This document shows positions 1 through 48,417 of a stretch of 48,417 nt of DNA, piece by piece. This stretch comes from Arcticibacter svalbardensis MN12-7 (GTDB lineage: Bacteria; Bacteroidota; Bacteroidia; Sphingobacteriales; Sphingobacteriaceae). Location: assembly GCF_000403135.1 (NCBI RefSeq), contig NZ_AQPN01000071.1, forward strand, positions 1 through 48,417. The letters run 5' to 3'. Position 1 is the stretch's first letter. Each line of letters starts with the position of its first letter. A model generated the notes under the pieces. That model had not been told where the DNA came from, made no database searches, and saw nothing but the letters and a program-made list of their open reading frames with translations. The translations under genes and the position numbers were made by a program.

Positions 1-76
1 GTATGTTACCTTTAAGCAACAGCCAACTTAATCATTACGGATTAGCCGTTTTACTTAAAGCATAATCCCTCTTTAA

Positions 77-914
77 TCATACCTCTGGCACTGGTATAAT
101 ACAAATATTCATAGAACGGGTATCCTTAGATAACATAGCTGACTGAGTCTCAATCTTAGTACCATCCTGACTCATCGTAGGATGTGGATGATCTGCCGCC
201 GTCTCTTTATGACCTGTAGATAGCATGATCATCTCATGCGTTTGTCTGTCTATCAAATAAATACTTCGCGAAAAATCATCTCCAACAGCCCTTCTCTGGT
301 CTGGGGATCCACTCACATGCCAAAGTCCGCTTCAGCAGGGAGTTTGCCCAGCAATCGTCATCTCGCGCGTACGCAGATTTACAACAGCCAGTCCCGTTGG
401 TCTTTCTCTTGTGCCAGAAGGACCCTATGTGACTTCCTAACCCGGATTGGGTCCGTTAAAAGCTGTTTGCGGAGCAACATGACCACTTATACCAGGAATC
501 TCCCGATGTCCCATAATCGCCATCGCCACTACATCTTTTTTGAAAAGGTACAGAAACCACATATTTTATTGCACCGGTCTTCACTTGCATACCTGCAATT
601 CCTGCAGGTCCTGCACCCATCTTACAAGGACCGAAAGCACTTTCTAATTTTGTTCCCGGCAACAAATGTTTTGCAGCCTCCTCTTAACCAACTCTAAAAT
701 AGGCCCATTCCTCATCTCCATCAAATGCCATATCACCCCCTGCACCCAATTCAACAGGTGTAACACCACAAACCCTTTGATAAACCGAAGCTGGTTTCAA
801 GGATTTTGCTTCTGCTAATATCACTGTACAACTAATGATTGCAAGTAGTAAACTCTTAAAAAGGTTCACATTGATATGTAACTGATAACAAATGGTTAGC
901 CATATATACCTCAT
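77..914 (-). pseudogene. Decayed secreted beta-propeller-like protein gene
   Basis: Three reading-frame pieces on the minus strand (914-684, 665-456 and 316-77) join into one plausible protein. The first begins with a hydrophobic signal-peptide-like segment (LLLAIISCTVILAEAKS). The last piece has propeller-like text such as HPHPTMSQDGTKI and ends in NICIIPVPEV. Around 545 the frame changes within a coding-strand run of six A; shifting by one base restores VVAMAIMGHREIPGISGHV. Two in-frame TAG stops follow between about 430 and 450, and a further stop lies just before the last piece. The combination of frameshift and several substitutions makes a real pseudogene more likely than a sequencing error. 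The blade-like motifs suggest a TolB/WD40-like or oligogalacturonate-lyase-like propeller; the exact family is inference. Confidence 0.65.
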
Positions 915-1087
915 TCGCTCTCTCCAATATGTAATTTATATGATATAGCAAAAATTAAAATTTCAATAAATCCAATCACAGAATTAAACAATTTTGGTAC
1001 AAAATAGTACCCCAAAGCAAATTTGATTCAAAAAACGAGTAATTTAACTCACTATTACTTTTTAACCCAAATAAATAGGTCCATTTA

Positions 1088-2284
1088 ATGATCAAGTTTG
1101 ACAAAAAAATTCAAGAAGAGATTGAGGAGATAAACCATAATCCTGCGATAATAAATATTCTGGAGGTTATTTGTCAGACCACAGGAATGGGATTTGCTGT
1201 CGTAGCCAGAGTTACTGAAAAAAGGTGGATTGCCCTCGCAGTGAAAGATAATATAAACTTCGGTTTAACATCAGGAGGCGAATTAAATATCAATACCACA
1301 ATATGTAACGAAATTTTAAAACACCATGAGCCTGTTGTAGTTGATAATTTCGAAGAGGATGAAATGTATAAATGCCATCAAACTCCTCTTATCTATGGAC
1401 TTAAAAGTTATATCTCCTTTCCTATATTTCTAAAAAATGGTGATTTTTTTGGAACATTATGCGCTATCGACCCTAATCCGGCAAAAGTAAAAACCGCACA
1501 AGTTAGGGGCATGTTTAATTTATTCACCGATCTTATTTCATTCCATCTAAATGCCATGGAAGAAATCAGAGTGTCACAAATTAAATTAGAAGAAGAAAGG
1601 AAAGAAGCCAAATTCAGGGAACAGTTCATAGCCATTTTAGGTCACGATCTAAGGAATCCTGTAGGGGCGATCAATAGCGCTGTTCAATTACAACTGAGAC
1701 TTCCTCTTGATGAACGCACCTTTAAATTAGCTAAAATAATACAGGATTCATCTAAACGGACAATAGGACTAATTAACACGATGCTTGACTTAGCGCAAGG
1801 GAAGTTAGGCAGAGGAATAGCTTTAAACTATACCGCCGGCAAAAAACTTGAGAATACTTTAAATGAAGTAATTACAGAACTAAGAACGATCTCGCCAGAT
1901 CGGGTAATTGAGGTAGAAATGAATTTGAAGGAAGAAATCAGATGCGACCATAAAAGGGTTGCCCAATTATTTTCCAATGTCTTAGGAAATGCACTTACCC
2001 ATGGTGCGAAAGATCAGCCAGTTGTAATTCGTGCGTTAAGCAATGAAAAAGGTTTCGAATTAATTGTTACAAACCCTGGCACAAAGATTCCTGAGGAAAC
2101 AATGAACAACCTATTCAAACCATTTTCAAGAGGAGAGATCACTTCTAGACACGAAGGTTTAGGATTAGGACTATATATTGCATCCGAAATCGCTCGCGCC
2201 CACCATGGAAAGCTTGAAGCTAAATCTAATGATGAATATACATCCATGACCTTTAGCATCGAAAAAAACAACATATTTACTTAA
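1088..2284 (+). CDS. GAF-domain sensor histidine kinase
   Basis: Likely a cytoplasmic sensor kinase: no signal peptide or membrane segment is visible. Residues about 20-150 read as a GAF sensor domain, followed by a charged helical linker (KLEEERKEAKF). The HisKA dimerisation helix carries the phospho-acceptor H186 in AILGHDLRNP. The ATPase domain shows an N box (SNVLGNALTHGA) and a G2 box (GLGLGLYIASEIA), so the catalytic core looks intact. There is no receiver domain and no adjacent response regulator, so this is an orphan kinase; the ligand of the GAF domain cannot be read from sequence. About 80 bases upstream (996-1011) is a small dyad, GGTAC-N6-GTACC, which could be an operator. The start ATG at 1088 is the first in frame and gives a full GAF domain. 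Confidence 0.93.
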   Translation: MIKFDKKIQEEIEEINHNPAIINILEVICQTTGMGFAVVARVTEKRWIALAVKDNINFGLTSGGELNINTTICNEILKHHEPVVVDNFEEDEMYKCHQTPLIYGLKSYISFPIFLKNGDFFGTLCAIDPNPAKVKTAQVRGMFNLFTDLISFHLNAMEEIRVSQIKLEEERKEAKFREQFIAILGHDLRNPVGAINSAVQLQLRLPLDERTFKLAKIIQDSSKRTIGLINTMLDLAQGKLGRGIALNYTAGKKLENTLNEVITELRTISPDRVIEVEMNLKEEIRCDHKRVAQLFSNVLGNALTHGAKDQPVVIRALSNEKGFELIVTNPGTKIPEETMNNLFKPFSRGEITSRHEGLGLGLYIASEIARAHHGKLEAKSNDEYTSMTFSIEKNNIFT

Positions 2285-2392
2285 AACGCATGTTCATATT
2301 TGCGAATATTTTTTCCTTACAGACATATACAAACAATGCCTAATTATCTCTGTTTATCATCTAAATTTTATATCTACCGATACTGAAAGCAT

Positions 2393-2647
2393 ATGATAAA
2401 TAAAGAAGATGAACTGTTCAACGAACAGAAAAATGAGGAAAATCCGAATGCAGATTTAAAAGGGTCAAACACCATTAAGGACCCTGATGAATGGACTACT
2501 GGAAGTGAACCTATGACCGGGGCGCAACATTCTTATCTTAAGACACTTTCTGATGAAGCAGGTGAGGATTTTGATGAGACATTAAGCAAATCTGAAGCGT
2601 CGAAACGTATAGATGAATTACAGCATAAAACAGGAAGAGGGCTGTAG
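2393..2647 (+). CDS. DUF3072 domain-containing small protein
   Basis: An 84-residue, acidic, soluble protein. Its C-terminal half (residues about 35-80) matches the DUF3072 pattern: DPDEWTTGSEPMTGAQ, then YLKTLSDEAGE and SEASKRIDELQ. The domain resembles the short helical DUF3072 repeats of actinobacteria and Bacteroidota; its function is unknown to me. The N-terminal 30 residues are charged and probably disordered. It stands alone between the histidine kinase and the acyltransferase, and is followed by a stem-loop at 2656-2677. Family assignment is fairly sure; function is not known. Confidence 0.85.
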   Translation: MINKEDELFNEQKNEENPNADLKGSNTIKDPDEWTTGSEPMTGAQHSYLKTLSDEAGEDFDETLSKSEASKRIDELQHKTGRGL

Positions 2648-2655
2648 GTTATCCC

Positions 2656-2677
2656 GGTGGAGAAAGCTATCTCCACC
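2656..2677 (+). terminator. Stem-loop after the DUF3072 gene
   Basis: A perfect 8-bp stem, GGTGGAGA (2656-2663) and TCTCCACC (2670-2677), with a 6-base loop starts 9 bases after the DUF3072 stop codon. It lacks a clean T tract (CAATTACTTTAC follows), so it may be a weak terminator or an RNA-stabilising hairpin. Confidence 0.4.
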
Positions 2678-2696
2678 CAATTACTTTACTCCAATT

Positions 2697-2726
2697 TTGA
2701 TTGAGTCATTAATTTAGATACCTTGG
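2697..2726 (+). promoter_or_regulatory. Candidate promoter of the acyltransferase gene
   Basis: TTG at 2697-2699 is followed after 19 bases by TACCTTGG at 2719-2726, one base off the Bacteroidota -7 consensus TAnnTTTG. It would give a leader of about 50 bases before the ATG at 2785. Confidence 0.35.
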
Positions 2727-2784
2727 GCATCAGTGAATCTGGCTTTATCGCCACATTAAACTTAATCCTACAGGATCTACATTA

Positions 2785-3897
2785 ATGGATACGAACAAAA
2801 CCACTGCAACAATCCTGCAATCAAAACAGCATTTTGAAATTCTAGACGGATTAAGGGGAATTGCCGCCTTGGCCATTGTAACGTTCCATTTTATGGAATG
2901 GATTTATACCGATGCCAGCACGAACTTTATAGGACACGGCTTTTTAGCTGTCGATTTCTTCTTCTGCCTTTCCGGATTCGTAATCGGATATGCCTATGAC
3001 GATCGTATAGCCAAAATGGGCGTGCTCAAGTTTTTCATATCAAGGATCATCAGACTACATCCGCTCGTGATAGCAGGATCGGTATTAGGCCTCCTGGCAT
3101 TTTTATTCGACCCCTTTGGCGGCCATCTCGAATTATATAGTACGGGTAAAATTATTTTGACTTTTTTTTGTTCCATACTGCTTATTCCTTTACCTGTAAT
3201 AGCAGATCGTGGCTTTAACCTGTTCAGCTTCAATGCACCTGCATGGTCACTATTTTGGGAATACATAGCCAATATTGTTTACGCATTTGTGCTTTATCGA
3301 ATTGGCCGTAACCTTTTGCTGCTGTTAACCATACTCTCAGCCCTGGCTATTTGCTTTGTAGTTTACCGTTCCGGTAATTTATTAGGCGGCTGGAGTGGCC
3401 CAACCTTTTGGGACGGAAGCGCCCGCATATCATACTCTTTTCTAGCAGGATTGCTTATTTATCGTTCCAACTGGATCATCAAAAACAAACTAGGATTTAT
3501 AGGACTTTCAACATTGCTGTTCCTGGCCTTTATAATGCCATTCTCAAAATGGAACTGGTTATCCGAACCTTTGGTAGTACTGTTATACTTTCCCTTACTG
3601 ATAGCTTTAGGCGCAGGGGCTATGTTAAAACCAGGCTTAAAAAAGCTTTGCATATTTTCGGGAAAGATCTCCTACCCCTTGTACATGACTCACTATGCCG
3701 TATTATGGATATTCGGTAATTATTACACCAGTCATAAGCCGGGCACTATGCAATTGACTTTCATCATCATATCAGGGCTAATCCTGTTGGTTGGAGCCGC
3801 TTACCTGGTAATAGTAATTTACGATATCCCCCTAAGGAAATACTTAAGCAATAAACGGAATGAAAGATTTGTCAAACAAAAAGCTGGCGGTCTTTAA
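2785..3897 (+). CDS. Acyltransferase 3 family membrane protein
   Basis: A 370-residue polytopic membrane protein, probably an O-acyltransferase that modifies surface polysaccharide or another exported acceptor. The family signature is at the N-terminus: LDGLRGIAALAIVTFHFMEW, whose His is the conserved catalytic position, then GFLAVDFFFCLSGFVIGYAY. About ten hydrophobic segments follow, and length fits the family (about 350-400). The C-terminus is basic and cytoplasmic. It appears monocistronic; there is no polysaccharide cluster around it, so the acceptor cannot be inferred. A single-gene promoter candidate lies at 2697-2726. Confidence 0.92.
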   Translation: MDTNKTTATILQSKQHFEILDGLRGIAALAIVTFHFMEWIYTDASTNFIGHGFLAVDFFFCLSGFVIGYAYDDRIAKMGVLKFFISRIIRLHPLVIAGSVLGLLAFLFDPFGGHLELYSTGKIILTFFCSILLIPLPVIADRGFNLFSFNAPAWSLFWEYIANIVYAFVLYRIGRNLLLLLTILSALAICFVVYRSGNLLGGWSGPTFWDGSARISYSFLAGLLIYRSNWIIKNKLGFIGLSTLLFLAFIMPFSKWNWLSEPLVVLLYFPLLIALGAGAMLKPGLKKLCIFSGKISYPLYMTHYAVLWIFGNYYTSHKPGTMQLTFIIISGLILLVGAAYLVIVIYDIPLRKYLSNKRNERFVKQKAGGL

Positions 3898-4021
3898 ATT
3901 TTACTATTAATAAATGTCAAACGACCATAAGTTCGAAAGTTTATCTCGCTTACACTATTCGAAAAGAAGAGGTCGACATCATCCTGAAACTCTGCAATTA
4001 AATGATATTTGTCCTAATACA

Positions 4022-4606
4022 TCATTTTTCAAGAATTCCCTTTTCTACACTTTCTTCCAGCAAATTCTCAGCAAACTTCCAAATGGATTCCGAACCATTT
4101 TTGATAACTACCTTTTTATCATAGACTTGCTGGTATTTAACATTATATTCTTTCCAGGTTCCACCATCATTGGAGGTGTTCTGCAAAAGTGGTTCAAAAC
4201 GATCCATAGATCTTGCAAATTTCGCCTCTTCAGTAATCCCATCTTCAAATTCCAACCAGATTGCTATAAATTCTTCTGCTTGTTCTGCTGGTAAAAGTCC
4301 AAAAATCCGTTGTGCCGCTAAAAATTCTTGCTCTGTATTTGTATGACTTTTAGTTGTGTCATAAAGGAATGTGTCACCTGCATCGATTTCTACTATGTCA
4401 TGGATCAAAACCATTTTCAAAACTTTAAGTACGTTAATCGGCTTATTTGCATGCTCGGCTAAAACAATAGTCATCATTGCTAAATGCCAACTATGCTCTG
4501 CGTCATTTTCGCATCTATCACTATTAAATAACTTAGTTTTACGTTGAATATATTTTAATTTGTCGATCTCCTTAATGAAGTTCACTTGACTTAATAAATT
4601 GTTCAT
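4022..4606 (-). CDS. HD-domain phosphohydrolase (YfbR-like)
   Basis: A 194-residue soluble protein of the HD superfamily, of the HD_3/YfbR type whose known members hydrolyse 5'-deoxynucleoside monophosphates. The metal-binding pattern is visible: ENDAEHSWHLAMM supplies the first His residues and LIHDIVEIDAGD supplies the HD pair with downstream acidic residues. N-terminal IDKLKYIQRKT also fits the family. It is a single gene, with the acyltransferase converging from the left. Downstream, between 3898 and 4021, is a short minus-strand open stretch reading DKYHLIAEFQDDVDLFF with no start, possibly a decayed fragment. Substrate is inferred from family only. Confidence 0.88.
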   Translation of the reverse strand: MNNLLSQVNFIKEIDKLKYIQRKTKLFNSDRCENDAEHSWHLAMMTIVLAEHANKPINVLKVLKMVLIHDIVEIDAGDTFLYDTTKSHTNTEQEFLAAQRIFGLLPAEQAEEFIAIWLEFEDGITEEAKFARSMDRFEPLLQNTSNDGGTWKEYNVKYQQVYDKKVVIKNGSESIWKFAENLLEESVEKGILEK

Positions 4607-4944
4607 TTGTATTAATTTACATGTAAGACCCTTACGTCATGTACTAAATAGCATTTTATTCGACCGTAAATATAACCACAAAACATGATTTCAATCATCT
4701 TCAAATCTCAGTCTATGGTCGAAATAACCCTTTATGATTCTATATTCAGGGACAAGACTATTTCTCCGTCAGTAGTTTTATAGACAAATACTCTGATAGC
4801 CCTAGGTCGGCAGTCATTTGATAATCATTGCTTTGTTAAGGTAAAATAATATTTTTTTCGTTCTTTTATCTGCTAATTCAGTAGTGTGCAAATAAATTAT
4901 CACAATATCAGATTAATGGAAATACTTGGTTTTAAAATATATCT
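4607..4944. other. Intergenic region between two divergent genes
   Basis: AT-rich, no open frame of note on either strand. It must carry the promoters of the HD-domain gene (leftward) and the DoxX-like gene (rightward), but I could not find a convincing TTG/TAnnTTTG pair for either. Confidence 0.5.
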
Positions 4945-5514
4945 ATGAAAAATATATCTAAAGCGCAACTATGGGACTACTTTATTTTAATAGCGAGAAT
5001 ATGGTTGGCGCTTACCTTGTTAAGATATGGTTATTCTAAACTTATAGACGGACAGTTTGGAGTAAGTAAATCGACTATGAATTTACCATTAAAAGAAGTT
5101 GGTTTATTCAATCTATCATGGTATCTGGCGGATCATGAACCTTTCAAATCTTTTATAGGAATCTCTCAAATGATAGTGGGAGCCTTGCTTGTTTATAATC
5201 GTACTGTTATCTTAGGTGCATTTATGGCTATCCCAATCTGGATTAATATACTTATTTGGGATATGACGTTCATGGGACTTTATACCGGATTTACTATAAG
5301 AATTCCATTTTATTTACTATTGACTTTTTTGGTTCTTTGGCATTATAAGGAAAAAGTTTTACCAGCAATTCAAAATTTTACCAATGGTACAACAACAAGG
5401 TTTAAATATCCCTTTTGGGCATATTTACTTTTGCCAATTTTAGGCTTGCTTCTTGAATTGATAGGTGGAATCCCTATTGCCTTAATAAGCCTACTTAAAC
5501 GATTAATTGAATAA
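4945..5514 (+). CDS. DoxX-like integral membrane protein
   Basis: A 189-residue membrane protein with about five hydrophobic segments (roughly residues 12-30, 66-85, 90-105, 117-135 and 153-175). The first helix region LIARIWLALTLLRYGYSKL and the later GISQMIVGALLVYNR resemble the DoxX/DoxD fold seen in small quinone-associated or stress-related membrane proteins. The family call is by pattern only. No neighbour suggests a pathway: the next 740 bases hold only remnants. Start ATG is the first in frame; no clear ribosome-binding site, which is normal in Bacteroidota. Confidence 0.7.
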   Translation: MKNISKAQLWDYFILIARIWLALTLLRYGYSKLIDGQFGVSKSTMNLPLKEVGLFNLSWYLADHEPFKSFIGISQMIVGALLVYNRTVILGAFMAIPIWINILIWDMTFMGLYTGFTIRIPFYLLLTFLVLWHYKEKVLPAIQNFTNGTTTRFKYPFWAYLLLPILGLLLELIGGIPIALISLLKRLIE

Positions 5515-5610
5515 CCTACTTAATCTAAGGCAAATACCTATAAATTTCAAAAAGGACTGAGTTATAGAGAACAGGACCATCGTTTATTCAAAGTGCTCAA
5601 TTTTATTTGT

Positions 5611-5972
5611 TCATGGCCGATATTGATATGTATAACCTAAACTTATCCTTTTTTTCAAAGTAGAATATTGTAATTTATTAAATACCTGATAAGAAAGATA
5701 AGTAAAATACCCTGGGCTGTAATACAACTTAAACCAGCCATGAGCTTTCTCACTGTTAAGATAATCTTTGAGGTATGACCAAGTCGCTATTCCATAACTA
5801 TCTTCAGTTTCTTCCTGCGAATCATTAAAAGCTTAACCTTTAGCAATTAAAAATCCGTTTACATATTCAAGAACTCTGAAACGTAGGTTTACAAGTTGAT
5901 CAAATGTTAAATACTGAGCTTTTGACGAAAAGGATAGAACAATAAAAAAAATAGCGAGTCTGACTTTTTCAT
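5611..5972 (-). pseudogene. Decayed small secreted protein gene
   Basis: Reading leftward from ATG at 5972, the frame MKK is followed by a run of five A. Adding one A gives a clear signal peptide (VRLAIFFIVLSFSSKAQ) and then YLTFDQLVNLRFRVLEY, an in-frame TAA at 5833-5835, then AFNDSQEETEDSYG, KDYLNSEKAHGWFKLYY and VFNKLQYSTLKKRI. The frame closes at 5611. Amino-acid composition and the signal peptide argue that this was a real periplasmic or surface protein. It is broken by at least one frameshift and one nonsense change, probably a TGG to TAA. I do not recognise the family. Confidence 0.6.
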
Positions 5973-6061
5973 TTGTCTGATAAGTTTTTTAAAGATAAGA
6001 GAAGTTCGATTACTCCTAGTTTTATAATTCAGGTATCAACAAAACAGTACCAGTTTGCATT

Positions 6062-6181
6062 GTGAATTTTTATATATCTTATAGATTTTTCAATTACAAT
6101 AAAGCTTATTTCTTTATTTTAATAGGACTTGCCATCCTCTTGTTATTTTTTATCTGGAATCATAAGATCATTAATAGTTGA
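6062..6181 (+). CDS. Possible 39-residue single-span membrane peptide
   Basis: A GTG-initiated frame of 39 residues with one strong hydrophobic segment (AYFFILIGLAILLLFFIWN) and basic ends. It lies alone between a pseudogene and the truncated chloride channel. Nothing else supports translation: there is no clear ribosome-binding site or promoter. It may be a gene fragment or chance. Confidence 0.2.
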   Translation: MNFYISYRFFNYNKAYFFILIGLAILLLFFIWNHKIINS

Positions 6182-6257
6182 CAGAAGTGATTATTTATCC
6201 CACAGCAAAGAGCTCGATTAAAACAATGTTTAAAATGATTGTATTTAATTAGTAGCC

Positions 6258-6995
6258 TTACAGCAAACTATCATTACTTTTTTCTCTTCTTAATTGAGCT
6301 TGAATTAATGGTAATTTTGGTGCAAGAAAATATCCTGTTAAACTGGCAAATATCACAGGAACAATATTGTGAAGACCGGTCATTGCTGCCAGTAAAATGA
6401 TAATACTTACTGGTGTTCGCGTTACACAAGCATTTAATGATGCCATGCAGCATACTGTAATTAAGGCTAAGTTTTGTCCTGGAAACAACTGAAAAATTAT
6501 TAATCCTAAAACGGTACCTGCAAATAATAAGGGTATGATAAAGCCACCTCTCCAGCCAGCTGTGACTGTGACGGCAATAGCTATGAGCTTGAATAATAGC
6601 AAGACACATAAAAACTGTAAAGTAAAAGTGCTTTTAAGTACCTCTGTTAACTGCTCATGTCCAAAATATCGGGTGAGCGGGATATAATAAGATATGATCC
6701 CCAGTACAAATCCCCCAATTGTTAGTCGCAAATAAATAGCCAGGTTCAACCTCTTAAAAACAAGCTTAAAGTTTCTGACAAACAGGATAAAGATCCATCC
6801 TATAGCTGCGCCAGCTAATGAGTAAGCAACGGCATAAAAGATGTCACCAACTTTAGGATTTGTATAAGCAGGAAAATTCCATGTAGGTCCCAGATTGAGA
6901 TGCGTGATCAACACAAAAACCAGGTAACTGGCACAACTAGCCACAAGTGCAGGTATAAAAGCTTTATAATACCGTGTCACATGCTTATGGTCCAA
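6258..6995 (-). CDS. ClC chloride channel, N-terminal half missing
   Basis: A 245-residue polytopic protein equal to the second half of a ClC-family channel or transporter (family length about 400-450). It keeps the selectivity-filter segment GWRGGFIIPLLFAG (GxFxP type, about residues 148-161) and the following helices (CCMASLNACVTRTP). It lacks the first inverted repeat with the GSGIP-type motif and the first gating segment. The only starts available are TTG at 6995 or internal codons, 12 bases after the DHFR-family stop, and the reading is in frame with that gene. I infer that the 5' half was lost in the event that placed the DHFR-family gene here. It is probably non-functional. Confidence 0.75.
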   Translation of the reverse strand: MDHKHVTRYYKAFIPALVASCASYLVFVLITHLNLGPTWNFPAYTNPKVGDIFYAVAYSLAGAAIGWIFILFVRNFKLVFKRLNLAIYLRLTIGGFVLGIISYYIPLTRYFGHEQLTEVLKSTFTLQFLCVLLLFKLIAIAVTVTAGWRGGFIIPLLFAGTVLGLIIFQLFPGQNLALITVCCMASLNACVTRTPVSIIILLAAMTGLHNIVPVIFASLTGYFLAPKLPLIQAQLRREKSNDSLL

Positions 6996-7007
6996 TATCT
7001 TTCCTAG

Positions 7008-7601
7008 TCACTTGGCAGATAAAATCGGTCCAACGTATTGATAAGTGTTTACTAATACGCCTGTGGGCAAGGTCTTTGTACTGACAAGAGTGAGTTCGCG
7101 TGGGGCAACGTTGTCCGAAAAGAAGCGTATGCCCAGGCCTAGCAAGACTGGGTAGACGAATAGCACAACCTCGTCAACCAGTCCTTGCTCAAGCAAAACC
7201 GATGTCAATGTTGAACTTCCCCAGACAATCAGATCCGGACCGTCCATCGACTTGATGCTACGAATACCCTCTAGAATGTCCGCACCCAGATCCCCTACTG
7301 GACCCCATTCGAGGCTGTCAGGTCTGTGGGTTGCGACATACTTCGTGGCAGCATTAAGACTGTTCGCTAGCGGACTATTCCCGGCCTTCGGCCAGTACCC
7401 GGACCAGAGATCATAGGTACGACGTCCAAGCAACAAATCGAAGATGCTACCATGTGACTCTATAACAGACTCTAACCCAGCTGGGCTTCTATACGGTTCT
7501 GTCCATCCGCCATGCACAAAATCATCGTCCTCTTCATCCCTAGCGCTAGGCGAGATTACGCCGTCAAGCGAAATATGCTCCATGATTCTAATCTTTCTCA
7601 T
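7008..7601 (-). CDS. DHFR-family protein (RibD C-terminal domain-like)
   Basis: A 197-residue soluble protein of the dihydrofolate-reductase/RibD_C fold, probably an NAD(P)H-dependent reductase. Motifs: N-terminal MRKIRIMEHISLDGVI, central LLLGRRTYDLWSGYWP, and DLIVWGSSTLTSVLLEQGL then YPVLLGLGIRFF, the usual order for these small reductases. The gene is visibly richer in G and C, with more C/G third positions than its neighbours, which suggests recent transfer. Its stop lies 12 bases from a truncated ClC frame. Upstream at 7671-7678 the minus strand has TATATTTG, a possible -7 box, without a clear -33 partner. Substrate unknown. Confidence 0.88.
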   Translation of the reverse strand: MRKIRIMEHISLDGVISPSARDEEDDDFVHGGWTEPYRSPAGLESVIESHGSIFDLLLGRRTYDLWSGYWPKAGNSPLANSLNAATKYVATHRPDSLEWGPVGDLGADILEGIRSIKSMDGPDLIVWGSSTLTSVLLEQGLVDEVVLFVYPVLLGLGIRFFSDNVAPRELTLVSTKTLPTGVLVNTYQYVGPILSAK

Positions 7602-7692
7602 TTTTTCTACAGGTATAATGTTAGTACGAAGTTAGAATAGATACGGTACATGGGTGAGGGGCAAAAGTGACAAATATAAGGCCATTTTGCGC

Positions 7693-8661
7693 CTAACCCT
7701 TCTTATTAAAAAACACCCGCTTATGTAAAGTAACATCAGGAACCACTTCCTTAACTCTAGTACTTTTGCTGATTGAACCGACCTGTTTATCTATACTGGT
7801 TGAGAGCCCCAGCCTCAGTGAATTACCCTTATAAAACATTTCAGAGATCTTCTCTTCCCTCCCCGGATATGAAGAGGGTTGCATATTAACCTCTTTTATA
7901 GGGTAATCAGAAGCCTTTTCAGATTGAAATGAACCAATTATCGCGCAGGGACTGAACGCGGCACTATTCAGCAAGACACTTTCATTGGTTTGGCTAATAG
8001 TGGAATAAAGCATCACCGACATACTTACCAATGCCAGACAATCCTCTGGTACTGACTCAGTAAAACTAACCACCTGCCCTTCAAAAATTTGATACCCTTC
8101 CAGATCGACATCCTGATACCCCAAATTTTCATAATACTCTTCCCTGAAGTTAAAAGCCACCAACATTAGCCTTAAACGATGTTTCATATAGGCTCCACTC
8201 ACCCCTTTAGGCCTTTTAATCCCTGTTCTAGTGTCTAAAGAACCCAAAGTAACACGAACCAACCCTTCAGCATTTTTACTTACTGAGTGCCCCATCTGCA
8301 GCACATCAGCCAGCTTACTGTTGGCATTAAAGTCCAGTCCCTCAATTAAAGACAAATCCCCATCATGCAAATCCCTTCTCCCCTTCTCTCCACTCACATT
8401 ATTCAATATTGACCGGTACACCATTTGCGTACTCCTATAAGCTGCCGTCCCATCCTTAAAAAAATAAGCCGGTTCAAATGCAGCCCTAATAACCGCTGCC
8501 GCAGAACTCGAAATTCCAAACTCAGTAGCACTCCTTTTAGTCTTTTCAGTCTGCTTAAATGCTTTTGCTTTACCCTGAATAATGGTCTTACCCCGGTACT
8601 CCCGGTAAATCACCGAACCTGCAGTTCCATGTACCATTCCTTTCTTATATATAGTTGCCAT
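7693..8661 (-). CDS. Conserved-looking hypothetical protein, 322 residues
   Basis: I do not recognise a named domain with certainty. The N-terminus MATIYKKGMVHGTAGSVIYR, with YRGKTIIQGKAKAFKQTEKT after it, resembles the opening of DUF6266-like Bacteroidota proteins (small Gly-rich start, then a WRG/YRG-like motif and a T/Q-rich helix); this resemblance is a guess. The rest alternates beta-strand-like segments (VVSFTESVPEDCLALVSMSV), with no signal peptide or membrane span. The C-terminus is basic (TLHKRVFFNKKG). Neighbours give no clue: a probably transferred DHFR-family gene and a 300-base gap. Base composition resembles the host. Confidence 0.7.
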   Translation of the reverse strand: MATIYKKGMVHGTAGSVIYREYRGKTIIQGKAKAFKQTEKTKRSATEFGISSSAAAVIRAAFEPAYFFKDGTAAYRSTQMVYRSILNNVSGEKGRRDLHDGDLSLIEGLDFNANSKLADVLQMGHSVSKNAEGLVRVTLGSLDTRTGIKRPKGVSGAYMKHRLRLMLVAFNFREEYYENLGYQDVDLEGYQIFEGQVVSFTESVPEDCLALVSMSVMLYSTISQTNESVLLNSAAFSPCAIIGSFQSEKASDYPIKEVNMQPSSYPGREEKISEMFYKGNSLRLGLSTSIDKQVGSISKSTRVKEVVPDVTLHKRVFFNKKG

Positions 8662-8691
8662 AATCTTTCATTTATTCACACAAAGAAATGA

Positions 8692-9006
8692 CTAAAGATT
8701 CCAAAGAATGAAAGAAAGGCTAAATATTCTCAAATCTTCCATTAAACAACACGAAACGACATGAATTACCAATAAAGAGTTTTAAGAGAAGGCTTACTCA
8801 AAACCTCAAAGGGAAAAACAACAGGACAAGAGACACCCTGAAACTTATTCAAAGCAAAAATCAGCTCATAAAAATCCCTCATAAGTCCGACTTCAACACA
8901 TGTAAGTTGGACTCATACCCGATTCATATTGCTAAAATACTAGATGAAAAAACACAAAGGTTATAATTAGTTCAGCAGATCTACTCGAAGAATCACATGC
9001 AATTAT
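8692..9006. other. Intergenic region with an imperfect dyad
   Basis: AT-rich, no gene seen. It holds one stem-loop, ATAAGTCCGACTT (8881-8893) and AAGTTGGACTCAT (8904-8916), with two mismatches that become G-U pairs on one strand. No T tract follows, so a terminator role is doubtful. Confidence 0.45.
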
Positions 9007-9297
9007 TTACCGAGGATCTTCCGCCAAGATCTCCATTTTAGGATTTCGAAGGTATTCTGCATACCATCTGATGGCCTCAATAACCAACAGAGGATCATTG
9101 CCATCATATTCTGTTGTTTCAAATGCAAGAAGATCACCATTATCATTGGCATAAAACTGGAGTTCGTCTTCCTGTGGATCAAATTTATCTGTACCCAGAC
9201 AGTATACCCTTATTCTTAGCGATCCGTCACGATGCCTTATAACATCCTGGCAATTGTTATGAGGGTCTTTTACCAATAGAAATACTGAATGATCCAT
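9007..9297 (-). CDS. Small acidic hypothetical protein
   Basis: The frame extends to 9402 but that start lies inside the thioredoxin gene, so I choose the ATG at 9297, giving 96 residues (MDHSVFLLVKDPHNNC onward). The protein is acidic and soluble, with strands such as SLRIRVYCLGTDKF and a C-terminal helix LLVIEAIRWYAEYL. I do not recognise the family. It lies 41 bases downstream of the thioredoxin stop and is probably cotranscribed with it, although the gap is AT-rich enough to hold its own promoter. Confidence 0.55.
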   Translation of the reverse strand: MDHSVFLLVKDPHNNCQDVIRHRDGSLRIRVYCLGTDKFDPQEDELQFYANDNGDLLAFETTEYDGNDPLLVIEAIRWYAEYLRNPKMEILAEDPR

Positions 9298-9338
9298 ACT
9301 ATATAAATACGGAATTACCCGCGATGTTTTAAAAAAAT

Positions 9339-9644
9339 TTAAGTGTGCTGATTTATAACTTGTTGCAATTGAACACTGGTCAACACACCAGACTGCCTCC
9401 ATTTTATTTCCCCATTTTTAAACAAGATCAGCGTTGGAACGCCTTGTACGTTATATGCTTGCGCTGCTGCCGGGTTTTTATCTACATCTATTTTAATGAT
9501 GGTTACGGTGTCCTCTAAAACGGACTTGAGTTCGCTGAGAATGGGCGACATCATTTTGCATGGCCCACACCAATCAGCAGAAAAATCTACCAGCGTGGGT
9601 TTATCCGAGTGTATAATATCTGAAAAACTTGGTCTTGTGCTCAT
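9339..9644 (-). CDS. trxA: Thioredoxin
   Basis: A 101-residue cytoplasmic thioredoxin. The active site is [17 protein letters not shown] (residues about 19-35) with the CGPC redox pair, followed by [21 protein letters not shown] containing the cis-Pro, and TLILFKNGE. Length and motif order are those of classical thioredoxin, so a general disulfide reductase role is likely. There is no signal peptide. It could be one of several paralogues, hence the symbol is approximate. The upstream gap to the MBL hydrolase gene is 53 bases. Confidence 0.93.
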
Positions 9645-9697
9645 AATATTAATTTTATAAGTAACACCTGAGATACCTCCCTGGTTTAAAATATAGA

Positions 9698-10462
9698 CTA
9701 AATTTTTATTTGCAAGCCATCATAAGCGATAAAGATCCCTTCCGGCAGCTCTTTGCTTACGTCCGCATGTTTACCCATAGTATGACTAAGATGAGTAAAG
9801 TACGTCCGCTCTGCCCCTATTTCCTGTGCTAATGTTATGGCTTCACTAAGGGTCAGGTGTGAAATATGCGACCCTTTTTGCAATGCATTCAATACCAACA
9901 CCTTCGTACCTCTTATTTTTGCTTTCTCCGTTTCCGAAATAGTCTTTGCGTCTGTAATATACGTAAAATCTTCAAAACGGAAGCCTAAGACAGGTAGCAT
10001 ATAATGCATCGACTCTATGGGAATGATTGTTTCACCTGCTGCAACAAAAGGTTGATCTTTACTGATATCATGCAGGTTAAGCAAAGGAATCCCGGGGTAC
10101 TTCTTTTCAGTGAATACATAATGGAACTCACGCTTTAGTGATTCCTGCACCCTTGGATGGGCATAAATGTCCATCGCCCGGTGTTGCATGTGATTGAACG
10201 CCCTCACATCATCCAGACCTGCTGTATGATCTTTGTGCTCATGGGTAAACAGGACTGCATCGAGCCTCATTACCTTCGCACGCAACATCTGATAGCGAAA
10301 ATCGGGACCAGTGTCTACAACAATATTCTTTCCATTAGTTTCTACCATCACAGAGCTGCGCAAACGGTTATCCTTCGGGTCTGCTGAAGTGCATACCGCG
10401 CATTGACATCCGATTACCGGCACGCCTTGAGAGGTCCCTGTTCCTAAAAATGTAACGATCAC
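9698..10462 (-). CDS. MBL-fold metal-dependent hydrolase (PhnP-like)
   Basis: A 254-residue metallo-beta-lactamase-fold hydrolase. The start [19 protein letters not shown] and the CQCAVC cluster are typical of the PhnP/RNase Z-like branch (cyclic phosphodiesterases). The metal site is [14 protein letters not shown] (residues about 76-89), HxHxDH. Further His and Asp ligands are YITDAK and [11 protein letters not shown]. PhnP acts on 5-phosphoribosyl 1,2-cyclic phosphate, but there is no phosphonate cluster here, so the substrate is open. Its start overlaps the upstream gene by four bases (ATGA), showing translational coupling. Confidence 0.9.
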
Positions 10463-10734
10463 AGCTGTAAAGTAAATTGTTTCAATGTGTAAAGAAACTG
10501 TTTTTGTTTATCATTCAGCGCATTTTCGTCTAAAGGAATTTGCAATAACAATTGGGACAGTTCATTAATTTTACTCTCCAATGTGGAGAAGCGATTAATT
10601 ACAATCACCTTGTTCTGATCTAACACACATGCGGCAGTTTTAAAATTCCCCTTTTCATACCGCACTTTATATTGCTGGTCTTTCAGTACCGATTCAAGCT
10701 TTTCCAGTGTATGTTTCGTGTAAGTGATTGGCAT
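10459..10734 (-). CDS. Small hypothetical protein coupled to the MBL hydrolase
   Basis: A 91-residue soluble protein (MPITYTKHTLEKLESVLKDQ at the start) with an alpha-beta pattern: helix, YKVRYEKGNFKTAACVL strands, then VIVINRFSTLESKINELSQL. It has no recognised domain. It overlaps the MBL hydrolase by four bases and lies 13 bases after the LolA-like gene, so the three form one transcription unit. The tight coupling suggests a partner role for the hydrolase, but that is inference only. Confidence 0.75.
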   Translation of the reverse strand: MPITYTKHTLEKLESVLKDQQYKVRYEKGNFKTAACVLDQNKVIVINRFSTLESKINELSQLLLQIPLDENALNDKQKQFLYTLKQFTLQL

Positions 10735-10747
10735 TCTGTTGCTTTTG

Positions 10748-11395
10748 TTACCGTAAATCTACAACTTCTACTCCGGGATAACTCTGTGGATTGAATGAAA
10801 ATATAGATTCTGAAATTTTTACCGGTAAAAGTGATTTGATCAGGTAGCTATAACGGCTTCCGTTTTTGTCAAATATCATCGCCTTATAAATTTGCTTATT
10901 CAGCTTATCAATGGTAAGTCTGATCTTGAAAAAATTGTTTCCTGAAGCGGTTGGAGTAAGATCAATGACATTATAGACTCTTGCATTTTCCTTAATATCG
11001 GGCATGGATACGTATTTATACCCCTTTTCATAGATCGTAAAGATCTTAGCGGGGTTAATGGAATTGCTGCTATTGTCTACATTACTCAGGTTGACTTCCT
11101 TATCCTGTTTCAGATAGGTCCACTGACTTTTTCCATCACTGATCATATCCTGTGTAGAGGTAATAATTTTAAATTTATTGCTTTTTGATTTTGTATAAAG
11201 CGTGCCTGACTCGGTTTGCTTGATTTTGCTTTGCGGATTTTCTATGGTGTAACTAAAGTTTGCTTTGATAATATTGTAAGCGGAATATTTTTTACTTACA
11301 GCGGCAAGGATTGCCTTTGCTTTTGGATCTGTTTGAGCACTGCTTATAGCCGATATGGAAAAGAGAATTAGGATTGTGAAGAGTAATTTTTTCAT
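10748..11395 (-). CDS. lolA: LolA-like outer-membrane lipoprotein carrier
   Basis: A 215-residue secreted protein with a clean signal peptide (MKKLLFTILILFSISAISSA, cleavage before QTDP). The mature part shows the LolA pattern: SAYNIIKANFSYTIENP, then repeated strand pairs (SGTLYTKSKSNKFKI, DGKSQWTYLKQDKEV) and a C-terminal VKISESIFSFNPQSYPGVEV. LolA carries lipoproteins across the periplasm from LolCDE to the outer membrane. It lies 73 bases downstream of ftsK, the usual ftsK-lolA order in Bacteroidota. The family call is good; essential-carrier function is inferred. Confidence 0.88.
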   Translation of the reverse strand: MKKLLFTILILFSISAISSAQTDPKAKAILAAVSKKYSAYNIIKANFSYTIENPQSKIKQTESGTLYTKSKSNKFKIITSTQDMISDGKSQWTYLKQDKEVNLSNVDNSSNSINPAKIFTIYEKGYKYVSMPDIKENARVYNVIDLTPTASGNNFFKIRLTIDKLNKQIYKAMIFDKNGSRYSYLIKSLLPVKISESIFSFNPQSYPGVEVVDLR

Positions 11396-11468
11396 GTGTT
11401 GTTTTTTACAAATCCTGCCTGATGAAGGCGGGTATTGGTATAGACTTTATTTGGAGCGAATAGTTTAG

Positions 11469-14108
11469 TTATTTTTTCAGGTTTTCGAGAAAGCTCTCCA
11501 GTGCATAGTCATCCGGAAGTCGTACCTCACGGGCTTTACTTCCTTCAAATGGTCCTACCACACCTGCTGCTTCCAGCTGATCGATGATTCTTCCGGCACG
11601 GTTATACCCTAATTTAAGCTTGCGCTGGATCAATGAGGTTGATCCCTGCTGATGCATCACGATAAGTCTGGCTGCGTCTTCAAACAGTGGATCACGGTCG
11701 CTGGCGTCAAAGTCCTTGATACTTCCTCCATCACCGCTTTCATCTACATATTCGGGTAACATCCACGCGGAGTCGTAACCGCGTTGTCCACCGATGAAAT
11801 CAGAGATGCGTTCTACTTCCGGGGTGTCTACAAAGGCACACTGTAACCTGATCAGTTCGCTACCTGTGGATAAAAGCATATCGCCTCGTCCGATTAACTG
11901 GTCTGCTCCTCCTGAATCAAGTATGGTACGGGAGTCAATCTTTGAAAGTACCCTAAAGGCTAAACGGGCAGGGAAATTGGCTTTAATCGTACCGGTAATA
12001 ATATTTACGGATGGACGCTGTGTGGCAATGATTAAATGGATCCCTACGGCACGGGCTAGCTGTGCTAAACGCGCTATAGGGGTCTCTACTTCTTTTCCGG
12101 CAGTCATCATCAGATCGGCAAACTCATCAATGATCAGCACGATAAAAGGCATAAATCGATGGCCTTCTTCGGGATTCAGCTTACGGTTGACGAACTTATG
12201 ATTGTATTCCTTGAGGTTACGCACCTGGCCGTTTTTTAGCAGGTCGTAACGCAAATCCATTTCAATACAAAGTGAATTTAATGTATTAATTACCTTTTTA
12301 GTATCAGTAATGATGGCATCTTCTTCTCCGGGAAGTTTAGCCAGGAAATGTCGTTCTATTTTACGGAACAGGGTAAGCTCTACTTTTTTAGGATCGACCA
12401 ACACAAACTTCAGCTGTGAGGGATGCATTTTATAGAGAAGTGAAACGAGGATCGCATTGATACCGACCGACTTACCTTGTCCGGTTGCTCCTGCTACCAG
12501 TAAATGGGGCATTTTAGCTAAATCGGCAATGTACACTTCATTGGAAATCGTTTTCCCTAAAGCAATGGGAAGATCCATGGTTGTATTCTGGAACTTCTCG
12601 GTATTCATGATGGAGCGCATAGGCACCATCTCGGGATTCTGGTTGGGCACTTCTATACCAATTGTTCCTTTTCCAGGCATTGGGGCAATGATACGGATGC
12701 CTAAAGCAGCCAGACTAAGTGCGATATCGTCTTCCAGGTTTTTGATCTTGGAAATCCGGACGCCTGGAGCTGGAATGATCTCATAAAGGGTGACTGTAGG
12801 GCCAATGGTTGCCTTAATCTTATCAATCTCGATATTGTAATGATTCAGCGTTTCGACAATTTTGTTTTTGTTGGCTTCCAGCTCATCTGCATCCACTGAT
12901 ATTTTATTGGACTTATAGTTCTCCAGCAGGTCGAGTGTAGGGTATTTATAGGAGGACAGGTCGAGCTTCGGATCATATTGTCCGAATTTTTCCACCAGGT
13001 TATCAGCAGTTTTTTCTTCTTCTGTTTTGACTACCGTAAATGCAGGCTGTGGTTTTTCTTCCGCTTCCTTTGGTTCCTCGTTGCGTTGCACATTTAAAGG
13101 AATAGCAGATGCGACAACAGCGGCAAGTGGTGCTGCAGCTGATGCAGCTGCGGATGCTACAGCTGGGATTGTTTCAAATGGAATAGTTACCCTGGGTACG
13201 AGCGGCTTAGCCTCAACAGGTGCTTCGTATTCTAAAGGTTTTGTAATGCGCTCCTGTTGTAAAGGTAAATCAGTTGCTCCCTCTTCGGGCTTTTGCTGAT
13301 CGCGATTCAGGCGACTTCTGCGGTTTGCAAGCGGAAATTCCACTGCCTCACTCCTATATTCTTCTTCAATATCAGGGTCTCCAACCAGAACAGGTTCAAT
13401 GTCGTGGATCTTTTTCTCTCTTTCAGGGATCTTAAAGTCTATATTATAGGCAATGATCAGGGCCGTTAATGCAGCAAAACCTAATAAGCCTGCTATACCA
13501 GAATTACCAATCTCGCTTTGCAGTAAACGATTCGTCCAAAAGCCAAACTCTCCTTCGAGATAATGTGGGTAATCGGAAGTGAAACTATGAAAGAAGGCTA
13601 ATGTAACGGAGATGAAGATCAGCAGAAAAAAGGAATATCCTAATGATTTGACCAATGGTAAGATCTGCACCTTAAATAATAGGCGATAACCGATAATGAA
13701 AAGGATGCCTATAAAGATGAAGGATGATATGCCAAACCATTGGTAGATAAACTGATCGGATAATAGTGCACCCAATCGGCCTAGCCAGTTTTCGACAGGT
13801 AATTGCTGAGGTCCTGCAAGAAGAACGCCATCAGTATGTCCGAAAAGTTTATTCCATCCCCCATTTGGTCCCGAAACATAACTCTGATCGTCCTGCCATG
13901 TAAAAAGGTAGGAACTAAAGGCGATTAGAAAGTAAATAGATAGGATTAAGAAAAATAAGCCCACAATTTTAATCAGTCTGCCGTTATTAAACGTAAACTG
14001 GGGTAAGGTTTCGGTTCTATCTTTTGATAAACGCTCCTTTGCGGTAGTTTTTATCTTGCCCTCTTCCCTAAATGTATTTGATCTGAACTGATTTCCTTTT
14101 ACCGGCAT
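11469..14108 (-). CDS. ftsK: DNA translocase FtsK/SpoIIIE
   Basis: An 879-residue inner-membrane DNA pump that clears chromosome termini from the division septum. The N-terminal quarter (about residues 45-220) has four or five membrane spans. A Pro/Ala/Glu-rich linker (about 240-370, including an Ala run AAASAAAPLAAVVAS) follows. The motor has DLASYKYP-like beta-domain text, Walker A in AGATGQGKSVGINAIL (about 530-545) and Walker B in LIIDEFADLMMTAG (about 655). The C-terminal gamma winged helix is seen in STSLIQRKLKLGYNRAGRI. Length and order are normal for Bacteroidota. The minus strand has TATATTTG at 14137-14130, a possible -7 box just upstream. Confidence 0.97.
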   Translation of the reverse strand: MPVKGNQFRSNTFREEGKIKTTAKERLSKDRTETLPQFTFNNGRLIKIVGLFFLILSIYFLIAFSSYLFTWQDDQSYVSGPNGGWNKLFGHTDGVLLAGPQQLPVENWLGRLGALLSDQFIYQWFGISSFIFIGILFIIGYRLLFKVQILPLVKSLGYSFFLLIFISVTLAFFHSFTSDYPHYLEGEFGFWTNRLLQSEIGNSGIAGLLGFAALTALIIAYNIDFKIPEREKKIHDIEPVLVGDPDIEEEYRSEAVEFPLANRRSRLNRDQQKPEEGATDLPLQQERITKPLEYEAPVEAKPLVPRVTIPFETIPAVASAAASAAAPLAAVVASAIPLNVQRNEEPKEAEEKPQPAFTVVKTEEEKTADNLVEKFGQYDPKLDLSSYKYPTLDLLENYKSNKISVDADELEANKNKIVETLNHYNIEIDKIKATIGPTVTLYEIIPAPGVRISKIKNLEDDIALSLAALGIRIIAPMPGKGTIGIEVPNQNPEMVPMRSIMNTEKFQNTTMDLPIALGKTISNEVYIADLAKMPHLLVAGATGQGKSVGINAILVSLLYKMHPSQLKFVLVDPKKVELTLFRKIERHFLAKLPGEEDAIITDTKKVINTLNSLCIEMDLRYDLLKNGQVRNLKEYNHKFVNRKLNPEEGHRFMPFIVLIIDEFADLMMTAGKEVETPIARLAQLARAVGIHLIIATQRPSVNIITGTIKANFPARLAFRVLSKIDSRTILDSGGADQLIGRGDMLLSTGSELIRLQCAFVDTPEVERISDFIGGQRGYDSAWMLPEYVDESGDGGSIKDFDASDRDPLFEDAARLIVMHQQGSTSLIQRKLKLGYNRAGRIIDQLEAAGVVGPFEGSKAREVRLPDDYALESFLENLKK

Positions 14109-14201
14109 TTGTAAGCGGTTTTAACCGTTCAAATATATGAAAGATATTATTTTTAAAAATAAGGTATTCGCAAATGGGTTGTGGTGAAAGCGGGTGTTGG
14201 A

Positions 14202-14423
14202 CTAAAAATCCCAGATCCGGGTACGGATCCGCTTCATATAAGTCCTGATACCCAGTACAAAAACCGCCAGAAAATAAAATATGATTGGAAAACCTACTGC
14301 TAAAAAAGAGGAATAAATAAAAAATAAACGAATTTTGGAAATAGACATATCAAACTTTTCCCCAAGGTAGGTGGATACTCCAAATGAATATCGCTCAAAA
14401 AAGGTTAGTATACGTTGTATCAT
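14202..14423 (-). CDS. PspC-domain-like small membrane protein
   Basis: I choose ATG at 14423 (73 residues, MIQRILTFFERYSFGVSTYL), one base after the DUF2851 stop. The longer frame from 14459 would overlap that gene. The pattern ERYSFGVSTYLGEKFDMS, then a hydrophobic span IFFIYSSFLAVGFPIIF-like region and a basic tail (RTYMKRIRTRIWDF), matches the short PspC family of inner-membrane stress proteins. It probably folds as one or two spans. It is cotranscribed with the DUF2851 gene; the pairing is common in Bacteroidota as far as I recall. Confidence 0.75.
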   Translation of the reverse strand: MIQRILTFFERYSFGVSTYLGEKFDMSISKIRLFFIYSSFLAVGFPIIFYFLAVFVLGIRTYMKRIRTRIWDF

Positions 14424-14424
14424 T

Positions 14425-15702
14425 TTAAGCGGAATTAATAATTCTTGCTCCGATTGCACAATTTAAGCATTTTTTTCTATCACAATATATTTTTTTTAAT
14501 TGAAGTAATGCTTGTGAGCTATCGGCACCTAAAGCTTTTACTCCTAATTGTCTATAACGCAATATAATATGATTTGTTTCAGCTGGAATATTTTCTAACA
14601 AATCTAAGGCACGGTTGCTGATTTCTTCATTGGAAATGTACTTACCGTAACTAAAGAGCAGGACCGATACCGTGTTGATTAAAATATTGACAATGGATTC
14701 TTTGCCTAGTGAAAGGGCTCCGGGACGGCAGCTTTTACCTGGTTTATTATGCGTTTGCCAATAAGGGCTCACGTTTACAGAACTGAAAAGCGCTTTAATT
14801 TCCTTTGCATCCCGGGCATCAAGCAACTTTGAAAATAATTGAGTGGAATGATGAAGCAAGGCGGCAAACTGCGATAAACGGATAGCGGGGAAATTTTGTG
14901 GCCGTAACCTGAGGTATTTCCACAAATAAGAGTCGATAGGATGCAGCTGATATTTATGCTTCAGATACTGGTATTCCTTTTGGAGCGTGCCGATATATTC
15001 ATCCTCTGCTGGTTCTTCTAAGAAGCCGGCTTGTCCAAAGATTAAAGCTTCGAGCTGAAAGGGGCTTGTTTTATGCCTTTCCAGAATCTTTGAGGTTAAG
15101 GAGCGGGCTACGAGTTCGAAGGGCAGTGCATTGAGTTTAAATCCGAAGTTACGGGCAAGCAGGACATAGAAAGTCTGACTCCAATCGCCCTTATTTTCTT
15201 CCAGAAGCGTATATACGGCATTTGATTTTTCCTCCAGTCGCTCGGCAAGCATGCGCTGCAAACAACTTTGAACATGTACAGGATCTACCAAGGCCAACTG
15301 TTTTTCGCAAGGGATCCAGGTCATGTTCTCAATAAGGAGGTGGTACCGGCTTTCTATATTTTCGTTGATATAGGGTTTAATCTCAAGTACGGATGGCTCT
15401 GTGCCGTCTTCACGGAATGCGTTGCAGTCGTTTTCGTATACCACATGGAGAATAACATTGTTATAGGCCTTGTCACGGGTATGCTCATGGCGCTCCCAGT
15501 CGGAGGTCCTGATATGTATTTCGGCACTGCCCACCCATGTGGTACTGCCGATCCTGACGTGTACGTCAACGAAATCAGGACCGGCATGGCTATTAGATAA
15601 TCCTGGAGAAATAATTTCTATAGTTTCTCCTTTTGTTGTACAGAGCAGTTTTTGATTAAACAACCTGTATTTCCAGACAAAATTGATAAAGTCTTCATTC
15701 AT
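14425..15702 (-). CDS. DUF2851 family protein
   Basis: A 425-residue soluble protein of the DUF2851 family, found almost only in Bacteroidota; function unknown. Recognisable text: NEDFINFVWKYRLFN, SNSHAGPDFVDVHVRIGSTT, GSAEIHIRTSDWERH and NNVILHVVYEND, the conserved N-terminal core with many His/Asp residues that looks nuclease-like. The C-terminus has a CDRKKCLNCAIGARI motif with three Cys that could bind metal. It starts 43 bases after pyrF and runs into the PspC-like gene with a one-base gap, so all three are probably one transcript. Confidence 0.92.
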   Translation of the reverse strand: MNEDFINFVWKYRLFNQKLLCTTKGETIEIISPGLSNSHAGPDFVDVHVRIGSTTWVGSAEIHIRTSDWERHEHTRDKAYNNVILHVVYENDCNAFREDGTEPSVLEIKPYINENIESRYHLLIENMTWIPCEKQLALVDPVHVQSCLQRMLAERLEEKSNAVYTLLEENKGDWSQTFYVLLARNFGFKLNALPFELVARSLTSKILERHKTSPFQLEALIFGQAGFLEEPAEDEYIGTLQKEYQYLKHKYQLHPIDSYLWKYLRLRPQNFPAIRLSQFAALLHHSTQLFSKLLDARDAKEIKALFSSVNVSPYWQTHNKPGKSCRPGALSLGKESIVNILINTVSVLLFSYGKYISNEEISNRALDLLENIPAETNHIILRYRQLGVKALGADSSQALLQLKKIYCDRKKCLNCAIGARIINSA

Positions 15703-15745
15703 ATTGCTATCGGCTATATTTTATTTATAGCAGAAAACGCAGCAC

Positions 15746-16570
15746 TTACATCGCTTCAAGTATAATCGCCATTTCATTTTGAACCTTACGTGCTTCCTCA
15801 CGTGCAGCCTGGGCGAAATCATGTCCGGAGGATGCATATATCACAGCACGTGATGAGTTAATGAGTAATCCGCAATCTTTATTCATTCCATATTTACAAA
15901 CGTCCGCTAGGCTACCACCCTGAGCACCAACACCCGGAACGAGTAGAAAGTGATTTGGTGCGTGTTTCCTGATCGTTAAAAAGGCATCGCCTCTTGTTGC
16001 GCCTACCACGAACATGATATTTTCATTACTTCCCCAATCTGCTGCCTTTTGAATCACTTTTTCAAAGAGCTTATTTTCAGGATCTGCCTGCAGAAATTGG
16101 AAGTCCTTGCTGCCTTCATTAGAGGTAAGGGCAAGTATGATGGCCCATTTATCTTTAAATTTCAGAAAAGGTTTAACAGAATCAGTCCCCATATAGGGTG
16201 CTACCGTAACGGAATCGAAGCTCATTCCGGAGGATTCCTGGTCAAAAAATGCCTTTGCATACATCTCAGAGGTGTTGCCTATATCGCCCCGTTTGGCATC
16301 TGCAATACTAAAGGTGTCTTTAGGCAGGTAATTCCAGGTGTCAATCAGACTTTTCCATCCGGCCAATCCACGACTTTCATAAAATGCGGTGTTTATTTTA
16401 TAGGATACGCAATATTCTTTTGTTGCGTCAATGATCTGTTTATTAAATTCGAATACCGGGTCTTCGGTATCCAGAAGATGTGCTGGTATTTTGGTAATAT
16501 CGGTATCGAGACCTATACAAAGGAAAGATTTCTTTAGACGGATCTGCTCAATTAGCTTTTTACGGTTCAT
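15746..16570 (-). CDS. pyrF: Orotidine 5'-phosphate decarboxylase
   Basis: Makes UMP from OMP in pyrimidine synthesis. I take ATG at 16570 (274 residues, [20 protein letters not shown]); the upstream extension to 16606 adds 12 residues unlike the family. The subtype-2 (about 270 residues) signature is present: [25 protein letters not shown], the catalytic [15 protein letters not shown] with the conserved D-x-K-x-x-D, and [11 protein letters not shown] near the phosphate site. It is first in a leftward unit with DUF2851. No regulatory site was clear upstream. Confidence 0.95.
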
Positions 16571-16640
16571 AGTATGAATATCCCTCAAAGTAACCAAATA
16601 AGTCAAGGGCTTTAAAATTTTTTTTACTATTTTTTTGTTT

Positions 16641-16730
16641 TTACCAATTTATTGATTTAGAATTGTGCTTTATCTCTAAAAAAGCAATCCCCTCTTCATC
16701 AAGAAAATTCATTAAGTCTTCTTTGCACAT
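16641..16730 (-). CDS. Possible 29-residue peptide or YbaK-like fragment
   Basis: A complete small frame in the rho-pyrF gap: [20 protein letters not shown] then KHNSKSINW and stop. AAGAGAAA lies 6 bases upstream of the ATG. The text [15 protein letters not shown] resembles the first helix-strand of YbaK/ProX tRNA-editing proteins (FLxxxGIxxxxxxH), so it may be a remnant of such a gene. Too short to be sure it is translated. Confidence 0.25.
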
Positions 16731-16796
16731 GTGATTTTCTCTTATGATTGTGGATTAACTCTTAAAAAAGAATCCTATATATTATTTCAAAATTGA

Positions 16797-18623
16797 ATGA
16801 AAAGTACTGAATTGAACGACAAGCTTGTGTCCGAGCTTCGTGAGATTGCTAAATCCTTTGGTGTCGATGGCGCTGATGTCTTAAGAAAACAAGAACTTAT
16901 CACTAAAATAAAGGAGCATACCTCACAACCTGCGGTTGCTAGCGACAATACTCCAACAACAGAAGCAATAAGCCCAGTGCCTGCGGCAACTGTTGAGGAG
17001 GAAAAGCCAAAAAAGCGTAGCCGGACTATAAAAACGAAAGAAGAAGCTCCAAAAGAGCCTACTGTTGCTCCTGTAGAGGCAGCAACTATACCTGCAGCTC
17101 CTACTCCGGTTGAAGAACCAGCAGTAGTAGTTAACCAAGTAGAAGTAACACCGGAACCTGCGGTTACGGAGCAACCTGCTGTTGCTGTTCCTAATTTACC
17201 CCGACCGAGAAGACAGATCACCATTAAACAGGAGCGTATTGCTGCTGCACCGGCTGAGCCTTCTTCAAGGAGAGTGGAACCATCTGGAAATACAGAAGCT
17301 CCATCCCGAAGAGTGGAAGCTCCGGCAAACGTCGAAGTTCCATCCAGAAGGGAAGAAAGTTCAATGAATGGAGAGTCTGCTTCTGCGGAACCAAGAGCAC
17401 CACGATTTGAAAAAAGATTCAATACCGCTTCAGGAAGATCTGTTGAAAGCCGTCCTGTGGTACAGGAAACACGTCTTTCTGATCAGAATGCTGCTGTTAA
17501 CCTGGATTTTGATAATGTAATTGTCAATGAAGGTGTTTTAGAAATTATGCCTGATGGGTACGGATTTTTGCGCTCTTCGGATTATAATTACTTATCCTCT
17601 CCGGATGATATTTATGTATCACAGTCGCAGATTAAGTTATTCGGTTTAAAAACCGGTGACACGGTAAGAGGCAGTATCCGTCCTCCAAAAGAAGGTGAAA
17701 AGTATTTCCCATTGGTTCGCGTGGAAGCCATTAATGGCCGCATGCCTGCTGAAGTACGGGACCGGGTTCCTTTTGATTACCTGACTCCTTTGTTTCCTAC
17801 AGAAAAGTTAAATCTTTTCATGGATACCACTCATAGTTCAACGCGCATCATTGACATGTTTACCCCGATTGGTAAAGGTCAGCGTGGTTTAATCGTGGCT
17901 CAACCTAAAACTGGTAAAACTATTTTACTTAAGGATGTGGCTAATGCGATTGCAAAAAACCATCCTGAAGTATATCTGATCATCCTGCTAATTGATGAGC
18001 GTCCGGAAGAAGTAACTGACATGGCAAGAAGTGTTCGTGCAGAGGTAGTTTCTTCTACTTTTGATGAGCCTGCTGAACGCCATGTAAAGATTGCCAATAT
18101 CGTGCTTGAAAAAGCCAAGAGAATGGTGGAATGCGGACATGATGTAGTAATTTTACTTGACTCCATCACTCGTTTAGCCCGTGCTTACAACACGGTTGCT
18201 CCTGCTTCAGGAAAGATTCTTTCCGGTGGTGTGGATGCGAACGCGTTACATAAACCGAAACGTTTCTTTGGTGCTGCACGTAACATTGAAGATGGTGGAT
18301 CGCTTACTATTTTAGCTACTGCATTGATTGATACAGGTTCTAAAATGGATGAGGTTATTTTCGAAGAATTTAAGGGTACCGGTAACATGGAACTTCAACT
18401 GGATCGTAAATTGGCTAACAAGCGTATTTACCCTGCGATTGATCTTACTGCTTCCAGCACACGTCGTGATGATCTTCTTTTGGATAAAGAAAGTTTACAA
18501 CGGATCTGGATCCTACGTAATCATCTTGCAGATATGAATTCTCAGGAATCAATGGAATTCTTGCTGAGTCAAATGAGGGGTACTAAGTCCAATGAGGAGT
18601 TTTTAGTATCCATGAATAGTTAA
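16797..18623 (+). CDS. rho: Transcription termination factor Rho
   Basis: A 608-residue RNA helicase that ends transcription; longer than the about 420 residues of E. coli Rho. Order: Rho_N helical domain (residues 3-45, [20 protein letters not shown]), a disordered Pro/Ala/Glu/Arg-rich insert (about 46-240), a cold-shock RNA-binding domain ([17 protein letters not shown], from about 245), then the RecA-like motor with Walker [13 protein letters not shown] (about 366-377), [13 protein letters not shown] and the Q/R loops. The insert contains imperfect repeats of PSRRVE followed by G/N/E residues. The start ATG fits the Rho_N domain. It is first in rho-pssA-purS. Confidence 0.97.
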
Positions 18624-18628
18624 TCGGG

Positions 18629-19327
18629 ATGAGAAAACATATACCTAACGCCGTCACTTGTCTTAATCTATTAAGCGGGTGTATTGGCGTTACGTTTGCT
18701 TTCAGTAACAATCTGACCTATGCTGCAATCTTCATTTTTATTGCAGCTGGATTTGATTTTATGGATGGAATGTCAGCCCGGATTTTAAAGGTGCATTCCC
18801 CCCTGGGAAAGGAACTTGATTCGCTTGCAGACATGGTTAGTTTTGGCTTTTTGCCAGCCTCTATTGTATACCAGCTCTTTTTGCAGGCACCACAATTGGG
18901 AGAGATGAGTGTGTATTTGAACTACTCGGCATTTTTTATTGCCATGTTTTCGGCTTTACGGTTAGCTAAGTTTAATATTGACCCGCGTCAGGGGGATCAT
19001 TTTATTGGACTTCCTACTCCTGCTGTGGCCATACTAGTTGCCTCTTTACCATTTATTACTGCCGGTGGTGGCAGTTTTTGGATGGCTTTTATACAGAATC
19101 CATTCTTTCTGTTTATTTTTAGTATTGGATCAGGTATTTTGCTGGTCATGGAAGTTCCACTGATTTCTTTTAAATTCAAGAACTTTGAACTGAAAGAAAA
19201 CCTGTTTCGCTATATATTGATATTATCTGCGGTGATCCTGATCTTAATCTTTAAGTTTGCAGCTGTTCCGATACTTATATTTTTATATATCGTTTTATCC
19301 ATCATTCAATTTACATTTATAAGATGA
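18629..19327 (+). CDS. pssA: CDP-diacylglycerol-serine O-phosphatidyltransferase
   Basis: A 232-residue inner-membrane enzyme that makes phosphatidylserine from CDP-diacylglycerol and serine, leading to phosphatidylethanolamine. The CDP-alcohol phosphotransferase motif D-x2-DG-x2-AR-x8-G-x3-D-x3-D is seen in FDFMDGMSARILKVHSPLGK followed by ELDSLADMV (about residues 47-77). N-terminal PNAVTCLNLLSGCIGV and several hydrophobic spans fit class II PssA. It starts five bases after rho stops and overlaps purS by four bases (ATGA), so translation is coupled. Confidence 0.95.
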   Translation: MRKHIPNAVTCLNLLSGCIGVTFAFSNNLTYAAIFIFIAAGFDFMDGMSARILKVHSPLGKELDSLADMVSFGFLPASIVYQLFLQAPQLGEMSVYLNYSAFFIAMFSALRLAKFNIDPRQGDHFIGLPTPAVAILVASLPFITAGGGSFWMAFIQNPFFLFIFSIGSGILLVMEVPLISFKFKNFELKENLFRYILILSAVILILIFKFAAVPILIFLYIVLSIIQFTFIR

Positions 19328-19575
19328 AATTTATTGCCGAAATCAATGTAATGCCTTTAAAAGAAATTCTTGATCCTCAAGGTAAAGCCGTAACCGGTAG
19401 TATGAAAAACCTGGATCTTGCTGAAATTCAAAACATCCGTATTGGCAAGCATATTACACTTGAAATAGATGCCGACACTGAAGAAATTGCACGTCAGAAA
19501 GTAGATACTGCCTGTAAAAAACTATTAGCTAACCTGATTATGGAAAGCTATGAGTTTGAACTAACGGCAGTTTAA
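19324..19575 (+). CDS. purS: Phosphoribosylformylglycinamidine synthase subunit PurS
   Basis: An 83-residue subunit of the FGAM synthase complex (PurS-PurQ-PurL) in purine synthesis. Family text: INVMPLKEILDPQGKAVTGS, then IQNIRIGKHITLEI and a C-terminal MESYEFELTAV. Length is normal. purQ and purL are not in the window. Bacteroidota often use a long fused PurL, so a separate PurS here implies a split enzyme in this strain or a spare subunit. It ends the rho operon and is followed by a strong terminator at 19608-19650. Confidence 0.9.
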   Translation: MKFIAEINVMPLKEILDPQGKAVTGSMKNLDLAEIQNIRIGKHITLEIDADTEEIARQKVDTACKKLLANLIMESYEFELTAV

Positions 19576-19607
19576 TAGCAGCTGACCGATACAGCTCTCA
19601 TTTCATG

Positions 19608-19650
19608 AACTCAAGTTGCCTTTGTTTATCTGGCAACTTGAGTTTTTTTA
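19608..19650 (+). terminator. Strong intrinsic terminator after purS
   Basis: A perfect 13-bp stem, AACTCAAGTTGCC (19608-19620) and GGCAACTTGAGTT (19632-19644), with an 11-base loop and a T tract after it. It sits between the convergent rho-pssA-purS unit and the RND efflux gene, so it may serve both strands, although the leftward T tract is weak. Confidence 0.9.
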
Positions 19651-19659
19651 TGCATCATT

Positions 19660-22600
19660 TTATGGTGTCTGTTCTGTTTCTCCCTCTATCTTAGTGGTAT
19701 TGAAGATCCCCTTAACCTTCCTTGATCCTTTATCAGCAATAAGATACATACATGGTACCAGTATTAAAGTAAGGAAAGTGGCGAAACTGAGTCCGAAGAT
19801 CATGGTCCAGGATAAAGGTCCCCAGAATGCCACGTTGTCTCCTCCAAAGTATAAATGAGGATTAAACTCACTGAACAACAACTCGAAGTCGATATTCAAA
19901 CCTACTGCTAATGGGATCAATCCCAGCATAGTAGCGGTTGCGGTTAGTAATACCGGGGTCATCCTCGTTTTTCCAGCTTCAATAGCGGCATCTTTTGTCG
20001 ACATCCCCTGCTCTACCATCAGCTCTGTAAACTCCACTAAAAGAATTCCATTTCGTACTACTATACCGGCAAGGGCAATGATCCCTACACCGGACATGAC
20101 GATAGACATCTCCATCCGGAAAATAACCACACCAAGCAATACGCCTATTACACTAAACAATACCTCACTTAATATAATAAGTGGTTTGCTGATGGAATTA
20201 AACTGCAGCACCAGGATAATTAAGATCAAACCGAAAGCTGTCATGAGTGCACCTCCTAAAAAGGCGGCTGTTTCCATTTGTTCTTCCTGCTCACCGGCCA
20301 TCTTTATTTGAACTCCATCTGGTACCTTAAACTGGTTTATTTCGGATTGAATAGATGCAACCACTTCGTTGGCATTATAATCGCCTAAAACGTTGGATGA
20401 AAGGATGATGATTCTCTTTTGCTGCTTCCTTTTAATCCCTCCATAGGTATTGATATAATCCACGTCGGCAAATGAGGATAGTGGAACCTGACGTATTTGT
20501 CCGCCCATAGCCATATCCCGGTACGTAACTTTCATGTTTCTTAAGGATTGCAGGTTATTGCGCTGGTCTTCTTTTGCCCTTACATTAATTTCGTAATCTT
20601 CATCATCGTCTCGAAACTTAGATACTTCCTTTCCATATATGGCGGTACGAAGTTCCATTCCGATCTGTCCGCTGGAAATACCTTCTCGGTTTGCCCTCTC
20701 CCTATTGATATTGAAAAGGATTTCCGGTTTATTGTTCTGGAAATCAGATTTAAGCTCTTCTACACCGGCGATATTCTGTGCATCAAGGTATTTCTTGAGC
20801 CTGTCTGATGCTTTAACAATGGAATCGAGGTTATCTCCCGTTATTTCAATAGAAATAGGTTTTGCAGTTGGTGGTCCGGATTGCTCTTTCGTAACCGCAA
20901 TGGCGGCTCCGGGAATTCCTTTTACTGCATTTCGCACCTTATCCAGGTAAAGGGAAGTGTTTTCGCCATGACGCTTTCCGTACTCCACAAAGGCCACCGT
21001 GACTTTCCCCCTGTTAGGGTATTCCCCCTGATCTTCATCCTGCGGATCGGTAACTCCAACTGTGACGTTTGAAATAATGGAAGAAACGATTTTATTTTTT
21101 TTCCCTCCTACGGCCTGAGTGACCCGATCTTCGAGCTTTTTAATTACTTCATTGGTATAGGCCTGATCAGTACCAACCGGCAACTGCGCATACACGTAGA
21201 TAAAGTTGGGATCTGACTCGGGAAAGAATACAACTTTTGGTGGCACTACAGCTACCAGAAGAAGGGACAAAACAAACAGCCCGATGGTGCTGAATATAAT
21301 GGTGCGGGGACGCTCTACTGCCCAGGTTAACAGCTTCACATACTTTCGCTGAAAAGCTGGCCAGGCAGTTTCCTGGAATGACTTTACGGCTCGCGTAAAA
21401 AAGAAATGGTTAGCCAGATAAATAAGGGCTAAAAAGACGACAAAGTTGCCTAAGCCAAAGCTGAACAAGTAACATATGCCCGCCAGAACAAGCATCACGA
21501 CAAGTACACGTTTAACTGACCGGTCAAATGCAGGCTTTTGATTCGCCTCGTGCTCCTCATGCGATTCCATAAAATCTACCGCAAACACCGGGTTAATAAT
21601 ATAGGCTACCACCAGGGAGGCTAGTAACGTGATAATAAGGGTTACGGGAAGAAAAAACATGAATTCGCCTATAATTCCGGGCCAGAACAAGAGCGGTATA
21701 AATGGAGCCAGCGTGGTTAATGTTCCCGAAAGTACGGGAAGGAATACTTCGCCAGCGGCCATTTTAGCGGCTTTTTTGATGGGTACTTTACCGTTGTCAA
21801 AGATCCGGTGTGTATTTTCTATCACCACAATGGCATCGTCTACTACGATACCCAGCCCCAGCAAGAAGGAGAACAGCACGATCATGTTCATCGTAAAGCT
21901 GAAACCGAACACTGCCCCCAGTGCGGGCATGGTTAGGAACGCGATAAACATGGATAAGGGGACTGACATGGCCACAAACAAGGCATTGGTGACACCCATA
22001 AAAAACATCAGAATGATGGTTACCAGGATAAAACCAATGATAATGGTGTTGATCAGGTCATGGAGTGTTACCCTGGTTTGATCTGACTGATCTCCTGTTA
22101 TAGTGATCTCCAGGTTTTGGGGCAAGGTCGTTCCCTTCATTTCTTTGATTAACGCATTGATCTTATCAGATGCTTCAATCAGGTTTTCGCCACTTCGTTT
22201 TTTACATTCAGGGTTATTACATTCTTGCCATACAAACGGGCATAGCTATTTTGCTCCTTAAAGGAATCTTCTACTTGTGCAATATCCTTTAGATATACGA
22301 CAGCTCCGGTGGCCGATTTTACTATGATATCGGCTATTTCTTGAGCACTTACAAAGTCTTTTTTTACGTTTAGGGTACGCCGAACGCCATCCATCTTTAC
22401 TGTACCACCGGAAATAGTCATATTTTCATACTTCACGGCATTTTCTATATCAGTAAAGGAGATTTTTGCGGCATCCATTTTCTGAAGGTCTACATTGATC
22501 TGAACTTCAGGGTCAAGGGCTCCTACGATATCCACCCCGGAGATCTCTTTTAAACTTTCAATCTGATCTTCCAGATCATCGGCATACTTCTTTAAACTTT

Positions 22601-23072
22601 TAAGGTCGTAATCGCCGGAGATATTGACGTACATGATGGGAAGATCGGACAGGTTGATATCCTGCACATCCGGTTCGTTTGGCAGGTCGGTTGGCAGATC
22701 CTGCCGCGATTTGTCCACGGCATCTTTTACCCGCTGCTTGGCATCTTCAATCAGTACCCCGGTGTTGAACTCTGCTGTGATGATGGAAAAGTCCTGGTAC
22801 GAATTGGATGTTATTTTCTTTAACCCTTTGATTCCTCGTAATTCCTTTTCGATCTGTTTGGTTACCAGGTTCTCCATATTCGCTGGAGAGGTTCCCGGAT
22901 AGATGGTCTGAATAAATATTTTAGGAATAATAATCTCCGGAAAGTTCTCCTTAGGTAGACTATTATAGGCTCTGATTCCCATCAGGGTAACAATAATAGT
23001 CAGCACATAGATGGCCATCTTATTATCTATTGCCCAGCTGGAGGGTCCAAATTCTTTATTTAAGTCTTTCAT
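19660..23072 (-). pseudogene. RND efflux pump permease, frameshifted
   Basis: An AcrB/MMPL-type RND transporter that would extrude drugs or other compounds using the proton gradient. Two frames make one protein of about 1,137 residues. The first (23072-22179) has the N-terminal span and first porter domain (PKENFPEIIIPKIFIQTIYP). The second (22140-19660) carries the remaining spans, including FSFLLGLGIVVDDAIVVIEN with the conserved transmembrane Asp pair. The break is at a coding-strand run of six A (22198-22203); one extra A restores VKKRSGENLIEASDK. The heptamer A AAA AAC there is also a canonical -1 slippery site in the right frame. Everything else is intact, so this is a recent lesion, a base-calling error or programmed slippage. 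Confidence 0.85.
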
Positions 23073-23122
23073 GTGATCGGTATTGTGAGGTAAGACCTAT
23101 GCGCTTTAGAGAGATCTTAATT

Positions 23123-24208
23123 TTAAATTTTAATCAAATCGCCATCATTCAAATCCTGAAATCCTGCGGTAATAACCTTATCCCCTGCTTTTAATCCGCT
23201 TAATACCTGAGCTTGTCCGGCTGATATTTTACCTGATTTGATCGTTGTCCGTTTCGCTTTTCCTTTTTCGGCAATGAAAACATATTCGCCGCTTTCGGAC
23301 CGTTGAATACTATTGATTGGCACAGTAAGGGTGTTTTTGGATTCAAAATCTACAATTTTAAGAATGGCAAGCATATTGGGACGATAGCTGCGTTTTGGAG
23401 GCAGTTTGACTTCAACCATGAAACTTCGGGAAGAGGGATCAATAACCTTGGAGGCGAAGGTAACCTGTGTGTTTAAACTGTCCGGAATATCAGGAAAAAC
23501 CACCTTCACATCATCTCCAGAGTGCACCATGGAGCCGTACGATTCTGCCAGCTCTGCTTTAACGCGGAGATTACTGGCATTCACGACGGTGATTCCGGGC
23601 ATTCCCGGACTAACGGATTGTCCCAGTTTCAGATCCATCCGGTCTACCGTTCCTGTTATTGGAGATTTGAGTCTAAAAGTAGAAAGCTGGGATCGCAGTA
23701 CAGCCATTTGTTTTTCCAAGCCATCTTTTTGGGCTTTCGCATTCAGATACTGCACTTCAGTACCTATTTTCTGGTCCCAAAGATTCTTCTGACGCTGAAA
23801 GATGTTCTTAGCCAAATCCAGTTGAGTTTGTACCTGTGCGACGTTCTGAAGAAGTACCTTATTATCCAGCTGAGCCAGTACCTGTCCTTTACTTACGTTT
23901 TGGCCTGCCTTTACGTAGATGGCGGTAATGACCCCGGGAGATTCTGCGCTAACCTGCACATTTTCCTGTGCATCCACTTTCCCTTGCACCTCAACATAAC
24001 TGTTGAAAGTGACCGGTTTTACTTCAGTAACCGCCACGTCTACGGTTTGCTGCTGAGGTTTGGTGCCAACTTCCTTTTCCAGATCGGCAATTTTGCCGTC
24101 AAGAGAAGTACGCTCCTTTTTTAATTTCTCCAATTCAGCTTTTTTATCTTTGGGTTTTCCACATGCAACGATGAAAACCAGTACTGCCAAATAAATTAAG
24201 TTCTTCAT
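23123..24208 (-). CDS. RND periplasmic adaptor (membrane fusion protein)
   Basis: Links the RND pump to the outer-membrane channel. I choose ATG at 24208 (361 residues) since it begins a lipoprotein signal, MKNLIYLAVLVFIVACGK, with the lipobox Cys at residue 17; the longer frame to 24250 runs into the channel gene. A coiled coil follows (KKAELEKLKKERTSLDGKI), then a lipoyl/barrel-sandwich half (VEVQGKVDAQENVQVSAESP), a helical hairpin (QVQTQLDLAKNIFQRQK), the second lipoyl half (FRLKSPITGTVDRMDLKLGQ) and beta-barrel and membrane-proximal domains. It is intact, unlike both partners in the same operon. Gap to the channel gene is 19 bases. Confidence 0.93.
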   Translation of the reverse strand: MKNLIYLAVLVFIVACGKPKDKKAELEKLKKERTSLDGKIADLEKEVGTKPQQQTVDVAVTEVKPVTFNSYVEVQGKVDAQENVQVSAESPGVITAIYVKAGQNVSKGQVLAQLDNKVLLQNVAQVQTQLDLAKNIFQRQKNLWDQKIGTEVQYLNAKAQKDGLEKQMAVLRSQLSTFRLKSPITGTVDRMDLKLGQSVSPGMPGITVVNASNLRVKAELAESYGSMVHSGDDVKVVFPDIPDSLNTQVTFASKVIDPSSRSFMVEVKLPPKRSYRPNMLAILKIVDFESKNTLTVPINSIQRSESGEYVFIAEKGKAKRTTIKSGKISAGQAQVLSGLKAGDKVITAGFQDLNDGDLIKI

Positions 24209-24227
24209 TATTTTTCTATTTGCTCTT

Positions 24228-25567
24228 TTAATGGATCCGCCCATAGGCATTTTCTAAATCTACTTTGCTTATCAAAGCATCATATAATGCCTGGATATAG
24301 TTATTTTCGGATTGCTCTAACTCGGTTTGAGCCTGGGTAACTTCAATACTTGACCCTACACCTTCCTGGTATTTTATTTTTGAAACCCGTAAAACTTCTT
24401 GTGAAAGCTCCATATTGGCTTGTTGATTTTTTAACGATTTTACGCCATTCTGGTAGGTAATACGAGCTTGCTCCTGCTGCAAGAGGATTCCATTTTTTGC
24501 ATTAACCAAGGTATTGTCGTTTTTTTTAAGCTCTACCTCTGCCTGTTTGACCCTGTATTTGCGTTGAAAACCACTGAAGATGGGAATGCTAAGTCGTAAT
24601 CCAATTACTGTACTGGGATATTTAATATCATACAGATCGCCAAAATTTTCTGCTTGATATTGATAAGTGGAACTCCCAAAGGCAGAGAGTGTGGGCAGAT
24701 ATTCGGATTTAAGTCTTTGTAAATTAAGATCATTCAATTTTCGCTGCGTTTCTAATAATCCATACTCCACTCTGTTCTGATAGGCTGTAGTATCTACCTC
24801 AAGTGGTGTATTGCTGTCGAAAACCACGTCCACAATTTTCTCCTCTACCAGTAAGCTATCTGTCACTTTCATACCGATCTGGAACTTTAACAATTGATTG
24901 GATAACACGATCAATCGTTGCGTATTCTCTCTTGTGGTTAACAGGTTATTGTAGAGCACATTTATGCGGTCGAGATCTATTTTTTCAGCGAAGCCCTGTT
25001 TATTTAATGCTGTAGTTTCTTTTACCTGCTGACCTAATTGAGTTACGTTGGCATCTAAAAGCCGAAGTTGTTCATTGCTGACCAGAACCTGGTAGTAGGC
25101 TTTAGTAACCGCTACGTTTGTGGCGATTTTGGTGCGGTTAAAATTCCGCACACTAAGTTCTTTATACGTTTTTGACCCTTTTAAGGCAACGATATAACTT
25201 CCGCTAAATAAAGCTGATTGAGTGTAACCCCAGCACTGGATTGATATTTCACACCAAATTTTACTGGTATAAACGTGCCGGGTTCATCAAAAAACTCTCC
25301 TGGAAGAAGTGTAGTAGGAATCTTTAAAAAATCCTGAAAATCAGCGTTTGCACTGAGTTGCGGCAAACCAGTACCAATGGTTTCTTTAACAGCATAATTC
25401 GCTTTTTCGATATCCAGTTTTGCATTTTTTAAAGAGTCCTGGTTTTCATAAGCATACTCCAGGCATTCCTGTAAGTTGAACTTAAATGTTCTTTCCTGGG
25501 AATTTTGTTGCGCCCTTGTAGTAACGCTACTGAAAAGTATGAAGGTGACCAATAGGGTATTTCTCAT
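24228..25567 (-). pseudogene. TolC-family outer-membrane channel, frameshifted
   Basis: The outer-membrane factor of the same efflux system. The first frame (25567-25181) has a signal peptide (MRNTLLVTFILFSSVTTRAQ) and the start of the TolC domain (FNLQECLEYAYENQDSLKNA). The second (25151-24228) carries the rest, ending in a typical SKVDLENAYGRIH. At about 25210-25212 one T is missing on the coding strand. Restoring it gives NQLLFSGSYIVALKGSKTYK and joins the frames into about 446 residues, the normal size. The local sequence is not a slippery heptamer, so programmed frameshifting does not explain this one. It is either a true lesion or a base-calling error. Confidence 0.85.
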
Positions 25568-25576
25568 AATCCTATG

Positions 25577-26206
25577 TTATTCTTCTGTTATTTGTTTGTA
25601 TTGATTGATTAAGCTATGTCCTTTTAAGTTGCATAAACCATACAGGAAGTGCTCTGTAATCTCGGTCATGACCTCAGATAAATCAAAATCACTTACTGGA
25701 TAAACAACATGGTTGAAGATTGCATCTACCTGATCCATACGCATTATAGAAAGCATTTCCATATTTATATTTTTCCTGTAAAGACCTTCACGGATACCTC
25801 TTTTGAAGTTCCTGATTAGGCAACCCCGCATATTATCATAACGATGGTTCTTGAATAATTGCCATGTTTGGGGGTGAAACTTCTGAAGATCATAAAATAT
25901 AATCGGGTTCATCCGTGAGATGAGGCCACTCAACTGTGCCACCACATGAAAGATCTCTTCTACTGCATTGTTAGCTTCCAACTCATTCCTAATCATTACA
26001 CTGGATTCTCTTCCAAGCATTTCCGTAATAAGCAAATGAACCAGCTCATCTTTATCTTTAAAATGAAGATAGATCGTTCTTTTAGAGATACCCAGATCAC
26101 GGGCCAGATCATCCATAGTGATTCGCTTGATGCCATAGTGGCAAAACAAAACTTCAGCCTGTACCAAAATTCTTTCTTTTAATTCGGGTGTTGTCATCAC
26201 GATCAT
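25577..26206 (-). CDS. TetR/AcrR family transcriptional regulator
   Basis: A 209-residue repressor, first gene of the efflux operon (9 bases before the channel gene). The N-terminal helix-turn-helix is clear: ILVQAEVLFCHYGIKRITMD then DLARDLGISKRTIYLHFKDK (residues about 14-53). The C-terminal ligand domain is variable, as expected. The start could be ATG at 26206 or 26197; both are close to the domain. As the leading gene it probably represses its own operon; a dyad at 26222-26250 lies just upstream and is the obvious operator candidate. The ligand is unknown. Confidence 0.93.
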   Translation of the reverse strand: MIVMTTPELKERILVQAEVLFCHYGIKRITMDDLARDLGISKRTIYLHFKDKDELVHLLITEMLGRESSVMIRNELEANNAVEEIFHVVAQLSGLISRMNPIIFYDLQKFHPQTWQLFKNHRYDNMRGCLIRNFKRGIREGLYRKNINMEMLSIMRMDQVDAIFNHVVYPVSDFDLSEVMTEITEHFLYGLCNLKGHSLINQYKQITEE

Positions 26207-26221
26207 TCTAACATAAAACTA

Positions 26222-26250
26222 GGAAAACTTTTTAGTTATTAAAAGTTTCC
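26222..26250. promoter_or_regulatory. Candidate TetR operator dyad
   Basis: GGAAAACTTTT (26222-26232) and AAAAGTTTCC (26241-26250) form an imperfect palindrome with one extra A, centred 30 bases upstream of the regulator start. Position and symmetry fit an autoregulatory operator. No good TTG/TAnnTTTG promoter was found around it. Confidence 0.45.
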
Positions 26251-26478
26251 AAAAGAAATTGTATACTAAAAGGTGATGTTAAGCTGTAAAGGATCAACAG
26301 GTTGTGATATAACTAAACCAAGTATAGAGGAATTCCTTAAATTTTAAATTCGTAAAGTTTAATGTAACCGGAATCGGTTCAATAAAAACATCCTCAAAAA
26401 TACAGCGCTGATGAGACTCTATTTATGAGGATGTATAGTTTATGGGTATTGTTATTTTGCTTATTATATTAGCTTGAC

Positions 26479-26847
26479 TTATATTTTGGTTAAAAGTTCT
26501 TGTTTTGCTTTCGCTAATCCTTCATAAATCAAGACGCAGGTTTCATTTATTTCTAAAAAATCTTTTTCTATTGTATCTAAATCAACTAATTTCCGGGCAT
26601 TGGATTCAATAACGGACATCATATCCTTAAGTTCATCGGCACCTACAAAAGCAAGTGTTGGTTTTATTTTGTGCGCTGAATCAGCTGTAGCTTTCCAGTC
26701 TTTTTGCTGAATGGCTTCGCCTAATTGCGTAAAATAGATAGGAGTCTGCTCGATAAATATATCGATCATATCAATGATAAACTCAGTACTTCCTCCTGCG
26801 ATGTCATTTAAATAGGCGAGATTTACGTCAAATATCTTCGTTTTCAT
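26479..26847 (-). CDS. HPt (histidine phosphotransfer) domain protein
   Basis: A 122-residue free-standing phosphotransfer protein that would shuttle a phosphate in a multistep phosphorelay. I choose ATG at 26847 (MKTKIFDVNLAYLNDIAG); the longer frame adds residues from inside folK. The domain pattern is complete: an N-terminal helix (TEFIIDMIDIFIEQTP), the phospho-accepting His in DSAHKIKPTLAFVGADEL, and two final helices. No kinase or receiver gene is nearby, so its partners lie elsewhere. It overlaps the end of folK by 20 bases, so both are expressed together. Confidence 0.88.
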   Translation of the reverse strand: MKTKIFDVNLAYLNDIAGGSTEFIIDMIDIFIEQTPIYFTQLGEAIQQKDWKATADSAHKIKPTLAFVGADELKDMMSVIESNARKLVDLDTIEKDFLEINETCVLIYEGLAKAKQELLTKI

Positions 26848-27337
26848 ATTCTGTTGGGAAAAATTTGTATACATGCAAGTTATCTAAAAGTTGTTTAAAT
26901 AGTTCAGAAATTTGCAATTTAAGTACGGGATGCATTAAGGATGGTGCAATTTCATTTAAAGGAGTAAGTACGAACCTACGTGTATGCAGCAGCGGATGGG
27001 GAATAATAAGGTATGGTCTTTGAATATGTTTCTGGTCATAAAACAAGATATCGACATCTATAACGCGGGAATCCCACTTTTCACCTCTTACCCGACCTAG
27101 CAGATTTTCGATAGTGTGTATCTCATCAAGCAATTTTTTAGGACCTAGTTCAGTTTCAACCTGCAGCACTTGATTCAGATATTTTGGCTGATTTTCTATT
27201 CCCCATGAATCCGTTTCATAGATCGATGATCCTTCTATGATCCTACCGATGTCCTCGGATACTAAGTTAGCTGCTTCTCCCAAATAATATGATCTATCTC
27301 CAAGATTACTGCCTAGTAACAAATATATAGTATGCAT
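26828..27337 (-). CDS. folK: Hydroxymethyl-dihydropterin pyrophosphokinase
   Basis: A 169-residue enzyme that transfers pyrophosphate from ATP to 6-hydroxymethyl-dihydropterin in folate synthesis. Motifs: YLLLGSNLGDRSYYLGEA at the start, SIYETDSWGIENQPKYLNQV, then WDSRVIDVDILFYDQ (two magnesium-binding Asp) and IPHPLLHTRRFVLTPLNEIA. Length is normal. Its end overlaps the HPt gene. The divergent sppA starts 81 bases away, so this gap holds both promoters; I did not find clear boxes. Confidence 0.95.
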   Translation of the reverse strand: MHTIYLLLGSNLGDRSYYLGEAANLVSEDIGRIIEGSSIYETDSWGIENQPKYLNQVLQVETELGPKKLLDEIHTIENLLGRVRGEKWDSRVIDVDILFYDQKHIQRPYLIIPHPLLHTRRFVLTPLNEIAPSLMHPVLKLQISELFKQLLDNLHVYKFFPTEYENEDI

Positions 27338-27418
27338 AAAAACTTATTTAGGTTGTAACGTTTCAAATATATTCATATCTAATTGCATATAATTGTATTA
27401 CTATAAAAGTTTACTTCC

Positions 27419-29185
27419 ATGAAGGGTTTTTTTAAATTTGTTTTCGCTTCCATGCTTGGGTTTATCCTGTCGTTTATCGTCCTGGGGTTACTTCTTGTAG
27501 TGGGTATTGTTGGTTTAATTTCTGCTGCTGGTGAGGAACCGGCTAAAGTAGAAGCTAACTCGATCATTCATTTCTCCTTAAATTATCCGATTGTAGAACG
27601 GACTGTAAAAAACCCACTCGACAATATTGATATTGCTGGTATTCAGTCTAATAAAACGCTTGGATTGAACGATATCCTTGCTGCACTAAAACGTGCTAAA
27701 ACCGATGATAATATTAAGGGAATTTATCTGGATCTTTCTGGTGTTCAGGGAGGTATGGCTACGGTGGAAGAAGTCAGAAACGGTCTTTTGGATTTTAAAA
27801 AGTCTAAAAAGTTTATTCTTGCTTACAGTGAGATATACTCTCAAAAGGCGTATTATTTAGCTTCTGTAGCCGATAAAATATATATTAATCCGGAAGGAAT
27901 ATTAGAATTTACTGGTTTAAGTTCGCAATCGCCCTTTTTTAAGGGTGCACTGGAGAAACTGGAAATTGAAGCTCAAGTGATTAAAGTGGGAACGTATAAG
28001 AGTGCTGTGGAACCCTTTATCCTGGATAAAATGAGTGACGCCAACCGTAAACAGGTTACTTCATTTCTTGGATCCCTGTATCAGCATATGCTTTCCGGCG
28101 TTTCAAGCTCCAGAAAGATCTCTACAGATTCACTATTTGCTATGGCTAATCAGTTAAAAATTCAAAAAGCACAGGATGCGGTGACCTATAAACTGGTTGA
28201 TGGTCTTCGTTATAAAGATCAGGTGATTGATGAATTAAAGACCAGAACGGGTATTGATAAAAAAACAGATCTCAAATCGGTTAGCCTGATGGATTATATG
28301 AAGGCGAATAAGCCTGAAGAGGGCGATTTGGATTCACGTGTAGCTGTTGTATATGCCTCAGGAGAAATTACTGGTGGAGAAGGTGACGATGAGTCTATCG
28401 GATCTGAACGAATTTCTAAAGCACTGCGAAAGGTGCGCCTGGATCCAAAAATAAAAGCAGTTGTTTTTCGGATTAACTCGGGAGGTGGAAGTGCTCTTGC
28501 TTCTGATGTAATCTGGAGAGAGGTTGCGTTAACAAAAAAGGTAAAACCGGTAATTGTTTCTATGGGTGATGTTGCCGCTTCTGGTGGTTATTATATTGCT
28601 TGTGCTGCTGACTCTATCTTTGCTCAACCGAATACCATTACTGGTTCCATCGGTGTATTTGGAATTATCCCCAATATGCAGAAGTTCTTTAACAATAAGC
28701 TAGGCATTACTTTCGATGGCGTAAAGACAGCTGAACATGCCGATCTGGGTTCCACTGTAAGGCCACTTACTGCATCAGAACGTTTTATTATTCAGACTGA
28801 AGTGAACCGGATCTATGCTACCTTTACTAAAAGAGTAGCGGACGGCAGAAAAAAGACACAAGCTTATGTGGATAGCATTGGTCAGGGTAGAGTTTGGAGC
28901 GGTACCGAAGCGCTGAAAATAGGATTGGTAGATCGTTTAGGAAATATTGACGATGCTATTCGTTCTGCTGCTAAGATGGCTAAAGTTAAAAATTACAAAT
29001 TAGTTTCTTATCCAGTACAGAAAGATCCTTTTGAAGCGATATTCAGTGGCGGTGAGGATAAATTAAAAGAGCATTTTTCTAAATTACAGTTCGGAGAAAA
29101 CTACGTGTATTATCAACAACTGCAAACTGCTTTAAAGATAACCGGCATTCAAGCCAGATTACCTTATACGCTTAATATCAATTAA
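27419..29185 (+). CDS. sppA: Signal peptide peptidase SppA, 67K type
   Basis: A 588-residue inner-membrane protease that clears cleaved signal peptides, also found in Gram-negative periplasm as a tetramer. One N-terminal span (FASMLGFILSFIVLGLLLVV, residues about 9-40) anchors it. Two SppA-like halves follow. The Ser/Lys dyad is present: K194 in TYKSAVEPF and S388 in GDVAASGGYYIACAA. SGGGSALASDVIW is the oxyanion region. Length fits the double-domain type. It is monocistronic: its own terminator follows at 29201-29242. Confidence 0.95.
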   Translation: MKGFFKFVFASMLGFILSFIVLGLLLVVGIVGLISAAGEEPAKVEANSIIHFSLNYPIVERTVKNPLDNIDIAGIQSNKTLGLNDILAALKRAKTDDNIKGIYLDLSGVQGGMATVEEVRNGLLDFKKSKKFILAYSEIYSQKAYYLASVADKIYINPEGILEFTGLSSQSPFFKGALEKLEIEAQVIKVGTYKSAVEPFILDKMSDANRKQVTSFLGSLYQHMLSGVSSSRKISTDSLFAMANQLKIQKAQDAVTYKLVDGLRYKDQVIDELKTRTGIDKKTDLKSVSLMDYMKANKPEEGDLDSRVAVVYASGEITGGEGDDESIGSERISKALRKVRLDPKIKAVVFRINSGGGSALASDVIWREVALTKKVKPVIVSMGDVAASGGYYIACAADSIFAQPNTITGSIGVFGIIPNMQKFFNNKLGITFDGVKTAEHADLGSTVRPLTASERFIIQTEVNRIYATFTKRVADGRKKTQAYVDSIGQGRVWSGTEALKIGLVDRLGNIDDAIRSAAKMAKVKNYKLVSYPVQKDPFEAIFSGGEDKLKEHFSKLQFGENYVYYQQLQTALKITGIQARLPYTLNIN

Positions 29186-29200
29186 AATAACTCTTGAATT

Positions 29201-29242
29201 AAAAAGAGGCATACGGGCAAAACCTGCATGCCTCTTTTTTTT
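29201..29242 (+). terminator. Intrinsic terminator after sppA
   Basis: AAAAAGAGGCAT (29201-29212) pairs perfectly with ATGCCTCTTTTT (29228-29239) around a 15-base loop, followed by more T. It starts 16 bases after the sppA stop and ends just ahead of the polX-like start. Confidence 0.9.
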
Positions 29243-29268
29243 ATACCTTTTTCCTATTTTTGACAAGT

Positions 29269-30954
29269 ATGGAAAACAAACCCATAGCACGAGTCTTAAA
29301 ATTACTAAGTCAACTGATGGAGCTCCATGAGGAAAACTCTTTTAAGGTTAAGACTATTGCGACTGCTGGATTTACAATTGACAAACTGCCCTTTTCTATT
29401 GCGAAGAAAAGTTTGCAGGAGATGGAAGGAATCAGAGCAATTGGTAAAAGTGTTGCAGCAAAAGTGCAGGAACTGATTGAAACTGGGTCTTTAAAAGAAC
29501 TGGATGAATTACTGGCCGATACCCCTCCGGGTGTGGTGGAAATAATGACCATAAAAGGTCTGGGACCTAAAAAAGTTCTGGTAATATGGAAGTCTCTGGG
29601 GATTGAAAACATAGGTGAACTTTATTATGCCTGTAACGAAAACAGGCTCATCGAAGCGAAAGGTTTTGGTTTAAAAACGCAGGAAGAGATAAAAAAAGCT
29701 ATTGAATTTAAGATGGCCAGTAATGGTCGCTTTTTATATTCCCAGGCGGAAAGCTTTGGTAATATTTTGCTAAATGACTTTAAAAAGGTTCTTACTCATG
29801 AATTAATTTCGTTTGTGGGCGCCTTTAGAAGAAAAGTGGAAATTATAGATGGCCTGGATATACTGGTAGGATGTGCTCTCAACCCTACCCTATTAGATTA
29901 TTTACATACCCTTGACTATCTTAAAGTTGTAGAAACAAAAGATAACAGCATTGAGGCAGAAAGTCCGGCAGGCATTAAAGTATACATCCGTTTCTGCAAT
30001 CCCGAAAATTATTATAAGAACTTGGTTTTGCAGTCGGGAAGTCCTGAACATATTAAAGAACTGGAAATCAGAATAGGCTCCGCTCTCCCTGATGTGGGAT
30101 CAGAAGAAGAACTCTACACTTTAGCCGATTTACCTTTTATAGAACCTGAATTACGCGAAGGAGAATTTGAGTTTAAGCTGGCAGATCAAAAAGCATTGCC
30201 TGTTCTGATCAAGCAAACAGATTTAAAAGGCTCTTTGCATAATCATAGTACCTGGAGCGATGGTATCAATTCGCTGGAGGAGATGGTTGTTTATTGTAAA
30301 GAGGAGATGCATCTGCAATATTTGGGAATTTGTGATCACTCCAAATCTGCCTTTTATGCAAAGGGACTAAGTGAAGAACGGGTGCTGGCACAACAAACAG
30401 AAATTGACCTGCTGAATACCAAATACGCCCCTTTCAAAGTCTTTAAAGGCATTGAATCAGACATTCTCTTTGATGGGTCGTTAGATTATCCTGTTGAAAT
30501 CTTATCACGGTTTGACTTTATCGTAGCTTCGATCCATTCCGTATTTAAGATGTCGGAAGAGAAAGCCACAAGCAGGTTGATTAAAGCGATTGAAAATCCA
30601 TATACAACGATTCTGGGACATCCAACCGGACGTTTACTATTAAGCAGAAGCGGGTATCCTGTTGACATCAAAAAAGTAATTGATGCTTGTGCTGAAAATG
30701 GTGTGGTTATTGAAATTAACGCGAATCCTTTACGCCTGGACATTGACTGGCGCTGGCATCAATACGCGCTAGAGAAAGGAGTTATGCTTTCCATTAATCC
30801 GGATGCGCATAGTATAAATGGTTTCCGCGATACACACTACGGTGTAATGGCCGCCAGGAAAGGTGGGCTTTCGGCTGCAAACTGCCTCAACGCACTCAGC
30901 CTCGATGAAATCAATCTATTTTTTGAACGAAAACGATTAATTACAAGGAATTGA
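29269..30954 (+). CDS. polX: PolX-like helix-hairpin-helix/PHP protein
   Basis: A 561-residue homologue of bacterial family X DNA polymerase/exonuclease. I take ATG at 29269; an upstream TTG lies inside a possible -7 box (TATTTTTG, 29255-29262). Order: N-terminal helical 8-kDa-like domain with HhH motifs (GIRAIGKSVAAKVQELIETG, IKGLGPKKVLVIWKSLG), polymerase palm (GAFRRKVEIIDGLDILVGC), then the PHP domain from about residue 322 with intact metal ligands: LHNHSTWSDG, GICDHS, GIESDI, SIHS, GHPTG, NPDAH. In the palm the first catalytic Asp of the usual GDID is replaced: residues 194-197 read DGLD. So polymerase activity is doubtful, while the PHP exonuclease or phosphoesterase site looks functional. 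Confidence 0.9.
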   Translation: MENKPIARVLKLLSQLMELHEENSFKVKTIATAGFTIDKLPFSIAKKSLQEMEGIRAIGKSVAAKVQELIETGSLKELDELLADTPPGVVEIMTIKGLGPKKVLVIWKSLGIENIGELYYACNENRLIEAKGFGLKTQEEIKKAIEFKMASNGRFLYSQAESFGNILLNDFKKVLTHELISFVGAFRRKVEIIDGLDILVGCALNPTLLDYLHTLDYLKVVETKDNSIEAESPAGIKVYIRFCNPENYYKNLVLQSGSPEHIKELEIRIGSALPDVGSEEELYTLADLPFIEPELREGEFEFKLADQKALPVLIKQTDLKGSLHNHSTWSDGINSLEEMVVYCKEEMHLQYLGICDHSKSAFYAKGLSEERVLAQQTEIDLLNTKYAPFKVFKGIESDILFDGSLDYPVEILSRFDFIVASIHSVFKMSEEKATSRLIKAIENPYTTILGHPTGRLLLSRSGYPVDIKKVIDACAENGVVIEINANPLRLDIDWRWHQYALEKGVMLSINPDAHSINGFRDTHYGVMAARKGGLSAANCLNALSLDEINLFFERKRLITRN

Positions 30955-31913
30955 AAATACTCATTATACGATTCAGTTCTATCGGTGATATCGTGCTCAC
31001 TACTCCTGTAATTCGTTGTATCAAGCAGCAGATTCCCGGTGTTGAAATCCATTATATCACTAAAAAGGCTTATGAAAGTGTACTGCAGTTTAATCCATAT
31101 ATAGATAAGCTTCATCTGTCTAGTGGGTCTGTTTCAGAGGCGGTTCAACTGCTTAAACCAGAAAAGTTTGACTATATTATTGACCTGCATCACAACTTTA
31201 AGACTCTCCGCATCAAACGGGCTCTTGGCGTTCCCTCCTTTTCATTTAACAAGCTGAATATAGCTAAGTTTATTCTGGTTCACCTGATGATCAATATTTT
31301 ACCTCCTGTACACATTGTAGATCGGTATCTAAATACGGTATCCGCACTGGGAGTTAAAAATGATGGAAAAGGTTTGGATTATTTTCTTGGTGAGGAATAT
31401 TCGCTGGAACAACTTTTGCCGGACAGTCCTCATTCTTATACCGGCTTTGTTATTGGAGCACAACATCTTACAAAAAGGCTGCCTGTCCATAAGTTGATCA
31501 GCATTTGTCAGTTAGTTCAGTCCCCCATCGTTTTACTTGGCGGGAAAGAAGATTTTAATACTGGTGAGGCAGTTGTACGAGCGGCAGGAAAGCATGTTTT
31601 TAATGCCTGCGGAAAATTCAATTTGAACGAATCTGCGTTTCTGGTTAAAGAAGCGCAACAGATTATTAGTCACGACACCGGATTAATGCATATCGCCGCG
31701 GCATTCAATAAGAAAATCATTTCAGTGTGGGGCAATACGATACCTGAATTTGGCATGTATCCTTACCTGGTTGATGAGCATCATGCCATGGAAGTAAAGG
31801 GATTAAGTTGTCGGCCTTGCTCTAAAATTGGATTTAAAAAGTGTCCAAGAGGACATTTTAAATGTATGAATAATCAGAATGAAACTGCAATAGCTGCAAT
31901 TCTTAATGCCTGA
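30951..31913 (+). CDS. Glycosyltransferase family 9 (heptosyltransferase-like)
   Basis: A 320-residue GT-B enzyme that likely adds a heptose or other sugar to lipopolysaccharide core. The start MKILIIRFSSIGDIVLTTPV is the family hallmark, with a TTG start codon overlapping the polX-like stop by four bases (TTGA). The C-terminal nucleotide-sugar site shows ISHDTGLMHIAAAFNKKIIS followed by VWGNTIPEFGMYPY. A Cys-rich tail (GLSCRPCSKIGFKKCPRGHF) is common in these proteins. Coupling to a PolX-like gene has no obvious meaning. Acceptor unknown. Confidence 0.93.
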   Translation: MKILIIRFSSIGDIVLTTPVIRCIKQQIPGVEIHYITKKAYESVLQFNPYIDKLHLSSGSVSEAVQLLKPEKFDYIIDLHHNFKTLRIKRALGVPSFSFNKLNIAKFILVHLMINILPPVHIVDRYLNTVSALGVKNDGKGLDYFLGEEYSLEQLLPDSPHSYTGFVIGAQHLTKRLPVHKLISICQLVQSPIVLLGGKEDFNTGEAVVRAAGKHVFNACGKFNLNESAFLVKEAQQIISHDTGLMHIAAAFNKKIISVWGNTIPEFGMYPYLVDEHHAMEVKGLSCRPCSKIGFKKCPRGHFKCMNNQNETAIAAILNA

Positions 31914-31991
31914 TTAGAGCCGTAATAAGTGGAATCAATCAGAATTTACTGAATTGAAGCTGATGTTTAAATTTGTATTAATAATAACAGC

Positions 31992-32507
31992 ATGAAAAAA
32001 TTACTTTTAATTCGCCATGGAAAGTCAGATTGGAACAATCCAGATTTGAGTGATTTCGAGCGCCCATTAAACGAAAGAGGATTAAAAAATGCACCTATGA
32101 TGGCGCAGCGTTTACTGGACAATAACATCATCCCTCAAAAGATAGTTAGCAGTCCTGCATTAAGGGCAAAACAAACCGCAGAAATGTTTGCAAAAACATT
32201 GGGAATTGCAGATAAAGAGATCCAGTATTCAAAAGAAGTATATGAAGCTACCTCTACGGATTTGCTGGGATTGATTAATATGTTTGATGATCAGTATAAA
32301 TACATTGCTTTAATTGGCCATAATCCAGGGCTTACTGACCTGATTCTCCATCTTTGTGATAGCGGTATGTACAACCTTCCTACTTGTGGCATGGTCATGA
32401 TCCACTTTCCTTTCACTAGTTGGGAGATGGTAAGTTATGAGACCGGGAGTTTAAAGTTTTTTGACTTCCCTAAAAGTGATACAGAAATAGATTCAATACT
32501 ATCTTAA
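31992..32507 (+). CDS. SixA-like histidine phosphatase
   Basis: A 171-residue member of the histidine phosphatase branch. The catalytic site is LLLIRHGKSDWNNPDLSDFE (RHG with nucleophile His 9), with ERPLNERGLKNA and SSPALRAKQTAE after it, and the second His in ALIGHNPGLTDLI. In E. coli, SixA removes phosphate from HPt domains; a free HPt gene 5 kb away makes that role worth considering, but it is only an inference. TAAATTTG at 31968-31975 fits the -7 box, without a good -33. Its last 9 bases overlap the convergent dprA end. Confidence 0.88.
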   Translation: MKKLLLIRHGKSDWNNPDLSDFERPLNERGLKNAPMMAQRLLDNNIIPQKIVSSPALRAKQTAEMFAKTLGIADKEIQYSKEVYEATSTDLLGLINMFDDQYKYIALIGHNPGLTDLILHLCDSGMYNLPTCGMVMIHFPFTSWEMVSYETGSLKFFDFPKSDTEIDSILS

Positions 32508-33596
32508 CCGGTACATTTTACCCGGAAGCACGACGATAATATCCTGCATTTCCAGGTTCAATAGTACCATGGCAAGTTTAGATTGCATCAGATTGGTTAT
32601 GAGCTGTAATTCATCTAAAGACGCAGAAACACGCGTTTTAAGAAATTCAACGATAACTTTTTCATCACCATATAAATTTAAAGGCAGGTGAAGCTGATCA
32701 TTCACTTGTTTAGGAGTAGCAGAGGGCAACCAATCGAGTAAATACTCCACATCTTTGATCCCTGTAACCAGGTGTGCACGATTAGATTTGATCAGGAAAT
32801 TACATCCGGCGGAGTAGATATCATTCACTCTGCCGGGATAAGCCATGACGTCCCTGTCGTAGGAATTAGCTAACTCCGCAGTAATGAGGGCACCACCCTT
32901 TAAACCCGCCTCCACAATGATCGTGGCATCGGATAAACCGGCAACGATCCGATTACGCTTAGGGAAATTCTCCTTATCTGGTTTGGTTTGAGAAATAAAT
33001 TCGGTGAGTAAACCACCACAGCCTAACATACTTTCTGCCAGTGAACGATGCTGAGAGGGATAGATTCGATCCAGACCATGACCTACAACACCAATAGTGG
33101 GCACGCCATACTTCATACAGGCCCTATGAGCTGCCACATCAATACCATAAGCAAGACCGCTTACAACGAGTACATCGTGCTGCTGTAAGCCTTCAATGAG
33201 CTGAGTGGTGAGTTCTTTTCCATATCCGGTCGCATTCCTGGTACCTACTATACTGATCACTTTGGATTTGTTCAGGTCGGTATTACCTTTATAATACAAC
33301 AATACCGGAGCATCATAACAATTCTGTAGGCGCTGTGGATAGTCCGGGGACGTATAGAAGAGGGTTTGAATTTTATACTTTTTCACGAAAAGCAACTCTT
33401 CTTCAGCACGGTCCAGAGAGCTCTTGGAAAGAATGCTATCTGCTGTCTTGGGACCAATACCGGCTATAGACATTAACTGCGATCGGCTGGCTTTGAATAC
33501 GTCTGCCGCATCTCCAAATTGATCTAAAAGTAAACGGGAAGTAACGACACCAACGCCGGGAATAAGGGTTAAGGCAATTTCGTATAAAGCGGACAT
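32499..33596 (-). CDS. dprA: DNA-processing protein DprA
   Basis: A 365-residue protein that loads RecA on incoming single-stranded DNA during transformation. N-terminal helix-hairpin-helix region: ALTLIPGVGVVTSRLLLDQF and SIAGIGPKTADSILSKS. The Rossmann-like core shows VGTRNATGYGKELTTQLIEG, VVSGLAYGIDVAAHRACM and KGGALITAELANSYDRDV with YPGRVNDIYSAG. The C-terminal winged helix (about 300-365) is present. It is the last gene of the GT2-sigma-rsmG-dprA operon, 6 bases after rsmG. Confidence 0.95.
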   Translation of the reverse strand: MSALYEIALTLIPGVGVVTSRLLLDQFGDAADVFKASRSQLMSIAGIGPKTADSILSKSSLDRAEEELLFVKKYKIQTLFYTSPDYPQRLQNCYDAPVLLYYKGNTDLNKSKVISIVGTRNATGYGKELTTQLIEGLQQHDVLVVSGLAYGIDVAAHRACMKYGVPTIGVVGHGLDRIYPSQHRSLAESMLGCGGLLTEFISQTKPDKENFPKRNRIVAGLSDATIIVEAGLKGGALITAELANSYDRDVMAYPGRVNDIYSAGCNFLIKSNRAHLVTGIKDVEYLLDWLPSATPKQVNDQLHLPLNLYGDEKVIVEFLKTRVSASLDELQLITNLMQSKLAMVLLNLEMQDIIVVLPGKMYRLR

Positions 33597-33602
33597 AAGG
33601 TT

Positions 33603-34235
33603 CTATTGGGCAGGGCAATATACCACTAATTTTGTATCAAAAAACTCTTCTTCAAAGTATTTTGATAATGGGTATATCGTCACCTTTTTCAAGCCGGAAT
33701 CGGCTATCTCCTGCTCTAAATCGCCTCCTTTTAAATATAGGACGCCATTGCTTAAAGAATTATGGGATTGCGATTCAAACTTACCTTTAATCCAGGGGTA
33801 GAAATCTTTCAATTGAGTAACGGCACGTGACACAATAAAGTGAAATTTGTCATCGATTTGCTCTGCACGGGCATGCGTAGCTTCCAGGTTTTTTAAACCA
33901 ATAGCCGAAGAAACTTCTTTAACCACCTTAATCTTTTTGCCAATTGAATCCACCAGGTGGAACTGTGTTTCCGGAAAAAGAATAGCCAGTGGAATGCCAG
34001 GAAAACCGCCTCCGGTACCCACATCCAATACCTTTTCACCAGGTAAAAAAGAGATGATCCGGGCAATACCCAGCGAATGCAAAATATGTTTCAAGTACAA
34101 ACTTTCGATGTCTTTTCGGGAAATTACATTAATTTGAGCATTCCAGATGCTATATAATTCTTCTAGCTGTTTGAACTGGTTCTTTTGTTCGGTGCTGAGA
34201 TCAGGAAAATAGTATGTAATAAGTTCAGAAGTCAC
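33603..34235 (-). CDS. rsmG: 16S rRNA (guanine-527-N7) methyltransferase
   Basis: A 210-residue SAM-dependent enzyme (GidB) that methylates G527 of 16S rRNA. The SAM site is GEKVLDVGTGGGFPGIPLAI (about residues 64-83), followed by FHLVDSIGKKIKVVKEVSSA and HARAEQ. SRAVTQLKDFYPWIKG fits the C-terminal family pattern. Length is normal. It overlaps the sigma factor gene by 11 bases, so translation is probably coupled. Confidence 0.96.
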   Translation of the reverse strand: MTSELITYYFPDLSTEQKNQFKQLEELYSIWNAQINVISRKDIESLYLKHILHSLGIARIISFLPGEKVLDVGTGGGFPGIPLAILFPETQFHLVDSIGKKIKVVKEVSSAIGLKNLEATHARAEQIDDKFHFIVSRAVTQLKDFYPWIKGKFESQSHNSLSNGVLYLKGGDLEQEIADSGLKKVTIYPLSKYFEEEFFDTKLVVYCPAQ

Positions 34236-34839
34236 TTGCAGGGTTTTTTTTGCGGCGGATTAAAATATTAGCTAAAAGATCACGCGCCCTAAACAGCTGT
34301 GCTTTGACTGTTCCAAGGGGAAGATCCAGTTGCTTCGAGATCTCTTCGTAAGACATCTCTTCAAAATACCGGAGGTTGATTAATACTTTATAGCGCAAGG
34401 GCAGCTTATCTACAATTAATTGAAGGGTTTCCTTTTGCTGTTTCTTAATGGCGCGTTCTTCCGGGTTAAGCACATCCGATTTGATATCATAAAACCGTTC
34501 CTCGCCTTCTTTATCTTCCATCGCATTCATGGAAACAACATTGAGACGCTTTTTACGAATAAAATCAATGCAATTATTAGTCGCAATGCGAAATAACCAG
34601 GTGCTGAATGCAAAATCAGGCTTGTACTTTTCTAAGTTCTCAAAGGCCTTAGCAAAAGTTTCAATAGTCAGATCCATCGCATCGTCCCTATTATTCACCA
34701 TCTTGATCGCCATAAAGTAAATAGAGTCCTTATAACGCTGCATCAACTCCGCGTAAGCCTTCTGATCTCCTTCCCGGGCACGTACTACCTGATTAAAGTC
34801 ATTAATGGCATTACTTGAAAAATTAGGATTTACTTCCAT
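34225..34839 (-). CDS. RNA polymerase sigma factor, ECF type
   Basis: A 204-residue sigma-70-family factor of the extracytoplasmic-function group. Region 2 has IYFMAIKMVNNRDDAMDLTI, then TFAKAFENLEKYKPDFAFST, WLFRIATNNCIDFIRKKR; region 4 has MSYEEISKQLDLPLGTVKAQ with LFRARDLL as the recognition helix. There is no adjacent anti-sigma gene. It overlaps the GT2 gene by 10 bases and rsmG by 11, an operon with translational coupling. A role in a surface or general stress response is possible; the regulon is unknown. Confidence 0.94.
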   Translation of the reverse strand: MEVNPNFSSNAINDFNQVVRAREGDQKAYAELMQRYKDSIYFMAIKMVNNRDDAMDLTIETFAKAFENLEKYKPDFAFSTWLFRIATNNCIDFIRKKRLNVVSMNAMEDKEGEERFYDIKSDVLNPEERAIKKQQKETLQLIVDKLPLRYKVLINLRYFEEMSYEEISKQLDLPLGTVKAQLFRARDLLANILIRRKKNPASDF

Positions 34840-35948
34840 TGGATTTTTCTCTTAAATGAAGACCCTATCCCTAGTACGATTATAAAGAAAATATAGAACA
34901 AATCCAAGATTGGAAACCACCAAATTAAATTTTTGCATTTTAACTTCCGCATGGACGGAAAATAAACAATTATCTGAACAATTAGCCTTATAAAATAGAT
35001 ACTTAGCAATACCCACCAATGGATTTGCATAAAAGACATCACGCCCAAAAGGACGTAGAAAGCGATTGAAGAGCCTGCCTGGATGGTTAAAACCCGTTTA
35101 TGTTTACTTTTGTAAGCCTTGCCCGCACCCATATGACGGATTTTTTGTTTCCATAAAGAAGCCCAGGTTTTCTTAGGTTCCGACCAGGTATGGCTCTCCG
35201 GATCTATTTCAATAACCGTATTACTGCGGTTTGCATTTTCATTTACAAACAAATCATCATCTCCGGAAAGAATATGCATATGTGAGGCAAACCCTTTACA
35301 TTTAAAAAACAAAGTCTTGGTGTAACTCAGGTTTCTTCCTACGCCCATATACGGATTACCGGCTAATGAAAAAGAAAGATAATTTAATGCTGTATAGAAT
35401 GTTTCAAAGCGTATAAAGACATTCAAAAAGCCTTTTGATCTTTTATAAGGAGAGAAACCTAAAACAATAGCGGTGTTTCCCTTAAAGTTTTGCTGCATCA
35501 GCCTGATCCAGTTTAAGGAAGCAGGACGACAGTCGGCATCGGTAAACAACAAATGCTCATGTTGGGCAGCCTTAATACCAAGAGTCACAGCGAACTTTTT
35601 CCCGTGTTTATAGCGATCGTGTTCATTCAGCGTTACAATTTTAAGGTTTGAATACTTTTCGGAGAATTTTTTCAATATGAATTCAGAGTCGTCCGAAGAA
35701 CAATCATTCACAACCACTACTTCAAAATCAGGATAGTCCTGTTCCAGAAAGAAACTCAGGTTCTCTTCCAGGTTGACTTCTTCATTACGGGCGCAAATTA
35801 TAACCGAAACCGGTAATAAAACATCTTCATCAGAATCAATTTTCTTATACCCTCTTAGTCGGCCATGGACCACAATAATAAAGTATAACTGTACAATCAG
35901 AGCGATTTGTAATAAAGCAAAAACAAGTAAAAATGGGAAATTAGTCAA
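34830..35948 (-). CDS. Membrane-bound glycosyltransferase family 2
   Basis: A 372-residue processive-type GT2. N-terminal span FPFLLVFALLQIALIVQLYF, then the catalytic domain: LLPVSVIICARNEEVNLEEN, DFEVVVVNDCSSDDSEFILK, TDADCRP (metal-binding D-x-D), and QKIRHMGAG, a QxxRH variant of the usual QxxRW. The C-terminus has two or three spans and a basic tail. It probably builds a surface glycan or glycolipid. It leads the leftward operon with sigma, rsmG and dprA; the promoter is at 35971-35999. Confidence 0.92.
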   Translation of the reverse strand: MTNFPFLLVFALLQIALIVQLYFIIVVHGRLRGYKKIDSDEDVLLPVSVIICARNEEVNLEENLSFFLEQDYPDFEVVVVNDCSSDDSEFILKKFSEKYSNLKIVTLNEHDRYKHGKKFAVTLGIKAAQHEHLLFTDADCRPASLNWIRLMQQNFKGNTAIVLGFSPYKRSKGFLNVFIRFETFYTALNYLSFSLAGNPYMGVGRNLSYTKTLFFKCKGFASHMHILSGDDDLFVNENANRSNTVIEIDPESHTWSEPKKTWASLWKQKIRHMGAGKAYKSKHKRVLTIQAGSSIAFYVLLGVMSFMQIHWWVLLSIYFIRLIVQIIVYFPSMRKLKCKNLIWWFPILDLFYIFFIIVLGIGSSFKRKIQWK

Positions 35949-35970
35949 GGTGTGTGTTCATTTCTTTAGG

Positions 35971-35999
35971 CAAAGTTAAAAGTAAAGTTGGAACCTCAA
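35971..35999 (-). promoter_or_regulatory. Promoter of the GT2-sigma-rsmG-dprA operon
   Basis: On the minus strand TTG (35999-35997), an 18-base spacer and TAACTTTG (35978-35971) match the Bacteroidota consensus exactly. The expected start is near 35964, 16 bases ahead of the GT2 ATG. It interleaves with the tgt promoter. Confidence 0.8.
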
Positions 36000-36016
36000 T
36001 CAAATTCTTACCTTTG
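35988..36016 (+). promoter_or_regulatory. Promoter of tgt
   Basis: TTG (35988-35990), an 18-base spacer and TACCTTTG (36009-36016) match the Bacteroidota consensus. The expected start is near 36023, so tgt has almost no leader before its ATG at 36027. This also rules out the upstream TTG at 35988 as a start codon, since it is the -33 box. Confidence 0.8.
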
Positions 36017-36026
36017 CGTGTTTAAA

Positions 36027-37157
36027 ATGAAATTCAAACTAGAGGCAAGTGATAAATTTTCGAAGGCAAGAGCTGGAGAAATCAGTACCGATCATGGTAC
36101 CATAAAAACACCCATTTTCATGCCTGTAGGCACTGCAGGGTCGGTTAAAGCCGTCCATCAGCGGGAACTTAAGGATGATATTAAAGCACAGATTATTCTG
36201 GGAAATACGTATCATTTATATTTAAGGCCAGGGTTAAATACACTGGAAAAAGCGGGTGGATTGCATAAATTTAATGGATGGGATGGTCCAATTCTCACGG
36301 ATAGTGGCGGATATCAGGTATATTCTCTTTCAGATGTACGGAAAATCAAAGAAGAGGGCGTAACTTTTCGCTCGCATATTGATGGCTCCAAACATTTGTT
36401 CACTCCGGAGGTTGCCATGGATATCCAACGTGTTATTGGCGGTGATATCATCATGGCTTTTGATGAGTGTACACCCTACCCATGCGACTACAATTATGCA
36501 AAGAAGTCTATCGATATGACTCATCGCTGGCTGAAGCGCTGTTGCGACCGGTTTGATACGACCGAGCCCAAATATGGGTATTCACAAACCCTTTTCCCCA
36601 TCGTACAAGGCTCTGTATATAAAGATCTGCGGATTAAATCTGCTGAAGCCATTGCTTCATTTGAGAGAGAAGGAAATGCTATTGGAGGTCTCTCTGTAGG
36701 TGAACCTGCAGAAGAAATGTATGCCATGACAGAACTTGTATGCGGCATTCTTCCTGTTGAAAAGCCCCGTTACCTGATGGGAGTAGGCACACCTGTCAAT
36801 CTTTTAGAGAATATTGCCCTTGGTATTGACATGTTCGATTGCGTTATGCCAACCAGGAATGCCCGAAATGGCATGCTTTTTACCAAAAACGGGATCATGA
36901 ATATGAGGAATGAAAAGTGGAAAAACGACTTCTCTCCTATTGAAGCGGACAGTGAGCTGTTTTCCGATTTGGTTTATAATAAAGCATATTTGCGTCATTT
37001 AATCACGTCAAAAGAAATACTTGGCGCACAAATTGCAACACTTCACAATCTGCATTTCTATTTATGGCTGGTAAATGAAGCCCGTGAAAAGATTATTTCA
37101 GGTGAATTTTATGACTGGAAGAAGAAAATGGTAATCCAATTAGCTCAACGTTTATAA
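36027..37157 (+). CDS. tgt: tRNA-guanine transglycosylase
   Basis: A 376-residue enzyme that exchanges guanine-34 of tRNA for preQ1 on the way to queuosine. The start is ATG at 36027 (MKFKLEASDKFSKARAG), fixed by the promoter. Motifs: SGSVKAVHQREL-like TAGSVKAVHQREL, TDSGGYQVYSL, MAFDECTPY with a catalytic Asp, GGLSVGEPAEEMY and DMFDCVMPTRNARNGMLF with the nucleophile Asp. The C-terminal zinc site is absent: where CxCxxC is expected the text is EADSELFSDLVYNKAYLRHL, with no Cys. I believe Bacteroidota Tgt commonly lacks it. It begins a rightward unit with an LptF/G permease. Confidence 0.95.
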   Translation: MKFKLEASDKFSKARAGEISTDHGTIKTPIFMPVGTAGSVKAVHQRELKDDIKAQIILGNTYHLYLRPGLNTLEKAGGLHKFNGWDGPILTDSGGYQVYSLSDVRKIKEEGVTFRSHIDGSKHLFTPEVAMDIQRVIGGDIIMAFDECTPYPCDYNYAKKSIDMTHRWLKRCCDRFDTTEPKYGYSQTLFPIVQGSVYKDLRIKSAEAIASFEREGNAIGGLSVGEPAEEMYAMTELVCGILPVEKPRYLMGVGTPVNLLENIALGIDMFDCVMPTRNARNGMLFTKNGIMNMRNEKWKNDFSPIEADSELFSDLVYNKAYLRHLITSKEILGAQIATLHNLHFYLWLVNEAREKIISGEFYDWKKKMVIQLAQRL

Positions 37158-37161
37158 GAAA

Positions 37162-38250
37162 ATGAATAGATACATCAAGATTATAGATTGGTATATCATC
37201 AAGAAGTATCTGGGTACTTTTGTATTTACCTGTGCTATTTTTACGGTAATCATTGTAATTTTTGACGTCTCCGAAAAGCTGGATGATTTCCTGAAACATT
37301 CGGCTCCATTCTATAAAATTGTATTTAATTATTATGCCGGGTTTATTCCTTTTTATCTCAATTTCCTTTGGCCCTTAATCAACTTCCTTGCCGTAATTTT
37401 CTTTACGGCAAAGATGGCCGATCAAACAGAAATAGTCCCTATTTTAAGTGGAGGATTTAGTTTTAACCGGTTCTTATGGCCTTATTTTGTCGCCTCATTT
37501 ATCCTTTTCAGCATTAGTTTTGTAGCCAATATCTATGTCATACCGCAAACAAATAAGCTGATGATCGGCTTTGAAAATGTATATATTAAGCCTGCAAACA
37601 ATGACTCTAAGGCGGAAACACATATGCAGATTGATAAAAACACATTGGTCTTTATCAAAAATTTCGACAATGTGCAGAAAGTAGGGTATACCTTCATCAT
37701 GGAGAAGTTTAATGGCGATATACTAGTAGAAAGACTTATGGCTGACCGGATTACATGGGATTCCGTTCAAATGAAGTGGAGAATTGATAACTACTCTATC
37801 CGGACCATAAACGGACTTAAAGAAACCATGACATCCGGTATTAAAAAGGATACCACACTGGATATGAGACCTGTTGACTTTGCTGTATACGACAATATTT
37901 ATTCGGCTATGTCTACATCCGAGCTCTCAGAACGGATTAAAAAAGAAAAGACCAGGGGAACAGGAGTGATGCAGCTCTTACAACTGGAAAAGTATAAGCG
38001 CTTCGTAAACCCTTTATCAGCCTTCGTTTTAACCCTCATGGGAGTCTCTCTGTCCTCTCGAAAGGTACGTGGAGGTATAGGATTACATTTAGGGGTCGGA
38101 ATCTTTCTAAGCTTCGCTTATATCTTGTTTATTCAATTTGCAACTATGTTTTCTTTAAAGGGAGGATTACCTCCTCTCCTTGCTGTATTTATCCCTAACA
38201 TCGTGTTTGGTGCTCTCGGTGTTTATCTCTTGTTTAAAGCGCCCAAATAA
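37162..38250 (+). CDS. LptF/LptG family permease
   Basis: A 362-residue inner-membrane subunit of the LPS export transporter (YjgP/YjgQ family). Pattern: IIDWYIIKKYLGTFVFTCAI at the start, then PFYLNFLWPLINFLAVIFFT, a periplasmic beta-jellyroll (about 140-260) and C-terminal spans GVSLSSRKVRGGIGLHLGVG and LPPLLAVFIPNIVFGALGVY. It has about six spans, as expected. It lies four bases after tgt, the usual tgt-lptG pairing in this phylum. I cannot tell LptF from LptG; it may serve both roles. Confidence 0.93.
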   Translation: MNRYIKIIDWYIIKKYLGTFVFTCAIFTVIIVIFDVSEKLDDFLKHSAPFYKIVFNYYAGFIPFYLNFLWPLINFLAVIFFTAKMADQTEIVPILSGGFSFNRFLWPYFVASFILFSISFVANIYVIPQTNKLMIGFENVYIKPANNDSKAETHMQIDKNTLVFIKNFDNVQKVGYTFIMEKFNGDILVERLMADRITWDSVQMKWRIDNYSIRTINGLKETMTSGIKKDTTLDMRPVDFAVYDNIYSAMSTSELSERIKKEKTRGTGVMQLLQLEKYKRFVNPLSAFVLTLMGVSLSSRKVRGGIGLHLGVGIFLSFAYILFIQFATMFSLKGGLPPLLAVFIPNIVFGALGVYLLFKAPK

Positions 38251-38254
38251 AAAC

Positions 38255-39163
38255 ATGCCATTTTTTTCTCGTAATCGAAATCTTCTTATCCTCCATGGAA
38301 CAGTACTCGTTTGGGGTTTCACAGGTATCCTTGGAGCACTTATTAACCTTTCTGCAGTACACCTCGTTTGGTATCGTGTTATCATCGCTTTTGTTACTTT
38401 ATTCATCTATTTTAAGGCCACAAGGACATCCATCAAGCTACCGGGAATAACGCTGTTGAAACTGTTTTTTACGGGTGCTTTGGTAGGCAGTCACTGGATC
38501 TTATTCTTCCAGGCCATCAAGAGTTCCACCATCTCTGTAGCCCTGGTTTGCCTCTCCGCACTGACCCTCTTTACTGCTATTTTAGAACCCTTTATAAGTC
38601 GCAAAAAGATCTCTAAACTGGAGATATTTACCGGCCTTTTAATCATCTCCGGAATCATTTTAATCTTCAAATTTGAGACTAAATATACCCTTGGAATATC
38701 CCTCGGATTATGTAGTGCATTCTGTGCAAGTTTGTTCTCCATTATCAACTCCCGACAGGTACAAAAGCACCCTGCAAGCCTCATCAGTTTCTATGAAATA
38801 GGAGGGGCAATTGTTTGGATTTCGCTGTATCTTTTGATCAGCGGAGGCTTCAATTCTTCCATGAAACTGCACAATTCTGACCTGATTTATCTGTTGATCC
38901 TGGGGATCATTTGTACCTCTGTAGCCTATGTTGCCGGGGTCTCTGTGATGCGGGAACTGTCGGCTTTTCGTGTTGCCCTGATCACCAACCTGGAGCCCGT
39001 TTATGGCATCATGTTAGCCTTCCTTTTCTATGGTAAAAAGGAACACATGACCCTTGGTTTTTATACTGGGGCAGTCATCATTTTGAGTGCGATTTTCATC
39101 TTTCCTTATCTTAAAAACAAGATTGAAAAGCATCGGATCGATAAATTATTGCCGCAGGTTTAA
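38255..39163 (+). CDS. DMT-family transporter (EamA)
   Basis: A 302-residue exporter-type membrane protein. I take ATG at 38255 (MPFFSRNRNLLILHGTVLVW), four bases after the permease stop; the longer frame overlaps it. About ten spans form two EamA repeats: FTGILGALINLSAVHLVWYR in the first and SVMRELSAFRVALITNLEPV, with YGIMLAFLFYG, in the second. Likely exports a small metabolite such as an amino acid; substrate unknown. It ends the tgt unit; a 1-kb gene-free stretch follows. Confidence 0.9.
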   Translation: MPFFSRNRNLLILHGTVLVWGFTGILGALINLSAVHLVWYRVIIAFVTLFIYFKATRTSIKLPGITLLKLFFTGALVGSHWILFFQAIKSSTISVALVCLSALTLFTAILEPFISRKKISKLEIFTGLLIISGIILIFKFETKYTLGISLGLCSAFCASLFSIINSRQVQKHPASLISFYEIGGAIVWISLYLLISGGFNSSMKLHNSDLIYLLILGIICTSVAYVAGVSVMRELSAFRVALITNLEPVYGIMLAFLFYGKKEHMTLGFYTGAVIILSAIFIFPYLKNKIEKHRIDKLLPQV

Positions 39164-39334
39164 ACGTTAATTCATTCAAGTACTCCTGTTTTTAATGCCT
39201 TTTTAAAAGGATATATGCATAGCTGTATCCAATTTTTCAGAATAAATCTTATTGATTTTAGCATGTAAATCTGAAGGCTATTATCTTTATATGATTGAAA
39301 ACAACACCTATTTCTTACCTGGTTTTAATTATAT

Positions 39335-39562
39335 AAAGAAGAATTACTGTCGCCAGAAGGGCTCATTTGAGGTAATAAACAGAGCTTCCCTTATTGTAAT
39401 AAAGAAGAATTACTATCTATAGAGGGGTTAATTTGTTCTAATAAATAGAGCAATTCCTATTGGTATATAGAAGAATTGCGATCTATAGAGGGCCTTATTT
39501 CGCATACCAAATGGACGTTATTCTTAGTACTCTAAAGAGGAATCACTATAGTCAGAGGGACT
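39335..39562. repeat. Degenerate 66-bp tandem repeat, four units
   Basis: Units start at 39335, 39401, 39467 and 39534 (period 66, 66, 67). Each starts with a form of AAAGAAGAATTACTATCTAT and continues AGAGGG; units 2 and 3 are most alike. A reverse copy of the core, CCCTCTATAG, occurs at 39601-39610. Stops interrupt every frame, so it is not now coding, although the period is 22 codons. Units have diverged a lot, so this is an old array. Confidence 0.75.
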
Positions 39563-40214
39563 AAATCCAGCTACCAATTGTCCGAAATCTTATTGTTTCC
39601 CCCTCTATAGTTTGCTACTAAACAGATAAGAAGACCTCATTCAGAGTTTAAATCTTTGTAGCTTAAACCGCTGATCAAAACCAAAAACAGTCATTTTGAC
39701 ATGTTAAGCATAACCAATTTGCTCCTCAACAAATAGAGTAATTTCCTTTTTCTATCTATCCTCTTCTTCCTTCTAGCGTCGTATAAATCAACATTCCACA
39801 CATCTCTACGACCCATTAATCTGTCCCTGCCTTTCAGAAAGCAAAAACCCGATCCCCTATAAAACATCAGAATATAATCAAAGATTCGCCTTGTTTAATT
39901 ACCTCATCTTGATTCCTACATTTCAAATCCACTAATCAAATCACCATCCATTACCCTTAACAGGAAAAGACCTTGCACTCAAAATCGTATAATACTGAAG
40001 AGATTTTCGACCTTAAGTAAATAATTACACCGCTTACAAAACAATACCCATAAAATGTTGATATTAATGCGTAAATTCAGACTAGCTAAAGCAAATTATT
40101 CTGTTACCAAATAGATATAAATTTTTAATAATGAATAATTTAATTAATTTATCTAAAGTTTTAAAGCATATAACTCACTCATTATCTTCTCTTTTTAACT
40201 AATTTATTTAGCAA
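39563..40214. other. AT-rich intergenic region
   Basis: No gene, RNA or clear promoter recognised. It joins the 66-bp repeat array to the surface protein gene at 40215 and must hold that gene's promoter; no TTG/TAnnTTTG pair was convincing. 39164-39334 is likewise empty. Confidence 0.45.
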
Positions 40215-43082
40215 GTGATACTATTGATCTTTTTTAACAAACATATAAAACTACTATTCAGCTTTTTATTCATATTTAGTTTAACTATTTTAACAGGTAA
40301 GTTAAATGCACAAGTATTCGACTCAGAGCAAAATCCACCTTCCATAAAATGGCGACAAATTAATACCGAATATCTGCAGGTAATCTACCCCATGGAGCTG
40401 GAGTCAGAGGCCCAACGGATCCTCTCCGTTCTTGAAGCCATTATGGTCAGGGAGCGAATCTCTATTAAAGCCCGGCAAAAGAAGATCTCCATCATATTGC
40501 AAAACCAGGGCACTACCGCTAATGGATTTGTGCAACTAGCACCTCGTCGTTCGGAGTTTTACACCACCCCTTCCCAAAGCTTCGACTTCCAAAGCTGGCT
40601 CAATAGTCTGGCTGTACACGAGATGCGACACGTGATCCAGTTTGACAAACTGACAGGTAAGCTCAACGCCCCTTTTTTTGAAGAACTTGCCCTCGCTATA
40701 TTTGGCATTACCCTTCCCCCCTGGTTTTACGAAGGGGATGCAGTAGGTATGGAAACCGCACTAACGGATGCAGGTAGGGGAAGGATTCCAGAGTGGAGCA
40801 ATATCCTTCGGGCAAACACATTGAGTCAGCGAAACTTCTCCTACTCCAAGAACTACCTCGGATCATTAAAAGACTTCACACCCGGATACTACCAGCTCGG
40901 CTACTTCATGACCAGCAAACTCCGAAAAGACTATGGGGCCAACATTATGGACTCGATCTACTCAACCATGACCCGGAACCCGCTAAGGCCCTACAACCTC
41001 AGTCGTGCTATTCATAAAATAACCGGTATGAATACCCGTCAACTGCACGACGCCACCATCAAAGAACTTCAGGATCTATGGCAGGCACAGGCCGATCAAT
41101 CTAACCCAATAGACTACCCCAGCATTAACAAAAGGAAAACGAATACACCCGAGAACTACAACCTCCCTCAACCAGTAGCAGGCGGCAACATTCTTGCCCT
41201 GAAACAGGGCAAAGCCAGCGTTCCCAAAATAGTCCTCATCACGCCAGAAGGCAAAGAAAAAAAGATCCTAAATATAGGCGCCCAAGAGCTCCCATGGTTC
41301 AGCTATGGAGGGGGCAAAATTACATGGGATGAGTACCGCTCTGATGCCCGCTTTCACCAACGCTCTTTCAACGTCATCAACGTCTATAACCTGACCACAA
41401 AAAGGGCCAGACAGATCACACATAAAACCCGGTTATTTTCCCCTTCATTATCTCCGGACGGCAAGCGAATCATTGCCGTTTCTGTCTCCTATTCCAATCA
41501 AATTTTACTGGTGGAATTTGATCCTGAAAATGGACGGGAGCTGAAGCGATATGACAGTCCCGATAACAACATGCTGCAGATGCCATCCTTCAATCCGGAC
41601 GGCTCTAAAGTTGTGGTTGTGGGTGTAAATGATAGCGGCAAAACGATCTATGAACTGGATACAAAAACGGGCACTTTTACCTCCCTCCTACCCTTCCAGT
41701 TGCAGGAGATCCTTCGTCCCGTTTATGGCAATCAGGACATTTTCTTCAAAGCACACTACAACGGAACCGATAACATTTACCGCTTTAATTTAACAGACAG
41801 GCAAACTTATCAGGTTACATCCGATAAAATCGGCGCATATAACCCCTTCTACGACACGATCTCAGGGCGTTTAACCTTCAACACCTATACTGTATTCGGA
41901 CACGATATAGCGGCTCTAAATACGAAATCTCTTTTAAATAAAAACATAAACACCCTCGAAAGTCATTTTGTAGATTATGGTGCCAAAGCCCAGGAGCAGG
42001 AAGGCAACAACAATGTACTGCAAAATGTGAATTACAAAACCTATCCCAGCCGCAAATACAGGGAATGGAGCAACCTGTTTTACTTCCACAGCATCATCCC
42101 CATTGTGGAGGACAATGCCTATTTCGACGACTCCAATTTTGGTATCGAACTCCAGTCAGATAATAAATTGAACACCATGAGCTTTTATACCGGCTACCAG
42201 TTCAATAACGCTTTGCAGAAAAGTGAATACCTGGCCGGTTTTGCCTATAAAAGATTCTTCCCTATTTTCAGTGTCAACTATACAAACAGGCCACGATTAA
42301 TATATCGGCAGACAACTGTCAATAAGGTCACCACTTACAGTCCGGTTACCTGGCGCGAAAATGAAATTAAAGCCGAGATGACCATCCCGTTCAACTTCAA
42401 CCGCTTCAACCATTCCTACAGTCTGGGTTTAAAAACCGGAACCAGTTTCACCAATCGCTATGACGTTGAAAACGGAATGACTTCGCTCATCACCCGATTA
42501 AATTTCCCCATGCATTATCAGTTTTATGCCTCTCATAATACGAGGCGAAGCTCAAGAGACCTGGCACCAAAATGGGGACAGAACTTCAGCTTCCTCTATC
42601 GGCATTTCCCTTTTGAGGATCAGGTAAAAGGAAAACTATTTTCAGCAAAGAGCACTTTCTATTTTCCTGGCCTTGCAGAAAATCATTCTTTTGCGGCAAG
42701 CTTCAATTTTCAGGATGGCGATGGCAGTTACCAAAACTCGGTAGACATTCCCAGGGTATCCGGCTACAGCTTCCTGACCCCAATAGGCAACACCAACAAT
42801 ACGCTGCTGCTGGATTACCGGCTCCCACTCTTTTATCCCGATTTTGCCATTGGCCCCCTCGCCTACATCAAACGGATTCAAGGAGGTTTATTTAGCGACT
42901 TCGAAAACATCGGCAAAGGGAAAAGTTTTTCTCCACGGTCTTATGGAGCAGAACTTCGTGCAGATGTGAACATACTTCGTTTTTTTCTTCCTATTTTTAA
43001 CTTTGGTGGAAAAGTTGTATTTTTAAATGAGAAACCACATCGTAATCCCGTATTCGAAACTATTGCAACCTATAGCTTTTAA
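40215..43082 (+). CDS. Surface metallopeptidase-like/propeller/beta-barrel protein
   Basis: A 955-residue exported protein with a GTG start and a signal peptide ending LTGKLNAQ (residue about 32). Residues about 45-300 look like a gluzincin (peptidase MA-like) domain: SLAVHEMRHVIQFDKLTG has the HExxH zinc motif near residue 134, and PPWFYEGDAVGMET supplies a possible third Glu ligand. Residues about 310-600 show TolB/PD40-like blades (FSPSLSPDGKRIIAV, MPSFNPDGSKVVVVG). From about 640 the text alternates aromatic beta strands (SNFGIELQSDNKLNTMSFYT) and ends in ETIATYSF, an outer-membrane barrel-type terminal Phe. So I infer an outer-membrane barrel carrying a periplasmic or surface protease-propeller head. 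Substrate unknown. Separate promoter not found. Confidence 0.8.
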   Translation: MILLIFFNKHIKLLFSFLFIFSLTILTGKLNAQVFDSEQNPPSIKWRQINTEYLQVIYPMELESEAQRILSVLEAIMVRERISIKARQKKISIILQNQGTTANGFVQLAPRRSEFYTTPSQSFDFQSWLNSLAVHEMRHVIQFDKLTGKLNAPFFEELALAIFGITLPPWFYEGDAVGMETALTDAGRGRIPEWSNILRANTLSQRNFSYSKNYLGSLKDFTPGYYQLGYFMTSKLRKDYGANIMDSIYSTMTRNPLRPYNLSRAIHKITGMNTRQLHDATIKELQDLWQAQADQSNPIDYPSINKRKTNTPENYNLPQPVAGGNILALKQGKASVPKIVLITPEGKEKKILNIGAQELPWFSYGGGKITWDEYRSDARFHQRSFNVINVYNLTTKRARQITHKTRLFSPSLSPDGKRIIAVSVSYSNQILLVEFDPENGRELKRYDSPDNNMLQMPSFNPDGSKVVVVGVNDSGKTIYELDTKTGTFTSLLPFQLQEILRPVYGNQDIFFKAHYNGTDNIYRFNLTDRQTYQVTSDKIGAYNPFYDTISGRLTFNTYTVFGHDIAALNTKSLLNKNINTLESHFVDYGAKAQEQEGNNNVLQNVNYKTYPSRKYREWSNLFYFHSIIPIVEDNAYFDDSNFGIELQSDNKLNTMSFYTGYQFNNALQKSEYLAGFAYKRFFPIFSVNYTNRPRLIYRQTTVNKVTTYSPVTWRENEIKAEMTIPFNFNRFNHSYSLGLKTGTSFTNRYDVENGMTSLITRLNFPMHYQFYASHNTRRSSRDLAPKWGQNFSFLYRHFPFEDQVKGKLFSAKSTFYFPGLAENHSFAASFNFQDGDGSYQNSVDIPRVSGYSFLTPIGNTNNTLLLDYRLPLFYPDFAIGPLAYIKRIQGGLFSDFENIGKGKSFSPRSYGAELRADVNILRFFLPIFNFGGKVVFLNEKPHRNPVFETIATYSF

Positions 43083-43085
43083 CCT

Positions 43086-43382
43086 ATGAAAGTCAAAACC
43101 ATTTTCATCATTCTGATCACTGCATTGGTAACTATCATTTTAATGAACAATACCGAAGAAATTGATATGTGGATCTTTGGCGTTAAACGAATTTCCAAGC
43201 TTTATATATTTGCAGCTGTCTTCCTTGCCGGGTTTAGTGTAGGTGCCCTTGCCATGCGTTCCCGCAAAAAGGTCATTGTACCTGATGAAGAAAAAGAATA
43301 CCCGGAGGAGGATGAAAACCAACCCCTAACGAACGTATACCGCGGTAAACTAAGCGACGAAGACCGCGATTATATCAGCTAA
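43086..43382 (+). CDS. Small LapA-like membrane protein
   Basis: A 98-residue protein with two spans (IFIILITALVTIILMNN and LYIFAAVFLAGFSVGALAM) and an acidic cytoplasmic tail (PDEEKEYPEEDENQ). The layout resembles the LapA/DUF1049 family, which works with LPS-assembly scaffold LapB in other bacteria. It starts three bases after the surface protein gene, so it is cotranscribed. A tie to the envelope fits both neighbours but is inference. Confidence 0.7.
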   Translation: MKVKTIFIILITALVTIILMNNTEEIDMWIFGVKRISKLYIFAAVFLAGFSVGALAMRSRKKVIVPDEEKEYPEEDENQPLTNVYRGKLSDEDRDYIS

Positions 43383-43395
43383 CCGCTTTCCTCTC

Positions 43396-43426
43396 TTGTT
43401 ATTCACAAAGCAAAGGCCTACATTTG
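43396..43426 (+). promoter_or_regulatory. Promoter of the B12 uptake cassette
   Basis: TTG (43396-43398), a 20-base spacer and TACATTTG (43419-43426) match the Bacteroidota consensus. Transcription would begin near 43433, at the edge of the cobalamin riboswitch. Confidence 0.8.
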
Positions 43427-43429
43427 TAC

Positions 43430-43600
43430 GCTTTTGGTTCCCAATTCTTGATTGGGATTAAAAGGGAATCTGGTAAAATTCCAGAACTGTCCCGCAGCTG
43501 TAAGCTCTATAACTAAGGTACACATGTAGTGTCACTGTCCGCTCCGGCGGATGGGAAGACCGTACCATTAGGGAGTAAGTCAGAAAACCTGCCATCGCAT
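43430..43600 (+). promoter_or_regulatory. Cobalamin riboswitch (AdoCbl/B12 element)
   Basis: Conserved core segments are in order: GGTTCCCAATTCTTGATTGG, GGGAATCTGG with the paired ATTCCAGAACTGTCCCGC, the GCAGCTGTAAG block, and the B12 box GTCAGAAAACCTGCC near 43579-43593. It sits between a strong promoter and the btuB-type receptor, so binding of a cobalamin should shut down receptor and lipoprotein synthesis. The expression platform is probably the 100 bases up to the ATG at 43707, including a hairpin over the start region. Confidence 0.95.
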
Positions 43601-43686
43601 TATAGATTCATAGCTTTCGGGGATTGAAGCTGGAATGAAAATACCAATGGTGTATTTCCATTTTATCGTATTCTCTATGCCGTTTG

Positions 43687-43704
43687 CTATGGATTAAACC
43701 ATAG
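43687..43704 (+). promoter_or_regulatory. Hairpin abutting the btuB start codon
   Basis: CTATGG (43687-43692) pairs with CCATAG (43699-43704) around ATTAAA, ending two bases before the ATG at 43707. It could hide the initiation region when the riboswitch is bound, giving translational control. No T tract follows, so it is not a terminator. Confidence 0.45.
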
Positions 43705-43706
43705 GT

Positions 43707-45725
43707 ATGAAAACAAAATCGGGGGTGCGTAAATTTTTCAAAAGACTGACTTATTCAGTTTCACTGTTGCTGATGTTCCTTTCATCAGAGTCATTCGCAC
43801 AAGCAGACACTTCCCGCACCTTAAAAGAAGTCAAGGTATCAACCTCTTCTATTCCACAAGTACAAACCGTCAATCCATCGCAGCAAGTTAACGCAGACGA
43901 CTTCAAACGCTACAATGCCTTTAATGTGGCAGACGCCATCAAAAACTTTTCGGGTGTCAGCATCAAAGACTACGGCGGTATTGGGGGAATAAAAACAGTA
44001 TCGGTACGAAGTCTTGGAGCCAACCATACCGGTGTGCTCTATGATGGCGTTCAACTCACCGATGCACAAAACGGACAGATCGATCTGGGTACCATCAATC
44101 TCGACAACGTAGAATCCATAACCCTCTTTAACGGAACGTCGGAAGATATTTGTCAGCCCGCCCGTTCATTTGCATCCTCCAGCATACTGATGATTAAAAC
44201 CATCTGGCCCCGTTTTGAATCCCAAAAGCCAACTCATCTCTCACTTAATTACAAAACAGGTTCATTTGGATTGATCAACCCTTCCTTCGTTTGGCAACAA
44301 CGGATCAGCAAACAATGGTCGTTTAGCATGGCCAACAACTGGCAGAAGGCCAATGGCCGCTACAAATACAAAGTGGATGGAGATGGATCGGATACGTTGG
44401 CCACCCGCAATAATGCCAGTTTAGAATCCCTGCAAAGTAATGCTTCCCTTTTTTGGAGTCGCAATGACAGTAACCGTTTTCATTTCCGGATTAATTACTA
44501 TCGTGCAGATCGTGGACTTCCCGGTGCAGTCGTTTATTACAACCCCACGTCCAATCAGCATCTTTGGAACCGTGACCTATTTTTACAAAGCGGATACGAA
44601 AAACAATGGGACAATGGATTCCACCTGCTTCTCAATGCAAAGTACGCTAAAAACTATATTCGCTATCTGGATCCCGATTTCCTGAATGAAGCAGGAGAGC
44701 TCAATCAAAAATACACTCAGACTGAAATCTATCAATCTGCAGCCCTTTCCTATGCACTTTCTAAAAATTGGGAGATTTCCTATTCCAGTGACGTTACATG
44801 GAACGCTTTAAAAACCAATTTGGTTAACTACGATTACCCGGAACGATTTACCTACTTAAATGTCCTGGCATCACGGTTTAGCTGGAATAAATATACTTTC
44901 CAGGGAAACCTGCTCAATACGCATATTACGGAACAGATTCAAACCGGATCGGCAGCACCATCGAAAACTGTTTGGTCGCCAGCCCTGTCCGCCACCTATA
45001 AACCAAGCGAGCATTCCCCTTTTCTGATCAGGGCATTTTATAAAGATATATTTCGCAACCCTACTTTCAACGATTTGTATTATACCCGTCTGGGCAACCG
45101 TACATTGAAACCTGAATTAGCCAAACAAGTAAACCTCGGCATCACCTACAGCAAGGCTTACACACACCTGTTGAATTATTTAACCATTACTGCCGATGCC
45201 TACTACAACCACGTAAAAGATAAAATCATTGCCATCCCAAATAAAGATCTATTTACATGGACGATGCTGAACTTAGGAAAAGTGGAGATCAAAGGTCTGG
45301 ATCTGGGGATAAAAACAGAACTTCCACTAAGCTCTTCCCTGCAAGGATCAATCTCCGGAAACTATACCTACCAGGAAGCGATTGACATAACTGATCCCTC
45401 GTCATCTGTCTACTTAAATCAAATTCCGTATACACCCGAACATACTGCTGCTGTAAATGCAGGCATTCATAACAATCGCTTTAGTCTTTATTACAACCAG
45501 ATTGTGTCCTCTTCCCGCTATTTTTTACGGGAGAACCTCCCAGAAAACTATGTTCCCGGATTTACAGTAAGTGATGCATCTGCTAGTTACCAGTTTTTTG
45601 CAGGAGGAAATGCAATCAACTTTTCCACCGAACTTAATAACATCTTCAATAATTCGTATGCCTTCATCCGGAGTTTCCCTATGCCTGGGCGCTCTGTCCG
45701 ATTTTCTTTTCAAATAAAAATTTAA
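43707..45725 (+). CDS. btuB: TonB-dependent vitamin B12 receptor (BtuB-type)
   Basis: A 672-residue outer-membrane receptor. Signal peptide: about 31 residues ending SSESFAQ. The plug (about 35-160) has FNVADAIKNFSGVSIKDYGG, SVRSLGANHTGVLYDGVQLT and the typical TLFNGTSEDICQPARSFASS. A 22-strand barrel follows, closing with SVRFSFQIKI. The cobalamin riboswitch just upstream makes the substrate nearly certain: cobalamins or related corrinoids. It is followed after 33 bases by a BtuG-like lipoprotein; no btuFCD genes are in the window. Confidence 0.95.
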   Translation: MKTKSGVRKFFKRLTYSVSLLLMFLSSESFAQADTSRTLKEVKVSTSSIPQVQTVNPSQQVNADDFKRYNAFNVADAIKNFSGVSIKDYGGIGGIKTVSVRSLGANHTGVLYDGVQLTDAQNGQIDLGTINLDNVESITLFNGTSEDICQPARSFASSSILMIKTIWPRFESQKPTHLSLNYKTGSFGLINPSFVWQQRISKQWSFSMANNWQKANGRYKYKVDGDGSDTLATRNNASLESLQSNASLFWSRNDSNRFHFRINYYRADRGLPGAVVYYNPTSNQHLWNRDLFLQSGYEKQWDNGFHLLLNAKYAKNYIRYLDPDFLNEAGELNQKYTQTEIYQSAALSYALSKNWEISYSSDVTWNALKTNLVNYDYPERFTYLNVLASRFSWNKYTFQGNLLNTHITEQIQTGSAAPSKTVWSPALSATYKPSEHSPFLIRAFYKDIFRNPTFNDLYYTRLGNRTLKPELAKQVNLGITYSKAYTHLLNYLTITADAYYNHVKDKIIAIPNKDLFTWTMLNLGKVEIKGLDLGIKTELPLSSSLQGSISGNYTYQEAIDITDPSSSVYLNQIPYTPEHTAAVNAGIHNNRFSLYYNQIVSSSRYFLRENLPENYVPGFTVSDASASYQFFAGGNAINFSTELNNIFNNSYAFIRSFPMPGRSVRFSFQIKI

Positions 45726-45758
45726 TCTCCGAATCTTTAAAAATTAAAATAAACTAAT

Positions 45759-46832
45759 ATGAAACAACTAAAACTCAAATTTCTGCTCTCTTCTTTACTT
45801 GTACTGACCATTCTTGGATCTTGTAAAAAAGACAGAATAGAGGACGGATCAGGAACTGAGCCAACGGCGGAACGTCAGGGAATCTATGTTTTAAGTCAGG
45901 GAGGTATCAATCTTAACAATTCAACACTCTCCTATTTTGACTACGACAATCGTGCATTTACCTTTGATCAGTTCAATAAAGTGAACAACCGCGGACTTGG
46001 CGATACGGGTAATGATGTACAAGTGTACGGATCAAAAATGTACATTGTAGTAAACGTATCTAGTACAATAGAAGTGGTTAACGCCCGAACTGCGGTATCA
46101 ATTAAAAAGATTGACGTGAAGAACGGAACAACTGCAAGACAACCCCGTAGTATTGTATTTGACAAAAACAAAGCATTCATTTCTTGTTTCGACGGTACAG
46201 TAGCCGTAATGGACACCGCATCCTTAACGATTGACAAATACATTACCGTAGGCCGTAACCCAGAAGGAATGGCTATAGCAAATGGAAAGTTGTATGTAGC
46301 TAATTCAGGTGGTCTGGGTTGGCCCAATAATTATGACAAAACCGTTTCCGTTATTGATTTGACTACACTTACTGAAACCAAAAAAATTACAGTGGTTGAT
46401 AATCCAGGAAGCGTTGTTGCGGATCAATATGGTGACGTTTATGTATTATCAGTTGGTAACTATACCACAATCAACGCCAGCATGGCTATCATTGATAGCA
46501 AGACAGATGTAGTTAAATCACAAAAAGACTTTACCAGTGGATCAATAGCCATCAGTGGCGATTATGCTTATATTACAAAATGGGATGGCACGGTTCAGTT
46601 ATTCAATGTAAAAACAGAACTTCTTGAAAAAGAAAACTTTATCAGCGATGGAACAAGTATAACATCCCCATATGGAGTTGCTGTAGATGATATTTCAGGC
46701 GAAGTATTTGTAACTGATGCAAAAAATTATTCAACAAATGGAGAAGTATTCTGTTTTGATAAAACGGGAACATTAAGATATCGTATTAACGTAGGAATCA
46801 GCCCAAGCAAAGTTGTCTTTATTAATAAATAG
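45759..46832 (+). CDS. btuG: BtuG-like B12-binding surface lipoprotein
   Basis: A 357-residue lipoprotein (signal FLLSSLLVLTILGSCKKD, lipobox Cys about residue 22) with YncE/DUF5074-type beta-propeller repeats: GIYVLSQGGINLNNSTLSYF, GNDVQVYGSKMYIVVNVSS, NPEGMAIANGKLYVANSGG, YGVAVDDISGEVFVTDAKN. About seven blades are visible. In gut Bacteroides the homologue BtuG binds B12 very tightly on the cell surface and delivers it to BtuB. Its place directly after btuB under a B12 riboswitch supports the same job here. A BtuG-type symbol is therefore by family and context. Confidence 0.85.
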   Translation: MKQLKLKFLLSSLLVLTILGSCKKDRIEDGSGTEPTAERQGIYVLSQGGINLNNSTLSYFDYDNRAFTFDQFNKVNNRGLGDTGNDVQVYGSKMYIVVNVSSTIEVVNARTAVSIKKIDVKNGTTARQPRSIVFDKNKAFISCFDGTVAVMDTASLTIDKYITVGRNPEGMAIANGKLYVANSGGLGWPNNYDKTVSVIDLTTLTETKKITVVDNPGSVVADQYGDVYVLSVGNYTTINASMAIIDSKTDVVKSQKDFTSGSIAISGDYAYITKWDGTVQLFNVKTELLEKENFISDGTSITSPYGVAVDDISGEVFVTDAKNYSTNGEVFCFDKTGTLRYRINVGISPSKVVFINK

Positions 46833-46966
46833 CAGGCACTTATTCTTCAATGCTTAAGAACTACATAAATTGCTAGCATGTTGACTACTGATTTTATATT
46901 CCATTTAGAAATTCAGTATCGGATAATAAAGAATTGCAATTTTGCTTCTGAATTCAAATCAAAAAT

Positions 46967-47020
46967 CATATAAAATAAAACCCAGGTAAGATCAGTCTTA
47001 TCGGGGTTTTATTTTATATG
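46967..47020. terminator. Bidirectional terminator after btuG
   Basis: A perfect 17-bp stem joins CATATAAAATAAAACCC (46967-46983) and GGGTTTTATTTTATATG (47004-47020), with an inner 5-bp stem TAAGA/TCTTA. It is A-rich on the left and T-rich on the right, so it can stop transcription from both the cassette and the leftward gene ending at 47048. Confidence 0.9.
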
Positions 47021-47047
47021 ATTAATTAATTGTCTTGTTTAAACTAC

Positions 47048-47494
47048 TTAAAGCTCATATTTATATTTGCCATTTAATTTAGTTCCTTTAATGCGACCTG
47101 CTTTAAATAAAGAGGCTAGTTTAACAATAACCGCTTTGCCCAATTTATCAGCATCTTTTTCGGGTTCTAATTCTTGAATCTTACTCACTACTTCCGAATT
47201 AAAAGAGGCTCCTAAAGTTGATAATATGTAAGCCAGTTTTTTATCCATTTTATCATCAGCATTAAATTGTTCGGGAACAGCTAGTGGCTTGCTTGGTTTC
47301 AAAGCAGGAACTTTCTTTCCGCGAACAGATTTAACTTTTTCAACCGATGTATCTGACGCCGGCTTTGCATTTGCTTTAGGTGCTGATCCTGAGAATGATT
47401 CTAGAGCAGATTGAGCTTTATTAAGTTCAATTTGTAGAGTGCTAACTTTTTCCTGTAAAAAAGTAATAATGTCCTGCTCTGTAACTTTTGCCAT
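47048..47494 (-). CDS. Small basic coiled-coil hypothetical protein
   Basis: A 148-residue protein with three parts: an N-terminal coiled coil (VTEQDIITFLQEKVSTLQIE), a Lys/Ala/Pro/Ser-rich disordered linker (about 38-75), and a folded C-terminal domain (about 80-148) with NADDKMDKKLAYILSTLG and LFKAGRIKGTKLNGKYKYEL, which could be a winged-helix-like DNA-binding fold. I do not recognise the family. High Lys and Ala content recalls histone-like or nucleoid proteins, but that is a guess. It is monocistronic. Confidence 0.65.
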   Translation of the reverse strand: MAKVTEQDIITFLQEKVSTLQIELNKAQSALESFSGSAPKANAKPASDTSVEKVKSVRGKKVPALKPSKPLAVPEQFNADDKMDKKLAYILSTLGASFNSEVVSKIQELEPEKDADKLGKAVIVKLASLFKAGRIKGTKLNGKYKYEL

Positions 47495-47674
47495 ATCGAA
47501 TTTATTTTATATGTGTGAAATGTAAATATGTGAATAAATTATCTAAACGGAATAATATATAAAATAGTTTAACATATTTTCGAGATGAGACTTATTTATA
47601 CAAAAACTTCACAACAATTGGCATCGCTTAAATCTTACCAATAAGAAAATAATGTCGCTTTTGTTAGTCAGCAA

Positions 47675-47754
47675 AAAAGCTACAACTTTTTTATCGTAAT
47701 TTTTTTAGCAATCAATAATTCAATAACTGGATTATTGATTGCTAAAAGCTACAA
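47675..47754. repeat. 17-bp dyad flanked by 11-bp direct repeats
   Basis: The stem TTTTAGCAATCAATAAT (47703-47719) pairs perfectly with 47731-47747 around an 11-base loop. The same 11 bases, AAAAGCTACAA, occur on the left (47675-47685) and at the right end (47744-47754). This could be a miniature element remnant, or a strong hairpin of an unrecognised transcript. Confidence 0.6.
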
Positions 47755-47833
47755 TCTTAAAATTGGTATGGACTATAAACTATTTTTATTTTTAGGTAAA
47801 GGAAATTTGATTTGATAAATAAACCTGCTGTTG

Positions 47834-47871
47834 CGATCTTTTATATTGAGAAAATAAAAGATCGAATTTTT
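47834..47871 (+). terminator. Orphan terminator-like hairpin
   Basis: CGATCTTTTAT (47834-47844) pairs perfectly with ATAAAAGATCG (47854-47864), loop 9, followed by AATTTTTAG. It looks like an intrinsic terminator, yet no gene ends here. TAAAAGATCGAA recurs at 48101-48112. Confidence 0.55.
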
Positions 47872-48188
47872 AGTATAAGCGGCACTAATGCTTGAAATTT
47901 AAAGAAAAGACTCGTTAACAAAAAAGGTAAAACTGTATTATTCTAAACCAGACTTTTGGAGCCAATTAAGCCCTGTGATAGATACAAGAAGAATTACGGA
48001 ACTGTAACTTTTGGAGGAACGATATTTATTACCCAAAAACCTTACTCACAAGTTTTAATATCTTCCATGTTTCTTCAAATAATTAAAGGGCATAATCTGG
48101 TAAAAGATCGAACCTTAAAATGTTATCCAACCTGAATAGAACCAGGTAAGACCGATATAAAGGCATGGAGATATAAACGCCATTTGTG

Positions 48189-48266
48189 GCTTGCTTAGAG
48201 CTTGCTTCTGGCTTGCATCCGGCTTGCTTGTTCGACTCCATGCGAACAAGCAAGCCAGATGCAAGC
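48189..48266. repeat. 11-bp tandem repeats within a large palindrome
   Basis: GCTTGC recurs at 48189, 48200, 48211 and 48222, an exact 11-bp period. The last two units form the left arm (48211-48234, GCTTGCATCCGGCTTGCTTG plus TTCG) of an inverted repeat whose right arm is 48243-48266, with one mismatch in 24 and an 8-base spacer. A minus-strand frame through it (48370-48083) encodes KQAGCKPEASSKQ and is probably not real. Confidence 0.75.
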
Positions 48267-48417
48267 GCTAAGGAACGAACAACCAAGCTTTCGCTAATCC
48301 TGTTTGGTCGGAGCAGAGATCCATTAGTTATTATGTTTTTATTATCGAAATAGCACCTTCTTCTTATCAAGCCACAATAAATAATACACTCGAATTAATT
48401 ATCAGGCCATTAATATA

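Follow-up and report, generated by a model that had tools for sequence, protein, structure and literature searches.

The window, by which we mean the whole stretch of 48,417 nucleotides of Arcticibacter svalbardensis MN12-7 that was analysed, contains at 40215..43082 (+) a gene with a GTG start that encodes a protein of 955 aa, and its homologues are similar in length. The chain begins with a predicted signal peptide (residues 1-33, 40215..40313 (+)), which has a cleavage site of the KLNAQ-V type as judged by eye, lacks a lipobox Cys and was modelled as a helix at residues 2-26. It is followed by a gluzincin-like (Peptidase MA type) head at approximately residues 43-305 (40341..41129 (+)), a TolB-like beta-propeller at approximately residues 314-569 (41154..41921 (+)) and a predicted 16-stranded outer-membrane barrel of Omp85 type at approximately residues 626-955 (42090..43079 (+)). 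A search of the host's own genome with the protein at E 0.001 matched no locus besides 40215-43082. The full-chain AlphaFold2 model, made with 19 sequences, has a mean pLDDT of 77.4 and a pTM of 0.77, and presents a head of strands and helices, then a propeller of 23 strands, then the barrel. A sequence-only reading had proposed that a zinc-protease-like head, a TolB-like propeller and a C-terminal barrel are joined in one chain, and on this conservation, profile comparison and predicted structure agree.

The stop codon lies at 43080-43082 and, three bases further on as had been noticed, another gene starts at 43086. It encodes a LapA-like envelope protein of 98 aa (43086..43382 (+)) with two TM segments by eye; 13 of 16 homologues of this small protein match LapA_dom weakly, with E-values up to 1 and 0.0015 at best, and the window copy is unmatched. 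The LapA-like gene comes next in 18 of the 20 close loci, the other two being L011, which ends 379 bases on, and L021, which has no match. It was also found in two further genomes with the family, at L024 (also represented by L079) and at L025, and is absent from the other 14 of 15 larger distant loci as well as from L026 and L027. The adjacency is hence conserved in close relatives, where the LapA-like gene is a probable operon partner, but not beyond them.

Upstream, at 35988-39163 (+), lie tgt (identified by eye), a gene for an LptF/G-type permease and an EamA transporter gene, in an order that 17 or 18 of the 21 close loci share. A part in LPS transport, considered on account of the LptF/G-type neighbour, was set aside: among the farther loci, with which L082, having lost its anchor, was not counted, the permease is near the window family only in L079. 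On the other side a cobalamin riboswitch (43418-43610 (+), Rfam RF00174, 106.6 bits) precedes a BtuB-like receptor gene and a gene for a DUF5074 propeller.

The protease-like head

The predicted metal-binding and catalytic motif HEMRH occupies residues 135-139 (40617..40631 (+)) and YEGDA residues 172-176 (40728..40742 (+)), with Glu173 as probable third metal ligand. Both motifs had been picked out beforehand and are present, but the first His had been numbered 134, which is one off. In an alignment of 29 family members (A2), which reaches down to 24% identity to the window protein, 34 columns are invariant; 25 of these fall in the head (263 residues), two in the propeller (270 residues), six in the barrel (330 residues) and one near the signal peptide. 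Invariant in 29/29 are H135, E136, R138, H139, E173, G174, D175 and A176, as well as GRGR at residues 187-190 (40773..40784 (+)), which stands shortly after the helix bearing Glu173, in a loop modelled with low confidence. The alignment holds 29 of 50 family sequences (the window protein, L002-L022 and L024-L051); those omitted are mostly near relatives and all retain the motif. A smaller alignment (A1) has 19 rows and leaves out L004 (93% identical) and L008, and a third (A3) leaves out L062, which is cut at the contig start, L064 being a repeat of L034.

The HExxH, which had been expected to be conserved if the head is a protease, is indeed conserved in homologues: together with the downstream Glu-Gly it is kept in 70/70 loci (L002-L071), corresponding to 67 distinct relatives upon removal of the repeats L022 (identical to L002) and L064 and of the window's own gene, L023. 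A strict pattern recovers the pair in 66 loci; L058, L060, L063 and L068 show it on direct reading. By way of control, 46 of 20000 shuffled versions carry HExxH with E-G/A 20-65 residues on. Judged by this sequence conservation, the conserved head columns are what a working active site would show, as opposed to a chance motif.

The structural model places HExxH on a helix (125-147) and Glu173 on the following helix (169-183), with a strand (112-116) that includes the invariant Glu114 ahead of them. The model is least certain in the head, where pLDDT values are 45-86 in ten-residue blocks and below 50 for residues 100-108, 152-154 and 187-190. With an E-value limit of 1, Pfam returned no match of the window protein to Peptidase_MA_2, Peptidase_M48 or any other peptidase, and the head profile matched no solved structure by sequence. 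In this the protein differs from Peptidase_MA_2 proteins and other gluzincins (clan MA), with which it shares the HExxH and the Glu on a following helix, and to which profiles link it by way of relatives that Pfam does recognise. These are the TH relatives, a sister family with Peptidase_MA_2 and PD40 matches. Compared by hhalign, the window-family head matches theirs with a probability of 99.5, and the full-length profiles match with a probability of 100 over 893 columns, with HExxH and EG in register; the distance from His to Glu is 38-42 residues in the window family versus 60 in the TH sisters. A weak match of the head to NCBIfam flagellinolysin (E 7e-4) is a hint only. On the strength of these alignments and of the model, the head is a probable zinc protease domain of gluzincin type.

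Propeller and barrel

The propeller comprises 23 modelled strands in approximately six blades, and the SPDG and NPDG motifs that had been noted lie within its region. It accounts for the matches in a fold search with the full chain. With VIA-align it superposes on TolB with Z 23.9 and rmsd 3.0 over 243 aligned residues. An identity as TolB equivalog was rejected, since TIGR02800 gives a partial match of 54 bits, far under its cut-off of 343.

The C-terminal part is rich in beta strands and ends in Phe, as had been read from the sequence, and its predicted structure is a barrel. Modelled on its own (residues 606-955, pLDDT 82.0) it shows 16 long strands. The best 41 Foldseek matches listed are BamA/BAM, TamA, CdiB, FhaC or TOC complex entries and the 42nd is BtuB, the TM-scores by query of 0.30-0.57 among the matches listed denoting loose superposition. 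With VIA-align all 50 matches listed are BamA/BAM, TamA, FhaC, CdiB, TOC or SAM entries, again loosely superposed (rmsd 4.0-6.9 among those listed), the best being BamA of F. johnsoniae (Z 17.6, rmsd 5.2, 292 aligned). Some of the chains matched within these Omp85-type complexes are presumably those named.

By sequence the link is less direct. There is no Pfam Omp85 match in the window protein, searches of its own genome with the Omp85_2 and Omp85 profiles miss the gene at 40215-43082, and the barrel profile matched no solved structure by sequence. Direct hhalign comparison of the window barrel with four Omp85 barrels from its own genome is weak (probability 4.8). The window-family barrel does match the TH barrels (95.4), and these match the own-genome Omp85 barrels (94.1); controls with a TonB-dependent receptor, a SusC-like barrel, shuffled columns and reversed sequences stay at or below 0.7. 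Sequence support for Omp85 ancestry thus needs the TH sisters as a bridge, and the predicted fold supports it directly. IPRVSGY at residues 845-851 (42747..42767 (+)) aligns with RGY in relatives (the majority residues of the 29-sequence alignment), at a position which we take to be that of the Omp85 loop-6 motif. The same genome also encodes Omp85-barrel proteins with large N-terminal parts at L075 and L076 (contigs C12 and C86; open frames of 1216 and 943).

Among described Omp85 groups the closest in plan is WD40-Omp85, which has a TolB-like propeller and is likened to a BamA-BamB fusion in the sections on that group by Heinz and Lithgow 2014 (PMC4104836). Both there and in the window protein a propeller most like TolB precedes an Omp85 barrel; compared by description, the difference is that those sections mention no protease head (PMC4104836). 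The 'Metallo' group of the same authors is defined there by PF00149, a domain different from the window head (PMC4104836).

This likeness raises the alternative that the protein is an insertase or translocase akin to TamA or BamA, in which the propeller replaces BamB, the HExxH head is zinc-stabilised or regulatory and proteolysis is secondary. The predicted Omp85-type barrel and the cited BamA-BamB comparison are in its favour; set against it are the joint invariance of Glu136, both His and Glu173 in 29/29 sequences while barrel and propeller drift, and the lack of any POTRA match to the window protein in Pfam at E 1. Subfamilies without POTRA do count as accepted members of Omp85, as stated in part of the same account (PMC4104836). 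We consider this reading unlikely.

What is known is the WD40-Omp85 kind of protein, to the extent of the sections cited; what appears new is a gluzincin head on a propeller-barrel chain, of which no description was found in the open literature searched. No account of the three-part protease-propeller-barrel design was found in the open subset of PubMed Central, outside which most subscription papers and preprints lie.

Relatives, the TH sister family and type IX secretion

A scan of named genomes yielded 20 loci, mostly from Sphingobacteriaceae or Sphingobacteriales by title. The nearest named relative is that of Arcticibacter eurypsychrophilus (93% identical); those of Daejeonella, Olivibacter, Pedobacter, Paradesertivirga and others are 46-56% identical over the best segment, and one from Prolixibacteraceae 29%. 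In the taxonomic family of the host, 190/201 genomes were matched at E 1e-10, mostly once each, including 180/186 good assemblies and the small genomes G399 and G420 (1.7-1.8 Mb, 99% completeness). The 11 family genomes that gave no match are six of g181 and two of g189, both of them small-genome groups, one of g176 (60% complete) and two of g5.

A 19-sequence profile matched 162 of 395 Bacteroidota genomes at E 1e-10. We read the 38 genomes with matches of at least 287 bits as holding the window's own protein family; the weaker matches that were fetched belong to two further protein families. The head motif takes the form HExRH in the window family, and elsewhere HE[FY]TH or HEFVH with the Glu 60 residues on, or HELVH. 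The sequence-only reading had called the combination of protease and barrel unusual, which the matches in 190 family genomes contradict, as do relatives across the phylum that share the head motif: the same three-part design recurs widely across Bacteroidota.

The host itself has a second three-part protein, found by a Peptidase_MA_2 search on contig C44 (L117:870-4112 (-), 1080 aa), with a signal-like start. It carries HELVH and W-M-V-E-G, scores above the cut-offs of both PD40 and Peptidase_MA_2 in Pfam, shows by eye the RGY and F-D-I-G that mark Omp85 barrels, and matches the TH alignment with a probability of 99.8 over 755 columns. Its relatives occur in 226/395 Bacteroidota genomes at E 1e-30, many of them matching in the first half only, and the head motif is kept in 20/20 loci fetched.

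Each of the 12 aligned TH proteins matches PD40 and Peptidase_MA_2 of Pfam at E 0.01; for one of them there is also a weak match to Omp85_2. The label TH is to be read loosely, since L110 has HELTH and L113 HELVH; L099 and L096 hold the genes already listed as L060 and L061, and have HEFTH and WFAEG. We inspected 24 TH loci, drawn from the profile match list with neighbours not known beforehand; the set is not exhaustive and some flanks stop at contig ends. PorV and an M6-like protein, the T9SS-dependent M6-like inactivated metalloprotease of NCBIfam NF052323, are neighbours in 19/24 (L092, L093, L095-L097, L099, L101, L103-L111 and L113-L115), PorU in 16/24 and a DUF5683 protein in 20/24. The names of the neighbours rest on L092 and L093, where PorV passes the NCBIfam cut-off in both and PorU in one of the two, both PorU copies being cut by the locus end; at the remaining loci neighbours are tblastn matches to the proteins of these two. 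The TH sister is on this evidence a candidate partner of type IX secretion (T9SS), and its place next to PorU and PorV makes it a concrete candidate for T9SS work. No account of a TH gene within a PorU-PorV cluster was found in the PubMed Central open subset.

This clustering of the TH sister with PorV, the M6-like protein, PorU and DUF5683 invites the reading that the window protein is itself an accessory protease of T9SS, the more so as SprA, present in 303/395 Bacteroidota genomes, is found in 35/38 of those with the window family. Against it, relatives of PorU, PorV, M6 or DUF5683 occur beside the window family in 0/35 loci (15 + 20) within the flanks covered, and two genomes with the family, G002 and G359, have no match to SprA, PorU or PorV, PorU being a soft test. 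A third, G269, has the family and lacks SprA but has weak PorU and PorV matches. The absence of PorU alone means little, because G000, a genome with SprA and PorV, likewise gave no PorU match. With neither a gene cluster nor strict co-occurrence, a T9SS role was set aside for the branch of the window protein, for which we deem it highly improbable.

Topology and proposed role

The sequence-only reading spoke of a surface protein. Bacteroidota place much on their surface. According to part of PMC12578637 most of the Bacteroides BAM complex lies outside the cell, and this, with the surface-rich habit of the phylum, the signal-peptide-like start and the outer-membrane barrel, would agree with a surface-displayed protease whose barrel carries or threads the head outside. 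However, the barrel is predicted to be an Omp85-type one, and the N-terminal parts of such proteins are periplasmic in the known cases. These include the enzyme-bearing PlpD, likewise a hydrolase ahead of an Omp85 barrel, whose enzyme was found by experiment to be periplasmic, against an earlier view of display, in the passages on its topology (PMC11116518). PlpD is described there as a patatin-like lipase with a POTRA domain and without a propeller (PMC11116518), which sets it apart from the window protein, where head and propeller together put more than 500 residues ahead of the barrel, a further point against display. We consider display at the surface very unlikely. Omp85 proteins of known topology have their N-terminal part in the periplasm, which is where the head of the window protein probably works; by this analogy head and propeller probably both lie there.

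The explanation that we regard as best, at somewhat better than even confidence, is that of a periplasmic metalloprotease anchored in the outer membrane. The protein would be exported by its signal peptide and the Omp85-type barrel would anchor the chain in the outer membrane, with the gluzincin head and the TolB-like propeller placed in the periplasm on the model of Omp85 topology. Less certainly, the head might trim or degrade clients that pass through, or are stalled at, outer-membrane assembly. This may correspond to the job of BepA at BAM in E. coli, here carried out by one chain with an Omp85 barrel of its own.

The M48 proteases BepA, LoiP and YcaL have, to our knowledge, no barrel or propeller. 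What they have in common with the window protein, as read here, is that they are zinc proteases tied to outer-membrane protein assembly (PMC8423444, PMC13067283, both in part). BepA is described in the same parts as a zinc-dependent peptidase with clients at the BAM complex and with an edge strand beside the active site (PMC8423444, PMC13067283). By analogy with BepA, the window protein may serve in the quality control of outer-membrane clients or in their processing.

A wider and more tentative proposal, which we think has less than an even chance, is that the window protein belongs to a phylum-wide class of outer-membrane proteases of Bacteroidota, with gluzincin and TolB-like propeller on an Omp85 barrel, so that the counterparts of BepA, BamB and BamA would be united in one chain. 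The barrel seam would recruit clients and the head would cut them, and the HExTH-type branch may have become a genetic partner of T9SS. How outer-membrane assembly is policed in Bacteroidota is poorly known, and a protease fixed to its own barrel would offer a single-gene handle on it; few functions are assigned to the non-canonical Omp85 groups (metalloprotease, WD40 and patatin), according to the sections on them in PMC11116518. As for M48 proteases in the host, PF01435 has a single match in its genome at E 0.001, to a different gene with an open frame of 268 residues.
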